Assembly (NCBI RefSeq): GCF_000269965.1
Contig: NC_017219.1
Location: 1,178,001 to 1,242,000, forward strand
DNA: 64,000 bases
Origin: Bifidobacterium longum subsp. infantis ATCC 15697 = JCM 1222 = DSM 20088
GTDB taxonomy: Bacteria; Actinomycetota; Actinomycetes; Actinomycetales; Bifidobacteriaceae
Direction: 5' to 3'
This document shows positions 1 through 64,000 of this stretch, piece by piece. The number at the start of each line of letters is the position of its first letter. Within the stretch, counting starts at the first letter, position 1. The position numbers and the translations under genes were made by a program. The notes below the pieces were generated by a model, which was given only the letters and a program-made list of their open reading frames with translations, was not told the origin of the DNA and did no database searches.

Positions 1-970
1 GCAGGTGCTGCATCTTGTCGATGATGGCCTGCCGGGCGTGTTCGGCGTCGTGCCCGTCGGGCAGGTGCGGCAGGATCGTGAACCTGGTGGTGCGCTCGAC
101 GAGCGTGCCGATGGCGCTTTTGTTGCGGCTGCCGGTGATGAGATCGCCCTCCCAGTGGCCCGGGACCGCCCGGTCCTCGATCTCCGGGGGCCGCTCCGAG
201 ATCATGACCATGGGTTCGCGGAAACGGGGTTTGCGGCCTTGGCCGCCTCGGGGTCTGCGGGCGGTTCGCCCCTGCCTCATGGCGCGTTTCGGCTCCTGCC
301 TGAGTTCGCCCCTGGCCTGCAGGTAGATGGGCTGGCAGATCGTCTCGACGCTCGCGTGCATATCCCCATTATCCGGGAGGTCCGGCCTCGGCCGGTTGGC
401 TATCTGCTCCGGGCTCCAATGCCTGCGCAACCCGGCGGCGATCTCGTCCCACAGTCGCGTGTCCTCGGCCGCCTTGCGCGGTTTGGGGCGTTTGAGCCGG
501 TCCGCGGCCTTCTGCCGGGCGCGGCAGGGCTCGTAACCGCCGGACTCGGGATTCCCGTCGCGCTCGACCTCGCGGCCGACCGTGCCGGGGTCGCGGCCCA
601 GCAGGCGGGCGATGGCGCGGATCGAATCGCCCAGACACAGACGGTCCGCGATCTGGATGCGCTCCTCCTGGCTCAGGTAGCGCGGATGGAGGGTCCTGGG
701 TTTGTCCATGGTGGAACGATACCGGTCCACCAGGGGTTTCTCGTTCCTTCCCGTGGCGCGCGTCCTGCCGTTGCGCCACGCCTTGCCGGTGCGTTTCGAG
801 ACGCCGACCGCGTGCGCGGCCTGGGTGAAGTTCATGCCTTCCTCGTCCAGCAGGCGCACGTACTCGGCGCGTCTCGCCTCGCACATCAGCTTCCTCGTCG
901 GATATTCGACGCCGTTGAACGCCCAACGGTGTTCCCCGCCACGGTCTTCGTTTCGGTGGCTTGTGGTCAC
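1..970 (-). CDS. IS30-family transposase, 3' end cut by window edge
   Basis: DDE transposase of the IS30 family. Reading leftward from a GTG at 970, the frame stays open to the window edge (323 codons). It has an N-terminal helix-turn-helix region (EEGMNFTQAAHAVGVSKRTG), a second HTH-like segment (LSQEERIQIADRLCLGDSIR, SIRAIARLLGRDPGTVGREV) and the start of the catalytic core (GHWEGDLITGSRNKSAIGTL), whose Asp is the first DDE acidic residue. The Glu and last Asp lie outside the window. A Shine-Dalgarno-like AAGGAGGGTCAG precedes the GTG. Overlapping frames on either strand give arginine/proline-rich shadows. Its protein differs from the two IS30 copies further right, so it is another IS30 subtype. 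Confidence 0.85.
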   Translation of the reverse strand, partial: MTTSHRNEDRGGEHRWAFNGVEYPTRKLMCEARRAEYVRLLDEEGMNFTQAAHAVGVSKRTGKAWRNGRTRATGRNEKPLVDRYRSTMDKPRTLHPRYLSQEERIQIADRLCLGDSIRAIARLLGRDPGTVGREVERDGNPESGGYEPCRARQKAADRLKRPKPRKAAEDTRLWDEIAAGLRRHWSPEQIANRPRPDLPDNGDMHASVETICQPIYLQARGELRQEPKRAMRQGRTARRPRGGQGRKPRFREPMVMISERPPEIEDRAVPGHWEGDLITGSRNKSAIGTLVERTTRFTILPHLPDGHDAEHARQAIIDKMQHL

Positions 971-1018
971 CTGACCCTCCTTGCGGTAGGTCAGGTGTTG
1001 CAACGATCACTAGAACCC
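1..1018 (-). mobile_element. IS30-type element, one end visible
   Basis: The transposase gene is followed outward by a terminal sequence (GGTGTTGCAACGATCACT then AGAACCC) that resembles the ends of the other IS30 copies here (GGCGTTGCACTTCTATCTAGAACCC near 44,970-44,998). I take the outer end to be near 1018. The other end lies beyond the window, so the target duplication cannot be checked. Confidence 0.65.
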
Positions 1019-1507
1019 GCCGGGCCGGTAGTATTCGGGGGCAATGGCACGAGTCGATCTATCTTGTCCTTGGTGAGCGGCGTCTGGTTGCGCCGGGCGC
1101 TCGGCTTGCGCAGGGTGATGGGCGCCACGGGCAAGGCCGTGGGACGCATCTATTGAATCGGAGTCGCGGAGCAGTCCAGGCCGGCAAGGCAACGTGTGAC
1201 CGCAAGGCGGCGGGGGCCTCTTATGCTGGGAACGCACCTCGATGATCCTCCGATCGGCGTTTGGAATGGGCCCATGCCGTTCTTCAGGAGGAGTCGAAGA
1301 TGGATGGAAGCGCAGGCGACTAGCGGTGAATGTTTGTAGTTTTCAAAGGACAGGAGTGTTGGGAAAATCTACTGTAAGCAAAATCCGATACAGGGAATCT
1401 GATTATCTACATAAATACAGTATCTAAAGACTGTTTATTGCTTGGATGATAAGTGGTTCACCATGAATGTATCGTGATTGAATATGGGTCTTGATATGAC
1501 GAGATGC
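1019..1507. other. Intergenic stretch without a recognisable gene
   Basis: The first 200 bases are GC-rich and may be a relic of an older gene or IS. No frame gives a convincing family match. The GC content falls sharply after about 1320, marking entry into the AT-rich bacteriocin-transport block. A good Shine-Dalgarno (AGGAGGAG) near 1287 precedes an ATG that reads only 8 codons. I see no RNA gene. Confidence 0.5.
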
Positions 1508-1548
1508 AAAGGGAGATTGCACGCATGTAAGACCGTGTATCTCCCTTT
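1508..1548 (-). terminator. Terminator of the bacteriocin ABC operon
   Basis: A perfect 10-bp inverted repeat (AAAGGGAGAT / ATCTCCCTTT) lies 6 bases beyond the stop codon of the ATPase gene. The loop is long (about 21 bases). It most likely ends the leftward transcript of 4163-1555. Confidence 0.6.
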
Positions 1549-1554
1549 GACAAA

Positions 1555-2205
1555 CTATCTGAAGTTCTCTACATTTATAACTCTGGAAAAACAATCGAGC
1601 AAATTCATGTTGTGAGTGACCATGATTATAGTAATGCCATCTTCATTTAATTCTTTCAGAAGCTTCATCACTATCGATTCATTCTCTTTATCAAGTCCGG
1701 AAGTTGGCTCATCGGCTAATATGATCCGACTTCCTTGCAAAATCAACTTGATAATTGCAATTCGCTGTTGCTCTCCGCCGCTTAACTGGTATACTTTCTT
1801 GTCAAGCATATCAGTTAGCTCAAATTGCTTTAGATACTTATCGATTAGTTTGAGTTTTTCTTTCTTTTTTATTTTCTTATATTCAAGAGCCAATTTTAAA
1901 TTCCATAACACGCTTTCATCTTCTATAAGTCCATAATTCTGAAACAGATAACCTATTGTGTATCTTCTCAAGATCATAGCATTTTTACTGTTTATGGACA
2001 CATTTTGATGACCGTCAATAGTGATTGTTCCCGCAGATATATCAGTAATCAATCCTATTATATTTAGAAGTGTCGTTTTACCCGCACCGCTTTTCCCCAC
2101 AAGCCCCACAAATTCGCCTTTTTCTATTTCCAAAGACAGATTTTCAAATAGAACCTGATTTTTTCCATATTGTTTCTTGATGTTCTTCAATGTAATCAAT
2201 GACAT
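1555..2205 (-). CDS. Bacteriocin-type ABC transporter ATP-binding protein
   Basis: A 216-residue ATPase of the MacB/LolD-like group that pairs with lactococcin-972-type bacteriocin membrane proteins. Walker A is GKSGAGKTTLL near residue 37, the signature is LSGGEQQRIAI near 142, and Walker B is IILADEPTSGLD near 160, with the switch His in VTHN. The length is typical of a stand-alone nucleotide-binding domain. It ends a leftward operon, its ATG lying 2 bases after the stop of the membrane partner. It should power export of, or immunity to, a small bacteriocin. Codon use is AT-rich (about 35% GC by eye), unlike the core chromosome, which indicates transfer from a low-GC donor. All catalytic motifs are intact. 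Confidence 0.88.
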   Translation of the reverse strand: MSLITLKNIKKQYGKNQVLFENLSLEIEKGEFVGLVGKSGAGKTTLLNIIGLITDISAGTITIDGHQNVSINSKNAMILRRYTIGYLFQNYGLIEDESVLWNLKLALEYKKIKKKEKLKLIDKYLKQFELTDMLDKKVYQLSGGEQQRIAIIKLILQGSRIILADEPTSGLDKENESIVMKLLKELNEDGITIIMVTHNMNLLDCFSRVINVENFR

Positions 2206-2207
2206 AA

Positions 2208-4163
2208 TTATGCTCCCTTTTCAATCTCATATAAAGTGTTTGAGATATAAGTTCTATAAAGCAATTCGCAAAATATGTAGTCAATAAATATGATCACGAA
2301 AATGAAAGCAAAATAATGATTTATAGCAGTCAATATGACTGATATAATGAGTCCAATTCCCCAAAGAATATAACGATTCTTTAGAGTTCTAGAATGAGAG
2401 AATCCCAAAATCTCTTTTGCCGCATATTTCTTTCGATTTACAAAGATGTCCACATAATTTGAAATATACAAAATAAATAGTAAAGACACTATAAATACAA
2501 TCATGAACATGGTGAGTGTTTTAAGAACGAAAGTCACATTTTCGAGCTGCATTAAATAAGGTGTGAGCAATGTTCCAGCTGTAACTAATTGCTCTAAACC
2601 ATATTCTGACAACAAGGAAGAAAAGTCTTCTCTTGATTCCATCTGGAAAAATAGACACCTTGTATTTAAGGAATCCAGATAGTAAAGTCCAGCAAAATCG
2701 CCTGTATCAACAATGATAATAGGATCGGCTATATCAGAAAAACCATTTTCTGTATTAGCTTTTATTGTGGAAGCATCGTCGATATAAACAATATTAAACT
2801 TGTCAATGGTTCTTTCTTCTCCTGGTATTCCATAGAATTGATTGTAATTCATCAATCGGAAATATTCTTGCTTGATATATTCTTTAATAGATTGTTCATC
2901 ATTCTTGTATTTATGCGGAACCAATACGGTTGGTTCATTGAATTTATCTTCTTCCAATGGTTTTCCGTTGAGCTTAATATTTGAAAAATCATTCAGATAG
3001 TTCCTGTTTGCGATAGCAAGCTGTTGTTCATAATAGGGGCGTGATGTCTGCAAACCATCGTCTGTCTTAAAATCACACAGTAGTGAATGGTTATGATTGT
3101 ACATCTCCGATGCTTGCTTGGAATAGTTTTCTAATATGTTTGTGTTTGCTAACGCATAGTCATACTTCGAGGAATTAAAACCATTGGCGGTATAATATCC
3201 ATCCAGATACTTATAGTCTAAAACAGCTTGTTGGCTTTGTCTAAATGAGTTTCCTTGATTTAGTAATGAAATAATGGTAATAACGATTATTGCTGAAAAA
3301 GCTATCTTTATAACCTGAACTACAGCGTTTGTGCCGTTATTTAGAGTCTTATTTTTTATCATTGCTTCTAAAGAAACAAACTTAATTAGAATACTTGTCA
3401 TTAAAACACAAAGTATATTTATAGCTAAAACTCCAATAAAGAATAGCACGCTTGTTATTAAATAAGAAGAAGCATACCTGTTTGTTAATGCGTAATAGGT
3501 ATTTAACAACAACAGTAATACTAGGCATACTACAGAATAATATTTTATTATATTTGTAATTTGTTCCTTTAAAATATGTATAGTAGAAAAGCCCATGCTT
3601 TTTTTAATACCTATTTTTTTCAAACTATAGGAGGTATAAATACAGTATATGATTTGAATTACAATAAATAAAATTATGAAATTCACAAGATTTAGTTCCA
3701 ATACCATACTGTACGGAATGGAGTCGCTTTCAAAGTTGTTTATCGCGACGGACAGTCGAGATGCTATCTCTTTGATTGCATCGGCTGGTAAATCTGTATA
3801 GAATACACCAACACTATCTAGAAAATCTTCCTTCTGCAATTCATGATATTGAAATAAGATAGAAGAAGATATAGGCTGTTTTTGTGTAAAAGAATTTAAC
3901 GGAAAGCAATACAGATCATAAACAGATTTATCTGTGGAAGTGAGCGTATTGTTGATAAGCTCTAATTTATTATGAGAATACTCTTTTGTAAATAACGTAT
4001 AAAACCTATCGAGAACTTCTGGCGATGTTTCCTCTAAGACGTACCCTTTTAGATTCTTGGCAGCAATGTTATTCTTTTCATAAATGTTGTAAATGGAAGT
4101 ATTAAAAATATAGGCAAAGAGTATGACTTCAAGGAAAATAAAAATCTTTAAAAACTTTTTCAT
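2208..4163 (-). CDS. Bacteriocin-associated integral membrane protein (MacB/FtsX-like)
   Basis: A 651-residue membrane protein matching the architecture of the bacteriocin-associated integral membrane family (TIGR01654/DUF1430-like). It has an N-terminal anchor (residues 5-25), a first extracytoplasmic domain, three or four membrane segments around residues 155-300, a second large extracytoplasmic domain (about 310-530) and a final group of membrane segments (about 545-640) ending in a short charged tail. It sits directly upstream of its ATPase and downstream of a lactococcin-972-like coding remnant, the standard order of these loci. The role is inferred: export of, or protection from, the bacteriocin. 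The gene is AT-rich and appears intact. Confidence 0.82.
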   Translation of the reverse strand: MKKFLKIFIFLEVILFAYIFNTSIYNIYEKNNIAAKNLKGYVLEETSPEVLDRFYTLFTKEYSHNKLELINNTLTSTDKSVYDLYCFPLNSFTQKQPISSSILFQYHELQKEDFLDSVGVFYTDLPADAIKEIASRLSVAINNFESDSIPYSMVLELNLVNFIILFIVIQIIYCIYTSYSLKKIGIKKSMGFSTIHILKEQITNIIKYYSVVCLVLLLLLNTYYALTNRYASSYLITSVLFFIGVLAINILCVLMTSILIKFVSLEAMIKNKTLNNGTNAVVQVIKIAFSAIIVITIISLLNQGNSFRQSQQAVLDYKYLDGYYTANGFNSSKYDYALANTNILENYSKQASEMYNHNHSLLCDFKTDDGLQTSRPYYEQQLAIANRNYLNDFSNIKLNGKPLEEDKFNEPTVLVPHKYKNDEQSIKEYIKQEYFRLMNYNQFYGIPGEERTIDKFNIVYIDDASTIKANTENGFSDIADPIIIVDTGDFAGLYYLDSLNTRCLFFQMESREDFSSLLSEYGLEQLVTAGTLLTPYLMQLENVTFVLKTLTMFMIVFIVSLLFILYISNYVDIFVNRKKYAAKEILGFSHSRTLKNRYILWGIGLIISVILTAINHYFAFIFVIIFIDYIFCELLYRTYISNTLYEIEKGA

Positions 4164-4198
4164 AGCATACGCCTCTTCTTTGAAGGGATCTATAAACT

Positions 4199-4223
4199 AG
4201 AGCGGGACAAATAGCCCCGCCCT
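4199..4223 (-). terminator. Hairpin between bacteriocin remnant and transporter genes
   Basis: An imperfect GC-rich inverted repeat (GGGCGGGGC / GTCCCGCTC on the minus strand) lies between the stop codon at 4244 and the transporter start at 4163. Lactococcin-972 loci often carry an attenuating hairpin here that sets a high precursor-to-transporter ratio. The role is inferred. Confidence 0.45.
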
Positions 4224-4243
4224 AAATACTCGAACTACTTTGC

Positions 4244-4360
4244 TCAATATGGATAATAATCATAATAAGATGTTTCATCCGCCCACCAAACTCTCCTTGC
4301 GTCTTTGTAAGCGTAGTTTGATTTGAGGCCGCTGGTATGCGTATCTCCGCCAATTTTCAC
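4244..4360 (-). pseudogene. Lactococcin-972-like bacteriocin, C-terminal remnant
   Basis: A 38-codon leftward frame begins VKIGGDTHTSGLKSNYAYKD and continues ARRVWWADETSYYDYYPY. The V-x-x-GG start, the S-N-Y core and the aromatic C-terminus are the pattern of mature lactococcin-972-type peptides. The position just upstream of the export/immunity pair fits. There is no signal peptide: an in-frame TAG lies 3 bases before the first codon of this segment, and no ribosome site precedes the GTG. I read it as the surviving C-terminal part of a precursor whose 5' end was lost. With no search possible, the family call is tentative. Confidence 0.55.
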
Positions 4361-4375
4361 GGCCTACTTTACCAT

Positions 4376-4974
4376 GTAGTTACGACCAATACCTGCTTTG
4401 CGTCCAATTTCGGAACATACAACGATAGTCGTGGCCTTAATGTCTCATGGGCTTGAGGCCGGGTGTCGGACGCACGATTCCCATGCGTATGCCTTGGTGT
4501 GGCCTGTCCGGTTGTGGGGATCTGAGAGAGGTGGTGTTCGGGGTGGCTCTTTCCAGTCGAACGTGTAGCTTTGGCCCGACTGTTCCTCGCCGTCGAGATG
4601 CTGCCATACCAAGTGATGGTGAAGTTGTCCGAGTTCAATGATTTGCCTTCGTCGTGCAGTTATGTCTTGATTTCTGTGACGTTCTCAGAGTCGATAACAT
4701 TGGTATCGGTGCCCCAGGAGACTTTGACCGTGATGTTGCTTGGGCCGATGATCATGGTCGGCAAACTGCCGCCCGGATGGTGGTTGTGCACATCCATCGA
4801 CAATGCGTTCGGGCTTGGTGCCGTGACCAGAGTGGATTACGGGGCATGGACGTCGTCGATTGGTCTGGTGGCGTTGTTCGACGTTGCATTCATCTGCCTT
4901 GGTCTGGCTTTGGGGCGCATTCGCCGTACGCGCCCGTCCCCATCTTCTCACGCCGCCACGCAGTCGGCCGGATG
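4376..4974. other. Degenerate region, no convincing gene
   Basis: GC content rises again and several short frames run on both strands. The best is a rightward 134-codon frame at 4571-4975, with a hydrophobic stretch near its end (GLVALFDVAFICLGLALG) followed by a basic tail, like the end of a decayed membrane protein. No Shine-Dalgarno or family motif supports a real start. I treat it as residue of a disrupted gene. Confidence 0.4.
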
Positions 4975-5029
4975 ATCACGAACGTTTCGTTCCATTGACC
5001 GGTTCTCGATGGAACGAAACGTTCGTGAT
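4975..5029. repeat. Perfect 21-bp inverted repeat
   Basis: The arms at 4975-4995 and 5009-5029 are exactly complementary over 21 bp (core AACGTTTCGTTCCAT) around a 13-base loop. No T-run follows on either strand, so it is not a classical terminator. It lies about 160 bp upstream of the lanF start. It could be an operator-like site, a small mobile hairpin or an RNA structure. Confidence 0.7.
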
Positions 5030-5192
5030 GACCCGGTGGACGGGCCCTTCCCTGATCCGTGGCCACGGTTTGCGTATATCGCAAGTTGAACGCTGCGGAT
5101 GGATGGGTGCACGGTATCTTGAAATCTTCAAAAAGTCTTCAATTTTGCTGTTTATTCTCTACCCTGAAAACAAGGAAAGGGTATTGGCAAAC

Positions 5193-5257
5193 ATGGAAGC
5201 AATTCTACAGACGAATAACCTATGTAAGGATTTCAAGAAGCAAAGGGCTGTGAATAA
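5193..5257 (+). pseudogene. LanF ATPase, 5' fragment cut off by IS
   Basis: The original start of the lantibiotic-immunity ATPase: 21 codons and two bases (MEAILQTNNLCKDFKKQRAV, then N) preceded by AAGGAAAGGG. It is interrupted by the IS at 5258. Removing the IS and one copy of the 8-bp duplication rejoins it in frame with the segment from 6610, giving a continuous ABC protein of about 233 residues. Confidence 0.85.
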
Positions 5258-6609
5258 GGGTTATAGGCCAAAATGTGTGTCCGTTTTGGCTTGTGTTCCT
5301 TTGTGGCGGTGGGCGTTCCTCCTGTTCGAGTTGTATGGGCGGGGAACTCGAGGTCGGCCAGAATGTGTGTCCGGAATGGCCGGTCAGGCCTTGCGGCACA
5401 ACGGTTGAGTGACTTTCGAGTTGGCGTGGCAGATTGGGTGGATGAACACACCTTGTTGCGCCGTGTGCGGCGAGCCGATGAAGCGGAACGGAAGGACGAG
5501 CTCGGGACGGATCAGGTGGCGGTGCCGGAACGCCGGCTGTGGGAGCTCACGCACCCAGTCGCGCGACAACAGCGCCCGTGATCTGCGGTGCGGTCTGGAT
5601 TGGCTGTTCTCGAAGCAGTCGCAGGCCGAGCACCGGCTGCCGGCACGCACGCTGCGCCGCAGGTGCGAGCTCATGTGGGGCCTGTGGCCGCCCGTGCCGC
5701 TGGTGGACGAGGTGCATCATGTGGTGCATGTGGACGGCATCCACCTGCACCGCGACGCGGTGGTCCTGATCGCGGTGGCCGGCGGGCACGTGATCGGCTG
5801 GCACGTCGCCAAAAGCGAGAAAGCGGCGGCATGGCAGTGCCTGATGGCGCGCATCGCGCCGCCCGACGTGCTCGTGTGCGACGGCGGGGGCGGCGTCCTC
5901 AAGGCCGCGAAGGCCATGTGGCCGGATACGAGGATCCAGCGGTGCCTGTTCCACGTGCAGGCCAACATCCTCGAGCTGACCGGCAGGCGGCCCCGTCTGG
6001 AGGCGGGCGGACGGCTGCGCCGGGTGGCCCTGTCCCTGCCCCGCGTCGGGGACGCGGGCGGCGCGGCCGAATGGCTGGTCTCCTACAACCAGTGGGAGCA
6101 GGACTTCCATTCGTTCCTCGACGAGAAGAGCGAATACGCCGACGGCGGCGTGAACGACATGCACCAAAGGCTCGTCAAGGCACGGCGCATGATCCGCAGA
6201 CGCATCCGCGAGGGCCACCTGTTCACGTTCCTCGACGAGGGGCTCGCGTCCGTCGGCCCGGTGCCGTCCACCAACAACCTCGTCGAATCATGGAACGCGC
6301 GCCTGCGCGACATGCTGCGCCGCCACCGCGGACTGCGGCTGGTCAGACGGCTGAAGGCGATCTGCTGGTGGTGCCACCAGCACACGGCGCATCCCGAGAC
6401 CGACGCGTGGCTCGCGGCCAACGCGATGACCGACGAACGACTCGAGCGCCTCTACCGGCAGGCATGGGAGAGAAGCCCGCAAGGCCAGTACGAGACGTTC
6501 GGCATCCCCGCAAGATACGGCACCGGCATCGACTGGAACGAGTTCCACACCAGGGTCGAATGGCAGTCGAACGACTAGACCACCAGACACACATTTTGGC
6601 CTATAACCC
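5258..6609 (+). mobile_element. IS256-family element, IS1249-like, with exact ends
   Basis: A complete 1352-bp insertion sequence. Terminal inverted repeats GGGTTATAGGCCAAAATGTG (5258 inward) and its complement ending at 6609 match over at least 24 bp. The 8-bp target GTGAATAA is duplicated on both sides (5250-5257, 6610-6617). An internal copy of the tip motif (GGCCAGAATGTGTGTCCG at 5356, compare 5266) suggests a second transposase binding site at the left end. The intact duplication and repeats point to a recent insertion. Confidence 0.93.
5442..6578 (+). CDS. IS1249-like (IS256 family) transposase
   Basis: A 378-residue DDE transposase. The N-terminal zinc ribbon (CCAVCGEPMKRNG ... CRNAGC) is typical of the IS1249 branch. 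Acidic residues sit in HVDGIHLHRDAVV, LVCDGGGGVLKAA (with CLFHVQANI after it, the C/H-rich signature of IS256 relatives) and the Glu of STNNLVESWNARLR. A GTG at 5409 would add 11 residues; I prefer the ATG at 5442 because the conserved zinc ribbon starts there. The gene looks intact and fills the element. Confidence 0.88.
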   Translation: MNTPCCAVCGEPMKRNGRTSSGRIRWRCRNAGCGSSRTQSRDNSARDLRCGLDWLFSKQSQAEHRLPARTLRRRCELMWGLWPPVPLVDEVHHVVHVDGIHLHRDAVVLIAVAGGHVIGWHVAKSEKAAAWQCLMARIAPPDVLVCDGGGGVLKAAKAMWPDTRIQRCLFHVQANILELTGRRPRLEAGGRLRRVALSLPRVGDAGGAAEWLVSYNQWEQDFHSFLDEKSEYADGGVNDMHQRLVKARRMIRRRIREGHLFTFLDEGLASVGPVPSTNNLVESWNARLRDMLRRHRGLRLVRRLKAICWWCHQHTAHPETDAWLAANAMTDERLERLYRQAWERSPQGQYETFGIPARYGTGIDWNEFHTRVEWQSND

Positions 6610-6617
6610 GTGAATAA
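6610..6617. repeat. 8-bp target site duplication (right copy)
   Basis: GTGAATAA, identical to 5250-5257 on the other side of the IS. The duplicated GTG is also the first possible start codon of the truncated ATPase frame. Confidence 0.93.
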
Positions 6618-7254
6618 CGTATCTATAACCGTTCGGAGAGGTTCGATATACGGGCTGCTTGGCCCAAATGGCGCCGGTAAATCCACCACTCTGAAAATGA
6701 TCACGGGCATGCTCCGTCCTACCAGTGGCAAGATTCTGTTTGATGGACATGAGTGGAGCAGAAGAGATCTGGAACAGATCGGAGCTTTGATTGAAACTCC
6801 TCCACTGTATGAGAATCTTTCCGCAACGGAGAATTTGGAAGTCCGTGTGAAGTTGCTGGATATTCCTAAAACCCGGATAGGTGAAGTTCTAAGAATAGTG
6901 GATCTGCAAGATACGGGACGGAAAAGAGCCGGACAATTCTCAATGGGTATGAAACAACGTTTGGGAATAGCCATCGCTCTGTTGAATAGTCCCGAATTGT
7001 TGATCCTGGATGAGCCGACAAACGGATTAGACCCTATCGGCATACAAGAACTACGTTCTCTTATCCGTTCCTTCTCATCTAAAGGGATCACTGTTATTCT
7101 ATCCAGTCATATTCTATCGGAAGTTCAGCTTATTGCTGACGATATTGGTATCATCTCAAATGGTGTTTTGGGATATGAAGGACCAATGAATAAGGATCAG
7201 AACTTGGAAGAACTATTTGTCGAGGTTGTAAGGAAATCACAGGAAGAACGATAG
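6610..7254 (+). pseudogene. lanF: LanF-type lantibiotic immunity ATPase, N-terminus lost to IS
   Basis: ATP-binding subunit of a LanFEG transporter, which expels lantibiotic from the membrane of its producer or of a resistant cell. The remaining 214 codons keep Walker A (GPNGAGKSTTLKM near residue 22), the signature (FSMGMKQRLGIA), Walker B (LLILDEPTNGLD) and the switch His (LSSHILSE). Only the first 19 residues are separated off by the IS. Translation could restart at the GTG in the target duplication, but no Shine-Dalgarno precedes it, so expression is probably low. The start of the next gene lies 1 base after the stop. Function is established for the family; activity here is uncertain. Confidence 0.85.
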
Positions 7255-7255
7255 T

Positions 7256-7999
7256 ATGATCAATTATATAGCCTCTGAATACCTGAAACATAAAGGTACT
7301 TTCGTTAGGAAAATAGCATGGATAGCCCCTATGCTAACGGTATGTCTTAATGTGCTTGCTCCTATGTGGTATCAGCAGAATTCATATAACTGGTGGTATG
7401 TGTTCTTGTATCCCGGTTGCGTGACGCTATTATCAATCCTGATAATTCAAAGAGATGGCGGCAAATTACAGTTTAGGGCCATATTGTCGTTACCTGTCGA
7501 CCTAGAGCGGGTATGGTATGCAAAGATAATCACCTGCATACTTTATGCGGCACTCGCCAATGCAATTCTGATGTTGTGCAATATTGCAGGTGGTTTCATT
7601 ATTCAACGCATCTTCGGCATACCCATGACGATCAGACCGATGCAGGCATTGTTCGGAACGCTCTGCATCATTTTGGCAAGTGCATGGAATATACCGCTAT
7701 GCTTATGGCTGACCAAGAAGGTGGGTGTATTCGCCACTCTCATATTGAATGTCGGAATGAGCCTGACGCTGGGGATATTGGGGGCGGACACAGGCCTTTG
7801 GTTCCTGTTCCCCTATAGTTGGGTTGATCGCCTTATGGTTCCCGCATTGGGAATATTGCCGAATGGGGCATCAGTACAAGGAAGTACCCTGTCGACTCCC
7901 TTACTGTTGGTCATCGCGGTACTGTGCCTGTCGGTGTTTCTACTATATGGCCTTGCGAAGTCAACGGCAAGATCCTTTATCAATCAGGAGGTTCTTTGA
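7256..7999 (+). CDS. lanE: Lantibiotic immunity ABC permease, LanE/MutE type
   Basis: A 247-residue ABC-2-type permease with about six membrane segments (near residues 20-40, 48-65, 98-120, 137-155, 163-185 and 218-238). The gene lies between the ATPase and a second permease of the same size, the fixed FEG order of lantibiotic protection transporters. It ends in ATGA overlap with the next gene. AGGAAGAA precedes its ATG. It should form the heterodimeric membrane channel with LanG. GC content is moderate (about 45%), lower than the core genome. Confidence 0.8.
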   Translation: MINYIASEYLKHKGTFVRKIAWIAPMLTVCLNVLAPMWYQQNSYNWWYVFLYPGCVTLLSILIIQRDGGKLQFRAILSLPVDLERVWYAKIITCILYAALANAILMLCNIAGGFIIQRIFGIPMTIRPMQALFGTLCIILASAWNIPLCLWLTKKVGVFATLILNVGMSLTLGILGADTGLWFLFPYSWVDRLMVPALGILPNGASVQGSTLSTPLLLVIAVLCLSVFLLYGLAKSTARSFINQEVL

Positions 8000-8742
8000 T
8001 GTCGGGTATTATCAGATGTCTTCAAGCGGAATGGCTTAAAAGCAGGCATACGCCATTACTTCTGATCCATGTTCTCTTCCCTGTGATCGGGGCCTGTGTT
8101 TTTGCTGGATATTTCCGTATATCAGGTTGGGGATGGATGACGGCTGTGACGACTTTTTTAGAAGTTGTGGCAATTGTTTTTCCACTTGTTATCTCTCTCG
8201 TCGTAGGTATGACGGTCGAACTTGAAAATGAAGCAGGTCATTTTCAATCAATCCTTGGCGTGGTTCCTTCGCGCATGTCAGTATATATCGGAAAATTGGC
8301 ATATCTTATCATTCTGGCAGCTTCCGCAACGGCGCTTTGTGTCTTCTTATTTGCTCTGCTTTATTCAAGCGTTCCATTCTCGTTCTATATACGACCACTT
8401 ACCATGTTGATATTGTCTGCAATACCACTGTATCTTATTTCCATACTTGCTGGTTTCACTCTAGGTAAAAGTGTAGTTATGGGTATAGGTATTGCAGGAA
8501 GCCTATTATCGGCATTGCTGGCTACGGGACTTGGAGACTGTATCTGGAAGTTCATTCCGTGGGGCTGGGGAGTGCGGTTTATGGATTATTGTGTCTTGAG
8601 ATATGTTAATGAGGAACAGTTTTATTCTGGATTATATGAACTCCAACTAGGATTCATGATCATGCTTGTCTCTTCAATGGTGCTATTCATCGTAAGCCTG
8701 ATGTGGTTCCACAGATGGGAAGGAGCAAAGGGATATGAATAA
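7999..8742 (+). CDS. lanG: Lantibiotic immunity ABC permease, LanG/MutG type
   Basis: A 247-residue permease with six predicted membrane helices (for example LLIHVLFPVIGACVFAGYF, ILAGFTLGKSVVMGIGIAG and a last segment near residue 225). I chose the ATG at 7999 because it overlaps the lanE stop as ATGA and follows CAGGAGG. An in-frame ATG at 7924 lies inside lanE. It pairs with LanE and the LanF ATPase. The following lipoprotein gene starts 8 bases before its end, so the genes are translationally coupled. Confidence 0.8.
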   Translation: MSGIIRCLQAEWLKSRHTPLLLIHVLFPVIGACVFAGYFRISGWGWMTAVTTFLEVVAIVFPLVISLVVGMTVELENEAGHFQSILGVVPSRMSVYIGKLAYLIILAASATALCVFLFALLYSSVPFSFYIRPLTMLILSAIPLYLISILAGFTLGKSVVMGIGIAGSLLSALLATGLGDCIWKFIPWGWGVRFMDYCVLRYVNEEQFYSGLYELQLGFMIMLVSSMVLFIVSLMWFHRWEGAKGYE

Positions 8743-9541
8743 GATGCTGCCGATGCTTTGTGCTGGTATCGCATGTCTATCTCTTACGGGCTGTTCGTTG
8801 CAAGAGGGGAACAGCGAATATCCCGGAGAGCAATGTTATTTGAACAAGGATAACGTGACGAAGTTCTCCTGTATGGGAAATGACTACACCATTCTAGAGG
8901 ATACGGTCTCCAACAACGGTCTCGGGGCATGGGTCGGGTATGTCCGACAACTTGTTGCTGTGGACGAGACGGGAAAGGTAATACTTCAAGAGGATCTTAA
9001 GAATGGTACCTTGCAGACTCTGGCGAAGATATCGGATCTGGTGGATAAAGCCCCTGGTAAGTCCCATGTTCTTCCATTCGTAAATGTGTATGCAGCTTCT
9101 GATGCCGGCGACTATCTGATTGTGGATATAAATGGCGAGTATCACAAAGCTGTCATAGACGAAGATGTCAGAGACGTGGATAGGGTGTTTGATTTTAAGG
9201 ACATGCGACAATCCACGAGTTGCGGATTCTCGGTCAATCCCCGAGATGCGACCCAGATTCTTTGTGATGGCGTAGTCTATCAAGTAACTTCTGATACTGT
9301 GTCAGATGGTGAACTAGGAAGTCGCATTGATCTTCTTGCTAAAAATGTCGTATTTGATGCAGAGACGAAGATTCCTTTGTCAGAGGAGGAATTGAGGGAG
9401 ATTGACTGGTATGGGGAAACCTTCGGACGGCATCGGGAACAATGGGTGTACAAGGACGTTTATGAGATCAACCGTACAGAGAGGACTGAAGCCGTTGCGG
9501 TGCGGATAAATGGCGTCTTCTATGTTGCAAAGCGCCAATGA
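8735..9541 (+). CDS. lanI: NisI/SpaI-like lantibiotic immunity lipoprotein
   Basis: A 268-residue lipoprotein with a signal peptide ending in LSLTGC (Cys20 is the lipid anchor). The mature part holds two related halves: CMGNDYTILEDTVSNNGLGA (about residue 46) and CDGVVYQVTSDTVSDGELGS (about residue 178), each followed by a short strand-rich stretch. This tandem-domain build is that of NisI, which binds lantibiotic at the outer membrane face and works together with LanFEG. It sits between the transporter genes and the two-component genes. The family call rests on architecture and context. Confidence 0.75.
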   Translation: MNKMLPMLCAGIACLSLTGCSLQEGNSEYPGEQCYLNKDNVTKFSCMGNDYTILEDTVSNNGLGAWVGYVRQLVAVDETGKVILQEDLKNGTLQTLAKISDLVDKAPGKSHVLPFVNVYAASDAGDYLIVDINGEYHKAVIDEDVRDVDRVFDFKDMRQSTSCGFSVNPRDATQILCDGVVYQVTSDTVSDGELGSRIDLLAKNVVFDAETKIPLSEEELREIDWYGETFGRHREQWVYKDVYEINRTERTEAVAVRINGVFYVAKRQ

Positions 9542-9593
9542 CCGTTTTATTGCATGCGTGAATTATGGAATAGAAGAGGCAGGCAGGTGTATC

Positions 9594-10259
9594 ATGGCGA
9601 CAATCCTGATGATTGATGATGATCGACCCATCTTGGAACTTGTGAAGAACGGACTGGAAAAAGATGGACATTCAGTGACGATCCATACGTCCGCCGCCCA
9701 TGTGCCCCTTGAAGGGCTGAACGGGTATGATCTGATTATATTGGACATCATGATGCCTGATATGGACGGATTCACCTACTGCGGCAAGATACGTTCGTTG
9801 GTGGACTGTCCCATTCTCTTTCTGACCGCTAAGACAATGGAGAGAGACATTACATCCGGTCTTGGACTAGGAGCGGATGACTATCTGACAAAACCATTTC
9901 GTATTGCGGAATTACGTGCGAGAGTACATGCGCATCTACGCCGTGAACAGAGAGAACGACATGTGTCGCTTACGTTTGATCGGATAAAGATTGATCTATC
10001 CGCAAAAGAACTGCTGGTGGATAATATACCTGTACCTTTGACGAAAAGCGAATATCTGATCTGCGAATATCTTGCCGGCAACAGAGGGCAAGTTTTTTCA
10101 AAGAAACAAATATACGAAGCCGTTTTTCCCTTCTATGGGTATGGCGATGGTTCTACAATTTCGACGCATATAAAAAACATAAGGTCGAAGTTCGAGGAGG
10201 CCGGTGTTCAACCAATCGTAACGGTCTGGGGGATAGGCTATAAATGGGAACAAAGATGA
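9594..10259 (+). CDS. lanR: Lantibiotic-type response regulator (OmpR/PhoB family)
   Basis: A 221-residue regulator with a receiver domain (MIDDDRP acidic pair, phospho-acceptor Asp in LIILDIMMPDMDG, Lys in LTKPF) and a C-terminal winged helix (about residues 125-220, ending TVWGIGYKWE). The ATG at 9594 gives the standard N-terminus (MATILMIDDD); upstream in-frame codons overlap lanI. Its stop overlaps the histidine kinase gene. It probably controls the lanFEG-I genes in response to extracellular lantibiotic, as NisR/SpaR do. No operator was recognised. Confidence 0.85.
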   Translation: MATILMIDDDRPILELVKNGLEKDGHSVTIHTSAAHVPLEGLNGYDLIILDIMMPDMDGFTYCGKIRSLVDCPILFLTAKTMERDITSGLGLGADDYLTKPFRIAELRARVHAHLRREQRERHVSLTFDRIKIDLSAKELLVDNIPVPLTKSEYLICEYLAGNRGQVFSKKQIYEAVFPFYGYGDGSTISTHIKNIRSKFEEAGVQPIVTVWGIGYKWEQR

Positions 10260-11608
10260 AGACGACGCTTACAAGAACTTTTTATAGATTTCTTGTATGT
10301 CTGCTTTGCGGACTGTGTATGTCCGTAGTCATCCCCTTTGCCTGCATGATGTTCGCCTCCAGCATGGGGCTTGTAACGTTTGCGGATAATGCCGAACGGC
10401 AAGCGAAAAATCTGGTGCCGATACTCACCGCAACGCCAGATGTATCAGACGTGTATCTGCCCATTGGGATTAAATACCTTCGGTTGGATAGAAACTATGG
10501 ATCCATAGATACGAATATGAACGAAGAAGAGAAAGAGAAGGCTCTGGCGTTTGCCGAGACGGGTCTCATAGATGCAGGCGGTAGAACACAGTTCATCTTC
10601 ATCACTCGAGATGATGGGTACATTGTTCTGCAGTACGTCATAGGTTCTCAGTATCTCAATGCACAGTGCAACAAGTACCTACCGTCTCCGGAGATACTGC
10701 TGATTGCTTTGATCATCGCTAACAGCTTAGGCTTATGCGTCTACTTGACGGTTCATTTCGCCAGAGAGCTGAGAAAAGAATTGACGCCTATATTAGAAGC
10801 CACTAAAGAGATTGAAAATCACAACTTAGATTTTGCTATCAGGCATTCTCGAATACTTGAATTTGAAAACGTGGTTTCATCTTTTGATAGTATGCGAAAC
10901 AGTTTGAAAGAGTCATTGGAACAGCAGTGGCGAAGTGAACAAGCGCAGAGAGAGCAGATCGCATCCTTGGCCCATGATCTGAAGACTCCATTGACTGTTA
11001 TGCAGGGGAACATCGACCTGTTGGATGAGACGACGCTTGACGAAGAACAAAAGCTCTATCTGTCGTATGCGATGAGAAGCTCTGAGCAGATGAGACGGTA
11101 CATAAAGATGATGATTGATATATCCCGAACATCCTGCGGATATCAATTGCAGATGGAAGACATATGCTTCCCGGAGTTCTGGAGACATGTCATATCTCAA
11201 GCTGAAATCATCTGTAGAGATAAAGGTATTGTGATTCAGCAGACGCAGCACGCTCTTCCGAAACATATAACTGGGGATGGAGTATTGTTGGAGCGGGCAT
11301 TGATGAATGTGGTTTCAAATGCCGTAGAGCACTCGCCCGTAGACTCTCCGCTATATATGGATGCGGATGGCCAGGGTGATCACTTGAATGTCTGCATTAC
11401 GGACTGTGGCTGTGGTTTTTCGCAAGAGGCATTGAAGCACGCGAAAGAGCGTTTCTATATGGCAGACCAGAGCAGAGGCTCCGAACTGCATTATGGGATG
11501 GGCCTATATATCGTTGACGTCATCATAAAACAGCATAGAGGAGAACTGCTCCTCAGTAATTCCGCAGAAACCAAAGGCGCCAGGGTCACGATACGGCTAC
11601 CACGATAA
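10244..11608 (+). CDS. lanK: Lantibiotic-sensing histidine kinase
   Basis: A 454-residue membrane kinase. Membrane segments at about 12-40 and 148-170 flank an extracytoplasmic sensor of about 110 residues. A HAMP-like linker follows, then the phosphorylation box (SLAHDLKTPLTVMQGN, His near 245) and an ATPase domain with N (NVVSNAVEHSP), G1 (DCGCGFS) and G2 (YGMGLYIVD) boxes. Two starts are possible: 10244, and 10256 in ATGA overlap with the regulator stop. Only four residues differ. It is the partner of the regulator just upstream. With no lanA, lanB/C/M or lanT in the window, the pair would sense foreign lantibiotics. Confidence 0.85.
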   Translation: MGTKMKTTLTRTFYRFLVCLLCGLCMSVVIPFACMMFASSMGLVTFADNAERQAKNLVPILTATPDVSDVYLPIGIKYLRLDRNYGSIDTNMNEEEKEKALAFAETGLIDAGGRTQFIFITRDDGYIVLQYVIGSQYLNAQCNKYLPSPEILLIALIIANSLGLCVYLTVHFARELRKELTPILEATKEIENHNLDFAIRHSRILEFENVVSSFDSMRNSLKESLEQQWRSEQAQREQIASLAHDLKTPLTVMQGNIDLLDETTLDEEQKLYLSYAMRSSEQMRRYIKMMIDISRTSCGYQLQMEDICFPEFWRHVISQAEIICRDKGIVIQQTQHALPKHITGDGVLLERALMNVVSNAVEHSPVDSPLYMDADGQGDHLNVCITDCGCGFSQEALKHAKERFYMADQSRGSELHYGMGLYIVDVIIKQHRGELLLSNSAETKGARVTIRLPR

Positions 11609-11637
11609 GGGAACGACTCATGCGTCGTTCCCTTATC
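11604..11637 (+). terminator. Terminator after the lantibiotic immunity operon
   Basis: A perfect 14-bp stem (GATAAGGGAACGAC / GTCGTTCCCTTATC) with a 6-base loop overlaps the kinase stop codon. It closes the operon that begins at lanF. Confidence 0.8.
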
Positions 11638-11723
11638 ATATCTCCAAGCGATATTCGGCATGGTGGTCCCGGATTCAACTTAGCCGTCGACTGACGTCGC
11701 GGCCGTTGGGCTTTCCGCATGCG

Positions 11724-12695
11724 CTATTTGCCCGTGCTGCCGGCTCCGGTGCTTTGGCCGGTGGCCGGCGATCCGCTGGTGCCGTTGGTGTCGGTACTGG
11801 TTGAAGTCGATCCCGATGGATCTTTTTGCGTCGAGCCGGTGCCGGTGCCGTTCGAACCGGTCTGGCTGCCGCCGGTGCCTTGGCTGGTCAGGTCCTCGGT
11901 GGTCGGATTCTTTGAGGTGCCGGTGCCGTTCGAACCGTTGGCGGTGCCGTCGGTTTTCGAATCCGAGGCGCCGGCGCCGGTCGAACCCGAGGTGCCGTTG
12001 GCGTCGAGGTCGGTGGAGGGGGCGTCGGTTTTCGAATCCTTGCTGGTTCCCTTCGAATCATCGCCGGTGCCCGTCTGGGGCAGAGTGTTGTTCTGATCGG
12101 GTGTGCCCGTTCGCGTGCCGGTGTCGTTGCGCGCGGGCGTGGTCGTGGTGGGGGATACGAGATTGTCCGTGCCGCGTCCCTGCGTGGCCAGCATCACGAC
12201 GCCGGCCGTCACCGCCACGGCGAGCAGGCCGGACACCAAGGTGACGATCATGGCGGTGTGCTTCGAAGCGCGGAAGCGGGACTTGCGCAGCTCATCGACC
12301 GAGTACGTCCTGCCGTTCGCCCGGCTGAACACGATTTCACGCGGTCTGCGTGTGGAGGAAGCATCATCGGCGGTCACGCCCGTCGCCGTATCGGGCTCGT
12401 CCCGAACGTCGGTCCGGCTGCCGGCCGTTCGGGGGGTACCGCCATCGGCATCGCCGTTCTCGGCGTCCTTCGTGATCCCGTTGCCGGAGGACGAGGCCGA
12501 TTGGAGTTTTTCGCCGGAGGCGGTGAGCACGTTCTGGTAGATCTTGGTGGCCACGGCGGAGACGACGTAACTGGCCGCCGCTCCGATCACCGAACCGCCG
12601 ATGCCGATCTTCGATGCGAGCAGGAACGAGGTGACGGCGGCAAGGGTGCCCGCCACGATGGATGAGAGGGAGATTCCTTCAAAAAACTTCTTCAC
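11724..12695 (-). CDS. Membrane protein with long Thr/Gly/Ser-rich tail
   Basis: A 323-residue protein of unknown function. The N-terminus has hydrophobic stretches (residues about 8-50). A charged region with AREIVFSRANGR-like sequence follows, then one clear membrane helix (MIVTLVSGLLAVAVTAGVVM, about residue 165). The last 130 residues are low-complexity Gly/Thr/Ser/Asn/Asp, as in surface-exposed stalks. I place the start at the GTG at 12695 (VKKFFEGISL); the upstream extension is arginine-rich and unlikely. No Shine-Dalgarno is obvious. The repeat-rich tail is a site where slippage may vary length between strains. Confidence 0.7.
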   Translation of the reverse strand: MKKFFEGISLSSIVAGTLAAVTSFLLASKIGIGGSVIGAAASYVVSAVATKIYQNVLTASGEKLQSASSSGNGITKDAENGDADGGTPRTAGSRTDVRDEPDTATGVTADDASSTRRPREIVFSRANGRTYSVDELRKSRFRASKHTAMIVTLVSGLLAVAVTAGVVMLATQGRGTDNLVSPTTTTPARNDTGTRTGTPDQNNTLPQTGTGDDSKGTSKDSKTDAPSTDLDANGTSGSTGAGASDSKTDGTANGSNGTGTSKNPTTEDLTSQGTGGSQTGSNGTGTGSTQKDPSGSTSTSTDTNGTSGSPATGQSTGAGSTGK

Positions 12696-12802
12696 AATGC
12701 ACGACCGTAGGGTGTCGGGCTGACAGGTTGCCTGAGACTCGATGGAAGCGGGGCGAGGCCTACACGAGACCTTCAAAATCGGCCTTCGTACAGGTCGGAC
12801 AC

Positions 12803-12844
12803 GCCCTGCGGCGCACACACGTGCGTTTCGCGTCGCCGCAGGGC
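12803..12844 (-). terminator. Hairpin downstream of the EamA gene region
   Basis: An 11-bp GC-rich inverted repeat (GCCCTGCGGCG / CGCCGCAGGGC) lies just beyond the stop of the leftward transporter gene. No strong T-run follows. Confidence 0.5.
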
Positions 12845-12855
12845 GCGGGACATCG

Positions 12856-13791
12856 TCAATTACGATGCAGCGACTGCCCGGTCGGTCTGATCACCGACAT
12901 CAGTACGGCGGCGAAAATCAAAGCGAAACCCACCAGTGAACTCCACATGATCCTCTCGCCCCAGAACAAAGCGGAAAACGTGATGGCGAACAGACTCTCC
13001 GTGCACATGATGATCGAGGCCTGCGAGGCGGGCACGTGGGCCAGACCGATGTTCTGCATGATCTGGGCGCTCATCGTGGCGCCGAGGAACAGGTAGAGCA
13101 CGCTGGCCACCACCGAGGGCGCCAGCCAACCGGCGTTCGGCGCGGGTTCGGTGAACGCCGCTCCTGCGATGAACAATACGCCGGCGACGCCGAACTGCAC
13201 GAAGGTGACGGCGATCGGGTCGAACCGTTTGGTATAGATGCCCAGGAAAGTCAGGTTGAACGAGAAGATGACCGCGGTGGCGATGGTCAGCCAGTCGCCG
13301 GCGCCCAGCGACAACGAACCGCCCGGCTTCAACGAGACGAAGCCGACGCCGACCAGACAGATCACGCCGGCGACCAGGTTGATGGCCTTCGGCCGGGTCT
13401 TCGAGACGATCCATGTGGCGAACGGGGTGAGGACGCAATAGGCCGCCGTCAGAAACGCGCTGCGCCCGGGGTCGATGGTCCGCAACCCGACGGTCTGGGT
13501 GACCATCGTACCCCAATAGGTCAGGCCCGCCACCAGTGCCGGCACGATGATCTTCGGCGTCAGATACGGCACGATATGCCTATGGAACAACGCCAGCATG
13601 CACAGACAGGCACCGGTCATGCGCAGCCCCATCAGCCATTGGGGTGAAATCGCCTCCATGGCGATTTTGGCGAGCAGATAGCTGCCTCCCCACAACGCGG
13701 CGCAGCACAGCAGCATGAGTCTGGCGAGATTCGGGGGAAAGCTGCGTGACCAGCGGCTGCGCAACTTGTTGCAACGATCGACCAAACCCAT
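12856..13791 (-). CDS. EamA-family (DMT) transporter
   Basis: A 311-residue membrane protein of the drug/metabolite transporter superfamily. It has ten predicted helices in two EamA repeats, the first beginning MLLCCAALWGGSYLLAKIAM and the second near SLGAGDWLTIATAVIFSFN. The substrate is not readable from sequence; members export amino acids, nucleobases or other metabolites. I chose the ATG at 13791, which follows AGAGGTG at good distance. The upstream GTG at 13839 has no ribosome site. It is divergent from the PPOX-fold gene. Confidence 0.82.
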   Translation of the reverse strand: MGLVDRCNKLRSRWSRSFPPNLARLMLLCCAALWGGSYLLAKIAMEAISPQWLMGLRMTGACLCMLALFHRHIVPYLTPKIIVPALVAGLTYWGTMVTQTVGLRTIDPGRSAFLTAAYCVLTPFATWIVSKTRPKAINLVAGVICLVGVGFVSLKPGGSLSLGAGDWLTIATAVIFSFNLTFLGIYTKRFDPIAVTFVQFGVAGVLFIAGAAFTEPAPNAGWLAPSVVASVLYLFLGATMSAQIMQNIGLAHVPASQASIIMCTESLFAITFSALFWGERIMWSSLVGFALIFAAVLMSVIRPTGQSLHRN

Positions 13792-14044
13792 GGTGCACCT
13801 CTGGACGGTTGGAAAAAACTTGTGGCTCTCTTGGCTCACAGATTACGGGGACTACCGGCCAAAACCGACCGGTCGGCGGGTATCGGGCGCGTATCGTCCC
13901 GTATTGCCGCCGGCGGGCGGAAGCGAGATGAAAACCATGTGAAGGTGAGGATACTCACAGTGAGCGCCCGGGCCGGTCGCGTGCGAAACCGGTATTCTGG
14001 AAAGGAACAGACATGGTTCCGCAACAATCTTGAAAGGATTCGAC

Positions 14045-14449
14045 ATGGCAGTCATCACACCGCAGATCAAGGAATTCATCGAGAACAACCTCGGCTGGAT
14101 CACCACCGTCTCCAAGGACGGCGAACTGGACCTCGGCCCGAAGATGTCTCTGTTCGTTCTGGACGACACGCACATCGCCTACCATGAGCGCACCGCCGGC
14201 CAGCACTACGAGAACCTCAAGAACGGCTCTCCGTTGGTCATCGCCTTCGCCAACCTCGAGAAGAAGCAGGGCTACCGCTTCCGCGGCAACGTGGTGCTGC
14301 ACGTTGACGACGACATCTACAACGAGCAGGTCAAGGTCGCCGAGGAAAAGGGCACCAAGAAGCCGGCCGTGATTCCGGTTCTCGAAGTCACCGAGATCCA
14401 GAACCTTGCCTCCGGCCCGACCGCCGGCAAGACCATCGCCAAGGACTGA
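14045..14449 (+). CDS. Pyridoxamine 5'-phosphate oxidase-fold protein
   Basis: A 134-residue protein of the split-barrel flavin-binding group. It begins MAVITPQIKEFIENN and contains the WITTVSKDGELDLGPKMSLF strand pair typical of PPOX-like proteins. Members bind FMN or F420 and act as small oxidoreductases or stress proteins. The specific reaction is unknown. The ATG at 14045 follows GAAAGG at 7 bases. It is a single-gene transcript closed by the hairpin at 14465. Confidence 0.78.
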   Translation: MAVITPQIKEFIENNLGWITTVSKDGELDLGPKMSLFVLDDTHIAYHERTAGQHYENLKNGSPLVIAFANLEKKQGYRFRGNVVLHVDDDIYNEQVKVAEEKGTKKPAVIPVLEVTEIQNLASGPTAGKTIAKD

Positions 14450-14464
14450 TTAGCTGACGTATTG

Positions 14465-14495
14465 GTGGCTTCCTCGTCAGAGGGAGCCACTTTTT
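14465..14495 (+). terminator. Terminator of the PPOX-fold gene
   Basis: An 11-bp stem with one mismatch (GTGGCTtCCTC / GAGGgAGCCAC) around GTCA is followed by TTTTT. It overlaps the last codons of the convergent methyltransferase gene, so it may act on both strands. Confidence 0.85.
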
Positions 14496-15778
14496 CGCTT
14501 TTTAGTGCGCAGTACTAGGTGACGGCCTTGGGCGTCGGTGGTGGCGAAGAGGTAGGTGCTGCCGCCGTCCTTGAGTTTGAGTTTTTTGCGTAGCTGGGCC
14601 ACGGTTAGGGGGAAATTGCGTACGGAGATGTTGGCGTGCGTGAGACCGGCCAATAGCTGCTTCAGTTCTCTCTTGTTCATGGTGGCGATGGATTCGATGA
14701 CGAATGCTCTGCCTGGAAAATCGGAAATAGGTTCGGCCGCCACGAACAGGTGGCTATTCGGGCTGATGTGATGCACGGCGAAGCGCTGTTCGAGAACATC
14801 AAAGCACCCGGCCTTCATGATTGAGGCGTTGGGTTCGTAAAGGCACTTCCAATGCGAGGAATCGAAGCCGTTCGCGCTTTCCTCAGCCGGGAGATCCTCG
14901 GTATTACAGGTATTGCATGCAACTAAGGCAGAATCGCTGATAGGGGTTTGATTGTCGCTGTTATCGCCGGCCTTGTACGACAGCACCTGCCCGTCATTGA
15001 CGCATACCACGAGCGGCGAGGCGCAACGGCCGCGCCCCAACACCAGCAACAATTCCTTGCATTCATTACCGGTGGAGACGATATGCACCTCGTGCACCGC
15101 GCCGGCGAAATCCGTAATGGTCTTATGCCAGTCGAGCATGGGGGAGAGCTTGACCATGACCGTCGGTGCCTTGGCCAGCAGCGTATCCTTCAGGGTCAGC
15201 ACATCCGGCGTGCAATCGGCAATCGCGTAGGTACGCGAGCCATGATCGTCACGGCGGGCCGGATCGAGGAAGATCATGGAGGCTCGGCCAAGCGTATCAA
15301 GCACTGCTGTTGAATCATCATTGATGATTTCGGCGTGGCCAAGGCCGAGTATTGGGAAATTATGGCGAGCGATATCACATAAAGTGGATTGTTGTTCCAC
15401 ATATATGGCACGATTGAACACTCGGGACATGTAAGAAAAGTCGACGCCGAAACCGCCGGTCAGATCGACTAGGGATGTCGGGGAATCGTCGGCGTCGTCG
15501 ACTGCTTCCCCGTCCAACAATCGCTGTGCTAACCGGGCTTTGTATTGAGCCGTGAACTGGCTGGAACATTGTTCCATTGGGACTTGCGGCGGGAAAATCA
15601 GCCCATCATGGGACGCCCAGTCAGGTAGCTTGAGTGAAGCACGCTGCCAGCCGGCAATCTGCTCCAGCGCGAACGGCACATCCACGTCGCCATCATGTTT
15701 GGCGTGCAAGGCCACATCACGCACATCTTCACGGCGGTGTTTGGCGATGAACGCCCAGGTCGACTCAGAAATCTCCAT
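14477..15778 (-). CDS. Class I methyltransferase with THUMP-like C-terminus
   Basis: A 433-residue SAM-dependent methyltransferase. Motif I is LVDLTGGFGVDFSY (about residue 104) and the motif IV position reads MIFLDPARRDDHG (about 167). The C-terminal third ends with an RNA-binding THUMP-like region (VRNFPLTVAQLRKKLKLKDGG). The combination is that of the actinobacterial and Bacteroidetes THUMP-like methyltransferases, whose RNA target is not settled. It is divergent from the phosphatase gene with a short shared promoter region of about 70 bases or less. Confidence 0.75.
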   Translation of the reverse strand: MEISESTWAFIAKHRREDVRDVALHAKHDGDVDVPFALEQIAGWQRASLKLPDWASHDGLIFPPQVPMEQCSSQFTAQYKARLAQRLLDGEAVDDADDSPTSLVDLTGGFGVDFSYMSRVFNRAIYVEQQSTLCDIARHNFPILGLGHAEIINDDSTAVLDTLGRASMIFLDPARRDDHGSRTYAIADCTPDVLTLKDTLLAKAPTVMVKLSPMLDWHKTITDFAGAVHEVHIVSTGNECKELLLVLGRGRCASPLVVCVNDGQVLSYKAGDNSDNQTPISDSALVACNTCNTEDLPAEESANGFDSSHWKCLYEPNASIMKAGCFDVLEQRFAVHHISPNSHLFVAAEPISDFPGRAFVIESIATMNKRELKQLLAGLTHANISVRNFPLTVAQLRKKLKLKDGGSTYLFATTDAQGRHLVLRTKKRKSGSL

Positions 15779-15846
15779 GCCGCCATTCTAGGGGTTGTGC
15801 TGAGATGAGTATGGCAAATCGCAAGAGAACGAGGTGGCGAAAACCG

Positions 15847-16692
15847 ATGATCGATGAAGTGATGATGCTGCGTCATGGCCGTACGCGATACAATCTCGAA
15901 CACCGTCTGCAGGGCCAGATCGATGTGCCGCTCGACATCGTGGGCCAATGGCAGGTCGATCAGACCGGATTCGCGCTCGCTTCACGGTATTACTGGGCCA
16001 AGGTGAACCGACTTGCCGAGCATCCCGAAGCCATCGCCCAGCCCGGTCCTGACGCCGCTGAACGCACTGATACGCGACAGTTCGAGGAGGCTCCCGCCGC
16101 CGGCCGGCGCATGGTGGTGATGACCTCCGACCTGTTCCGTGCCCAACAGACCGCACACGCCTTCGCCGATATTTTGGGATTGCCGGTCACCTGTGACCAA
16201 CGACTGCGTGAACGCAGCTTCGGCGAGTGGGAAGGCATGACCCGCGCCGAAATCAAAGCCGTTGCAGCCGACGACTACGCCTCTTGGAAACAGCACACTG
16301 GGGGCGAAACCAAGCATGGTGTGGAAAGCCGTGCCGCCGTGGGCCAGCGAGGTGCCGATGCCGTGCGCGCACTGGTCATCGACTCCGCCTATTCAGACAG
16401 CATGCCCACCACGCTGATGCTCGTCACCCATGGCTCATGGATTACCGCCACCATCTCCAACCTGCTCGAACTCGACCCGGACGGCATGAACGCACTCGGC
16501 GGCATGCGCAACGCCTGTTGGTGCCGGCTCAAAGTGCGCCACAGCGTCAACGGCATCCCCGCCGAACAGCCCCTGTGGGAGTTGGAGGAATACAACAAGG
16601 CTCCCGCCATCGCCGACAGCGCCGACTGGGAGAACGGGCCGACCGATCTGCGCGGACCGCACATGCCAAGTTGGCAGCCAATCGTCTGGTGA
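15847..16692 (+). CDS. Histidine phosphatase family protein
   Basis: A phosphoglycerate-mutase-like phosphatase. The catalytic motif MLRHGRTRYN is at the N-terminus; the second Arg is in TSDLFRAQQTA, the Glu in RERSFGEWEGM and the distal His in LVTHGSWIT. I chose the ATG at 15847 (MIDEVMM), preceded by GAGGTGG; an ATG at 15805 would add 14 basic residues. The protein is then 281 residues. The substrate is unknown. It is likely co-oriented but separately transcribed from corA downstream (gap 114 bp). Confidence 0.8.
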   Translation: MIDEVMMLRHGRTRYNLEHRLQGQIDVPLDIVGQWQVDQTGFALASRYYWAKVNRLAEHPEAIAQPGPDAAERTDTRQFEEAPAAGRRMVVMTSDLFRAQQTAHAFADILGLPVTCDQRLRERSFGEWEGMTRAEIKAVAADDYASWKQHTGGETKHGVESRAAVGQRGADAVRALVIDSAYSDSMPTTLMLVTHGSWITATISNLLELDPDGMNALGGMRNACWCRLKVRHSVNGIPAEQPLWELEEYNKAPAIADSADWENGPTDLRGPHMPSWQPIVW

Positions 16693-16806
16693 CGGTCGCT
16701 ATGCGAAACCCCGCTCGCAAATTCGAACGGTGGGTCTAGACTGATTGCGGTTTGGAACCGTACAGCGATAGAACAGTAGGAAAGCGCGGAAGGCGGGTGA
16801 GGCGAC

Positions 16807-17757
16807 ATGCTGAGAATCTTCAGCTCAATCAATGGCCAGGTGGAGCAGATCGAGAAACCGGAAAACGGCTCCTGGTTATGTTTGAGCGAACCCACTGATG
16901 TGGAGCTCGCCACCGTCGCCTCGCAGACCGGCATCGACCTGGCCGACCTGCGCGCGCCCCTGGATGACGAGGAACGTTCACGTGTGGACGTCGAAGATGA
17001 TTACACGATGATCATCGTCGACATCCCCACCGTGGAAGAGCGTGGCGGACGCGACTGGTACGAGACCATCCCGCTGTCGATCATCGTCACCGAAAACCTC
17101 ATCATCACCGTCTGCATGCAGGACACGCCCGTGCTCCACCCATTCATGGAAGGCACGATCCGAGGCTTCAACACCTTCATGCGTTCGCGCTTCATCCTGC
17201 AGATCCTGTACCGCAACGCCACGATGTACCTGCGTTACCTGCGCATCATCGACCGCGAAAGCGACAAGCTCGAACTGAAGCTGCGCCACTCCATGCAGAA
17301 CCGCGAAATCGTGATGCTCATGGAGCTGAGCAAGACCTTGGTGTACTTCACCACATCGCTGAAATCGAACGAAATCGTGATGGAGAAACTCACCACCCTG
17401 CAACGCATCAAGCAATACCCGGACGACGAGGACCTGCTCGACGACGTCATCACCGAAAACAAGCAGGCCATCGAGATGGCCAACATCTACAGCGGCGTTC
17501 TTGCGAACATGACCGACGCCTTCGCCTCGATCGTGTCCAACAACCTGAACAACGTGATGCGCATCTTCACCATCATCTCCATCACCCTGTCCATCCCGAC
17601 GCTGATTTTCTCGATGTACGGCATGAACTTCGACGGCGGCATGATGGGCATGCCGTTCACCGACAAGCCTTGGGGCTTCCTGCTCATCATCGTGATCTCC
17701 ATGGTGCTTTCCGGTGTGGTTGCCTGGTTCCTCACACGTTCGCGCATGTTCAAGTAA
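16807..17757 (+). CDS. corA: CorA-family magnesium transporter
   Basis: A 316-residue divalent-cation channel. A cytoplasmic alpha/beta domain and long helices precede two C-terminal membrane segments (about 255-278 and 290-310). The signature at the end of the first is YGMNF (the GMN selectivity motif), followed by an acidic/Gly loop. The length is normal. GGTGAGGCGAC precedes the ATG. The solute-binding lipoprotein gene begins 14 bases after its stop and may be cotranscribed. Confidence 0.9.
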   Translation: MLRIFSSINGQVEQIEKPENGSWLCLSEPTDVELATVASQTGIDLADLRAPLDDEERSRVDVEDDYTMIIVDIPTVEERGGRDWYETIPLSIIVTENLIITVCMQDTPVLHPFMEGTIRGFNTFMRSRFILQILYRNATMYLRYLRIIDRESDKLELKLRHSMQNREIVMLMELSKTLVYFTTSLKSNEIVMEKLTTLQRIKQYPDDEDLLDDVITENKQAIEMANIYSGVLANMTDAFASIVSNNLNNVMRIFTIISITLSIPTLIFSMYGMNFDGGMMGMPFTDKPWGFLLIIVISMVLSGVVAWFLTRSRMFK

Positions 17758-17771
17758 GGCGTTTGACGGTT

Positions 17772-18698
17772 ATGCACCATTGGTCATCGTTCGCCAACCG
17801 TAGCATGCTCCGCGCTCGCCGCCCGATGCGGCGCGGATTTCGCTCTCGGCTGATGGCAGGATTCGCCGCGGCCTTTGGCATGATATTGCCATTATCTGGT
17901 CTGGCCGGTTGCGGCCAAATTCAAGTCACCACCGTCTCCGGAGCGCCGGAGGGACCCACCATCGCCATTGGGGTCGCAGCCGACGAACCATCGGTGGGAG
18001 CATGGCATGACGGCACATACCAGGGCTTCGACATCACCATCGCCAAATACGTGGCCGCCAAACTCGGCTATGCGAACAAGCAGATCGTCTTCAAGCAGGT
18101 TCGCCCCGAAAACCGGCGCTCCATGCTGGACAATGGACAGGTCGACATGGTCGTCGCCTCTTGGCCTATCACCGATGGGTCCAGCGCGATCGTTGATTTT
18201 GCCGGACCATACCTCACGACCAGCGTCGGTTTGCTGGTCAGGTCGGATGAGCGTGGCCGATTCACCAATGACGCAGGTTCGGTGGGCGATGTAGGCGACG
18301 GCACGGTGTGCGCAGTGAAAGGTGACGAGACAGTCGGCATCTTCCGCGGCAACCACCCGCAGGCTCGGATTCAGGAGCGTAGCAGTTATGCGCAGTGCGT
18401 CACGGCCGTGCAAGTAGGGTCGGCGGATGCCATAGCCTCCGATATGGCGGTGCTTTCCGGTCTTCAAGCGGCCAACGGGCCCCAGTATATGGACGTGATT
18501 GCGGACAAGGGCGAGGTCAGTTATGGCATCGCCGTGAGTCAAGGCATCAGCCAATTGGCGCAGAAAATCGCGGAAGCATTGGAAGACATGGTTGAGGATG
18601 GCAGCTGGACGGCCGCCAAGGATACGTTCACAAGCCAAACAAAGCTCACGGTTTCGCTGAACGGTGACCCCAAAGCCATCGTCTCGGATGCTGAATAA
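17772..18698 (+). CDS. Amino-acid-type solute-binding lipoprotein
   Basis: A 308-residue SBP_bac_3-type binding protein. A basic N-terminus and hydrophobic stretch end in a lipobox (LSGLAGC, Cys near residue 45). The fold is recognisable from GFDITIAKYVAAKLGY, VDMVVASWPITDGSS and the closing domain. I chose the ATG at 17772 just after corA. No permease or ATPase gene is adjacent, so it works with a transporter elsewhere or as an orphan receptor. Glutamate/polar amino-acid specificity is likely for the family but not shown here. Confidence 0.8.
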   Translation: MHHWSSFANRSMLRARRPMRRGFRSRLMAGFAAAFGMILPLSGLAGCGQIQVTTVSGAPEGPTIAIGVAADEPSVGAWHDGTYQGFDITIAKYVAAKLGYANKQIVFKQVRPENRRSMLDNGQVDMVVASWPITDGSSAIVDFAGPYLTTSVGLLVRSDERGRFTNDAGSVGDVGDGTVCAVKGDETVGIFRGNHPQARIQERSSYAQCVTAVQVGSADAIASDMAVLSGLQAANGPQYMDVIADKGEVSYGIAVSQGISQLAQKIAEALEDMVEDGSWTAAKDTFTSQTKLTVSLNGDPKAIVSDAE

Positions 18699-18740
18699 CG
18701 ATTGACGACGTGTCCAGTTGCGAGGCTACCTTGCTGATTT

Positions 18741-21704
18741 ATGAGTGACAACGAGAAGAGCACGCAAACCGAAGAGCCCAACTTCCGCTACAACGCCGCA
18801 CTGGCGCAGGACATCGAAAACAAGTGGCAGAAGATCTGGGATGAGCAAGGCACCTTCTGGGCGGCCAACGTCAACGGCGATTTGAAGGACGGCAAGGGCC
18901 GCAACGCCGAGGGGCGCACCGCCTACTTCGCCATGGACATGTTCCCGTACCCCTCCGGCAAGGGTCTGCATGTGGGCCACCCGCTGGGTTATCTGGCCTC
19001 CGATGTGACGAGCCGCTACCACCGCATGAAGGGCGAGAACGTCCTGCACGCCATGGGCTATGACGCCTTCGGCCTGCCCGCGGAACAGTACGCGGTCCAG
19101 ACCGGTCAGCATCCTCGCGTGACCACCGAGGCGAACATCGCCAACATGAGCCGCCAGCTGCACCGCATGGGCCTTGGCTTCGACAACCGCCGCACGTTCG
19201 CCACCATCGACCCCGGCTACATGCGTTGGACCCAGTGGATCTTCTCGCGCATCTACGATTCCTGGTACGACGAGGAGGCCACCAACCCGTCCGGCTCCAA
19301 GGGATCCGCGCGCCCCATCGCCGAGCTCGTCGCCAAATTCGAGTCCGGCGAGAAGGCCATTCCCGGGCATGAGTCCGACGGCGTGGCGTGGACCGATCTG
19401 ACGAACGCCCAACAGCAGGATATCTTGAACGACTTCCGCCTGGCGTACATCTCCAAGTCCCCGGTCAATTGGTGCCCGGGCCTGGGCACCGTGCTGGCCA
19501 ACGAAGAGGTCACCGCCGAAGGCAAGTCCGAACGCGGCAACTTCCCGGTCTTCCAGCGCGAGCTCCGTCAGTGGTCCATGCGCATCACCAAGTACGGCCA
19601 CCGTCTGATCGCCGACCTCGACGGCATCGATTGGCCTGAGAAGGTCAAGCTCATGCAGCGCAACTGGATCGGTGAATCCCATGGTGCCTCCGTGCACTTC
19701 ACCGTGGCCACTGCCGACGGTGACAAGGACATGGAAATCTACACCACCCGTCCCGACACGCTGTTCGGCACCACGTTCGCCGTTGTTTCCCCGGAACATC
19801 ACCTGCTGGAGAACGTGCCCGCCGAATGGCCGGCCGATGTACCCGAAGACTGGAAGGGCGGCTATGTCAACCCGGTCGAGGCGGTGAAGGCCTACAGGCT
19901 CGCCGCCGAAGCCAAGACCGCCAAGGACCGCGTGGACGAGGGCGGTGAGAAGACAGGTCTGTTCACCGGCCTGTACGCCACCAACCCGATCACCGGCGCG
20001 AAGCTCCCGCTGTTCACCGCCGACTACGTGCTGATGGACTACGGCACCGGTGCCATTATGGCCGTGCCTGGTGGCGACCAGCGCGATTACGACTTTGCCG
20101 TGAAGTTCGGTCTGCCGGTCATCTACACCGTCAAGCCTCTGCCGGATTCCGGCGACGACTTGGCCAACTACGAGGGCAAGGCGCCGTTCGTTTCCCATGA
20201 CGGCATCGTGATCAACTCCCACGTCGAATCCACGTACGCCAAGGGCGATGCGCTGTCGCTCGACGGCCTGCGCGTAGATGATGCCATCGCCAAGGTCAAC
20301 GCCTGGCTGGAGGACGCCGGCGTCGGCAAGGGCACCGTGAGCTACCGTCTGCGCGACTGGCTGTTCTCCCGCCAGCGCTACTGGGGCGAACCCTTCCCGA
20401 TCGTGTACGGCGAAGACGGCACCCCGCACCTGCTGCCGGATTCCGCCCTGCCGATCAGCCTGCCCGACGTGCCCGACTACGAGCCGCGCACCTTCGACCC
20501 GATGGACGCCGAATCCAATCCCGAGGCGCCGCTGAGCCGCAACGAGGACTGGGTCAAGGTCGAGCTCGACTTGGGCGACGGCAAGAAGACCTACTACCGC
20601 GACACCAACACCATGCCGAACTGGGCCGGATCCTGCTGGTACTACATGCGGTACATCGACCCGACCGACACCAAGCACATGGTGGAGAAGGACGAGTTCG
20701 ACTACTGGATGGGCCCGAACCACAACAAGTACTCGGGTGATGAAGGCGGTGTGGACCTGTACATCGGCGGCGTCGAACACGCTGTGCTCCACCTGCTCTA
20801 CTCCCGTTTCTGGCACAAGGTGCTCTTCGACCTCGGCTACGTGGATTCGGCCGAACCGTTCCACAAGCTGTTCAACCAGGGCATGATTCAGGCCTACGCC
20901 TACACCGACGACCGCGGCCAGTACGTGCCGGCGGACGAGGTCGTGGAAGGGCCGGCCGACGCCTCCGGCGAGCCGACGTTCACCTGGAACGGCGAACACG
21001 CCAACCGTGAGTTCGGCAAGATGGGCAAGTCCCTCAAGAACATCGTGACCCCGGACTACATGTACGAGAACTACGGTGCCGACACCTTCCGCCTGTACGA
21101 AATGAGCATGGGCCCGCTGGACGAGTCTCGCCCGTGGAACACCCGCAACGTGGTCGGTGGCATGCGCTTCCTGCAGCGTCTGTGGCGCAACGTGGTGGAC
21201 GAGACCACCGGCCAGGCCCATGTGACCGAGGACGCGCCCGATGAGAAGACCCTGAAACTGCTCAACAACACGATTGCCGAAGTGACCGCGGAGATGGAGG
21301 GCATGCGTCCGAACACCGCCATCGCCAAGCTCATCGTGCTCAACAACCACCTGACCGGTCTGAAGGCCGTGCCGCGTGCCGCAGTGGAGCCGTTGGTCCT
21401 GATGCTCGCCCCGATCGCCCCGCACATCTGCGAGGAGATGTGGAGCAAGCTGGGCCACCCCGAGTCCCTGTCCGCCGAGCCGTGGCCGGTGGCCGACGAG
21501 CGTTACGTGGGCCACGATACCGTGACCGCCGTGGTGCAGATCAAGGGCAAGGTGCGTGCCAAGCTCGAAGTGCCGGTCGACATCGATCCGGCCGATCTCA
21601 AGAAGCAGGCGCTGGCCGCCGTCGCCGACCGTCTCGGCGGCAAAGAGCCGCGCAAGGTGATCGTCAAGGCCCCGAAGATCGTCTCCATCGTTCCCACGGA
21701 GTGA
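18741..21704 (+). CDS. leuS: Leucyl-tRNA synthetase
   Basis: A 987-residue class Ia synthetase that charges tRNA-Leu. The HIGH-type motif is YPSGKGLHVGHPLGY (about residue 72) and the KMSKS-type motif is KMGKSLKNIV (about 760). The CP1 editing domain (TTRPDTLFGTTFAVVSPEH) and the C-terminal anticodon-binding domain are complete. The length is at the upper end for the family, as usual in Bifidobacterium. It is followed by a strong terminator. Confidence 0.98.
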   Translation: MSDNEKSTQTEEPNFRYNAALAQDIENKWQKIWDEQGTFWAANVNGDLKDGKGRNAEGRTAYFAMDMFPYPSGKGLHVGHPLGYLASDVTSRYHRMKGENVLHAMGYDAFGLPAEQYAVQTGQHPRVTTEANIANMSRQLHRMGLGFDNRRTFATIDPGYMRWTQWIFSRIYDSWYDEEATNPSGSKGSARPIAELVAKFESGEKAIPGHESDGVAWTDLTNAQQQDILNDFRLAYISKSPVNWCPGLGTVLANEEVTAEGKSERGNFPVFQRELRQWSMRITKYGHRLIADLDGIDWPEKVKLMQRNWIGESHGASVHFTVATADGDKDMEIYTTRPDTLFGTTFAVVSPEHHLLENVPAEWPADVPEDWKGGYVNPVEAVKAYRLAAEAKTAKDRVDEGGEKTGLFTGLYATNPITGAKLPLFTADYVLMDYGTGAIMAVPGGDQRDYDFAVKFGLPVIYTVKPLPDSGDDLANYEGKAPFVSHDGIVINSHVESTYAKGDALSLDGLRVDDAIAKVNAWLEDAGVGKGTVSYRLRDWLFSRQRYWGEPFPIVYGEDGTPHLLPDSALPISLPDVPDYEPRTFDPMDAESNPEAPLSRNEDWVKVELDLGDGKKTYYRDTNTMPNWAGSCWYYMRYIDPTDTKHMVEKDEFDYWMGPNHNKYSGDEGGVDLYIGGVEHAVLHLLYSRFWHKVLFDLGYVDSAEPFHKLFNQGMIQAYAYTDDRGQYVPADEVVEGPADASGEPTFTWNGEHANREFGKMGKSLKNIVTPDYMYENYGADTFRLYEMSMGPLDESRPWNTRNVVGGMRFLQRLWRNVVDETTGQAHVTEDAPDEKTLKLLNNTIAEVTAEMEGMRPNTAIAKLIVLNNHLTGLKAVPRAAVEPLVLMLAPIAPHICEEMWSKLGHPESLSAEPWPVADERYVGHDTVTAVVQIKGKVRAKLEVPVDIDPADLKKQALAAVADRLGGKEPRKVIVKAPKIVSIVPTE

Positions 21705-21718
21705 CTTGTTGCGGGTTA

Positions 21719-21741
21719 GGCTCCCCTCTTTGAGGGGAGCC
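21719..21741 (+). terminator. leuS terminator
   Basis: A 10-bp perfect stem (GGCTCCCCTC / GAGGGGAGCC) with a 3-base loop lies 14 bases after the leuS stop. Related GGCTCCC...GGGAGCC hairpins recur after def (61,171-61,290), so this is an intergenic repeat family as well as a terminator. Confidence 0.75.
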
Positions 21742-21785
21742 GCTCGCGTGGCGAGACTGAGGGGAGCGTCAACCGCCCCACCTCA

Positions 21786-21836
21786 ATTGTGGATAACTTC
21801 ATAAGCTAGAACCACATACCCCGTTTCAGCTGGACA
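21786..21836. promoter_or_regulatory. Conserved 51-bp module with DnaA box, upstream of comEA
   Basis: 42 of 51 bases are identical to 52,576-52,626 upstream of the M23 peptidase gene. Both begin ATTGTGGATAACTTC, which contains a perfect DnaA box (TTATCCACA on the minus strand, 21,788-21,796). Both share GAACCACATA and GCTGGACA blocks at the same spacing. The shared spacing suggests a promoter or operator used by both genes. The role is inferred. Confidence 0.55.
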
Positions 21837-21875
21837 AACGCCCATGAATCCATCAGCGTGGATGCATGGGCGTTT
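21836..21875 (+). terminator. Hairpin in comEA leader
   Basis: AAACGCCCATG/CATGGGCGTTT (11 bp) is extended by ATCCA/TGGAT around a 6-base loop. It lies between the DnaA-box module and comEA. It could end a short transcript or attenuate comEA. It also contains a 12-codon reading frame (ATG at 21,844). Its presence argues against the ATG at 21,866 as the comEA start. Confidence 0.55.
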
Positions 21876-21940
21876 CTCATAACCATCGCGCAGACCATGC
21901 CGCCAACCGTTTGCGCGCATTCAGCAGGCAGAGCGAAGCC

Positions 21941-22645
21941 ATGCCCCAACCGCGAGTGGAACGGCCCACGACGCCTCCGCCGCCTCCCGGCCATGCACGG
22001 ATTCGTCCGGCCGGCCACCCACCCCAAAGGGCGCAGAGCGGCCTGCGGCAGGCGACCCGTGACAAACGTGCGTTATCGGATCTGATTGGCGTACGTTCCG
22101 CCGATGCCGTCGGAGAATCAGCCAGACTCACCCGGGATCAGCCGCGATTGTCGTTCACCATTGGGCATGCCTTGGCCGTGATATTGCTGCTGATCGTCGC
22201 CCTTGGCATCAGCTTGGCATTGCTGGTCCAGCAGTCGATGAATATGGCCATGCTGTCTCAACCGACCGCCATGCAGACCACGGGCGGCTCCGCTGGAGAT
22301 CAGACGATGCCATCGCAGAACACCACGGACGAGAAACGCACGGATCCGCAGCAGTCGGAGCATTCCGATGCCACAGCGAACCCCGAATCGGATACCACGC
22401 AATCTCCGCACATGCAGACGGACGGCAGCGATGCCGGCGCTTCCACGCATGGTCTCATCAACCTCAACACGGCCACCGCTGAGGAATTGCAATCCATCAA
22501 AGGTATTGGGCCGGTTACCGCTCAACGGATCATTGATCATCGCACGGCGATTGGCGGGTATGCATCAGTCGATCAGCTGCTGGATGTCAAAGGCATCGGC
22601 TCCAAGACGTTGGAGACCATGCGAGGGCAGGTGACGGTCGGATGA
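21941..22645 (+). CDS. comEA: ComEA-type DNA-binding competence protein
   Basis: A membrane-anchored DNA receptor of the transformation machinery. One membrane helix (AVILLLIVALGISLALLVQQ) follows a Pro/Arg-rich cytoplasmic part. An acidic/Thr-rich linker then leads to a helix-hairpin-helix pair at the C-terminus (AEELQSIKGIGPVTAQRI and LLDVKGIGSKTLETM). I chose the ATG at 21,941, giving 234 residues. An ATG at 21,866 in the same frame sits in the 3' arm of a hairpin. It overlaps comEC by ATGA. Confidence 0.82.
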   Translation: MPQPRVERPTTPPPPPGHARIRPAGHPPQRAQSGLRQATRDKRALSDLIGVRSADAVGESARLTRDQPRLSFTIGHALAVILLLIVALGISLALLVQQSMNMAMLSQPTAMQTTGGSAGDQTMPSQNTTDEKRTDPQQSEHSDATANPESDTTQSPHMQTDGSDAGASTHGLINLNTATAEELQSIKGIGPVTAQRIIDHRTAIGGYASVDQLLDVKGIGSKTLETMRGQVTVG

Positions 22646-24396
22646 GCAGGGATCGGATACTGCGCGAGCAGGGGAGCCGCGATTGGAGGATGCTGCCGAT
22701 CGCCATAGTGATGTGGGCGGCGAGTCTGGGAGCGCACGCATTATTCGCATGGAGGATGTCTGATGGACTCGGCACCGGTCAGGCAAAGGCCGATGCCGGA
22801 GCTGGCATTGACGCCACCATAATCGGCATGGAATGGCCTGTCACACGAATATTACCTATAACAGTGGCGTCATGTGCTGCCGTGGCGGCGACGATCGTGG
22901 TGTCTTTCCGCCTGCGGATCAGGTGGACGGGAACATTGACCGTATGCGTCGCGGTGGCGTGCATCGGCAGTATGACGGCAATCGCGTCGGACACCATTGC
23001 CTGGCATGATCCTGCCTCCGCACAAGCTCGCCAATCCAGTTCATACCACGAAGTCATGGCCACGGTGACGACGCCCGTGATCGCTTCGGACCAACGCACA
23101 TACGATTGTCAGACGGACATACGGCTGAGCGGCATCACTGTGGATGGCGCGGACGTACGTTCCACGGTCGCCGTGCGCGTATACGCCGATGAATCGTATT
23201 GTGGGCAGTTGCGTCGAGGCGCGGTCTATCTGTTGACGGGCGTATTGCAGCAAGCGCGATATGGACGCATACCGCTATGGCTGCTCTTGGAAGGAAAACA
23301 GCCGGTAGCGCAGGTGCGGGCTCCGCCGTGGCATCTCGCCGCGATTGCGCAGGTGCAGGAGGCGTTTTTCACCGTGACCGGACAATTGTCCGATCAGGGG
23401 CGTGTGTTGGTGCCGGGACTGACGATGGGTGTGCTTGGCCAGGATTATATCGGCGGCGATGCCGGTCCGATGCCGGTCAACAGCACGTATGCGCAAACGT
23501 TGGAAAATCAGTTCCGCCGGTCCGGCATCATGCACCTCATGGCCGTATCCGGCGGCCACTTCGTACTGGTGGCAGGACTGGTGCGTCGGTTATGCATGTG
23601 GATGCTGCTTGATCGGCGGCTGACGGCGTTGCTGGTCTCTGGAGTATATGCGCTGCTGGCATTGGCGATGTTCCCCAGTGATTCGGTCACCCGCGCGTTC
23701 ATCATGGGATTGATAGGTGCGTTGGCGTATGCGATGGGACGGCGTACGCAAGCGTTGAGCGCCCTGTGCTGGACGATAATCGGTGTATTGGCGGTGAACC
23801 CGGATATGTCGGCCAGCTACGGATTCGCCTTGTCTTCGGCCGCCGTACTGGGTATCGTGCTGTTTGCGGGGCGGCTGGCCGGTGTCTTTGAGCGAGCGAT
23901 GCCGCACAGCATCGCCGAAATGATGGCGATGACCGTGGCCGCGCAATTGTTCACCCTGCCGATTCAGGTGTTGATGGAACCGGAATTGCCGTTGCTGTCC
24001 GTGCCGGCGAACCTGCTGGTGTCACCGTTCGTGGGATTGGCCACGATGGTGGGATTGATGGCACTGGCCTGCGCATGGTGCACGCCATGGCTGGCCGGCG
24101 TATTCGCGTGGATATCGTCATGGGGCACGCTGGTGATGGAACGGGTGGCGTTGTGGCTGGGCGGCAGCACGATGGCCGTCATCCCATGGAAAGACGGCGT
24201 TACGGGTGCCGTGCTGATTGTGACGGCGGAAATCGGTATCGGCATGCTACTGGTGTTCGTCAGCCGTTGCCTCCAGCATGTCCGTCGTTATGAGGCCGGA
24301 ATGTCTGGCGTGCGCTTCGGTTCCGCTTGGCGCGTCCGCCTCAGTCTCTGGTGTGAGGAGACGAGACGCCTCTTTACGTGGCGGCAAGCCGAATAG
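22642..24396 (+). CDS. comEC: ComEC/Rec2-type DNA uptake channel
   Basis: A 584-residue membrane protein with an N-terminal OB-like extracellular domain (about residues 120-240) and the competence membrane domain (about 260-540; RRSGIMHLMAVSGGHFVLVA is the conserved SGxH-type motif). The C-terminal metallo-beta-lactamase-like domain of long ComEC proteins is absent, as in several actinobacteria. It is translationally coupled to comEA. With holA downstream, this is the usual actinobacterial comEA-comEC-holA order. Confidence 0.88.
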   Translation: MSRDRILREQGSRDWRMLPIAIVMWAASLGAHALFAWRMSDGLGTGQAKADAGAGIDATIIGMEWPVTRILPITVASCAAVAATIVVSFRLRIRWTGTLTVCVAVACIGSMTAIASDTIAWHDPASAQARQSSSYHEVMATVTTPVIASDQRTYDCQTDIRLSGITVDGADVRSTVAVRVYADESYCGQLRRGAVYLLTGVLQQARYGRIPLWLLLEGKQPVAQVRAPPWHLAAIAQVQEAFFTVTGQLSDQGRVLVPGLTMGVLGQDYIGGDAGPMPVNSTYAQTLENQFRRSGIMHLMAVSGGHFVLVAGLVRRLCMWMLLDRRLTALLVSGVYALLALAMFPSDSVTRAFIMGLIGALAYAMGRRTQALSALCWTIIGVLAVNPDMSASYGFALSSAAVLGIVLFAGRLAGVFERAMPHSIAEMMAMTVAAQLFTLPIQVLMEPELPLLSVPANLLVSPFVGLATMVGLMALACAWCTPWLAGVFAWISSWGTLVMERVALWLGGSTMAVIPWKDGVTGAVLIVTAEIGIGMLLVFVSRCLQHVRRYEAGMSGVRFGSAWRVRLSLWCEETRRLFTWRQAE

Positions 24397-24516
24397 CCAA
24401 TGCGGTATTCGGTGCAGCAACCATCGCAATCCCAGCCGAATACCACTATCTTGACGGCAGCGGCAAAATCGTGATGCCGGCAGGTCATTGTCCAACCTGT
24501 GTGGCGAGATGGGGGC

Positions 24517-25488
24517 ATGGCGAAAACAGCAGCGAATGCACCGGTAACCGTGGTGCCCGGAGGCGACTCGTATTTGAACGACGCGCGCACCAAGGCACTG
24601 TGCGCGCAGGCGTTGAAGGCGCGGCCCGACGCCGACCTCATCGAACTCGACGCCACATCGGCCGACCAGTATGCCTTCGATGAAGCCGTCAGCCCATCGT
24701 TGCTTTCCGACGTTGCCGTGGTCAAACTCGTCAACCTGCAGAATGCCGACGACAAGCTCGCCGAAGCTCTGGTGGCGTACACCAAGCAGGCCGCCAAGGA
24801 TCCGAACGGCTCCAGCGTGGTGATCTGCCAGCACGAGGGCGGCGTCAAAGGGCGCAAAATCATCGACCAACTGGTGAAAGCCGGCGCTCGCAAAGAGGAC
24901 GTGCCGGATTTGAAGAAACCGGATGCACAGCTCAATTTCGTGCTCGGAGAATTCGAGAAACGTGGTCGTAGAGCCGAACCGATGGCCGCACAGCAGCTGG
25001 TATCCGTACTCGGCGGCAAAACCGGCGAACTCGCCGCCATGTGCGAGCAACTGTGTTTCGACTTTGACGATAATCCGATGGGCCTCGACCGTGTCAACCA
25101 GTATTTGACCGCCAATCCGCAGGTCACCGGTTTTGCCGTGGCAGACAAGGCCGTGGAAGGCAAAACCGCAGAAGCCATCGTCATGATGCGTGCAGCTGTG
25201 GAACAAGGGACCGATCCCATCGCGCTGATCGGCGCGTTGGCCATGAAGCTCCGTACCATTGCCAAAGCCTCGGCGGTACGGGCCGGCACGATTTCCCAGG
25301 CCGAAGCGAAAACCAATCCGTGGGTGCTGAAGAATGCGATGCGCCAACTTGGCGGCTGGACTTCGGCAGGACTCGCGCATTGCATCCGTATGCTCGCCTG
25401 GGCGGATGAGCAAAGCAAAACAAACGGTGGCGACCCGGTATATGCGCTGGAACGCTGCATTGAAGACATCAGTCATAAAGGTCGGTAA
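24517..25488 (+). CDS. holA: DNA polymerase III delta subunit
   Basis: A 323-residue clamp-loader subunit that opens the beta clamp. The actinobacterial delta layout is visible: an N-terminal region (PGGDSYLNDARTKAL), an ATPase-like middle without a P-loop, and a helical C-terminal collar (LGGWTSAGLAHCIRMLAWAD). I chose the ATG at 24,517 after GATGGGGGC. An upstream ATG at 24,499 adds six residues. It follows comEC at 120 bp. Confidence 0.9.
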   Translation: MAKTAANAPVTVVPGGDSYLNDARTKALCAQALKARPDADLIELDATSADQYAFDEAVSPSLLSDVAVVKLVNLQNADDKLAEALVAYTKQAAKDPNGSSVVICQHEGGVKGRKIIDQLVKAGARKEDVPDLKKPDAQLNFVLGEFEKRGRRAEPMAAQQLVSVLGGKTGELAAMCEQLCFDFDDNPMGLDRVNQYLTANPQVTGFAVADKAVEGKTAEAIVMMRAAVEQGTDPIALIGALAMKLRTIAKASAVRAGTISQAEAKTNPWVLKNAMRQLGGWTSAGLAHCIRMLAWADEQSKTNGGDPVYALERCIEDISHKGR

Positions 25489-25508
25489 AAGTCGATAAAG
25501 GAGTATTT

Positions 25509-26075
25509 ATGAGCGAACACACTATTGCGGCTCCCACCAGCGAGGCCATGCAGGAGCTCGGCCGTCGTGTGGCCGGAATGGTACACGGCGGCGATGTATT
25601 GCTGCTCTCAGGCCCTCTTGGTGCCGGCAAAACCACATTCGCCCAGGGCTTCGGGGCGGGGCTGGGCATTACCGAACCCATCGTGTCTCCTACATTCACC
25701 ATTGCCCGCGAACTCGACGGGCATTTCGCCGACGGCACTCCGTCTCATCTGGTGCATGTGGATGCCTACCGTCTGGGCGGCTCAGCCTATGCGCCGGGGC
25801 AGGACGCCATCGGGCGTTTGTTGGACGAGCTGGAATCGCTGGGATTGGACGAAGAACTTGAAGACCCCGGCGAGAACACGGTGGTGCTTATGGAGTGGGG
25901 CGAACAAATGGCCACCGCCTTGGCGCCAGAACGACTTGAAATCCATATCGATCGACCTCTCGATTCCTCCGATGCCGCATCCGCTGGATCAGACGGCGAA
26001 CTCACCAGCAACGGCACTCGTACCGTCGCATTCGTCCCAGTCGGCAAGCGATGGGCCGCGTTCGATCTGCAGTAA
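25509..26075 (+). CDS. tsaE: tRNA t6A biosynthesis ATPase TsaE
   Basis: A 188-residue P-loop ATPase that drives the TsaBDE complex making t6A37 on ANN-decoding tRNAs. Walker A is GPLGAGKTTFAQGFG (about residue 38). The conserved SPTFTIARE and HVDAYRLGG motifs and MEWGE follow. It begins a cluster with tsaB, rimI and tsaD. An acidic/Ser linker near the C-terminus is a lineage insertion. GGAGTATTT precedes the ATG. Confidence 0.93.
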   Translation: MSEHTIAAPTSEAMQELGRRVAGMVHGGDVLLLSGPLGAGKTTFAQGFGAGLGITEPIVSPTFTIARELDGHFADGTPSHLVHVDAYRLGGSAYAPGQDAIGRLLDELESLGLDEELEDPGENTVVLMEWGEQMATALAPERLEIHIDRPLDSSDAASAGSDGELTSNGTRTVAFVPVGKRWAAFDLQ

Positions 26076-26136
26076 GCCATGCGCCTATAGACTCCTCGAT
26101 GTACACTCTCTAGAGGCTTTACGACTAGGAGGATTC

Positions 26137-26955
26137 ATGGGTTGCACGTTGGTGATTGACACCTCATTCGGCTCGACGGTCGGCATTGTGGGGCGCGAGC
26201 CCATTGTAGAGACCGATTCGCGCACCCATGTGGAGAAGCTGCAGGTCAATATCGCGCGTGCGGTCGAAGAAGCCGGGTTCCCAGCATCTGACATTGCAAC
26301 AGTCATTGTGGGTACCGGTCCAGCCCCCTTTACTGGTCTGCGTGCCGGTATCGTTACGGCCAAGGCACTGGCTTTCGCAACGGGAGCGACGCTTATCGGC
26401 CATAATGTTCTTGAGTCTCAGGTGCAATGGAATCTCATTCGCCGTGGCAAAGCCGGCACTCTCGACGATACTCATAAATGCCATGTGCTCACTCTTGCCG
26501 TAAACGACGCACGCCGCAAGCAACTCTATTTTGCGTTGTACTCGGACCCGCTCGTTGGCGATCCCAATGGCGAAACCGTGGCGACGGCTCTGATTGACAT
26601 GGACATCGATTACCCTGCATCCATCGCGCAGCGCGTGAATGATGCCGTTCATACGTACCGCGACGGACTTATGCCAGAAGACAGCAATGTGGATGTGGTC
26701 GTGGATGTTGTGGGTCATGGGGCCCGCAAATATGCGGATGCGCTGGGTGCAATCGAGCAGCTTGGCGACATCACCGATGAATCCGTATTGGACCAAGGGG
26801 AGCAAGGTCTCGCTATCTTTGCCACTGATGCGGAACTGGTTGCCAACCGTAATCCCGATACGCCGGTCGAACCGTTGTACCTGCGCCGTCCGGACGCCGA
26901 AGTGCCGAATCCGCTGAAGCACGTGCTCGGCCATGCCGGTGCCGATAAGGCGTGA
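26137..26955 (+). CDS. tsaB: tRNA t6A biosynthesis protein TsaB
   Basis: A 272-residue ASKHA-fold partner of TsaD. It has the N-terminal VIDTSFGSTVGIVG strand-turn and the central VIVGTGPAPFTGLRAGI glycine-rich motif of the family. The ATG at 26,137 follows a perfect AGGAGG at four bases; an upstream frame running through tsaE is a shadow. rimI starts 16 bases after its stop. Confidence 0.92.
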   Translation: MGCTLVIDTSFGSTVGIVGREPIVETDSRTHVEKLQVNIARAVEEAGFPASDIATVIVGTGPAPFTGLRAGIVTAKALAFATGATLIGHNVLESQVQWNLIRRGKAGTLDDTHKCHVLTLAVNDARRKQLYFALYSDPLVGDPNGETVATALIDMDIDYPASIAQRVNDAVHTYRDGLMPEDSNVDVVVDVVGHGARKYADALGAIEQLGDITDESVLDQGEQGLAIFATDAELVANRNPDTPVEPLYLRRPDAEVPNPLKHVLGHAGADKA

Positions 26956-26971
26956 AGTGGGTTGTGGTCCG

Positions 26972-27526
26972 ATGATTGTTGACATCACTGCCGTAAGTCG
27001 TGATCTTGCGGTTTGCTCCATCGCACAGTTGGAAGGCGAACTGTTCGGCCTCGGCGCATGGAATGCGAACATGGTGCGAGAGGAACTGGACGCACCGGCC
27101 CGCACGTATCTGCTGGATGTGCTGGGAGAGGTGGAACAGGCGGTTGTCCGCGGCTACGCCGGCTTCTGGTATGACGGCGAGGACGCCGAGCTCATGACCA
27201 TCGGCGTGGGCAAGGCATACCAGCGGCAAGGCATCGCCGCTGCGTTGCTTCAGGCACTGGTCGACGAGGCGAAGCGTCAGGGCGCCTCGCGCATGCTGCT
27301 CGAAGTGCGTGTGGATAACGACCCTGCGTTGGCCCTGTATCAGCGGTTCGGATTCGAACGCATGGGATTGCGCAAACGCTACTACCAGCCCGAAGGCATC
27401 GACGCATACACCATGAGCTTGGACCTGAAACCTAGGGTCGTGGGCTTTGCCGCCCCGCAGACGGCATCGGCGGACACTGAAGACATCACCAGCAAGCAAA
27501 CGGAGAAGAACGGAGAAGCACGATGA
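26972..27526 (+). CDS. rimI: Ribosomal-protein alanine N-acetyltransferase RimI
   Basis: A 184-residue GNAT acetyltransferase. The acetyl-CoA-binding signature is RQGIAAALL (about residue 87), followed by LLEVRVDNDPALALYQRFGF, characteristic of RimI. It acetylates the N-terminus of ribosomal protein S18 in enterics; actinobacterial RimI acts on a wider range. The C-terminal 40 residues are an unstructured extension. The start at 26,972 avoids overlap with tsaB. The stop overlaps tsaD by ATGA. Confidence 0.9.
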   Translation: MIVDITAVSRDLAVCSIAQLEGELFGLGAWNANMVREELDAPARTYLLDVLGEVEQAVVRGYAGFWYDGEDAELMTIGVGKAYQRQGIAAALLQALVDEAKRQGASRMLLEVRVDNDPALALYQRFGFERMGLRKRYYQPEGIDAYTMSLDLKPRVVGFAAPQTASADTEDITSKQTEKNGEAR

Positions 27527-28566
27527 GCGAACCGGTTGTACTGGGCATTGAATCCACCTGCGACGAAACCGCAGCCGCCATCGTACGCGGCCGCGAACTG
27601 CTCTCCAACGTCGTGGCCTCATCCATGGAGGAACACGCGCGATACGGCGGCGTGATCCCCGAAATCGCCTCCCGTGCGCACGCTGAGGCCTTCGTGCCAT
27701 GCGTGTCCAAGGCGCTCGCCGACGCGAACATGACGTTGGCGGATGTGGACGCCATCGCCGTGTCCGCCGGTCCCGGACTGGCCGGTTGCCTGGCCGTGGG
27801 CGTGTCCGGCGCCAAGGCGCTGGCCTGGGCTGCGAACAAGCCGATTTACGGCATCAACCATGTGATCGGGCACATCGCCGTCACTCAGCTGCAGTTCGGC
27901 CCGTTCCCCAAGGACACGCTGGCTCTGATTGTCTCCGGCGGCCACACCTCGCTGCTGCATGTGGAGGACATGCCGCGCAAGATCGATGTGGTGGGCACCA
28001 CGCTGGATGACGCGGCGGGGGAGTGCTTCGACAAAGTCGCCCGTCTGCTCGGCTTCCCGTATCCGGGCGGCCCGCGCATCGACCGCCACGGACAAAACGG
28101 CGACCCGCACGCCATCAAGGTGCCGATGGGTCTGACCCAAGGCAAGGCCGGTGCCGCGCACCCGTATGATTTCAGTTTCTCCGGTGTCAAGACCGCCGTG
28201 GCCCGTTGGGTGGGAAGCGAGCAGGCCGCCGGCCATGAGATTCCGGTGGACGACGTGTGCGCATCCCTGGCCGACTCCGTGGCCACCGTGCTAGCCCGTA
28301 AGTCCATGCGCGGCTGCCGGCAGTACGATTCCAACACGCTGATCGTGGGCGGCGGCTTCTCCGCCAACTCGCAGCTGCGCGCCAAACTGCTCGAATTCGG
28401 CGAGAGCTACGGCGTCGACGTCCGTATCCCGCAAATCAAGCTCTGCACCGACAACGGTGCCATGGTCGCCATGCTCGGCGTGAACCTGGTCGAAGCCGGC
28501 GTGGCCCCCAGCGCCCCCGACTTCCCGATCGACTCCGCCATGCCCCTGACCAAGGTCTCGATGTAA
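27523..28566 (+). CDS. tsaD: tRNA N6-adenosine threonylcarbamoyltransferase TsaD
   Basis: A 347-residue catalytic subunit of t6A synthesis. It begins VLGIESTCDETAAAIV, has the metal-binding HxxxH pair in INHVIGHIAVTQL, the phosphate-binding VSGGHTSLLHVED and the C-terminal IVGGGFSANSQLR. The length is normal. It is the last gene of the tsaE-tsaB-rimI-tsaD run and is followed by a hairpin. Confidence 0.96.
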   Translation: MSEPVVLGIESTCDETAAAIVRGRELLSNVVASSMEEHARYGGVIPEIASRAHAEAFVPCVSKALADANMTLADVDAIAVSAGPGLAGCLAVGVSGAKALAWAANKPIYGINHVIGHIAVTQLQFGPFPKDTLALIVSGGHTSLLHVEDMPRKIDVVGTTLDDAAGECFDKVARLLGFPYPGGPRIDRHGQNGDPHAIKVPMGLTQGKAGAAHPYDFSFSGVKTAVARWVGSEQAAGHEIPVDDVCASLADSVATVLARKSMRGCRQYDSNTLIVGGGFSANSQLRAKLLEFGESYGVDVRIPQIKLCTDNGAMVAMLGVNLVEAGVAPSAPDFPIDSAMPLTKVSM

Positions 28567-28571
28567 GATTT

Positions 28572-28608
28572 GCACGGTATTCCCAAACTGATACTGGGAA
28601 TACCGTGC
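28572..28608 (+). terminator. Terminator after tsaD
   Basis: A perfect 14-bp stem (GCACGGTATTCCCA / TGGGAATACCGTGC) with a 9-base loop lies 6 bases after the stop codon. Confidence 0.8.
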
Positions 28609-28729
28609 CTCTCATCGGTGAATTGACAGTGACCTGTCTGCCTGATGTGAGTAGTGGTGAGGTCTTCGCCATGGATTTCCCGGTTGATGATGGGGTGTCG
28701 TGTCTGGTCACCAATGCGATGAAAATAAA

Positions 28730-28753
28730 AAAGCCTCGGAGAACCGAGGCTTT
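28730..28753 (-). terminator. Terminator of the tRNA-Asn transcript
   Basis: A 10-bp stem (AAAGCCTCGG / CCGAGGCTTT) is followed on the minus strand by TTTTATTTTC. It ends leftward transcription just after tRNA-Asn. Confidence 0.85.
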
Positions 28754-28756
28754 CGA

Positions 28757-28832
<76 letters not shown>

Positions 28833-28865
28833 ATATTCAATTTTCATCCCGTCCGGAGTTACCCG

Positions 28866-28911
28866 TTCAGGTGAGCTCCTGCGACTGGGCTTGAACCAGT
28901 GACCGTCCGAT
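28866..28911. repeat. Left attachment repeat carrying 3' half of tRNA-Asn
   Basis: 46 bases identical to 52,199-52,244, running from the flank of tRNA-Asn through its T-arm to the anticodon stem and stopping at CCGAT. The remaining 5' half of this tRNA is absent here. This is the outcome expected when an element integrates into the 3' half of a minus-strand tRNA gene. Confidence 0.88.
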
Positions 28912-29009
28912 ATACGGTTCTGGCTTGCAGCCGTAGGGCTTCTTGCAACAGGTGTAGAGAATACACCTGCTTTGCTTGTCCTTCAAATCGGCGTGTCTCG
29001 ACAATTCTT

Positions 29010-29458
29010 CTCGATGCACCCGGTTTTCCGAAGAGCTTCAGCCGTACGGAAGAGACCTTGAGAACCCGATGGTATCAAATCGTCCGTTTCTCCAAAATCG
29101 TGAACAAGAGCATCACGGACGTGACCGAAGACGACCTCATATTTTATCTTGCCGGCATGGGAACCGAAGGCAGACGCGGAGTGCGCAGCTGCGTCAAGGT
29201 CTTCTACCAATGGGGCATGAAACGAGGACTCGCTCGCTGCAACCCGACGGACGAAGTGCCCACCGTCCCCGTCACCCTTCCTTCCGGCCGCATCTGCCCG
29301 GAGGAGAACATCGAACAAGGGCTCGCATCACCCAGGGACGCTGCGGCGTCGATTACGTGGCGAGGAGGATCAAGACGGCAACCGGATACCCGTCGCACAG
29401 CCTGCGCATGCCATTGCAGACCCTGAAACCGCTGGGACGCCACCGGAACCGTTGGTAG
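29010..29458 (+). pseudogene. Tyrosine integrase remnant
   Basis: The first part reads as the SAM-like core-binding domain (ITDVTEDDLIFYLAGMG, then VRSCVKVFYQWGMKRGLARC, NPTDEVPTVPVT). The frame shifts near 29,350 and the second part (YVARRIKTATGYPSHSLRM) matches the region of the catalytic His and Arg box (HSLRH in intact enzymes). Most of the catalytic domain between them is deleted. It lies right next to the left attachment repeat, where an island integrase is expected. It is non-functional. Confidence 0.75.
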
Positions 29459-30519
29459 ACAGGAAACCCAAACATCGGCTGCTGCCCATCACACCCATCA
29501 TCGACGATGAGCCGCCTCGTGATGCGCGGAACAATGACACTCCCGTCTCCGAGTCTGACAAGCAGACGGGATCAACGATAGACACACCGATGGGGATCGG
29601 AGAACATGCCGAGGATGATGCGTCCTTGGCGGAATTATCTGCCGACGAAGCGGATGAGGTAGCCGTTCATTGGCATATCCCTTTTATCCGCATCGCCGGC
29701 ATCATGCTCATTCTGGCCATCGTAACGGGATCAGCCGCAGGCCTTGTCATGGCGAAGAAGAACTATGACCATCAGGAGGCGCTCACGTCATGCAATCAAG
29801 CAATCAAACAAACCGGCATAGTGCGGATTGCATGGAACAAAGCGTTGAAACAGGCGGAACCATATGCGAAGCTCCAGGATAAAGACGTGCAGGATCCCAA
29901 GTCTTTGGGACTGCTCAGCAAAATCATGCAATATCAGCCATCGGCCTCAACGGAGAATCGCGATCCGAGTCTGACGGCCGACCGTCTCGATCGCAATCGT
30001 GCAGAAATAGGGAGAGAGAATAACCAGCTCAGAACCCAGATCAGGAACCTGCATGACACAGTTGGCACGATCAAGGCGTCACAGGAACAACAACGGATCG
30101 ACAACGCACAGAACGTACTGAGACAAACCATTGAAGACGCCGATAGGCTCTACAAAGAATCTGAGAACAAGGTCAGAGACGGCAACACCCGCGTACGGCT
30201 CAACGAGCAGATCGCCCATGCACGACTCATGATGCACGACCGTCAGAATCTTGATGCCTATAACGGAACCATTCAAGATCTCAACGAGGTCATGCAAATC
30301 GTTCGGGATTCCATGACGACTGTAGAGGATGAAGATGAAGATGTATCCGATACAGACTGTTCGGATGATTCCACACAGCCGGGCTCGGATCCTCAATCAT
30401 CGAACCGACGACCCGCACCATCATCGGAAGGTTTATCCCAGCCAGTTACGCAAGGCAATCCCACCTGGGATGTGCCCGGGCAATCGGCAATCCCTTCATT
30501 CCCCGACCGGCTAGGATAA
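29452..30519 (+). CDS. Membrane-anchored coiled-coil protein, unknown function
   Basis: A 355-residue protein. An acidic N-terminus is followed by one membrane helix ([20 protein letters not shown], about residue 85) and a long extracytoplasmic helical region (about 105-290; REN, EQQRID and QTIED heptads suggest coiled coil). A Ser/Pro-rich tail closes it. The first codon of the frame is TTG at 29,452; an ATG at 29,590 is a possible later start. Similar single-pass coiled-coil proteins occur on bifidobacterial islands; I do not recognise a function. Confidence 0.6.
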
Positions 30520-30770
30520 TGTCACCTGCAGGAATGATCAGGAGATGGTGCGGCGGTATTCGTCGAGCTTTCGGGCCGGTCAATCTCGACGACGCCGAAC
30601 GTATCAGGGAGTATGCGGTTGAACTCGACCAATCTGCCGTTGGCAGTCACGGCCGGGCTGACAGACCTGACCAGATTAAAGCGATTCTAAAGAACAAGAA
30701 GATAGGTGCTATCCCACGGAATATATGGGATAGCACCTATCTCATATATTGCGGTGATTGTATTTATTAA
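30519..30770 (+). CDS. Small doubtful reading frame
   Basis: 83 codons whose ATG overlaps the stop of the upstream gene (TAATG), so coupling is possible. The middle part (VNLDDAERIREYAVELDQS) looks protein-like, but the last third is encoded by a terminator hairpin and overlaps the convergent gene. It may be the remnant of a longer gene. Confidence 0.25.
   Translation: MSPAGMIRRWCGGIRRAFGPVNLDDAERIREYAVELDQSAVGSHGRADRPDQIKAILKNKKIGAIPRNIWDSTYLIYCGDCIY
30701..30741. terminator. Bidirectional terminator between convergent genes
   Basis: A perfect 16-bp stem (GATAGGTGCTATCCCA / TGGGATAGCACCTATC) with a 9-base loop lies at the junction of the rightward coiled-coil gene and the leftward amidase pair. 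Confidence 0.8.
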
Positions 30771-31143
30771 GAACGCTGTTCGCGTATTCAAGATGAGATT
30801 CAGCCTGTTGCTTCATGAGCTTATCGCTCGCTATGATATCGTTCTTCTCCTTTAGTAATTCCCACGGAAAAAAACTGTATTTATGAGACGGTTCGGTATA
30901 TTCCGGAAGTTCAGGTCTTTCAAATTCAGTCAATCCGAATTCTCGTGAATTTGCCTTTTCGGTCTCCGCTGAGACCAAAGTCGCTAAATTCCAGACAACT
31001 TGATCTGCTTCCCACTGAGAATATGCAGCAGATACCTGGAACATCAGTATGCCTGTCATGCAGACATATATCAAGGCAATGACTGATATAGCCTGAACCC
31101 ATCTGTTACTCTTCATGCCATTCAGGCTCATTTTCTCAGTCAT
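30742..31143 (-). CDS. Small membrane protein paired with the amidase-like protein
   Basis: A 133-residue protein with one N-terminal membrane helix (AISVIALIYVCMTGILMFQV) and an acidic extracytoplasmic helical domain. It is coupled to the upstream amidase-like gene: its ATG (31,143) overlaps the last codons (TATGACTGA). The topology suggests a membrane partner, anchor or immunity-like protein for the secreted enzyme. No family recognised. Confidence 0.65.
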   Translation of the reverse strand: MTEKMSLNGMKSNRWVQAISVIALIYVCMTGILMFQVSAAYSQWEADQVVWNLATLVSAETEKANSREFGLTEFERPELPEYTEPSHKYSFFPWELLKEKNDIIASDKLMKQQAESHLEYANSVLNKYNHRNI

Positions 31144-32260
31144 AACGATATTGAAGCCCATACCAGGTCATATTATTTTTTCCTTGTTCATGGGCATGCT
31201 GCAGCGACTCCGTCAACGTGATTTGATGACGATTCTCTGTCTTCTGATCTATGACCGGATTGGCTTTGCCGTCCTTTACGACAACACCCACGACGAACAT
31301 AGCGTGATCGATTTCATTATTTGAGGTCCAATCTACATACAATATGCTGCCTTGCCATGCTTTCCAAACATTATCCAAACTGTCATAACTATGCGAATAA
31401 TGCTTCATGTACGAATAATTGCTATCCGCATTCATCCAAGCACGTGTCGTCAGCTTGTCCGGCAATACAGTAGAGTAATTCCACAGTCTGGTCAGAGTCA
31501 TTCCACCTTCATGAAGAGCCTGCGAGACAAAGTTTGCACAGTTAGAGCCAAAAGACGGATACGCGGAATTCATTTTATGCTCATATCCAGGACTCGTCCA
31601 TTTATTGGCATAATTCATAGCCTTAATATAATTTACTCCGACGGAGTTGTCCCCGAAGGCATATGTCTGAGCCTTGTTGAGTGCTTCACTTTCCAATGCG
31701 CCATTTTCATCCAAAGAAGCAGGTGTTTTGTCTTCGGTCGGCAATTTATCCGATGCGTCGGCATATTCCGGTGGATCTTGTTCATCAATCACTTTGTCGC
31801 TAATAATTGAATACCCTCGCTGCCTTCCCACATGGGCAAACTCCATGATATGCGTAGAAGTCCAACTCTGGTCAAGATGGTCCGTGCGCTTACCATTAAC
31901 ATAAATAACAGTATCCGAGTCTGCGTCCAGACTCACGTTCACGGTCATATCTGTATCAATCAGATACTCTCCGTCATCTGATGATTGAATGCTTCTAATT
32001 GTCGGTACGACTTCAACATTCTTGCTGATAAGACCCTCTTTGGCTTGTTCCTCAGCGGTAAGTGGGATATTCAGTTTGGACCTCGTACGCGGCGAATGAT
32101 ATTCGGCTAATAGTTCTTGTGAATACTGATGAAGCGTCTGCTGGATCTCTTGCATCTCCACATTGTCGCTTCCATACGCATATGCATTCGCAGGAAGCAA
32201 CAAAGTCGGCACTAAAAGAGCAGTCAGCAGAGGAATAATCTTTTTTCTTGCATTTAACAC
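31136..32260 (-). CDS. Secreted protein with amidase_6-type cysteine hydrolase domain
   Basis: A 374-residue protein with a signal peptide (KKIIPLLTALLVPTLLLPANAYA). The C-terminal half matches the putative amidase domain of Bacillus-type secreted proteins: AMNYANKWTSPGYEHKM, then SNCANFVSQALHEGG with the candidate catalytic Cys, and EIDHAMFVVGVV with the His. The N-terminal half is a strand-rich domain of unknown role. A peptidoglycan or peptide amide substrate is plausible. The first codon is GTG (32,260) without a visible Shine-Dalgarno, and an IS30 copy begins only about 30 bases upstream, so the native promoter was probably lost. AT-rich. Confidence 0.75.
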   Translation of the reverse strand: MLNARKKIIPLLTALLVPTLLLPANAYAYGSDNVEMQEIQQTLHQYSQELLAEYHSPRTRSKLNIPLTAEEQAKEGLISKNVEVVPTIRSIQSSDDGEYLIDTDMTVNVSLDADSDTVIYVNGKRTDHLDQSWTSTHIMEFAHVGRQRGYSIISDKVIDEQDPPEYADASDKLPTEDKTPASLDENGALESEALNKAQTYAFGDNSVGVNYIKAMNYANKWTSPGYEHKMNSAYPSFGSNCANFVSQALHEGGMTLTRLWNYSTVLPDKLTTRAWMNADSNYSYMKHYSHSYDSLDNVWKAWQGSILYVDWTSNNEIDHAMFVVGVVVKDGKANPVIDQKTENRHQITLTESLQHAHEQGKNNMTWYGLQYRYD

Positions 32261-32291
32261 ATAATAGCATCGAATTCAGGAGACCTGAGTT

Positions 32292-33283
32292 CTAAATAGA
32301 AGCGCAACACCTGTCTATGGTTGGAAGTGTTCAAGTCCACAACCGAAGAGAAAGTGCTGCGCTCGATATGAAAGCTTATTCCCACCTGTCGGCAGAGGAA
32401 CGGATCCGAATCGACGAATTGCGCAACAGGGACGGGCTCGGCGTGCGTCAGATCGCGCAGGCCCCTGCGCATGTCCTACTCCCCGTTGCTCGCATGGGTG
32501 ATGGACGCGCTCAGGAAGGGGTGGACGCCGGAAAGGATCGAGGGGCGACTGAAGGTCGAATGGCCCGACGACCCGCGCATGCGGATAAGCCACGAGTGCC
32601 TCTACCGGTGGATCTACGCGAAACCGCAGAGGGCGCTGGACCTCAGGCAGTACCTGCCTCGCGGCAAGCGGCACCGCACGCGTTCGAAGGGCAGGAGGTC
32701 GAAGGGGCCGCGCATTCCGATGCGCGTGCCGATCACGGACCGGCCGAAGAAGGTGGACTCGCGCCATGAGTTCGGCCACTTCGAATCCGACACCGTGGTC
32801 GGCGCGTCCCCGTCCAAGCGGTGCATCGACACGCAGGTCGAACGCAAGAGCCGCCGCCTGTTCGCCCGCCTCATCCCCGACAAGGGCGCGCTGGCGACCG
32901 CGCGCGCCGAATACGACATCTACAAGGACATCCCCGCGCCCGCGCGCATCGACCGGACATGGGACAACGGCACGGAATCCTCCTGCCACGTGCTCGTGGA
33001 CGAGGCCCTCGGCATGCTCACCTACTATGCGGACCCCTACTCCTCATACCAGCGCGGCACGAACGAGAACCGCAACGGGCGCATCCGCCGCTACCTGCCC
33101 AAGAGAACCAGCTTCGACGACCTCACGGACGAGGATCTGCAGGCCATCGTCGATGAGATCAACGACACCCCCATGAAGGTCCTGGACTGGGAAACGCCCA
33201 ACGAGGTTTGGTACCGCGAGCTCGGCAAGGTAATGTCGAAGACAAGCCACCCAAAGACGGGTGTTGCACTTATAAATTGAATC
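32292..33283 (+). mobile_element. IS30-type element, internally deleted
   Basis: The left end (TTCTAAATAGAAGCGCAACA then CCTGTC) and right end (GACGGGTGTTGCACTTATAA) are imperfect inverted repeats. The transposase gene between them has lost about 190 bp. It lies directly upstream of the amidase-like gene and next to the IS110 gene. Confidence 0.75.
32368..33280 (+). pseudogene. IS30-family transposase, deleted and frameshifted
   Basis: It starts MKAYSHLSAEERIRIDELRN and continues to VRQIAQ. It then jumps to PLRMSYSPLLAWVMDALRKG in another frame, missing about 60 residues present in the copy at 43.8-44.9 kb. The catalytic region is present in the second frame (EFGHFESDTVVG, TWDNGTESSCH and GTNENRNGRIRRY carrying the D, D and E). 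The protein cannot be made intact. Confidence 0.85.
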
Positions 33284-33334
33284 CGGGGGGCCGGAACGCC
33301 CCGGGAAGTCAACGGCGACGACAGGGAGACGACG

Positions 33335-34600
33335 ATGGAGCAGCCGACCACGATCATCGCCGGGGTGGACACGCACACCGGCATCCACACCCTCGCCCTG
33401 CTCGACATGAACGGCAGGGTCCTTTCCACGAACACCTTCGGAGCCGACCCGGACGGGTACGGGCATCTGATCGCCATGCTCGGCGACCCGGCCCGCTGCG
33501 CCGGGATCGGCGTGGAGGGCACGAACTCGTTCGGCGCGGCGCTGGCCCGGCGGCTCCAGGCCGCCGGTTTCCCCGTGTACGAGGTGCTCAGGCCGAAACG
33601 CGGCGTGCGCCGCAAGGACGGCAAATCCGATCCCATCGACGCGATCGCCGCCGCGCGCAGCGTGCTGGCCGGCGACGGAACGAGCCTGCCGAAAAGCTCG
33701 GACGGGTGGGTCGAGGCGCTGCGCCACCTGAACGCGGAACGATCCCAGCCGGTCACGGCGATGACCACGCCGGCCAACTCCACCGGCGGTCTGCCGGCCG
33801 CCGCGCCCGAACCGATCAGGGAGAAATACAGGGGACTGCGCACCGAGACGCGCATGAACCGTCTGGCCTCATGCCGCCCGTCCGGCGGCCTCGTCGCCCA
33901 CAGCGTGCTCACCGCGCTCAAAGGCGCCGCCAAGGCATGGAGGGCGCTCAAGGAGCAGGCGGACCCGCTCGAGGAACGCATGCGGAGCATCCTCGACACC
34001 AACGCGCGTCCCCTGCTCGACATCTACCGCGCCGGCACCATCACCGCGGCCACGATCGCCATCGTCGCCGGGGACAACCCCGAACTCATCCGCGACGAGG
34101 CCGCGTTCGCCAAACTCTGCGGCGCGTGTCCCATCCCCGCATCCAGCGGCAAGACCAACCGTCACCGGCTCAACCGGGGCGGCAACCGGCAGGGCAACAT
34201 GGCACTGCACCGCATCGCCATCGTCAGGCTCGGATACCACCAGCCGACCCGCGACTACGTGGCGAAGAAAACACGAGAGGGGAAAAGCAAGCTCGAGTTC
34301 ATCCGCTGTCTCAAACGCCATATCGCCCGCGAGGCGTACAAGGCCCTCATCGCCATCCGCAACGGCGGCGCGGGACGGCAGACGCCGCAGGAACGCGGCG
34401 CGCTCCTACGACGCCTGCGCACGAGCCACGGGATCACGCAACAGCAGATCGGCGAGGCGCTGGCCGTGCCCTCCAGCAGGATCAGTGAAATCGAACGCGG
34501 GACCCGCGACCTGCCCGAACTCGAGCAACGCGCCACCCAATGGATCCACTCCATCACCACCCCGACGACACGACACTCCCAACCGCTTGACGATGAATAG
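33335..34600 (+). CDS. IS110-family transposase with C-terminal HTH
   Basis: A 421-residue DEDD recombinase. The N-terminal RuvC-like domain shows GVDTHTGIHTLALLD, GVEGTNSFGAALARR and KSDPIDAIAAARS. The C-terminal transposase_20 domain has GACPIPASSGKTNRHRLNRG with the catalytic Ser. Beyond about residue 355 it carries an XRE-like helix-turn-helix (LRRLRTSHGITQQQIGEALA, then SRISEIERG), an uncommon addition. Only about 50 bases separate it from the IS30 end upstream, so the left non-coding end that holds the bridge RNA in IS110-type elements seems missing. GC-rich, unlike the genes after it. Confidence 0.85.
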   Translation: MEQPTTIIAGVDTHTGIHTLALLDMNGRVLSTNTFGADPDGYGHLIAMLGDPARCAGIGVEGTNSFGAALARRLQAAGFPVYEVLRPKRGVRRKDGKSDPIDAIAAARSVLAGDGTSLPKSSDGWVEALRHLNAERSQPVTAMTTPANSTGGLPAAAPEPIREKYRGLRTETRMNRLASCRPSGGLVAHSVLTALKGAAKAWRALKEQADPLEERMRSILDTNARPLLDIYRAGTITAATIAIVAGDNPELIRDEAAFAKLCGACPIPASSGKTNRHRLNRGGNRQGNMALHRIAIVRLGYHQPTRDYVAKKTREGKSKLEFIRCLKRHIAREAYKALIAIRNGGAGRQTPQERGALLRRLRTSHGITQQQIGEALAVPSSRISEIERGTRDLPELEQRATQWIHSITTPTTRHSQPLDDE

Positions 34601-34694
34601 GAGCATCAAAAAACACAGAAACGTATTAAAAACTCATTATTTTGATTTAAAATCAAATTACTTTTCCTTGCAAATAGCAATTAAAAAAAAATAA

Positions 34695-35093
34695 ATGAAA
34701 AGAGTGAGAATGTTAATTATATTAGCATTGATACTTTTAATATCAAGTTATTACTTATATACGCTATATAATGAATCAAGAAAAGGAAATTTAGAATTAA
34801 ATTATCAAGTAGGGATAAAAACTCGATGGACAATGTCGTCTGAAGAGGTATGGAATTATGTACACAAAAAATATTCATTTGTTTTTCTAATTAGCGGCAT
34901 AATCGTTGCATTGATGGCTGCGATAGTCATAATCGGCGCATTTTTGTCAAAAAGCATAAACAATCTCAATAATATCTATTGGCTAGCAATGTTATTTATT
35001 ACAGTATTGTTATTGCTATTTGTTATAGCAATAGGATTCTGCGCAAACAACGATGCAAAAAGTTATTTTCTTATGAAGGAAGAGAAGCAATGA
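34695..35093 (+). CDS. SdpI-like membrane protein, candidate immunity
   Basis: A 132-residue protein with membrane segments at about 6-24, 62-84 and 95-117. The loop sequence NYQVGIKTRWTMSSEEVWNY has the N-x-x-x-G-x-[RK]-T-x-x-T-x-x-S-x-E-x-W pattern of the SdpI family, whose founder protects Bacillus subtilis from the pore-forming SDP toxin. As the first gene of the AT-rich cluster it is a natural candidate for self-protection against the cluster product. Its stop codon is caught in a 26-bp tandem duplication. The family call is by motif; the immunity role is inference. Confidence 0.7.
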   Translation: MKRVRMLIILALILLISSYYLYTLYNESRKGNLELNYQVGIKTRWTMSSEEVWNYVHKKYSFVFLISGIIVALMAAIVIIGAFLSKSINNLNNIYWLAMLFITVLLLLFVIAIGFCANNDAKSYFLMKEEKQ

Positions 35094-35130
35094 GTAAGGT
35101 AAATGAAGAGAAGCAATGAGTAAGGTAAAT
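35079..35130. repeat. 26-bp tandem duplication across a gene junction
   Basis: 35,079-35,104 and 35,105-35,130 are identical (starting GAAGAGAAGCAATGAGTAAG). The unit contains the stop of the SdpI-like gene, a Shine-Dalgarno-like GAAGAG and the ATG of the next gene. The first ATG (35,090) now reads only nine codons before a TGA; the second (35,116) opens the full gene. Confidence 0.95.
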
Positions 35131-35835
35131 GAAGAGATGACCGAAAATATTAACAATTTATGGTCTGAGTTGATTGAAAACCATGATAAAAAACAGGCTT
35201 TCATGAATCATCCTAACGAATTTTTAAAATCGGAAAAAATAAGCATATATCTAAAGACTGTCAATGGTAGACATTTCGAACTTGGAGAGTTCATCGGAGA
35301 ATCACCGGCAAACGCCCGAATGGCAATATTAGAGTCGATTATCTCAATGATAACCAACACGGTTCCGACTTCCGAAGGTGAAGAACCTGAGAGGACGCCT
35401 TACTGGGGCGTTAACTTCAATGCAATTACAAATTTTAATGTGTGGTTTAACGCAAATGCTGTAGCGAATGCAAACGCAATGAGCAATGCGAATGTGGGCA
35501 CAAACGCAAACGCGGGAATGAACGCAAATGCAAATACTGCCAAGAACGTAAATGTCAGTGGCGAAGGAAATCCGCAAATACAAAGTGAACACAAAAGGGA
35601 CATCAATCTGACATATTCCGATAAGTATCTAAAATCCGAATTACACAAGTATTTTCAAAATCATAATTTAACTACACATCGCGAAAAAGTATTACTAGTA
35701 TACCTTATTGAAAATTCCGGGAACAGAAAGAACATCGAATACTCGTTTCATGGACAGAGGATAAAAATAGATATTGAAATGGAGGGCAATATAGCTTTAA
35801 TAGAAAATGGCGAGTTAATCAAGGAAAGGAAGTAA
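35116..35835 (+). CDS. Candidate RiPP precursor with Asn-x-Asn hexad repeats
   Basis: A 239-residue protein in three parts. Residues 1-95 resemble a nitrile-hydratase-type leader (WSELIENHDKKQAFMNHP, then NEFLKSEKI). Residues 96-148 form an Asn-rich block in which N-x-N recurs every six residues (100/102 to 136/138), with Ala/Val/Gly/Met/Phe between and no charged residue before Lys143. Residues 149-239 form a charged, globular-looking tail. Leader and block lengths match polytheonamide-type proteusin precursors (about 97 and 49 residues), but such a long C-terminal follower is not usual. Neighbours are a radical SAM gene, a methyltransferase and an exporter. The precursor role is inference; a structural repeat protein is the alternative. 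Confidence 0.6.
   Translation: MSKVNEEMTENINNLWSELIENHDKKQAFMNHPNEFLKSEKISIYLKTVNGRHFELGEFIGESPANARMAILESIISMITNTVPTSEGEEPERTPYWGVNFNAITNFNVWFNANAVANANAMSNANVGTNANAGMNANANTAKNVNVSGEGNPQIQSEHKRDINLTYSDKYLKSELHKYFQNHNLTTHREKVLLVYLIENSGNRKNIEYSFHGQRIKIDIEMEGNIALIENGELIKERK
35413..35553 (+). repeat. N-x-N-x-x-x hexad repeat in the precursor gene
   Basis: Codons 100-146. Asn pairs fall at 100/102, 106/108, 112/114, 118/120, 124/126, 130/132 and 136/138 with exact six-residue spacing; 140 and 144/146 then break phase. The DNA is not a simple repeat (AAC and AAT alternate, spacer codons differ), so the periodicity is kept at protein level. Confidence 0.9.
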
Positions 35836-35840
35836 GTTCA

Positions 35841-36948
35841 ATGAGCTGGAATTCGATAATTGAAGATCATTATATGGAAATGCTTTCGAATATCAGAGAG
35901 ACAGCTATCGCTACAACCGACCAGTGTAATATTAAATATGAACATTGTCTGATGATGTCTGGCCCTTCGCGAAAAGAAAAACTGTCATATCTTTTAATGA
36001 AGCGCTTCATTGATTCATTAAGGGCAAAATCAAAGTTAAATACTGTTGTATTTACAGGGAGGCGAGTCAACCCTTTTAGGCGAGGATTTGCTTAGCATCA
36101 TATCCTACTGTTCAAGCATTGGTCTAGGAACACGTTTGGTGACAAACGGCTCGTGGGCGATTAACAACTGTGCTACAGAGGATATGATCCTCTATTTATT
36201 GGAGTCCGGTCTCAATGAACTCAACATATCTACCGATGATTTTCATGCTAAAGAGGTTTCCTTAGATTGCGTTAGGAGGATCTGGAAATGCGCAAAAGGA
36301 CGAGGATTTAGTGCGGTTATTTTGGGTGTATGTAGTGGTCCCGAGAGCAGAGTAACACCTCAGTTTTTAGAGACATTTTTAGGGGAAAAAATTCCTTATA
36401 TATACGACGCAATGGGAAACAAACAAATCCCTGAGCCAAATCAGGACGGAACAGTATACGCAATTTCAAATACTGGCATAGCACCTTTGGGGAGAGGGCA
36501 CCATTTAAAAGATGGCTGGTTTCGAAAAACTAGAAGAGTGGAGCATCCATTTATCGGAAGATGTCCAAACATATATAAACCCTTGACACTAATGGCAGAT
36601 GGAACAATCGGCGCATGTTGTGGCATCAATTGTGAACGGACGTCGATTCTTTCCATTAAAAATATATACAACAACGAAAGCTATTTTTCCGACGGAAAAC
36701 CTTCATATGAACAGCAAATAATTATCTGTGCACTTGATGTCTTAGGCCCAGCATATTTATACACTATTGCAACGGGAGATGCATGTGAACATATCAGAGG
36801 AATAAATATATCGTCGTGCCAGATATGTGAGTTTCTGTTCCGAGATAATTCTCTGACCAATAAATTATTCCGGTCAATAGATCAAATTGAATTTGACGTA
36901 ATAAGTCAACTAGTATCTATTGATATATCTACCCCAATTCTTAACTAG
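35841..36948 (+). pseudogene. Radical SAM/SPASM maturase, two inactivating lesions
   Basis: Read across one frameshift this is a radical SAM enzyme of about 368 residues. The N-terminus has IATTDQCNIKYEHCLMM, where the CxxxCxxC motif should be; the middle Cys is Tyr33 (TAT for TGT at 35,937-35,939). At 36,060 one extra A breaks the frame exactly in the GGE motif: without it the sequence reads VVFTGGESTLLGEDL. The C-terminal part is SPASM-like (GRCPNIYKPLTLMADGTIGACCG, SSCQICEF). Such enzymes install thioether, C-C or D-amino-acid modifications on peptides. With no 4Fe-4S ligand set and a broken frame it should be inactive here. Confidence 0.82.
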
Positions 36949-36957
36949 GGGTTTTGG

Positions 36958-38094
36958 ATGAATACTAGACTATTTTTTAATAGCGAATCTATTGATATTG
37001 ACGATGGATATTTCTTACGCTTGGCATTATCTAATAGTGGATATCTAGATTTGTTGTCGGCTGTCCCTCCCGCGGCTGATGTAATTGGTACAATCAGCTC
37101 TATTTACGAGGAGTTACAAGAGCCTTTAAAGTACATTTGCGATCTGCTTCTTTTTGGAAAAACCGTTTGTATGGAAAAATTGCCTGAAGCTCTTGTTGAG
37201 TCTATATTAAAAATTAGAGAATCTGGGCTCATCGCATTGAGGGGAAATGCCGTTTCGTTAAATAATCTTTATTTACAGTTGGTCGATGGATTATTATATT
37301 TTTCGGAATTGCCTCATGGAAGACAAACTCTATATTATGGCACGGATTCTTACGCATTGGCCTGTCGTTTGGGGACCGCCCCTTCTAGGAATAATGTTCT
37401 CGACTACTGTGCCGGTCCAGGAATTCAAGGATTGCTATCTGCATCGCATGGCGCACACGTAACCGCTGTGGAGGTTAATCCTCTTGCATCGGAGCTCTCC
37501 TTATGCAATGCTAGATTGAATAAGCTAGATAACCTCTTTAATGTAATAAACAAATCGGTTATTGAATCCGAAACGGATTTGAAAAATTTAAGATTTGATT
37601 TTATCTGCGCGAATCCGCCACTTCTTCCAATTCCATTTAATCTTAATTATCCGTTTGTTGGAGATGGCGGCACAGATGGATTAAGCATTTTTCGACAAAT
37701 AATGAATTATGGTATTCCTCATTTGTCGAGAAATGGCAAGATTGTAACTCTTGGACTTTCAGGTGGTAGCGAGGTTGGGCCAGATATTTACTGTCTAGCC
37801 GAGCAACTTCAGATGAAGTATCAGATGAAGTTTATTCTTATCATCCTATCTCGGGTTGAGATTACCCCCAGATCCCTATGGATTCAATATATGGCGGATA
37901 CGATCAATATGTATTCTCTGGGTGAGAATACGGTCTCATGCAATGAAGTCTTTGAATCTTATCAGAATGAGGATATTAGCTTTGTCTACTCATACACACT
38001 CTCCGCTATCAATAATAAATGTTATGGCAGAGATTTTACAGTGATTGAATGTGACGACAAAAGTCAGCCGTTAACTCAATGGTGGATATCATAA
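36958..38094 (+). CDS. NPP-motif SAM-dependent methyltransferase
   Basis: A 378-residue enzyme. The N-terminal 120 residues are of unknown fold. The Rossmann core shows motif I NVLDYCAGPGIQGLLSASHG with acidic loop TAVEVNP, and motif IV FDFICANPPLLPIPF. NPP[Y/F/L] motifs mark methyltransferases acting on planar nitrogens such as amide or adenine N, and PrmC/HemK methylates Gln side chains. In this cluster the likely substrate is the Asn side chains of the adjacent repeat protein. The substrate is inference. The frame is intact; GGGGTTTTGG precedes the ATG. Confidence 0.72.
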   Translation: MNTRLFFNSESIDIDDGYFLRLALSNSGYLDLLSAVPPAADVIGTISSIYEELQEPLKYICDLLLFGKTVCMEKLPEALVESILKIRESGLIALRGNAVSLNNLYLQLVDGLLYFSELPHGRQTLYYGTDSYALACRLGTAPSRNNVLDYCAGPGIQGLLSASHGAHVTAVEVNPLASELSLCNARLNKLDNLFNVINKSVIESETDLKNLRFDFICANPPLLPIPFNLNYPFVGDGGTDGLSIFRQIMNYGIPHLSRNGKIVTLGLSGGSEVGPDIYCLAEQLQMKYQMKFILIILSRVEITPRSLWIQYMADTINMYSLGENTVSCNEVFESYQNEDISFVYSYTLSAINNKCYGRDFTVIECDDKSQPLTQWWIS

Positions 38095-38188
38095 CATAGT
38101 TTTATTTCTTGAATGAGATAACACGAACGTCATATATCTCAGATATTTTCGTGGAATACCGAGTTTACTCTTTGCAAGGTTGATATAT

Positions 38189-39988
38189 ATGATTGCATCA
38201 CCTATAGTATGTGACAAGAAACAGGGATCGCTGCTTGAGTCCTTACAAATATCGGTATGTAAACTTTTTAATATCGGTAAACTAAGGATGTTGATTATTA
38301 TCAGTCTATCACTGGTGCGTGGTCTAATTCCAGGTATTCAGGTATTTCTGATTGGTCTTTTGATTGATGCCGCGGCTAATTCCTATTCATTTCAATATGT
38401 ACTTAACTCCTCTTTCTATCTTGGTGGAACAATTATATCTGCTTATCTTTTTGATAATTTAATTATATATTTAAGTGATTCGATAACAATTGATCTTTCG
38501 AAGGATGTAGATTTTGATATAGTTGATAAACTATGCAATTTAGAGGTACAACAGTTCGAAACAGAAGAAACATATGATCTAATTCAACGAGCTGATAATT
38601 CAACGGGATTACATATTTTTGGCCTATTTGATTCTATACGATCCACTATTCAATCCGGAATAACTATATTCAGTATCACTCTAGTAATCTGGTCATGGAA
38701 TCCGTTTGTTGCAATCATGTTAATAGTTGCACCGGTACCGTCCGCAATTGCTACTCTCAAAATACAGACAATGGCGTACACTATAGATTATAATAGGGCA
38801 TCCGATCGACGAGTTGTATCATACTATAGATCACTATTAATGTCCGATAGCGCACGCAAGGAAATAATACTATTCAAATATGCGGATATTCTTCGTGAAA
38901 GGTACTCTGTTTTACAAAAGGAATTTCAGTTTCAAGATTTAAAAATTGCGAAATATAATTTCACAATAGCCGGATCGCTTGGATTTATTTCCATTATTGC
39001 AATTATTGTTGCAATTGTTTTGGGCGCTCGTTCTACTCTTGAATCCGGAAACGTTGGAGCGCTTGCTGGATACATAAGTGCTTCTACTTCTATAGGCCCT
39101 CTTATGCTCGCCGCGCTTGTTGGCTTCATGGGGCTACATCAACATCTTTTATATATATCAAATTGGGTTGCATTTTTGAAGTTAAATCCTAAGACCCCGA
39201 AATCAGGAGATATTCCCTATAAAGGTTCGGACCCCGCTTCAATTGAATTCCGCAATGTTTCTTTTACTTATCCAGGTACATCATATAAGGTGTTGAATAA
39301 CATTTCTTTCAAACTTGAGGCAGGTAAAACAACTGCTTTGGTTGGTCTTAATGGCGCAGGGAAAACCACCATCATCAAACTTCTACTTAGGTTTTATGAA
39401 CCTACTTCTGGAGCCATTTTTCTCGACGGAAGAGACATTTCCGAGTATTCTCGTGATACACTTTATCAGCATTTTTCTGCGCTCTTCCAAGACTTTGTCA
39501 AATATGATAGGTCATTAGCGGATAATGTCCTTTTTACCTCTTCAAGTGACGACCGTGATGTGGATAGAATTCTAAAAACCTTATCCATGGTAGGTTTAAA
39601 ATATTTAGCTAATCTACTTCCCTATGGACTAGATACTATGCTTGGAAGGCGGTTTGAAAATGGGCAACAGTTGTCCATCGGACAATGGCAACGGCTTGCC
39701 ATGGCGCGCGCATTATATAAGTCACCCTCACTTCTAATTCTTGATGAACCAACTGCGTCGGTTGATGCAATATCCGAGAATTCAATTTTTGATGCAATGT
39801 CTCAATTGAGTCGGAACATGACTACAGTAATTGTCGCTCACAGGTTCACAACCATTGCACATTCGGATAAAATCATTGTTATTAAGGATGGCACTGTTCA
39901 TGCGATTGGAAGCCACACAGAGTTACTTGAACAATCGGAATTTTACCGAAAAATATTTTATGCACAGGTTCACTACCACGATTACTGA
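38189..39988 (+). CDS. ABC exporter, fused membrane and ATPase domains
   Basis: A 599-residue half-exporter. It has six membrane helices (about residues 40-320) and an ATPase domain with Walker A ALVGLNGAGKTTIIKLL, signature LSIGQWQRLAMARAL, Walker B LLILDEPTASVD and switch His in VIVAHRFTT. There is no N-terminal C39 peptidase, so any leader cleavage needs another protease. I chose the ATG at 38,189, ten bases after AAGG; a TTG at 38,180 is an alternative. It closes the AT-rich cluster and is the expected export route for the peptide. Confidence 0.85.
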   Translation: MIASPIVCDKKQGSLLESLQISVCKLFNIGKLRMLIIISLSLVRGLIPGIQVFLIGLLIDAAANSYSFQYVLNSSFYLGGTIISAYLFDNLIIYLSDSITIDLSKDVDFDIVDKLCNLEVQQFETEETYDLIQRADNSTGLHIFGLFDSIRSTIQSGITIFSITLVIWSWNPFVAIMLIVAPVPSAIATLKIQTMAYTIDYNRASDRRVVSYYRSLLMSDSARKEIILFKYADILRERYSVLQKEFQFQDLKIAKYNFTIAGSLGFISIIAIIVAIVLGARSTLESGNVGALAGYISASTSIGPLMLAALVGFMGLHQHLLYISNWVAFLKLNPKTPKSGDIPYKGSDPASIEFRNVSFTYPGTSYKVLNNISFKLEAGKTTALVGLNGAGKTTIIKLLLRFYEPTSGAIFLDGRDISEYSRDTLYQHFSALFQDFVKYDRSLADNVLFTSSSDDRDVDRILKTLSMVGLKYLANLLPYGLDTMLGRRFENGQQLSIGQWQRLAMARALYKSPSLLILDEPTASVDAISENSIFDAMSQLSRNMTTVIVAHRFTTIAHSDKIIVIKDGTVHAIGSHTELLEQSEFYRKIFYAQVHYHDY

Positions 39989-40074
39989 ACGGTTTGTTTT
40001 CATTCCTTTTAGAAATGATTCCGAAGAGTCCTTCATATAGTTAATATCGGATATATTATATGAATACGTTGTTT

Positions 40075-40690
40075 TTATGTATTATTGACATATTTTCCTG
40101 ATTCGAATGGCGGTATGCTTCTGAGTAGATAGATGCACTGGTCAGTGGGGATGCGTCCGAGTTCGTCGGGGGGGAGGAGTTTGCGGGCGTTCTTGCCTGT
40201 GCTGCGTGTCCAGCTGCCGTTGAGGCCTTTGGTCTCGCTGGTTTCGATGACGTCGATGGTTTGGTCGCCGAGTCGGTCGCTGATGTATTCGGTGGCGCTG
40301 GGTTCGTTGCCGCCGAGGAAGAGCTGGCTGTCGCAGTTGCCCGCGATGGTCTCCCAATCGTCCTTGTAGAGGCTTTTGCCTTGGCTGACGGTCTGGAGGA
40401 TGATGCCGCAGCTGATGCGCCGGCTTCGTATGGTTGCGATGAGCCTTACGAAGTTGGGGATTTTGCCGATGTTGGCGAATTCGTCGAGCATGCAGTGCCC
40501 GTCGTGGTCGAGCACGCCGTCGGGTTTGGTGTCGGCTTTGCGTACGAGTGTTTCGAAGAGGCATTGGCAGAAGACGCTGGCGATGAAGGAGAATGTGGCG
40601 CTGGTGTCGGGCAGTTCGAGGTAGACGATCCGTTTGCCTTGGTCGAGGGTTTCGAGCCGGATGTCGTCGCCGTCGAGGATGACTTGGTTG
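40075..40690 (-). pseudogene. TraG/VirD4 coupling protein, C-terminal fragment
   Basis: The frame contains QVILDGDDIRLETLDQGK, then SATFSFIASVFCQCLFETLV, DGHCMLDEFANIGKIPNFVR (Walker-B-like LDEFAN) and IILQTVSQGKSLYKDDW, all typical of the C-terminal half of type IV coupling proteins. It ends in a normal stop at 40,075 but has no start: upstream it meets an in-frame TGA at a junction with an integrase fragment. It is a relic of the island conjugation system. Confidence 0.85.
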
Positions 40691-40700
40691 AGGGTGGGGC

Positions 40701-40904
40701 TGCAACATCGTGCTCGTCAGCCGTATGCTCGGACACGTCAACATCGCCACCACCATGCGTTACATCGGACTCGTGCAGGACGAGATGCGCAACGCCGTGG
40801 AATCCACCACCCGCACGGACATGAGATTGACCATGCCCACGAACCAAATCGTCGGCACAAACGGCGTCGCCACGTACTCACTCAGCACCGCAAGAATAGG
40901 ATAG
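40701..40904 (+). pseudogene. Tyrosine recombinase, C-terminal fragment
   Basis: About 67 codons (NIVLVSRMLGHVNIATTMRY, then IGLVQDEMRNAV) carry the LGHxxxxTTxxY end box with the nucleophilic Tyr. Everything upstream is missing. It is fused at the DNA level to the truncated TraG gene in the opposite direction. Confidence 0.82.
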
Positions 40905-40912
40905 ACAAAAAA

Positions 40913-40954
40913 GGTATGCGCCGACATGCGCAAAGAAGCATGTCGGCGCATACC
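40913..40954 (-). terminator. Terminator of the hipBA region
   Basis: A perfect 17-bp stem (GGTATGCGCCGACATGC / GCATGTCGGCGCATACC) with an 8-base loop is followed on the minus strand by TTTTTTGTC. It lies 10 bases beyond the hipA stop. Confidence 0.88.
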
Positions 40955-40964
40955 GGCACCGATA

Positions 40965-41415
40965 TCAGAGGCGTCTGCCCTCGCCGGCGGAAGGCATCAG
41001 GCCGGACAACATGCCCATCGGATCATCAGTCATGGATGCGGAATCATAGGTTGGATCGATTTTCGTGTTCGCACTATCCACCAGCATGAGGATCCGGTCA
41101 CGGATACGAGGCTCCACATCCGAATACGCCTCCTCGATGTTGGAGAGGACCAGACCGGCCATTCTCCTGGCCTGGCCGACGACCCGCTCGGGATCGAGGT
41201 TGTTTTCCGATGCCAGCTTCTCCCAATGACGGGGCGTCACATCCCTGGCACCGGTGACGCCGCCGATGCGCATAGGCAGCTTTCCCGTCAAGAGGAAGGG
41301 AAAGGCTTATGGGCATATCCACACCCTTGGCGTATTCGAGGGGAACATTCCCCTCGGAATCCTCCAGAAACACACCAACAGGAGAATCACCCATCCAGGC
41401 GTGCAGCTCCCTCAC
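40965..41415 (-). pseudogene. hipA: HipA-family kinase toxin, deleted and frameshifted
   Basis: The first 45 codons (MRELHAWMGDSPVGVFLEDS) are the HipA N-terminal domain. Near 41,290 the frame jumps to TGKLPMRIGGVTGARDVTPR and WEKLASENNLDPERVVGQAR, the C-terminal end of the kinase. The catalytic centre (about 250 residues) is gone. Its ATG overlaps the antitoxin stop (ATGA). Confidence 0.78.
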
Positions 41416-41738
41416 CGGGCACTCCCGAGACTGGAAAGCGGCAACGCGGCTATGTCTATTCCCAACACATCAGCTGCGGGGAACACCGCTTCAATCGGGG
41501 CTTCGCCCCGCTGGAGCAAATCATCGGCGAACCGAGGATCGATGCCGGCCCGGGAGGCGAGATCTCCGGCGCTCCAGGAACGGTTCGCCGCCTCTTCCCG
41601 GAAAGCGGCCGCGATATCCGATTCGGTGCGGGCGAAAAGAGTCCGGCGTCCACGCGGCGTTTGGAAACGGCTGAGGTAACGCGCGTACTCCAGTTGCGCC
41701 TTTGTCGGCTCAGGCGGTTTATAGTCCAGATTCGACAT
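41412..41738 (-). CDS. hipB: HipB-like antitoxin
   Basis: A 108-residue protein with a helix-turn-helix near residues 50-95 (WSAGDLASRAGIDPRFADDL). It is coupled to the hipA remnant. It would normally bind HipA and repress the operon; here it is an orphan. The ATG at 41,738 follows GGAGGCCTGCA; a TTG/ATG-type extension to 41,756 is possible. The frame appears intact. Confidence 0.68.
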   Translation of the reverse strand: MSNLDYKPPEPTKAQLEYARYLSRFQTPRGRRTLFARTESDIAAAFREEAANRSWSAGDLASRAGIDPRFADDLLQRGEAPIEAVFPAADVLGIDIAALPLSSLGSAR

Positions 41739-41765
41739 TGCAGGCCTCCTTAACACTTGATTACT

Positions 41766-42066
41766 CTAGCCTTTACAGATAAATCCAGTGATTATCTCGC
41801 CCTTCTCGTACAGGCTCGTATATTCGTCGCCCATGCGGTCGGCGAAGTCCCTTACCCTCATATCGATATCCCATTCGATGGGAGGACATCCGAACGCGAG
41901 TTCCACGTATCGGGGTCCCACCGACATGCCCTGATCGGTTTTCAGATCCTTCCAGAGCGGTCCACGGATTCCTTGCCGCCATCGTAGCGTCGGCCTGCGG
42001 CGTCGAACGGTTCGCCCACCCATGCCTGCAAGTCGGAGAGCACGTCGGCGGCGTTCTCCCGTTCGC
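41766..42066 (-). pseudogene. Broken gene, unrecognised
   Basis: Two protein-like stretches lie in different frames. The upstream one reads ENAADVLSDLQAWVGEPFDA and ends at a TGA near 41,950. The downstream one, GMSVGPRYVELAFGCPPIEW then DIDMRVRDFADRMGDEYTSL, runs to 41,766. Together they look like the C-terminal half of an accessory protein broken by one frameshift. I cannot name the family. Confidence 0.5.
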
Positions 42067-42147
42067 ACACGTCACCTCAGTAAACCGGAACCTCCATCGA
42101 GGCCATCGAGGGGACCACCGGGCACGATGCCCATCCCGTTCTCGGCA

Positions 42148-42495
42148 TCATTCGTCGCCGCCGACCTTCACGCCGTATTCACGCAAGCGGCCGGCGTCGC
42201 GCACGAGGCCTTCGCCGATGATGCGGTTGTATTCGCGGATGTACTGCCAATCGACTGGATAGTCGATGTTCTCGAGCAGGAATCCCCACGCGCGCTTGAT
42301 GTTGTTCACCGTGACTATATCGTCCACGCTCATACCCTCGGGCGCGCGCCCGTCGAAGATCTCCTGCGTGTCGGGGAAGGTGACGCCATCAACCTCGATC
42401 TTGGCGGTGCGCCAGATCGAATCGACCAGCAGCCGCTTCGCCAGTTCCACGGCCGTGCGCCTATCCGTCGTCGTATCGTTCCTCACCGGTTCCAT
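42148..42495 (-). pseudogene. Fic-family protein, N-terminal fragment
   Basis: About 115 codons matching the helical N-terminal part of Fic/DOC-type AMP transferases (SIWRTAKIEVDGVTFPDTQE, VNNIKRAWGFLLENIDYPVD, IIGEGLVRDAGRLREYGVKV). The frame stops before the HPFxxGNGR catalytic motif, which is absent from the window. The ATG at 42,495 follows AAGGAG. Confidence 0.7.
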
Positions 42496-42568
42496 CAAAG
42501 CTCCTTATCCGCTTCCGATAATTCTATCGAAGTGGCCGTGCCGGCAAAGGACGCCTGAGAGCGGGGGC

Positions 42569-42670
42569 ATGGAGCTCGTGTTCGTGAGGTTGGACGACCA
42601 TACGCCGCTGATCATTCATGCGAACAATCTGACCAAGGGATTCCGCGACGAGATAAGGAGGAACCGATGA
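42569..42670 (+). CDS. Short partner of the RHH protein, possible toxin fragment
   Basis: 33 codons (MELVFVRLDDHTPLIIHANN) ending in ATGA overlap with the ribbon-helix-helix gene. In actinobacterial toxin-antitoxin loci a small basic protein occupies this position. The frame extends upstream without a better start, so this may be the end of a longer, truncated toxin. Confidence 0.4.
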   Translation: MELVFVRLDDHTPLIIHANNLTKGFRDEIRRNR

Positions 42671-42951
42671 CTGGTCGCAGGTACATAGCCGAGAACGGCA
42701 CCGAAATCACCGACGAGCTGGTCGACAGGTGGGCCGAGGAGGCCGAGAACGGTTTCCCCGGCGCCGAGGTCACCCCGTTCGAGGGGCGCGCGTGGGAGGC
42801 CGACACCGAGCCTCTGCGCCCGCGCACCATCCGTCTGAGCGATACCATGGGGCATCTCATCGAGGCGGATGCCAAGCGCAACCACATGAGCGTAAGCGCA
42901 TGGACCAGAGCCGCGATGACCGAACGGCTCTCGCACCTCGTAGACGCCTGA
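42667..42951 (+). CDS. Ribbon-helix-helix antitoxin-like protein
   Basis: A 94-residue protein. An acidic N-terminus (TEITDELVDRWAEEAENGFP) is followed by a C-terminal RHH fold (RPRTIRLSDTMGHLIEADAK, NHMSVSAWTRAAMTERL). AAGGAGG precedes the ATG at 6 bases. Probably a DNA-binding antitoxin autorepressor. Confidence 0.72.
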   Translation: MTGRRYIAENGTEITDELVDRWAEEAENGFPGAEVTPFEGRAWEADTEPLRPRTIRLSDTMGHLIEADAKRNHMSVSAWTRAAMTERLSHLVDA

Positions 42952-43068
42952 CGCATCAGACACAGCTAATACAGGCGCTGACAACGCACCGACGCATAAG
43001 AGAACTGGCGTGTGAGGTCTCATCAAGACTGCACACGCCAGTTCTCCAACGATGTATGAGGTTTGAGG

Positions 43069-43167
43069 TTATTTGTGGTCCTTGTCATGTGGATGCCACC
43101 ATTTACACCACACCAACAAGTAGGCGACGAGTCCCCCTAGGAAAGGCAGGAAATTAACTAACTTCAT
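43069..43167 (-). CDS. 32-residue membrane peptide
   Basis: The peptide MKLVNFLPFLGGLVAYLLVW ends in a His/Asp/Lys tail (CKWWHPHDKDHK). GAAGG lies 7 bases before its ATG. It starts 30 bases after the stop of the secreted 179-residue protein and is co-oriented, so it may be its immunity peptide or accessory. This is too short for family recognition. Confidence 0.5.
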   Translation of the reverse strand: MKLVNFLPFLGGLVAYLLVWCKWWHPHDKDHK

Positions 43168-43196
43168 GATTTACCTTCGCATGAATAAAAACCTGT

Positions 43197-43736
43197 TCAG
43201 CAGTGACTTGAAACCCACGCCCAGAAGAACGCAAAACCAAGACCCACCAACACAGCGATGGCAGGATTCACCCCGACAAGGCTCAATGCGGCTTGCCATG
43301 CTGCGTCATGACCAAATCCTATGGCGGTGACAAGATACGGGCATACATCATGCGGCGTAATCCTCAACTGTGCCCTGTTCATAAGTTCCTGACGTTGTTC
43401 CGCAGGAATTTTCTCAAGCTCATTTGCTGCATTGGCGACTACCGCAGCTAGGGATTCAGTGCGAACAGCACCATTGAAATCCTTGACCGTAACGACTCCT
43501 GTGTCGTAGTTGATTGTTGCGGTCAACGTACCTTTACCATCCACTTCGACGGTCGAGGTATTTTCGCCGTGAAGCTCTCCTCCGAATGCCGCAGGTATGG
43601 ACTCTTTTGGCATTCCGCTGATTGCGATCTCTGCCGCATTTGCTGATGTCATCGGCACGAGTCCCAAAACTAGTGCTAAGGAGAACGAGACTACTAGGGC
43701 AAGTATTCCACGTGCCGATTTCATAAGACGAGCCAT
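43197..43736 (-). CDS. Secreted protein with Cys-flanked hydrophobic C-terminus, bacteriocin candidate
   Basis: A 179-residue precursor. The signal peptide ends SANA (about residue 34). A soluble region (35-130) is followed by a hydrophobic segment bracketed by Cys132 and the final residue Cys179 (CPYLVTAIGFGHDAAWQAAL through FAFFWAWVSSHC). This recalls secreted antimicrobial precursors whose toxic part is a C-terminal membrane-active segment closed by a disulfide, such as SdpC-like proteins, but I cannot confirm the family. GGAGG precedes the ATG. A 32-residue membrane peptide gene follows. Confidence 0.55.
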   Translation of the reverse strand: MARLMKSARGILALVVSFSLALVLGLVPMTSANAAEIAISGMPKESIPAAFGGELHGENTSTVEVDGKGTLTATINYDTGVVTVKDFNGAVRTESLAAVVANAANELEKIPAEQRQELMNRAQLRITPHDVCPYLVTAIGFGHDAAWQAALSLVGVNPAIAVLVGLGFAFFWAWVSSHC

Positions 43737-43810
43737 TGATGCCTCCGATGCTTCATTGCCTTGGTAGGCGGTATACCCACTATTTGGTAGGCAAGTAGAA
43801 AATCGCTTGT

Positions 43811-44926
43811 CTAGTAAAAGAGTATATCATCAACAGAGCTCGTCTTTGGGTGGCTTGTCCTCGACATTACCTTGCCGGGCTCGCGGTACCAAACCTCGTT
43901 GGGCGTTTCCCAGCCCAGGACCTTCATGGGGGTGTCGTTGATCTCATCGACGATGGCCTGCAGATCCTCGTCCGTCAGGCCGTCGAAGCCGGTCCTCTCG
44001 GACAGGTAGCGGCGGATGCGCCCGTTGCGGTTCTCGTTGCCGCCCCTCCGGTATGAGGAGTACGGGTCCGCGAAATAGGCGAGCATGCCCAACGCCTCGT
44101 CCACGAGCAGGTGGCAGGAGGATTCGGTGCCGTTGTCCCAGGTGCGGTCGATCCTCGCCGGCGCGGGGATGCGGCTGTAGATGTCGTATTCGGCACGCGC
44201 GGTCGCCGGCGCGCTCTTGTCCTCGATGAAGCGGGCGAACAGGCGGCGGCTCTTGCGTTCGACCTGCGTGTCGCCGCACCGCTTCGACGGTGCCGAGCCG
44301 ACGGCCGTGTCGGACTCATAATGGCCGAACTCGCGGCGCGGGCCCACGCGTTCGGGACGTTCGGCGATCGGCACGCGCATCGGGATGCGCGGCCCCTTCG
44401 ACCTCCTGCCCTTGGCGCGCGTGCGATGCCGCTTGCCCCGAGGCAGGTACTGCCTGAGGTCCAATGCCCTGCGCGGCTTGGCGTAGATCCACCGGTGGAG
44501 GCATTCGCGGCCGATCCTCATATGCGGGTCGGCCGGCCATTCGACCTTCAGCCGTCCCTCGATGAGTTCGGGCGTCCATCCCTTGCGCAGCGCGTCCATG
44601 ACCCACGCGAGCAGCGGTGAATGCGCCATGCGCAGGGGCTTGCGCGGCTGGCGGGCGCGCCGCTCGGCCTTGCGCTGCGCGGTCATCGCCGAGTAGAACG
44701 GCCTCGACGTCCACGCGCCCGCCTTCAGCCGTTTCGGCCGGTAGGGGCGATGGGACTCGTTCTCGCTGGACGTGAACCACAGGCCGCGTCCCGGCTCGCG
44801 GATGACGGTGGACTTGTCGCGGCCGATCCTCAGGACGATCTGGCGGACACCGAGCCCGTCACGGTTCCTCAACTCGTCGATCCGGACGCGTTCCTCGGCC
44901 GACAGGTGGGAATACACTTTCCTCAT
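43811..44926 (-). CDS. IS30-family transposase, near-complete
   Basis: About 371 residues from the ATG at 44,926 (MRKVYSHLSAEERVRIDELR). It has an N-terminal HTH (NRDGLGVRQIVLRIGRDKST) and a catalytic core with REFGHYESDTAVG, RTWDNGTESSCH and GGNENRNGRIRRY. The last residues (SSVDDILFY) are read-through into flanking DNA because the IS end is lost. The enzyme could be active in trans. Confidence 0.85.
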   Translation of the reverse strand: MRKVYSHLSAEERVRIDELRNRDGLGVRQIVLRIGRDKSTVIREPGRGLWFTSSENESHRPYRPKRLKAGAWTSRPFYSAMTAQRKAERRARQPRKPLRMAHSPLLAWVMDALRKGWTPELIEGRLKVEWPADPHMRIGRECLHRWIYAKPRRALDLRQYLPRGKRHRTRAKGRRSKGPRIPMRVPIAERPERVGPRREFGHYESDTAVGSAPSKRCGDTQVERKSRRLFARFIEDKSAPATARAEYDIYSRIPAPARIDRTWDNGTESSCHLLVDEALGMLAYFADPYSSYRRGGNENRNGRIRRYLSERTGFDGLTDEDLQAIVDEINDTPMKVLGWETPNEVWYREPGKVMSRTSHPKTSSVDDILFY

Positions 44927-44993
44927 GAGCAACACCTTCTTGAGTTAGGACTTGAACACTTCCAACCATAGACAGGCGTTGCACTTCTATCTA
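43811..44993 (-). mobile_element. IS30-type element lacking its right terminal repeat
   Basis: The transposase-proximal end (GACAGGCGTTGCACTTCTAT then CTAGAACCC) is present. At the other end the sequence diverges right after CCACCCAAAGACG, where the copy at 33.2 kb continues into its repeat. The element is therefore truncated on that side and not mobile by itself. Confidence 0.75.
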
Positions 44994-45064
44994 GAACCCG
45001 GGACGCATATCTCTCATAGACGCCATGCGCCGCCGTGCCGGGCGTGCGGGCGGAGAATCATCGT

Positions 45065-46070
45065 ATGATACCGAATATCGTCAGGGGTTCGGACCCGGCC
45101 GGCCTGGTGCGCTACCTGTTCGGCAAGGGACGGCGCAATGAACACACCGACCAGCATCTCGTGTGCGCGAGCGGCGACATGTTTCCCTCGTTTGACATGG
45201 ATGGCAAGCCGGCGGCGTCGTATGCGGAGATAGGCCGCAGGTTCGACCGACGCTACCGCGTCAGGGGACGCAAGGGCGATCCGTTCCCGCCCGACATGCG
45301 AGGCAAGGACAATCCCGAACGAGAGCATGGCAGGAAGCGCGTGTGGCACTGCTCGCTTGCCATCAAGGCCGGCCAGGGCATACTGACCGATCAGGAATGG
45401 GAGTCGGTCATCCGCGATTATCTGATGCGCATGAACATCATCGACGGCGACGGCGATCAGGGCGTCACGTGGCTCGCGGTTCGTCACGGACTGTCCGCCA
45501 ACGGCAATGACCACGTGCGCCAAGGCGTCGCGCAGCGAGGACGAGTTCATACGCCGCGTGCGCAGGGAAGGCTTCTCCATCGACCCCAGGCTGCGCAGGG
45601 GAACCGCCAAAGACTCGTTCACCGACCCCGGCCAGGTGGTCGGCTACCGGATCACGTGGCGCAGCGCGGACGGGTGGACGGAACGGTTCAACGCCTTCGA
45701 GCTCGGCGACGACATGCGATTGAAACGACTGCGCGACGGCTGGGCGGACGATGTCAGAAGCCGCAGCCTCGCCGTCCAGGAATGGCGCGCCGCGATGGAG
45801 AACCGCCCGCCCTTCCTCGATGACGGGCGAGAAAGACACCCGGAGAATCTGTCCACGCACGACATGGAACGCCTCGTATCCGAAGCGTTCGCCATCGCCG
45901 CCAACCTCAACAGCGCGGCGGACGACGACGAATACCGGGCAGCGATGCGCGAGGGCCTGCACACGTTCGACATGCTGCGCGAACGATACGGGCTTACGCA
46001 GGACGGCCTGTGGATAACGGCCACGGACATGGACGAAAGCCCTATACCAGCGCACGTAGGAAAAATTTGA
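45065..46070 (+). pseudogene. MobA-type relaxase, deleted and frameshifted
   Basis: The start (MIPNIVRGSDPAGLVRYLFG), the motif region HCSLAIKAGQGILTDQEWES and ITWLAVRHGLSANGNDH-like sequence (VTWLAVRHGLSANGNDHV) match actinobacterial relaxases. Right after the HGxxxNxxH metal-site region, near 45,505, the frame shifts and a segment is missing. The second frame (SEDEFIRRVRREGFSIDPRL, DPGQVVGYRITWRSADGWTE) runs to a stop at 46,070. Confidence 0.82.
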
Positions 46071-46227
46071 CAGCAGCCTCGAATCCCTACCTCCGTCGCA
46101 TGTCGGTGCAAACTCAGAAGGAATGTCCTCCCGAGAGTACACATCCGCTCTCATTCATTGAGGTATCGCGCGTAACGAGTTTTCATTGTAAATGCCACGG
46201 TATGGTGACGGATTTTGGAGGACGATA

Positions 46228-47322
46228 ATGACAATACAATATACAGCGCAGCCGGCTGATCCGGCGTCGAGTGCGGTGCTGACGCGCGGGCTGGTGAAGC
46301 GGTATGGGGATTTTCTCGCGGTGAACGGGTTGAATCTGAACGTGCCGGCGCATGGCGTGTATGGTTTGCTGGGGCCGAATGGCGCGGGCAAGTCCACGAC
46401 GATGAAGCTGTTGCTTGGGTTGGCCTCGGCCACGAGCGGCGATATGTGGATGTTGGGGGAGAAGGTGGGTGGCCGGCACAGGTTGCAGGCGGGCCGGGTC
46501 GGTTCGATGATCGAGGGGCCGAGCTTCTACCCGGGGTTGAGCGGTCTGGATAATTGCCGTATGGTGGCCGATTACCTGAATCTGCCGGGTTCGGCCGCGC
46601 CCGCGATTTTGCGGCAGGTCGGTCTGGCCGGCCATGAGGGCAAGAAGGCGAGGGACTACTCGCTGGGGATGAAGCAGCGGCTGGGCATCGCGATGGCGTT
46701 GATCTCGCAGCCGGAGCTCCTGTTGCTGGACGAGCCGACGAACGGGCTGGACGCGGAGGCCGTGGTCGAGGTGCGCGAGATGATCATGGGTCTGAGCCGC
46801 GAACGGGGCATCACGGTGATCATCAGCTCGCATATCCTTTCCGAGATCGAGAAGATGGCGCCGGTCGTGGGCGTCATCGCGGCCGGCCGCCTGTTGTATC
46901 AGGGTTCGCTCGACAGTCTGCGCGAGGAGGGGCACATCGATTTGCGTGTCTCCGACCCGAAGCTCGCGGCGGCGATGCTGGGCTCGGACCGGATCGACTA
47001 CCGGTGGCTGCCGGGCAGGGATGGCGGCGTGCTGCGCCTGCCGGAACTGCCGGACCAGCGAATCGGCACCCTGATCACGCAGCTCGTCGGCCAGGGCGTC
47101 GCGGTCTATCGCGTCGCCTCCGAGCGCAAGACGCTGGAGCAGGCGTTCCTCGAACTGATCGAAAGCCCGCAGAGCCGCGAGCCCACGCCTCATCAGGCGC
47201 AAAATGCCATGGATTCCGACGCCGCACGCGCATCCGCGCACGCATCCCCGCGTCGTCCGTTGCCGATCCGGCAGGCTGCGGGTCGGGCGGCGTTCGCGGC
47301 GGCGGACGGAGGCGCACGATGA
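46228..47322 (+). CDS. ABC transporter ATP-binding protein, resistance type
   Basis: A 364-residue ATPase of the BcrA/LanF-like group. Walker A is GLLGPNGAGKSTTMKLL, the signature YSLGMKQRLGIA, Walker B LLLLDEPTNGLD and the switch His ISSHILSE. The C-terminal 130 residues beyond the ATPase core include an Arg/Ala-rich tail. GGAGG lies 6 bases before the ATG. It heads a row of six coupled genes ending in a two-component pair, the layout of peptide-antibiotic resistance modules. GC-rich, unlike the kinase end of the row. Confidence 0.88.
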   Translation: MTIQYTAQPADPASSAVLTRGLVKRYGDFLAVNGLNLNVPAHGVYGLLGPNGAGKSTTMKLLLGLASATSGDMWMLGEKVGGRHRLQAGRVGSMIEGPSFYPGLSGLDNCRMVADYLNLPGSAAPAILRQVGLAGHEGKKARDYSLGMKQRLGIAMALISQPELLLLDEPTNGLDAEAVVEVREMIMGLSRERGITVIISSHILSEIEKMAPVVGVIAAGRLLYQGSLDSLREEGHIDLRVSDPKLAAAMLGSDRIDYRWLPGRDGGVLRLPELPDQRIGTLITQLVGQGVAVYRVASERKTLEQAFLELIESPQSREPTPHQAQNAMDSDAARASAHASPRRPLPIRQAAGRAAFAAADGGAR

Positions 47323-48158
47323 GCGGCGCGGCAGTGTTCGCGGCGACGGGCCGCCGTCCGCCGCGCCCCCGCGCGAAGACCGGCAGCCCGTTCACGCTGG
47401 CGCGTCTGGAGTTGTTGAAGGTGCGGGGCTCGTCGTTCTGGTGGATGCTGCTGGGCATGATGCTGCTGGTTTCGGCGTGGGCGGGCATGGCGTTCATGAA
47501 ACGCGCCGGCAGTCCCGTCCCGGCGTTGAGGTCGGCCGCGTTGGCCGATGGCGAGGTCTATCAGGTCGTGAGCCTGCTGGCCCCGATTCTGGCGGCCCTG
47601 TTGACCAGCCGCATCGCCGTGCTGGAGACCTCGGAGCGCATGAACCTCACATGGCTGTCGTTCGGCCAGTCGGACGCGGCCCGGTTCGTGGGCAAGCTCA
47701 TCGTCGCCGGCACCGGCGTGGGGCTTTGCTTCCTGATCCCGTTGCTGTGGGTGCCGATCGCGGCGAAGGCCCTTGGCTTCACGGTGGCCGGCTCGTTCGC
47801 CGCGCTGGTGTGGGTGCCGGCCCTGACCGGCTTCCTGTCCGCGACGGCCACGAGCGCGGTCCAGCTGATGTTCTCGATGATGATCGACAAGCAGGCCATC
47901 GGCCTGGGTCTGGGCGTCATCGCCGGCGTGCTGGGCTCCGGCCTGGGTGCGATGAACAGACCCGCGCTTGGCTGGCTGTTCCCGGCCGGCCTGAGTTCGG
48001 CCGCGAGCCCGTTCGTCAGATCCGTGGATGCGGGCGGCAACGCCACGATGCTGCTCGCCGCGCGCCCGTGGATGGCCGTGGCCTCCGCGGCCATGGCGTT
48101 CCTCGGCTGGACGCTGGTCAGCATGGTCGTGGTCAAGGTGAAGGAGTCAAGACGATGA
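47319..48158 (+). CDS. ABC-2-type permease
   Basis: A 279-residue membrane protein with six predicted helices after a basic, Pro-rich N-terminus (SFWWMLLGMMLLVSAWAGMA is the first). ATGA overlaps on both sides couple it to the ATPase and to a second permease. It is probably one half of the transport channel. A longer upstream frame overlaps the ATPase and is rejected. Confidence 0.82.
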   Translation: MSGAAVFAATGRRPPRPRAKTGSPFTLARLELLKVRGSSFWWMLLGMMLLVSAWAGMAFMKRAGSPVPALRSAALADGEVYQVVSLLAPILAALLTSRIAVLETSERMNLTWLSFGQSDAARFVGKLIVAGTGVGLCFLIPLLWVPIAAKALGFTVAGSFAALVWVPALTGFLSATATSAVQLMFSMMIDKQAIGLGLGVIAGVLGSGLGAMNRPALGWLFPAGLSSAASPFVRSVDAGGNATMLLAARPWMAVASAAMAFLGWTLVSMVVVKVKESRR

Positions 48159-49006
48159 CACACGCAAACGCAGTGAACCCGGCAACCAATCCGGCCGCCA
48201 ATCCAGCTGCCGGCCCGAGCCATGCCGCGATGCCCCGCGCGCATGCGGCGGGACGCCGCAGGCCGTCCGTGTGGGCGGCGTTCCGCTGGGAGACGCGCAA
48301 GGCCGGCAACCTGTGGTACTGGATCGTGACCGTCTTGTTCGACGCGATCGGCATGTTCAACGGGTGGAGCCAGTACACCGGCTACCAGGCGGAGTTCGCC
48401 AGGCAGGGCGTGACCTGGGCCGCGATCTGGGGTCAGGCGATCCTCCTGCCGAGCATGGTGTTCATGCCGGTGCTTGTGGCCGCGTTCGCCGCGCAGGTCG
48501 AAGCCAACGAGCATCGAGGCCGCAACTGGCAGCGGCTGAACGCCGCCGGCACCGTGAACGCGGCGATCGCCGGCAAGATGCTGCACGGGCTCGCGGCTTC
48601 GGCGCTGACCGTCTTCGTGTTCGAGGCAGAGTTCATCCTCGTCGGACGCTTCGCCGCCGGATTCGACCTCGCGCAGCTCGGCCCGTTCCTGCTGCGCGGT
48701 ATCCCGCTGACCCTGTCGGTATGGGCGATCATGACGCTCACGCAGGCCGTGAGCGCGAAGGCCGAATCGTTCGCGGGCACGATGAGCGTGATGATGGTCC
48801 TGACCATCGGCGGCTGCGCGCTGAGCCTGGCCGCCCCGGCCATCGCCGGGCCGTATCCGCTCGCCCTGATCACCAGCGCCTCCGCCGCCCGCGACCTCGC
48901 GAACATCGCCAGCCCGGCATCCATGCTCGCCTCCACGACCGCCGCCGCCATCTGGACCGCCATCAGCGCCCTGATCTTCCACCGGCTCGCCAAACAAGCC
49001 GTCTGA
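48155..49006 (+). CDS. ABC-2-type permease, second subunit
   Basis: A 283-residue membrane protein. An Ala/Asn/Pro-rich N-terminal tail precedes six helices (WYWIVTVLFDAIGMFNGW is the first, MVLTIGGCALSLAAPAIAG the fifth). It is coupled to the first permease, with which it likely forms a heterodimer, as LanE and LanG do. The substrate is unknown. Confidence 0.82.
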   Translation: MTHANAVNPATNPAANPAAGPSHAAMPRAHAAGRRRPSVWAAFRWETRKAGNLWYWIVTVLFDAIGMFNGWSQYTGYQAEFARQGVTWAAIWGQAILLPSMVFMPVLVAAFAAQVEANEHRGRNWQRLNAAGTVNAAIAGKMLHGLAASALTVFVFEAEFILVGRFAAGFDLAQLGPFLLRGIPLTLSVWAIMTLTQAVSAKAESFAGTMSVMMVLTIGGCALSLAAPAIAGPYPLALITSASAARDLANIASPASMLASTTAAAIWTAISALIFHRLAKQAV

Positions 49007-49072
49007 GCAACCGTCCACGGGCTCCCCTCACCTGCGGGAGCCCGCCACCCAACACCATGGAAAGGCTTCATC

Positions 49073-49561
49073 ATGCACACCACCAGCCAACACAACGAAC
49101 GACACGACGAACAACACAACGCGCCACACAACAGCGAACAGTCCATACGCCTGCCGCGCCGCGTCATCGCCGTGCTGATCGCCGCCCTCGCCGCGATCAT
49201 CCTCACCGGCTGCTCGACCGGCATCGGCGTGGCCGGAGACAGGAACCTCCAAGGCATACGCACCCAAGACGGCGACTCCTACACGGGCGGCTACAAGGCC
49301 GACTACAGCAAGTTCACCGGCGAGGAGGCCGTATTCGGCGGCACCGGCAAGAAGGCCAGCATCCACCTGAACGGCACCATCACAGGCACACCCGGCACCG
49401 GCAGAATCCTCGTGACCAACGGCAGCGACACGAAACGACCCGTGCCCGCCACGAACGGCAAAATCGACCAGACCTACAACGTCACAGGCACCAGCTTCTA
49501 CATCTACGTCACCGGCGACCAATTCACCGGCACCGTGAACCTCACATCCAAGGAGCAATGA
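49073..49561 (+). CDS. Lipoprotein of the ABC/two-component module
   Basis: A 162-residue lipoprotein. A His/Asn-rich cytoplasmic start precedes the signal helix (VIAVLIAALAAIILTGC, Cys near 47). The mature part is strand-rich (GGYKADYSKFTGEEAVFGGT, FYIYVTGDQFTGTVNL). By position it corresponds to LanI-like binding lipoproteins, but no similarity is visible. AAGGCTTC precedes the ATG. Confidence 0.65.
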   Translation: MHTTSQHNERHDEQHNAPHNSEQSIRLPRRVIAVLIAALAAIILTGCSTGIGVAGDRNLQGIRTQDGDSYTGGYKADYSKFTGEEAVFGGTGKKASIHLNGTITGTPGTGRILVTNGSDTKRPVPATNGKIDQTYNVTGTSFYIYVTGDQFTGTVNLTSKEQ

Positions 49562-49563
49562 CC

Positions 49564-49914
49564 ATGGCAAACACATCCCAATACCCAAACCAGCAACCGG
49601 CATATACGCCGGCACCGCCGGACGGCGGGCGGACATGGGGCGGCTGCGCCAGCCTCGCATTGGCCGTCCTTCCCCTTCTGTGCACGCTCGTGCCCCAGCT
49701 GCTCGGCATCCACCTCTACACGACGGGCTGGGTCAGGAACATCCTCGTCATCATCGACTTCGTATGCCTCATCGCTTCGCTCGTCATCGCGATCGTCACC
49801 TATCCCGAACAGGCGGGAGGACACAGAATCGTCAGTACAATCGCGATACTCCTATCCGCAGGCCTGACTGCCGCCGGCGGCATGCTCATCTTCCTCATGT
49901 TCATCAACCAGTAG
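49564..49914 (+). CDS. Small three-helix membrane protein
   Basis: A 116-residue protein with a Pro/Gln-rich N-terminus and three membrane segments (about 27-48, 56-78 and 89-113). I chose the ATG at 49,564, eight bases after AAGGAG; an ATG at 49,558 overlaps the lipoprotein stop. Unknown function, part of the resistance-type module. Confidence 0.65.
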   Translation: MANTSQYPNQQPAYTPAPPDGGRTWGGCASLALAVLPLLCTLVPQLLGIHLYTTGWVRNILVIIDFVCLIASLVIAIVTYPEQAGGHRIVSTIAILLSAGLTAAGGMLIFLMFINQ

Positions 49915-50037
49915 GAATCCGACTGACAACGGAAAACTTCTTTGGAAGTTCATCTAACCGCATACACGCCATACGGCACAGGCCACATGCGATACGCTTC
50001 AACACGGATGGGGCAGCACCCAGGGAAGGAGAATCGC

Positions 50038-51327
50038 ATGACCGCAAAAACCGGAAACGACAAGCGCCACGCGGTTACCGGCCTGATCGGCCACGTGGCC
50101 GCGTTCTGGCGGTCCAGCCCGGTCGCGCGCATGGTCGCGCCGATACTGTGCCTATGCTACGACGTGATGATGCTCACCAGAATCGTATTCACCCATGGCG
50201 GGGGCGATTCGGCAGCCATGAAACTGTTGGAGCATCAATGGGGAATCCCCGTACTCGCCATCCTATGTGCCTTATCTGTTGTGGCGCTGTTGTTCCGTAT
50301 CAGAATGCCGTTCGCTATTTTGTGTGCCATATGCGGATTGTATCTATGCGCTTGCTTGCTTCAAGCGGAGCCATATCTGATGTTGCCTCTCTTGTTTGCC
50401 GTCTACACGTCTACAGCCTTGGCCGCGACCGCTGAACGTGCCATTGCGGGAATGGTTTTGTCGGGATTGTCAATCGTTTGCGGCCTCTGGATTGCGACCT
50501 TCCCCGCCTTGCAGACTGATATACTTCTGCCCGAGTCCCTCCTTGCGTCGATGACCGCTATTTTAGCTCTTTGGTCGCGCAACATCAGTCAGCGGCGGAA
50601 GGGAGCGGCCTTGGTGGAAGCTCAACAGCAACGAAGCCTGGAATTGGAACAGGAACGCGATGAAGAACGTCGGCGGGCGGACGTCGCAGCCGAACTGCAT
50701 GACAGCGTGGGCCATAATCTCACCGCTATCATTGCACTTACTGAAGGCTTGGAGGGATTGACACAGGAGCCGGTGGAAGGCGCTATAAAGAGTATCAATA
50801 ACTTAGCTCGGCAAAGTCTAGGTGATACACGCGAGGCGGTACGGAAACTTTCATCTCCGGTGACGTTACGGAAAACAAAAACAGGAACGGTGGAACTGTG
50901 CAGCTGGAATGATATAAACCCGATTCTTCAACATGCTCGTGATATTGGAATCGCCGCCATTCTGACCGAGACAGGAAGGCGTCCAGACGATCTAGCCCAA
51001 GCTGATTTATGCTTCCGAGTGAGTCGTGAGGCTGTCACAAACACAATGCGCCATGGGAAAAATATAACGCGAATTGTGGTTTCATGGGATCATCTGGATA
51101 ATGGGGAACTCCATATAACAGTGCGTGATGATGGTAAGCCAACGCTGAACAAAGATAACCGCGCTAAGGGGACCGGTTTCGGGCTTGCTGGCCTAGTGAC
51201 TGAAGTTACGCGGGTCGGCGGGCACCTTCACTATGGCTCATCATCAGGGCAGGGGTGGACTGTTTCAGCCATTATTCCACAGCAAAAATGTCCATATATT
51301 CCTGTGCAGGAGGGAAACGATGATTAA
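50038..51327 (+). CDS. NarL-type sensor histidine kinase
   Basis: A 429-residue kinase. Membrane helices between about 28 and 175 carry little extracytoplasmic mass, suggesting sensing within the membrane. The HisKA_3 box is AAELHDSVGHNLTAIIAL and the ATPase domain has SREAVTNTMRHGKN, RDDGKP and GTGFGLAGLVTEV. AAGGAG precedes the ATG. GC content drops along the gene. It overlaps the regulator start. It probably reports cell-envelope stress or transporter activity to the module. Confidence 0.88.
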   Translation: MTAKTGNDKRHAVTGLIGHVAAFWRSSPVARMVAPILCLCYDVMMLTRIVFTHGGGDSAAMKLLEHQWGIPVLAILCALSVVALLFRIRMPFAILCAICGLYLCACLLQAEPYLMLPLLFAVYTSTALAATAERAIAGMVLSGLSIVCGLWIATFPALQTDILLPESLLASMTAILALWSRNISQRRKGAALVEAQQQRSLELEQERDEERRRADVAAELHDSVGHNLTAIIALTEGLEGLTQEPVEGAIKSINNLARQSLGDTREAVRKLSSPVTLRKTKTGTVELCSWNDINPILQHARDIGIAAILTETGRRPDDLAQADLCFRVSREAVTNTMRHGKNITRIVVSWDHLDNGELHITVRDDGKPTLNKDNRAKGTGFGLAGLVTEVTRVGGHLHYGSSSGQGWTVSAIIPQQKCPYIPVQEGNDD

Positions 51328-52003
51328 CGTAATGATCGTGGACGATCAGCAGCCGACCAGAATGGGTTTTTCGCTCATGGTCATGAAAGATCCTGCGCTT
51401 CGCATGACGTTGCAGGCGGGGAATGGACAGGATGCCCTTGATATTCTTGCGGCACTGCAATTACATGGGCAGAGCCTCCCTGACGTCATTCTTATGGATG
51501 TTCGCATGCCTGTTATGGATGGGCTCGATGCCACGGCAAGAATCAAACAGTTATATCCTTCAATACGTATCCTGATTTTAACCACATACGATCAGGATAG
51601 CTATGCGTTTGGGGGATTGAGCGCCGGAGCTTCGGGATTCTTGCTTAAGGACGTTAAGACTAAGGACCTGTGTCGGGCCATTCACTCGGTGTACGATGGA
51701 GACGCCATACTCACACCACGGATTACAAAGGAAGTGATTCGCCGAGGAGTTCCCAACGTCAGCATCAATGCTGACACTCTGGCCATCAGAAGTAAATTCG
51801 ATTCATTGGGACCTCGCGAATTCGAAGTCTCAGCACTGGTCAGCGAAGGAATGACTAACGCTGAAATTGCTCAGCGTCTCGGAATGCAACTGGAGGCAGT
51901 CAAAAAGGCGGTTAGTAGGTCTCTTGCCAAGCTCGATGTCAAAGAACGTGTTGGTATCGCGGTGCTCTGGTATAAGGCCGGAATGCCGAATCTGCAGAAG
52001 TGA
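51320..52003 (+). CDS. NarL/LuxR-type response regulator
   Basis: A 227-residue regulator. The receiver domain has MIVDDQQP, phospho-acceptor Asp in VILMDVRMPVMDG and the Lys in FLLKDV. The C-terminal helix-turn-helix is LGPREFEVSALVSEGMTNAE and IAQRLGMQLEAVKKAVSRSL. ATGA overlap with the kinase. It likely controls the ABC/lipoprotein operon upstream. Confidence 0.88.
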   Translation: MINVMIVDDQQPTRMGFSLMVMKDPALRMTLQAGNGQDALDILAALQLHGQSLPDVILMDVRMPVMDGLDATARIKQLYPSIRILILTTYDQDSYAFGGLSAGASGFLLKDVKTKDLCRAIHSVYDGDAILTPRITKEVIRRGVPNVSINADTLAIRSKFDSLGPREFEVSALVSEGMTNAEIAQRLGMQLEAVKKAVSRSLAKLDVKERVGIAVLWYKAGMPNLQK

Positions 52004-52173
52004 CAGATTCCGTAGAATAATGTAGGGTTTCTGAATCGTGAAGGGCTCGTAGCGGGCGAACCCGTGACGGTCCATGACTGTCCTCGTTTGAATGGCGATC
52101 GGCGCGCATCGTGGTACCGCCGACCGGTATCTTCTCACGTGAATGAAGCAGCTTCAGGGAATGAGTAACAGAA

Positions 52174-52198
52174 AAGCCACCGGCGACACGCCAATGGC

Positions 52199-52200
<2 letters not shown>
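52174..52200 (-). terminator. Terminator after tRNA-Asn at the right island end
   Basis: AAGCCA..GGCG / CGCC..TGGCTT forms a stem with a 2x2 internal mismatch and a 4-base loop; TTTTCTG follows on the minus strand. It is supplied by island DNA and would stop the tRNA-Asn transcript before the island. Confidence 0.65.
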
Positions 52201-52281
<81 letters not shown>

Positions 52282-52324
52282 ATATTCAATTTTCATCCCG
52301 TCCGGAGTTACCCGTTCAGGTGAG

Positions 52325-52397
<73 letters not shown>

Positions 52398-52575
52398 ATG
52401 TCTGCTGTGTTTGAGATTTCTCTCGCGCACAAGTCACACATCTTACATGCTTGCCACGAAAAAGCAAATTACATGCGTGTAGGGCATGTCGCGCCGAATT
52501 CCGCAGAATCGGACTCATCGAATACCCACTCATACAACATGATGACGATGCGGCGATACTGTCACGCGAAATTTC

Positions 52576-52626
52576 ATTGTGGATAACTTCGGAAGCTGGA
52601 ACCACATAGGTCGTTCTGGCTGGACA
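52576..52626. promoter_or_regulatory. Second copy of the DnaA-box module, upstream of M23 gene
   Basis: 42 of 51 bases match 21,786-21,836. The perfect DnaA box (minus strand TTATCCACA) is at 52,578-52,586. It lies about 80 bases before the peptidase start. The hairpin that follows the comEA copy is not present here. Confidence 0.55.
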
Positions 52627-52708
52627 TCCTGTTTCGGACCCCTCAAGGTGGGTATCACCGGCAAAGAAGCCGGAATCACATCACACTCACACTATGGGGA
52701 GGAATCTC

Positions 52709-53398
52709 ATGAATGCACCACTGTTGTTTGATTGGCGTCGCGACGAAGCCCGACGTGCCAGCAGGCGGCGTCAGCAGGCGCGTCAGCGGGCTCAAGAACG
52801 GCAACGGCGTATGGATGCCATAATCGCGTTGGCCGCCGTTATCGGCCTGCTGCTTGCCTTGGGAGTAGGACTGGCATCCACGCCTCAGCATGTTGCGCAT
52901 GCGGATACTGCGGTGACCGGAGATGCAGCATACACGGTGGAGGATTTCACCGATATGTCTGATTTGGCGTGGCGCAATGGCAATCAGTGCGAATCCCGGT
53001 TCGACTGGCCGGTCGACGATCCACAGGTCGAACAACAGTTCGAGCGGCCGATCAACCCGTGGGCACCAGGTCATCGTGGCGTGGATCTTGTTGCGGAGCA
53101 AGGTACCGTAATTCTGTCACCACAGGCAGGGACCGTGAGTTTTGCTGGCAAAGTAGCTGGCAAAGATGTGGTGAGTGTACGGCATCGTGGAGGTGTCACG
53201 TCAACATTCGAACCGGCTGTTACCGAGCTCTCGGTGGGGGATACGATCTCCCGCAGACAGCCCGTAGGCATCGTTGAGGGCAACTCGGACCATTGCGAAG
53301 ACCGTTGCCTGCATTGGGGCCTCAAGCGAGGAACAGCCGACTATCTTGACCCACAGCAATATGCGGGGAGTCGAAAAATCGTACTGAAGCCGTCATGA
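52709..53398 (+). CDS. M23-family peptidase-like protein
   Basis: A 229-residue membrane-anchored protein. A basic Arg/Gln-rich cytoplasmic start is followed by one helix (IIALAAVIGLLLALGVGLAS), a linker and a LytM-type domain. Zn-site residues are visible in GHRGVDLVAEQGT (HxxxD) and LHWGLKRG (HxG-type). It likely cleaves peptidoglycan cross-bridges, or regulates another hydrolase. GGGGAGGAA precedes the ATG. Confidence 0.85.
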   Translation: MNAPLLFDWRRDEARRASRRRQQARQRAQERQRRMDAIIALAAVIGLLLALGVGLASTPQHVAHADTAVTGDAAYTVEDFTDMSDLAWRNGNQCESRFDWPVDDPQVEQQFERPINPWAPGHRGVDLVAEQGTVILSPQAGTVSFAGKVAGKDVVSVRHRGGVTSTFEPAVTELSVGDTISRRQPVGIVEGNSDHCEDRCLHWGLKRGTADYLDPQQYAGSRKIVLKPS

Positions 53399-53475
53399 TT
53401 CAGCAATGTTTGTCGGCCGGAACAGGGCCGTACGGAAGAGGCATCGCAGGCGGCTAGCGGCGTGACGAGTATGAA

Positions 53476-55107
53476 TCACAGACCGGCATCGGCCAAGGAG
53501 ATATATCCGGGGGCGATCAGCGCGGACTTGAGATTGCTGGCGCTGACAGCCAGCAACGGTTCGTTGATGGTCGGGATCTTCTTCACGCCGCCTACCTCGG
53601 AGTTCCTGATTGAAGGCATGGAATTCAGCGCTTCGTTCTTGTTGAGCCTGGCGCAGGCCTGAGCGATATCCGTGGCGATGGTCTGTCTGTCTTCCATGCC
53701 GGTCATCCATTGCTTGCCATTGACGATGGATGGGATGTTCGAGACGTACGCGCCGTATCCGGTCACCAGAGGCCATTGCGAGTCACGGTCCTTGTCGGAA
53801 GCGGAGGTGTCCTTATCCGCATCGTCATCGGAACTGGATGAGTCGTTTGCGTTGTCGTTTTCAGGGGATTTGATCGGGTCCGGCACGGCGTCGCGGCTGA
53901 GATCCTTCTTGCCGGTGATATTGCCGACAATGCCCGAGATGGTGATCTGCGGATTGATATCGGCGGCAGAGCCGGTGTATCCCAGATCGTTCAATTCCTT
54001 GACGACCTCGGAGGCGATATAGTCGTTCATCGTGATGATGCCGTCAATACGGGTGAGTGTGGACTGCCCGTCGGTTTTTGCCAGACGCTTGTCAAGCACT
54101 TTCGCAGTGGAGCCTTCCTTGGCGGCATCGTAGGCCACGGCTTGCCAATCGTTTTCCGTGGATTTGCCGTCCAAGGTGCCTGAAGGGCTTTCCACGACGC
54201 CCTTCTGATAGTAGGAGCCCAGTACCTGCCAGATACCACGGAACGCCTCTTGGGCGAACGTGGAATCGTTGGCGTTGCCTTTTTCGTCCACGGCGGTGTA
54301 TGGCAGCAGCACCTCAATGTATTTGGGGTTGTCTTTACTGGCCTTATCCAACTTGAGTTTGGACACCATCTTTTCCGCCTGTAGCTTGCCGATGGTCTGG
54401 GCGTCGGAGAACTTGACGAAGGCGTCCGGCTTATATCCCTCGATGCTGTTGCCGAGCAATACCACATGCATGCCGGATTCCTTGGCCAGCTTGAGCGATG
54501 AGACCAGCCGGTCCACGGCCTGCGCCTGCTCGTCCGATGCAGTGCCGTCGCTCTCAGTGTTGGACGAGTCATCTTTGGAAGAGCTGTCTTCGGAAGAATC
54601 ACCGTCAGAAGTAGCTCCCTCATCCGTGGCATCGTTGGTGCTCAGGTTCTGGCTGACGTAATCGCCGTATTGGCGAGTGGAAGCGTCGGCCTCGACTACT
54701 GGAGCCACGAGCAATGTCATGTTGTCGGGCGCGATGGCAATGCCGGAATCGCCCGTGGTGTTATTCGAAAGATGATCGACCACAAAGTCTTGGATGGCGC
54801 GGCTTTGCTTGTCCAACGAGTCGGACGTCGTATGATCGATATCGCCTTTCTTGAAACCGGCGTCGACCAGAGCCTTGGTCAGGTCAGGCACCAGCTTCGC
54901 CCACTTGTTCAGTGGCGTCTGCTGGTTCAGCGTAATGCCGTCCGAAGGCGTGAACACGGCCACGCCGCCGGAAGAATTGGACGTCACCGTGGTTTGACCA
55001 TCTACAACGGTCTTATTGTCTGAGGTGCACGCGGTCAGTGACAGCACCATCGCGCAGGATGTGATAATGGCGGCGAGCAGGGTGGTTGAGCGGCGTGCGA
55101 ACACCAT
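53476..55107 (-). CDS. Periplasmic-binding-protein-like lipoprotein
   Basis: A 543-residue lipoprotein (lipobox LSLTAC, Cys near residue 27) with a sugar-binding-protein-like fold: VVLLGNSIEGYKPDAFVKFS, GIITMNDYIASEVVKELNDL, YISLADAGL. Two Ser/Asp-rich linkers (about 165-195 and 420-450) are inserted. I chose the ATG at 55,107, ten bases after GGAGG. No transport genes adjoin it, so it may act as a receptor. The ligand is unknown. Confidence 0.75.
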   Translation of the reverse strand: MVFARRSTTLLAAIITSCAMVLSLTACTSDNKTVVDGQTTVTSNSSGGVAVFTPSDGITLNQQTPLNKWAKLVPDLTKALVDAGFKKGDIDHTTSDSLDKQSRAIQDFVVDHLSNNTTGDSGIAIAPDNMTLLVAPVVEADASTRQYGDYVSQNLSTNDATDEGATSDGDSSEDSSSKDDSSNTESDGTASDEQAQAVDRLVSSLKLAKESGMHVVLLGNSIEGYKPDAFVKFSDAQTIGKLQAEKMVSKLKLDKASKDNPKYIEVLLPYTAVDEKGNANDSTFAQEAFRGIWQVLGSYYQKGVVESPSGTLDGKSTENDWQAVAYDAAKEGSTAKVLDKRLAKTDGQSTLTRIDGIITMNDYIASEVVKELNDLGYTGSAADINPQITISGIVGNITGKKDLSRDAVPDPIKSPENDNANDSSSSDDDADKDTSASDKDRDSQWPLVTGYGAYVSNIPSIVNGKQWMTGMEDRQTIATDIAQACARLNKNEALNSMPSIRNSEVGGVKKIPTINEPLLAVSASNLKSALIAPGYISLADAGL

Positions 55108-55247
55108 AAGCGGCGAAACCTCCTCAAGCGTGCGTGAAAACAAACTGAATCACGATTCTAGTAGGCCGTATACGAAAAAGTCCCGGACCAGTGGACAAAT
55201 CGCCACATATCCGGGAACAATTAGGGGTATTGCGTGCGTGCATCGAA

Positions 55248-55309
55248 CAACTGTCATGATTATCGTGCTGAGGAACATTCCGGATGAAGCACGACAATCA
55301 TGACAGTTG
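55248..55309 (-). terminator. Long inverted repeat downstream of icd
   Basis: 22-base arms (CAACTGTCATGATTATCGTG / CACGACAATCATGACAGTTG cores) with one mismatch and an 18-base loop. It lies between icd and the binding-protein gene, both leftward, and probably ends the icd transcript. Confidence 0.6.
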
Positions 55310-55355
55310 GCGACATGACATGACCCATGTAGGTCCGTACGGTGTGTTCGATGAT

Positions 55356-56576
55356 TTACTCGGCCAGAGCCTTGGCCAGGTTCTCGTCCAGCGCGTTCAT
55401 GAAGCCGTCGGTGTCGAGCCACGGCTCGTCCGGGCCGATGAGCATGGCCAGATCCTTGGTCATCTGACCGCCTTCAACGGTGTCGACGATGACCTTCTCC
55501 AGCGTCTTGGCGAAGTGACGGACTTCGGGCGTGCCGTCCAGATCGGCGCGGTGCTTAAGGCCGCCGGTCCACGCGAAGATGGAGGCGATCGGGTTGGTGG
55601 AGGTCTTCTCGCCCTTCTGCCAGCGGCGGTAGTGACGGGTCACGGTGCCGTGCGCCGCTTCGGACTCGACGGTCTGGCCGTCCGGGGTCATGAGCACGGA
55701 GGTCATGAGGCCCAGCGAACCAAAGCCCTGGGCCACGGAGTCGGACTGCACATCGCCATCGTAGTTCTTGCAGGCCCAGATGTAACCGCCGTGCCACTTC
55801 AGGGAGCTGGCCACCATGTCGTCGATCAGGCGGTGCTCGTAAGTCAGGCCGGCCTCGGCGTACTTGTCCTTGTATTCGGTCTCGAACACCTCGGCAAAGA
55901 TGTCCTTGAACTGGCCGTCGTAGGCCTTCAAAATCGTGTTCTTGGTGGACAAGTACACCGGGTAATGACGCATCAGGCCGTAGTTGAAGCAGGCGCGAGC
56001 GAAACCGCGGATCGAATCGTTGACGTTGTACTGCACTTGGGCCACGCCGCCGTCTTCGCCGTAGTTGTAGACCACGTGCTGAATCGGCTCGGAGCCATCG
56101 TCCGGAGTGAAGGTGACGGTCAGCTGGCCGGCTCCCGGAACCTTGAAATCGGTGGCCTTGTACTGGTCGCCGAATGCGTGACGGGCCACGACGATCGGCT
56201 TGGTCCAGCCGGGCACCAGACGAGGCACGTTGCTCATCACAATCGGCTCGCGGAAGATCGTGCCGCCCAGGATGTTGCGGATGGTGCCGTTGGGGGACTT
56301 CCACATCTTCTTGAGACCGAATTCCTTGACTCGGGCCTCATCGGGGGTGATGGTGGCGCACTTGACGCCGACATGGTGCTTCTGGATGGCGTGGGCGGCG
56401 TCGATGGTCACCTGGTCATCGGTCTCGTCGCGGTGCTCGATGCCCAGATCGTAGTAGTCGAGGTTCACGTCGAGGTACGGCAGGATCAGACGATCCTTGA
56501 TGTCTTTCCAGATCACGCGGGTCATTTCGTCGCCGTCGAGTTCGACGACAGTGCCTTCGACCTTGATTTTGGCCAT
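55356..56576 (-). CDS. icd: NADP-dependent isocitrate dehydrogenase
   Basis: A 406-residue homodimeric type II enzyme converting isocitrate to 2-oxoglutarate, the main source of carbon skeleton for glutamate in a bacterium with a partial TCA branch. It starts [20 protein letters not shown]. Substrate-site residues occur in [13 protein letters not shown] and [20 protein letters not shown]; cofactor-site sequence is in [14 protein letters not shown]. The ATG at 56,576 follows AGGAGG. Confidence 0.96.
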
Positions 56577-56703
56577 GCTTCCTCCTGATAGATGGTGTGA
56601 AGATGATTTAGTCATAGCGCATGTTTGTAACGACTTGAAGCAATCGTCCGGTCCGTGGGAAACGGCCTTGTTGGCGTCCCACCCGGGCAATAGGCTTACA
56701 ACC

Positions 56704-57828
56704 ATGTCTCAGGAAATTGAAATCGGTTTGGGCAAAAAGGGCCGTCTCGGCTACGCACTCGACGATGTGGCGATCGTCCCCTCCCGTCGCACCCGCGACC
56801 CCGAGGACGTCTCCACCTCTTGGCAGATCGACGCCTATGAGTTCGATGTGCCGGTGATCGGCGCCCCCATGGATTCGGTGACCAGCCCGGCCACCGCCAT
56901 CGCCATGGGCAAGATGGGCGCGCTCGGCGTGCTCGATTTGGAAGGTCTGTGGACCCGTTACGAGGACCCGACCCCGCTGTTGGACGAAATCGCCGGGCTG
57001 CCGGCCGATCAGGCCACCGAACGTATCCAGCAGATCTATGCCGAGCCGGTCAAGCCGGAGCTCATCACGCAACGTCTGCACGAGATTCGCGCCGCCGGCG
57101 TCACCGTGGCCGGCGCGCTCTCCCCGCAGCGCACCCAGCAGTTCTACTCCACCGTGGTGGACGCGGGCGTGGACCTGTTCGTGATCCGCGGCACTGTGGT
57201 CTCCGCCGAGCACGTCTCTTCCGGCCAGGAACCGCTGAACCTCAAGAAGTTCATCTACGACCTTGACGTGCCCGTCATCGTCGGCGGCGCATCCAACTAC
57301 ACCGCCGCCCTGCACCTGATGCGCACCGGCGCGGCCGGCGTGCTCGTCGGCTTCGGCGGCGGCGCGGTCTCCGCCACTCGCCAGACCATCGGCGTGCAGG
57401 CCCCGATGGCCACCGCCATCGCCGACGTGGCCGAGGCCCGCCGCGACTACATGGACGAATCCGGCGGCCGCTACGTGCAGGTCATCGCCGACGGCGGCAT
57501 GGGCGACTCCGGCAGCTTCGTCAAGGCCCTGGCCCTCGGCGCCGACGCGGTCATGCTCGGCGCGCCGCTGGCCCGCGCCACCGAGGCCCCCGGCAAGGGC
57601 ACCCACTGGGGTTCCGAAGCCCGCCACCAGACGCTGCCGCGCGGCTCCCGCACCACGGTCGGCACGGTCGGCCCGCTCGAACAGGTGCTGTTCGGACCGA
57701 GCCACCAGGCGGACGGCAAGACCAACTTCATCGGCGCCCTCAAGCGCGCGATGGCCTCCACCGGCTACGTCGACGTGAAGAACTTCCAGCGTTGCGGCAT
57801 GGTGGTCAACCCGTATTCCGCACGATAA
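56704..57828 (+). CDS. guaB3: GuaB3-family IMP dehydrogenase/GMP reductase-related protein
   Basis: A 374-residue TIM-barrel protein of the actinobacterial GuaB3 group, without CBS domains. It begins [20 protein letters not shown]. The phosphate loop reads [19 protein letters not shown]: the Cys that forms the covalent intermediate in IMP dehydrogenase and GMP reductase is not found at its usual place before [21 protein letters not shown] is conserved. It may act on purine nucleotides in a changed way or be regulatory. It is divergent from icd. Confidence 0.85.
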
Positions 57829-57836
57829 TCCCGATT

Positions 57837-57855
57837 ACCCCCTGAAGATGGGGGT
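57837..57855 (+). terminator. Terminator after guaB3
   Basis: A 6-bp stem (ACCCCC / GGGGGT) with a 7-base loop, 8 bases after the stop, then TTG. Confidence 0.5.
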
Positions 57856-57988
57856 TTGCCCTCCATGCAGGAGGCTTAACTTGCCCGAAGGCGCGCTCAA
57901 GTCGTTTGACTTGGCGCGCCTTTCGTGATGTTGTAGTACAGACGCTCGCCGATGATGGTGAGTTGCAAGGGGGCTTGAAGGGGTCATC

Positions 57989-58480
57989 ATGGAGTATTCG
58001 GGATTTTTCCACGGCACATATCAGTACGGGCCGTTGCCGAGTTATGACGGATTCATCGTTGTGGAGCTGTCGGATCGCCCGGTGCGGTATCACATCCAAC
58101 CCACATTCATAGGCGGGCTGAATGCGAAGGAATGTCATTCCATGGCCATGGCTGCATGCCGCATCGCCTGCACATCGGCGGACGCGATACGTGGCAAACT
58201 CAGCGTCGCACATCTCAACAGAGCCATGACAAAACCATGCCTGGACCGGCTGCAAACCATGCAATACCTGCTCGGCACCCACATGGTCACTCATCCGGAG
58301 CTCAAAGCGAAATTCTGCTATCTGCCCACTGTCCCCACATTGATCGACGGCATGATCACCGGCAAGGACACGCTGGAAATGGCGGTATTCATGACCATCG
58401 GCCAGGAAAATCTGCGAGTCAACCTCAAACTGAAGTACATCGGTTCCCGATGGATGTGCATCTATGCCGATCTGGGCTGA
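57989..58480 (+). CDS. Rv3235-like conserved actinobacterial protein
   Basis: A 163-residue protein. The middle and C-terminus (MAMAACRIACTSADAIRGKL, LRVNLKLKYIGSRWMCIYAD) follow the pattern of the Rv3235/DUF6459 family, which has no settled function. It is separately transcribed between guaB3 and fadD. No membrane segment. Confidence 0.6.
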   Translation: MEYSGFFHGTYQYGPLPSYDGFIVVELSDRPVRYHIQPTFIGGLNAKECHSMAMAACRIACTSADAIRGKLSVAHLNRAMTKPCLDRLQTMQYLLGTHMVTHPELKAKFCYLPTVPTLIDGMITGKDTLEMAVFMTIGQENLRVNLKLKYIGSRWMCIYADLG

Positions 58481-58570
58481 CCAGACGGCCCCGCCCGCAC
58501 ACCGATTCCTACGCTGGTAGCGGAAGACGGTTCTGCCGTGTCATAGGCTGGTTCGCCTATAGTAGTGATC

Positions 58571-60667
58571 ATGCGTGAACATGTAGAAGAACCCAGATAT
58601 GTCACCACCGATGACGACACCGTCTACTCGCTGCTGGCCAAACGAGCAGCTCGCACGCCGGATGACGTCATCGCGGAATGGCAGGATGACAACACCCACC
58701 AATGGCGCAGCGCCACAGCTACTGAAATGCTGTCCCGCGTACGCGAGGTGGCCAAGGGCCTGTTGGGACTTGGCGTCAAAGCCGGCACCATGGTGCTGAT
58801 TTACTCGCCTACCTGCTATGAGTGGGGTGTGGCTGATTTCGCTTGCGCGGCAATCGGCGCTGTGGTTGTGCCCGTCTATGAGACCGATTCCGCCCGTCAG
58901 ACCGCGGGCATCGTCGAGGAAGTCGATCCCGCCATCGCCTTTGCCGGCGACTTCCAGCGCGCACAGACGCTTGAGCAGATTCGTGTCAATCATCCGGGCA
59001 TGAAATACGTGTTCAATTTCAAGGCCGATGGCCTTGACGCTGTCGCTGACTTCGGGCATGGCGTATCCGATGAGACGTTGGATGCGGCTATCGCTCGTAT
59101 CAAAGCCGATGATCTGCTTACCGTGGTCTACACCTCCGGTTCCACCGGCAAGCCCAAGGGCGCGATGCTCTCCAACCGCAATTACACGCACATCGTGCTT
59201 AACGGCTACGAGATTCTGCGTGGCATGCTGTACGACGACAACCGTCTGCTGCTGTTCCTGCCACTGGCGCACTGCTTCGCCCGCTACATCCAGTACGTGT
59301 GCATCGGTGGCTGCGGCGTGGTCGGATACATTCCCGACGCCAAGCGACTGCTCGCCGATATCCGCAGCTTCAGGCCCACATACCTGCTCGGCGTGCCGCG
59401 TGTGTTCGAGAAGGTGTATAACGCGGCCTCGCAGAAGGCTGGTGCCGGCATCCAGGGGCATATCTTCGCCCAGTCGGTCAAGCACTTCGTCAAGTGGAGC
59501 AAGGATGAGCAGGCCGGCCGCGGCCATTCGTTCATCGAGCGCATGCGCCATTCGTTCTACATGGCCACGGTGGGCAAATCCATTCGTTCCGCTCTCGGAC
59601 CGAACCTCAAATGGCTGGCCTGCGGTGGTGCGCCGCTCAACGTGGATTTGGCCCACTTCTTCAACGGCATGGATGACATCACCTTCATCCAGGGTTATGG
59701 CATGACCGAAACCGCCGCTCCGATGCTCGTCAATTGGGAGGATGACAACGAGGTCGGTTCGGTCGGCAAGCCTGGGCCTGGCATGGGCGTGCGTCTTGGC
59801 GAAGACGATGAAATTGAGCTGACCGGCCCGAACGTGTTCCTTGGCTACTACAAGCAGCCCGAACTCACCGCACAGACGATGACTGCCGACGGCTGGATCA
59901 AAACCGGCGATCTGGGTCGTATCGACGACCGCGGCTTCACCTTCATCACCGGACGCAAGAAGGATATCATCATCACCGCCGGCGGCAAGAACATCAGCCC
60001 CGCCCCGATGGAGGATGTCATCGACACCTGCCCGATCGTGGCTCATGCAGTAGTAGTCGGCGACGGCAAGCCGTTCGTATCCGCACTTATCGAGCTCGAC
60101 CCCGAAATGCTGCATTCCTGGCTGGAAGGTCAGGGCCTCAATGCCGACATGACACTCGCCGAGGCCAGCGGCAACGACGCGGTGCGCGCCTTTATCCAGC
60201 AGTACATCGACCAGGCCAACGCCAATGTCTCCCGCGCTGAGTCCGTGCGCAAATTCGCGGTGCTGGATGAGGAATTCAGTCAGGATCACGGCACGCTCAC
60301 CCCGAGCATGAAAGTGGTGCGTCCCAAGGTGTTGCAGCGCTACGCCACCGTCATCGAAGAGGATCTGTACGCGCCCAAGCCATCCAACAAGCCGTTGCCC
60401 GCCACTGCCAAGATCATCGACAGCACGCTGGAGACCGTCAAGAAATCCTCCGAATCGGTCAAGCAGGCGTCCGAACAGGTCAAACAGGCCTCGGAACAGA
60501 TGAAAACCAGCGTGTCTGATTCGATTGCTAGCGTGTCGGAGAAGATCAAGAAGTCGAAGGCCGAACCCGAAGAGGGCGAGACCGGCGATTCCGCCGACAA
60601 TGCCGACAATGCCGCTGACACCGGCAGCAAGCTGGACCAGCCGGCTGACGAGAAGAACGAGGAGTAA
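58571..60667 (+). CDS. fadD: Long-chain fatty acid-CoA ligase
   Basis: A 698-residue adenylating enzyme. The AMP-binding signature is [21 protein letters not shown]5 is [13 protein letters not shown]7 is [13 protein letters not shown] and A8 is [20 protein letters not shown]. The catalytic Lys region is near 585. It activates fatty acids to acyl-CoA, for membrane lipid synthesis or uptake. A C-terminal tail of about 90 residues ([20 protein letters not shown] then acidic) is predicted coiled coil, an extension beyond the family. The ATG at 58,571 is chosen over 58,565. Confidence 0.92.
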
Positions 60668-60672
60668 CGATA

Positions 60673-61161
60673 GTGGCCATCCGTGAGATTAGGGTCGTGC
60701 CCGACCCAGTCCTGCGCACCCCCTGCGATGAGATCAAGGAGATCACCCCGGCCGTGCGCCGCCTGGTTGACGACCTGTTGGAAACCGTGGACGATCCGGG
60801 CCGAGCGGGCCTGTCCGCCAACCAGATCGGCGTGAGCCTGAGGGCCTTCTCCTACAACATCGACGGCAAGGTCGGCTACGTTCTGAACCCCGTACTCGAG
60901 GAGAAGTCCGGCGAGCAGTACGGCGATGAAGGTTGTCTGTCTGTGCCCGGCTTATGGTACAAGACCCGTCGTGCCGACTACGCGCGCGTGCGTGGCATCG
61001 ACCTGGACGGCAACGAGGTCGTGCTCGAGGGCTCCGGGCTGATGGGCCGTATGCTTCAGCACGAATGCGACCACCTCGACGGCCACGTGTATTTGGATCG
61101 CCTGGAAAAGGAAGAACGCCGCGAAGCCCTGCGCTACATGCGCAATCGTCAGGCGAAGTAG
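60673..61161 (+). CDS. def: Peptide deformylase
   Basis: A 162-residue metalloenzyme removing the formyl group from nascent proteins. The three motifs are [18 protein letters not shown] (metal Cys) and QHECDHLDG (HExxH-type metal site). Starts with GTG five bases after fadD, so the two are cotranscribed. Confidence 0.95.
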
Positions 61162-61170
61162 TCCATAATC

Positions 61171-61290
61171 GGCTCCCGCTGGCGGGAGCCGTCGAACATA
61201 GTGAGACTGAGGGTGGGTCTGCAGGTACCGCCCGCAACTCCCCTCAGTCGCCTACGGCGACAGCTCCCCTCAGAGAGGGGAGCCTTTTTA
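61171..61290 (+). terminator. Compound intergenic repeat and terminator after def
   Basis: It begins with a GGCTCCCGCT/GGCGGGAGCC hairpin (61,171-61,190). It ends with a 9-bp stem GCTCCCCTC/GAGGGGAGC (61,263-61,283) followed by CTTTTT. Sequences such as GACTGAGG and CCCCTCAGT recur here and after leuS, so it belongs to a dispersed repeat family. The remaining 220 bases to rpsB hold its promoter and a long leader. Confidence 0.75.
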
Positions 61291-61511
61291 GTACCGGCTC
61301 CGTGCTATTCTCGAAACTTGTGTGCCACCCGGCAACGGACGCAGTCGCTGGCGTACAGAGCCACCCAATATTGTCAACCGGCACACAACAAATTCGCGTC
61401 ATGCTCGCGACGGCTTGTGTCGGTCGGCTGCACAACTCGTGAAACCGGGGGAGCAGCTGCACGCAGGTGCGCATGACCAGGCAAGAACCGACAATGAAAG
61501 GTAGTAATACC

Positions 61512-62357
61512 ATGGCTCAGATCACTATGAGCGATATGCTGAAGGCTGGCCTGCACTTCGGCCACCAGACCCGTCGTTGGAACCCGAAGATGAAGCAGTT
61601 CATCCTCACCCAGCGCAACGGCATCCACATCATCAACCTGTTCAAGTCGCTCGACATGATCGACAAGGCGTACGACTTCATCAAGACCACCGTGGCCCAC
61701 AACGGCACCGTGCTCTTCGTCGGCACCAAGAAGCAGGCTCAGGAAGCTATCGCCAACCAGGCCACCCGCGTGAACATGCCTTACGTCTCCGAGCGTTGGC
61801 TCGGCGGCATGCTGACCAACTTCCAGACCGTCTCCAAGCGCGTCAACCGCCTCAAGGAACTTGAGGAAATGGACTTCACCGACGTGCACGGCTCCGGCCT
61901 GACCAAGAAGGAGCTCCTCCTGCTTGAGCGCGAGAAGGACAAGCTCAACAAGCAGCTGGGCGGTATCCGCAACATGAACCGCACCCCGTCCGCGATGTTC
62001 GTCGTTGACATCACCAAGGAAACCCTGGCTGTTGAGGAAGCTCACAAGCTGGGTATCCCGGTTGTCGCCATCGTCGACACCAACGCCGATCCGGACACCG
62101 TTGAGTACCCGATCCCGGCCAACGATGACGCCATCCGCGGCATCGAACTGCTGACCAGCCTGATGGCTGACGCCGTCGCCGAAGGTCTGCTGGAGCGCTC
62201 CGGCGCCAACAAGACCGAGGGCGAGGCCGCCGAGCAGCCGATGGCCGCTTGGGAGAAGGAACTCCTGACCAACGAGGCTCCTGCCGAGGCTTCCGCTGAA
62301 GCCGCCGCTCCGGCTGCCGCCGAGGGCGAAACCGCCGAGGCCCCCAAGGCCGAGTGA
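61512..62357 (+). CDS. rpsB: 30S ribosomal protein S2
   Basis: A 281-residue ribosomal protein ([60 protein letters not shown]). The C-terminal Ala/Glu-rich tail is usual in bifidobacteria. AAAGGTAG precedes the ATG. Heads the rpsB-tsf cluster. Confidence 0.98.
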
Positions 62358-62364
62358 TGCTCTA

Positions 62365-62398
62365 CGATGGGAAGTGCCTGAATAAGCGCTTCCCATCG
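62365..62398 (+). terminator. Hairpin between rpsB and tsf
   Basis: A stem CGATGGGAAG / CTTCCCATCG plus GC/GC around a 7-base loop, with one mismatch. No T-run, so it may attenuate or process the message and not stop it. Confidence 0.6.
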
Positions 62399-62435
62399 TT
62401 CATGGGTAAGCAAAATTTCTCAAGGAGAATAATCA

Positions 62436-63287
62436 ATGGCAGCAATTACCGCCGCACTGATCAAGCAGGTTCGTGAAGACACCGGCGCCGGCATGCTCGA
62501 CGTCAAGAAGGCTCTGACCGAAGCCGAAGGCGACGTCGCCCGCGCCAAGGAAATCATCCGCGCCAAGGGCATCGCCGCAGCCGGCAAGCGTGAAGGCCGC
62601 AAGGCCCAGGAAGGCACCATTGCCTCCAAGGTCGTCGAGACCGCCAATGGCGAGACCGGCTACGCCGTCGAACTGAATTCCGAAACCGACTTCGTGGCCA
62701 AGACCCCGAAGTTCGTCGAGTTCAGCGAGGAAGTTCTCGGCTACGCCGTGGACGCCGAAGCCAACTCCGCCGACGAACTGCTCGAAGCCAAGGCCGGGGA
62801 CTCCACCGTCAAACTCGCCGTCGAAGAGGCCGCGGCCCTGTTCGGCGAGCACGTCAAGGTCGGTCAGTTCGCCAAGATCTCCGGCGAGCACGTCGAGGTC
62901 TACGCCCACAAGAAGTCCGCCGAGATGCCGCCGAGCATCGTGGCCATGATCGCCACCGACAAGGCCGGTGCCGCCGTGGCCCACGAAGCCGCCCTGCAGA
63001 TCTCCGCCATGGGAGCCAAGTGGCTGACCCGCGAGGACGTTCCGGCCGATGTGGTCGAGTCCGAGCGTCGCGTGGCCACCGAGAAATCCCTGGCCGAGGG
63101 CAAGCCCGAGAAGATCGTTCCGAAGATCGTCGAAGGCCGTCTCAACGCGTTCTTCAAGGAAGTCGTGCTGCTCGAACAGCCGTTCGTCAAGGATCCGTCC
63201 AAGACCGTCGGCGACCTGTTCAAGGAAGTCGGTGGCGCCGCCACCGCGTTCGCCCGCGTCGAGGTCGGCAAGGGCGAAGAGGAGTGA
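62436..63287 (+). CDS. tsf: Elongation factor Ts
   Basis: A 283-residue nucleotide-exchange factor for EF-Tu. The N-terminal UBA-like helix region is IKQVREDTGAGMLDVKKALT; ELNSETDFVAKTPKFVEF is the TDFV motif contacting EF-Tu. AAGGAG precedes the ATG. Ends with a strong hairpin. Confidence 0.98.
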   Translation: MAAITAALIKQVREDTGAGMLDVKKALTEAEGDVARAKEIIRAKGIAAAGKREGRKAQEGTIASKVVETANGETGYAVELNSETDFVAKTPKFVEFSEEVLGYAVDAEANSADELLEAKAGDSTVKLAVEEAAALFGEHVKVGQFAKISGEHVEVYAHKKSAEMPPSIVAMIATDKAGAAVAHEAALQISAMGAKWLTREDVPADVVESERRVATEKSLAEGKPEKIVPKIVEGRLNAFFKEVVLLEQPFVKDPSKTVGDLFKEVGGAATAFARVEVGKGEEE

Positions 63288-63326
63288 GCCCGAGGCCCAC
63301 TTCGCGCGATTAGCGTAGGATTCCGC

Positions 63327-63365
63327 GAAACGCCATCCGTCTGCACGTCAAACGGATGGCGTTTC
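63327..63365 (+). terminator. tsf terminator
   Basis: A perfect 14-bp stem (GAAACGCCATCCGT / ACGGATGGCGTTTC) with an 11-base loop, 40 bases after tsf. pyrH is then transcribed from its own promoter within 63,366-63,489. Confidence 0.8.
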
Positions 63366-63489
63366 GTCGTAAGGGCCCGCGGATCGTCGATGGCGTGTTC
63401 CGAGGGTGTCGTTGCCCAAGGGTGTCGTTGTAAACCGATACGCTGGTCTACGGATAATTTCACATGTTCGGTTCTGAGGAAGGCATGAT

Positions 63490-64000
63490 ATGACTGATAG
63501 CGACAAGCCGCGCAGGGTTCTGCTCAAACTGTCCGGTGAGGCGTTCGGTGGCGGTAAGGTCGGCATCGACACCCATGTGATCCGCCGCATCGCCGAGGAG
63601 ATCGTCCCGGCCGTGCGGCAGGGCGTGCAGGTGGCCATCGTCGTCGGCGGCGGTAACTTCTTCCGCGGCGCCGAACTCCAGCAGGCCGGCATCGACCGCT
63701 CCCGCGGCGATTACATGGGCATGCTCGGCACGGTGATGAACTGCCTCGCTCTGCAGGACTTCCTGGAGCAGGAGGGGCAGGCCACCCGCGTGCAGACCGC
63801 CATCACAATGGGACAGGTCGCCGAGCCGTATATTCCGCTCAAGGCCATCCGCCACCTCGAAAAGGGCCGTGTGGTGATCTTCGGCGCGGGTGCCGGCATG
63901 CCGTATTTCTCCACCGATACGGTCTCCATCCAGCGCTCCCTCGAAATCCATTGCGACGAGGTGCTGATGGGCAAGAACGGCGTCGACGGCGTCTACACCG
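63490..64000 (+). CDS. pyrH: Uridylate kinase, 3' end beyond window
   Basis: 170 codons of UMP kinase, the amino-acid-kinase-fold enzyme making [23 protein letters not shown] is the N-terminal phosphate loop, [14 protein letters not shown] the second glycine motif, and [15 protein letters not shown] and [12 protein letters not shown] complete the visible part. ATG at 63,490. Confidence 0.95.

Follow-up and report, generated by a model that had tools for sequence, protein, structure and literature searches.

The question raised by this stretch of Bifidobacterium longum subsp. infantis DNA is whether a run of AT-rich genes encodes, or once encoded, a membrane-pore-like peptide of the polytheonamide and aeronamide kind, and whether such a product would be a proteusin. 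The window analyzed is a 64,000-nucleotide stretch (NC_017219.1, positions 1,178,001 to 1,242,000), in which the ORF listing bears out a five-gene run in a single direction at 34695..39988. The AT-richness attributed to these genes is evident in the GC profile, with values of 0.30-0.43 over 34.75-40 kb versus 0.63-0.72 in the 2 kb immediately upstream. Sequence comparison places an IS110-family transposase upstream of the locus (33335..34600, plus strand) and, beyond it, part of a conjugative element's TraG/VirD4 coupling protein (40078..40512, minus strand). Judged by sequence, the locus is one member of a family spread over several bacterial phyla, many of whose gene sets are unbroken, and the notion that it is private to Bifidobacterium was not borne out.

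The second gene (35116..35835, plus strand) is an open frame for a Cys-free RiPP precursor of 239 aa, as read from the ORF listing and sequence. Its core, residues 96-148 (35401..35559, plus strand), contains 17 Asn of a single parity. The original prediction had described N-x-N recurring every six residues, seven times, and this is what the sequence contains: N-x-N starts at residues 100, 106, 112, 118, 124, 130 and 136, giving seven consecutive, back-to-back hexads over residues 100-141 (35413..35538, plus strand). The best 50 residues hold 17 Asn, with lag 6 the commonest separation (14 pairs), lags 2 and 4 represented by 9 and 8 pairs, respectively, and no pair at any odd lag from 1 to 13. 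A count of 14 lag-6 pairs never arose when the whole protein was shuffled and re-scanned 2000 times, nor when the core was shuffled 5000 times, and the even spacing of all 136 window Asn pairs was matched in none of 4000 shuffles. We considered and rejected DNA slippage as the origin of the hexads: Tandem Repeats Finder reports no tandem repeat in the core, AAT and AAC are mixed, and the codon is identical in 5 of the 14 lag-6 Asn pairs. Given a core without tandem repeats and with mixed codons, the Asn spacing is kept at the protein level.

The core is flanked by a leader (residues 1-95; 35116..35400, plus strand) and followed by a separate domain (residues 158-239; 35587..35832, plus strand). 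In an AlphaFold2 model based on 14 sequences (mean pLDDT 59), the leader is helical, with pLDDT of 81-88 in blocks of residues 11-40, and the follower forms an alpha/beta domain with block means of 65-92, whereas residues 81-161 fall below 50 (24-33) and show no stable L-only fold, including over the 96-148 block for which such a fold had been named as contrary evidence. A database search with the precursor returned 18 homologues, two of them short, with 90-99% identity over the aligned part; the largest of their clusters contain 171 sequences or 209 contigs. The leader-like character of the N-terminus stands at the level of the family, and the window precursor alone matched no Pfam or NCBIfam model, leader models included. 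Among 17 family precursors, NF038399 was matched in five (best E 4.2e-6, yet 26.7 bits versus a cut-off of 40), TIGR04509 in three and TIGR03793 in two. When searched against the PDB, the family leader profile had nitrile hydratase alpha (E 0.0015) and gallate dioxygenase (0.0034) as top matches, followed by LigA/SonA (0.006-0.014; SonA is a RiPP precursor) and the NHLP leader 8tb1 (0.010).

The predicted long C-terminal follower is real, and in relatives it corresponds to DUF5969 (PF19394), a Pfam family without an assigned function; like the putative nitrile-hydratase-like leader, this is a family-level result. Eleven of the 17 family members match DUF5969 at E ≤ 0.5. In single scans of ten, L116 (82.5 bits), L003 (41.5) and L109 (32.8) exceed the cut-off of 25, four lie below it and three have no match. 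DUF5969 is unmatched by the window precursor and by P0008 (a cluster of 209 contigs), which are linked to it solely via alignment A5; the window follower scores E 7e-22 against a profile whose rows include that follower. The core in the window is thus internal. A proteusin core sits at the C-terminus, behind the leader. The L013 precursor terminates with its core, and those of L008 and L015 terminate about 40 residues or less after it.

The gene expected to encode a radical SAM/SPASM enzyme is present, albeit not as one intact gene. ORFs and sequence comparison resolve it into two overlapping pieces in different frames, the first of which (35841..36095, plus strand) has lost the second Cys of CxxxCxxC to Tyr, while the second (36046..36948, plus strand) retains a CC motif and a later conserved Cys. 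An intact relative, P0019 (368 aa, from a cluster of 330 sequences), is 96% identical to piece 2 and has all three Cys of CxxxCxxC. Among the 24 NCBIfam families that P0019 matches at E ≤ 1e-5, YydG leads and PoyD is absent; since its score of 90.4 bits misses the YydG equivalog cut-off of 300, epimerization remains putative. Window piece 1 matches ArsS best (1.9e-5), with YydG third (4.1e-4). The PoyD model TIGR04517 (rSAM_PoyD) had no match in any of seven genomes, a weak result inasmuch as the control genomes were equally without a match. The CC motif is invariant in all 14 radical SAM proteins compared and aligns with C247/C248 of chain 8ai1, where C248 is presumably the catalytic Cys223 of native EpeE, given a native length of 319. 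The enzyme had been likened to the epimerase of polytheonamide and aeronamide; it is indeed nearest to a peptide epimerase, but an EpeE/YydG-like rather than a PoyD-like one.

The fourth gene (36958..38094, plus strand, open frame), with its NPP motif, had been likened to the Asn N-methyltransferase of polytheonamide and aeronamide; it is of the AerE/PoyE type by sequence comparison, which supports that prediction. The fifth (38180..39988, plus strand, open frame) encodes an ABC exporter with membrane and ATPase domains in Pfam and NCBIfam searches; Pfam gives it no peptidase domain, and we identified no protease gene for leader or follower removal. At the head of the run, the open frame at 34695..35093 (plus strand) encodes an SdpI-family membrane protein (PF13630, E 1.6e-14, 54.2 bits, cut-off 28.2), a candidate immunity gene. 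An SdpI-like gene also adjoins the precursor in L001, L002, L100-L103, L115 and L132. In the window, Tandem Repeats Finder detects a 26-bp tandem duplication (35079..35137, plus strand, 2.3 copies) spanning the SdpI stop and the precursor start. B12 radical SAM C-methyltransferase genes (TIGR03975, PoyB/PoyC type) were found in 8 of 29 other loci scanned and not in window positions 33001-42000; both proteins checked exceed the TIGR03975 cut-off.

Relatives were collected by scanning genome contigs with a radical SAM profile of 14 proteins (A3), which gave at least 590 stretches and at least 299 relatives, the best 80 of which were kept; L018-L080 and the viral L081-L087 were left out of the relatives analyzed, and an ORF scan of L018-L031 found none with four or more N-x-N per 60 residues. 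L001-L017 match A3 over most of the enzyme, and twelve of these 17 (L001-L004, L006-L010 and L013-L015) have a nearby ORF with at least two lag-6 Asn pairs. No Asn hexads were seen in L005, L011, L012 and L017, which have other core types or remain unassigned; L011 has the methyltransferase nonetheless. Across the L001-L017 loci having Asn pairs, the methyltransferase is present in 9 of 13. At E ≤ 1e-40, A3 matched five of the 213 genomes that belong to the family of the L001 genome, 2 of 396 in its order (one being that genome itself), and five of the 296 that share a class with the L014 genome; a phylum search at E 1e-15 matched 6 of 396 genomes, five of them partially. L001, from Actinomyces oris, carries the window's five genes in identical order.

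Periodicity of Asn extends to the family. In alignment A4, whose core bounds were set by alignment columns and not by Asn spacing, 17 precursors yield 693 even versus 47 odd Asn pairs, with 99 lag-6 pairs observed against 24.2 expected, 67 against 21.3 at lag 12 and 43 against 18.1 at lag 18. These pooled statistics omit L008 and L015 (follower absent), L010 (found late), L103, L110-L112 and L114 (near-duplicates of included rows), and L102 and L132 (decayed loci). Two sub-types can be distinguished: one with N-x-N per hexad (window, L003, L013, L014, L109, L113, L115 and L116) and one whose hydrophobic core mostly carries a single Asn per hexad (L001, L002, L004, L006-L009 and L101). Parity is imperfect in L004, L006, L014, L100 and L109, which contain odd Asn pairs, and L016 has a single lag-6 pair (p 0.09). 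L001, L002 and L007 are individually unremarkable in the whole-protein shuffle with re-scan (p 0.13, 0.10 and 0.09) and significant when the test is restricted to the core. In the cores of L013 and L113, NA-rich low complexity could mimic parity.

We consider it likely that the window holds a decayed five-gene RiPP locus, the intact relatives of which are predicted to convert a precursor into a beta-helical membrane pore by means of an EpeE-like epimerase, which would yield an alternating L/D peptide, and AerE-like Asn N-methylation. Starting from a precursor with a leader, a 17-Asn hexad core and a follower predicted to fold, the epimerase would flip every second residue, on the Asn parity (window residues 100, 102 ... 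146), and the methyltransferase, by homology, would methylate the Asn amides. With about six residues per turn, the Asn would form hydrogen-bonded ladders, two of them in a window-type core, where each hexad has N-x-N. Leader and follower would be removed around export through the ABC transporter, and the SdpI-family protein would protect the producer.

This arrangement resembles three known systems. With polytheonamide and aeronamide it shares a core some 50 residues long, small and hydrophobic in composition, in which Asn recurs every six residues, corresponding to one beta-helix turn (PMC11285071), as well as an AerE-type Asn-N-methyltransferase and, at the family level, a putative nitrile-hydratase-like leader; TIGR03975 C-methyltransferases are shared by some relatives but are absent from the window locus. 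It differs from them in its EpeE/YydG-like epimerase in place of PoyD, its internal core followed by a DUF5969-type domain, and its adjacent SdpI-family gene. Among known enzymes, the one closest to the radical SAM enzyme, CC motif included, is that of epipeptides (EpeX/YydF with EpeE/YydG in Bacillus subtilis). Epipeptides derive from a short prepropeptide, whereas the precursor here is large, in three parts, with Asn hexads and an Asn-methyltransferase alongside. The SDP toxin system (SdpC/SdpI) resembles it in the SdpI-family gene adjoining the precursor and, weakly, in SdpC model matches to the hydrophobic cores of L006 (E 0.00068) and L008 (E 0.034); the best SdpC score among the relatives shown is 19.6 bits versus a cut-off of 99.2, and the window precursor is unmatched. 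According to a review, proteusins and epipeptides have unrelated key enzymes. The proposal of a pore-like peptide of the polytheonamide kind fares well as regards core and methyltransferase type, but the EpeE/YydG-like epimerase sets the locus apart from plain proteusins.

The Asn-rich block might instead be spacer sequence of low complexity in a protein that has nothing to do with its neighbors and lies beside them by chance. The NA dipeptide runs of L013 and L113 would suit this explanation, which we regard as very improbable, since the single-Asn hexads in the hydrophobic cores of L001, L002 and L006-L009 hold their spacing without low complexity, and the follower keeps constant company in the genomes searched. 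Both profiles were run on 509 genomes, in sets of 213 and 296: the follower profile (A5, E ≤ 1e-5) matched six and five genomes, respectively, and the radical SAM profile five in each set. Ten coincide, and in the eleventh follower genome (G590) an N-terminal radical SAM piece of 76 residues lies beside an ORF resembling, by eye, a transposase. All 11 follower genomes thus carry a radical SAM gene or remnant (eight whole, two split in G449 and G460, one truncated), although five of them (G001, G004, G415, G424 and G1033) supplied A5 rows and are not independent, leaving six that are. Homologues standing apart from their neighbors had been named as contrary evidence; in the genomes searched, no follower homologue at E ≤ 1e-5 was found apart from the radical SAM gene or its remnant, but four core-bearing relatives (L007, L013, L015 and L016) had no methyltransferase in the DNA scanned, some contigs being short. 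Weaker follower matches in G511, G1004, G1064 and G1172 (E 0.004-0.0095) were taken as chance, with no Asn hexads, radical SAM, methyltransferase or SdpI match within about 3 kb of each. It is unlikely, though less so, that the radical SAM enzyme performs another reaction, such as a cross-link or only a few epimerizations as in EpeE, with the core modified locally and the hexads serving an L-only fold or fiber. The P0019 score of 90 of 300 bits leaves room for this, as do the Pro-rich repeats adjoined by same-family radical SAM relatives in Fibrobacter (L005 and L012) and the two D residues that EpeE is reported to make (PMC8326336). A thioether is precluded by the Cys-free window precursor, however, strict Asn parity and an AerE-type methyltransferase fit alternating D residues, and AlphaFold2 gives no fold over residues 81-161.

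A further reading, compatible with a decayed D/L pore-peptide locus, is that the window holds an immunity-only remnant in which SdpI guards against the peptide of neighbors while precursor and enzymes drift; we give it an even chance. Four loci, those of the window, L102, L103 and L132, combine a broken radical SAM gene with an open SdpI-family ORF, as expected if SdpI confers immunity to a toxin made by kin, so that toxin loss is tolerated while immunity loss is not; of their precursors, those of the window and L132 are open and those of L102 and L103 broken. These four loci are a small, unplanned sample, taken as found. Moreover, the window retains open frames for precursor, methyltransferase and exporter, so decay may simply be recent, and the radical SAM frameshift could be a sequencing error. 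The wording that the locus makes, or once made, its peptide is supported. With the gene broken, the epimerization step should fail in the window and, if AerE prefers D-Asn, the methyltransferase would now be without a substrate.

Returning to the family as a whole, we lean towards regarding it as a class of its own, spread over several phyla, of D/L beta-helical channel peptides resembling gramicidin, with EpeE-type epimerases, DUF5969 followers, AerE-type Asn methylation and SdpI-family immunity, carried by mobile elements in human-associated commensals, in which the polytheonamide architecture would have been reached with two unrelated epimerases. The family unites a polytheonamide-like core and its Asn-methyltransferase with an EpeE-like epimerase, gives DUF5969 a likely role as follower of a RiPP precursor, suggests what SdpI-family neighbors protect against, and places candidate channel peptides in Actinomyces and Collinsella, two genera known from people. 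It also makes a sharp prediction, namely that D residues should fall on the Asn parity. Our literature search, with most subscription journals outside its scope, found neither Bifidobacterium and proteusin together nor DUF5969, and the matches listed for proteusin/YydG, EpeE, aeronamide/polytheonamide, SdpI/radical SAM and AerE/PoyE do not, in the portions available, describe the combination; earlier mining of AerE homologues, for instance in Rhizobium or Phaeobacter, may exist in those journals.

A tblastn search of plasmids matched 12 records, of which the best three come from Rhizobium leguminosarum, from a fruit-fly Klebsiella sp. and from Collinsella aerofaciens; the Klebsiella plasmid has the order SdpI, precursor, radical SAM, methyltransferase. 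Unbroken loci include those of R. leguminosarum (L116) and Bombiscardovia apis, although no precursor was seen in the latter. In L100 and L103, some kilobases separate the SdpI-precursor pair from the radical SAM-methyltransferase pair. Finally, the window TraG/VirD4 fragment is 59% identical to a TraG piece adjoining the same kind of locus in L102, and homologous TraG pieces beside both loci indicate that the two copies probably travelled with related conjugative elements.

TraG/VirD4 fragments homologous to one another flank the locus in two genomes, at 40078-40512 in the window and at 1241-1720 in the related locus L102, which suggests that the locus has been transferred on related conjugative elements. 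Upstream of the locus in the window, a further AT-richer patch contains an Amidase_6 protein encoded on the minus strand (31139-32260). At the junction between the SdpI-family and precursor genes, a 26-bp tandem duplication (35079-35137) covers the stop codon of the former and the start of the latter, generating an additional ATG and a short decoy frame ahead of the true precursor start.

The follower domain is absent from the precursors of the related loci L008 (8388-8891), L013 (8204-8770) and L015 (4512-4931), and the L013 precursor resembles classical proteusins in having the core as its C-terminal end. Fibrobacter precursors adjoining the same radical SAM family (L005, 8164-8952; L012, 4092-4988) carry Pro-rich repeats, without Asn hexads, and possibly constitute another core class.

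A conserved protein with weak matches to alpha/beta-hydrolases, located near the cluster in L003, L006 (13391-14992), L007, L009 and L010, is a candidate protease for the leader or the follower. On the Klebsiella sp. plasmid (L115), the cluster extends at 8148-10350 into an unnamed 562-aa protein and an HlyC-family acyltransferase (PF02794), followed by HlyD and a peptidase-domain ABC transporter; perhaps the product is acylated, or these additional genes form a second operon.
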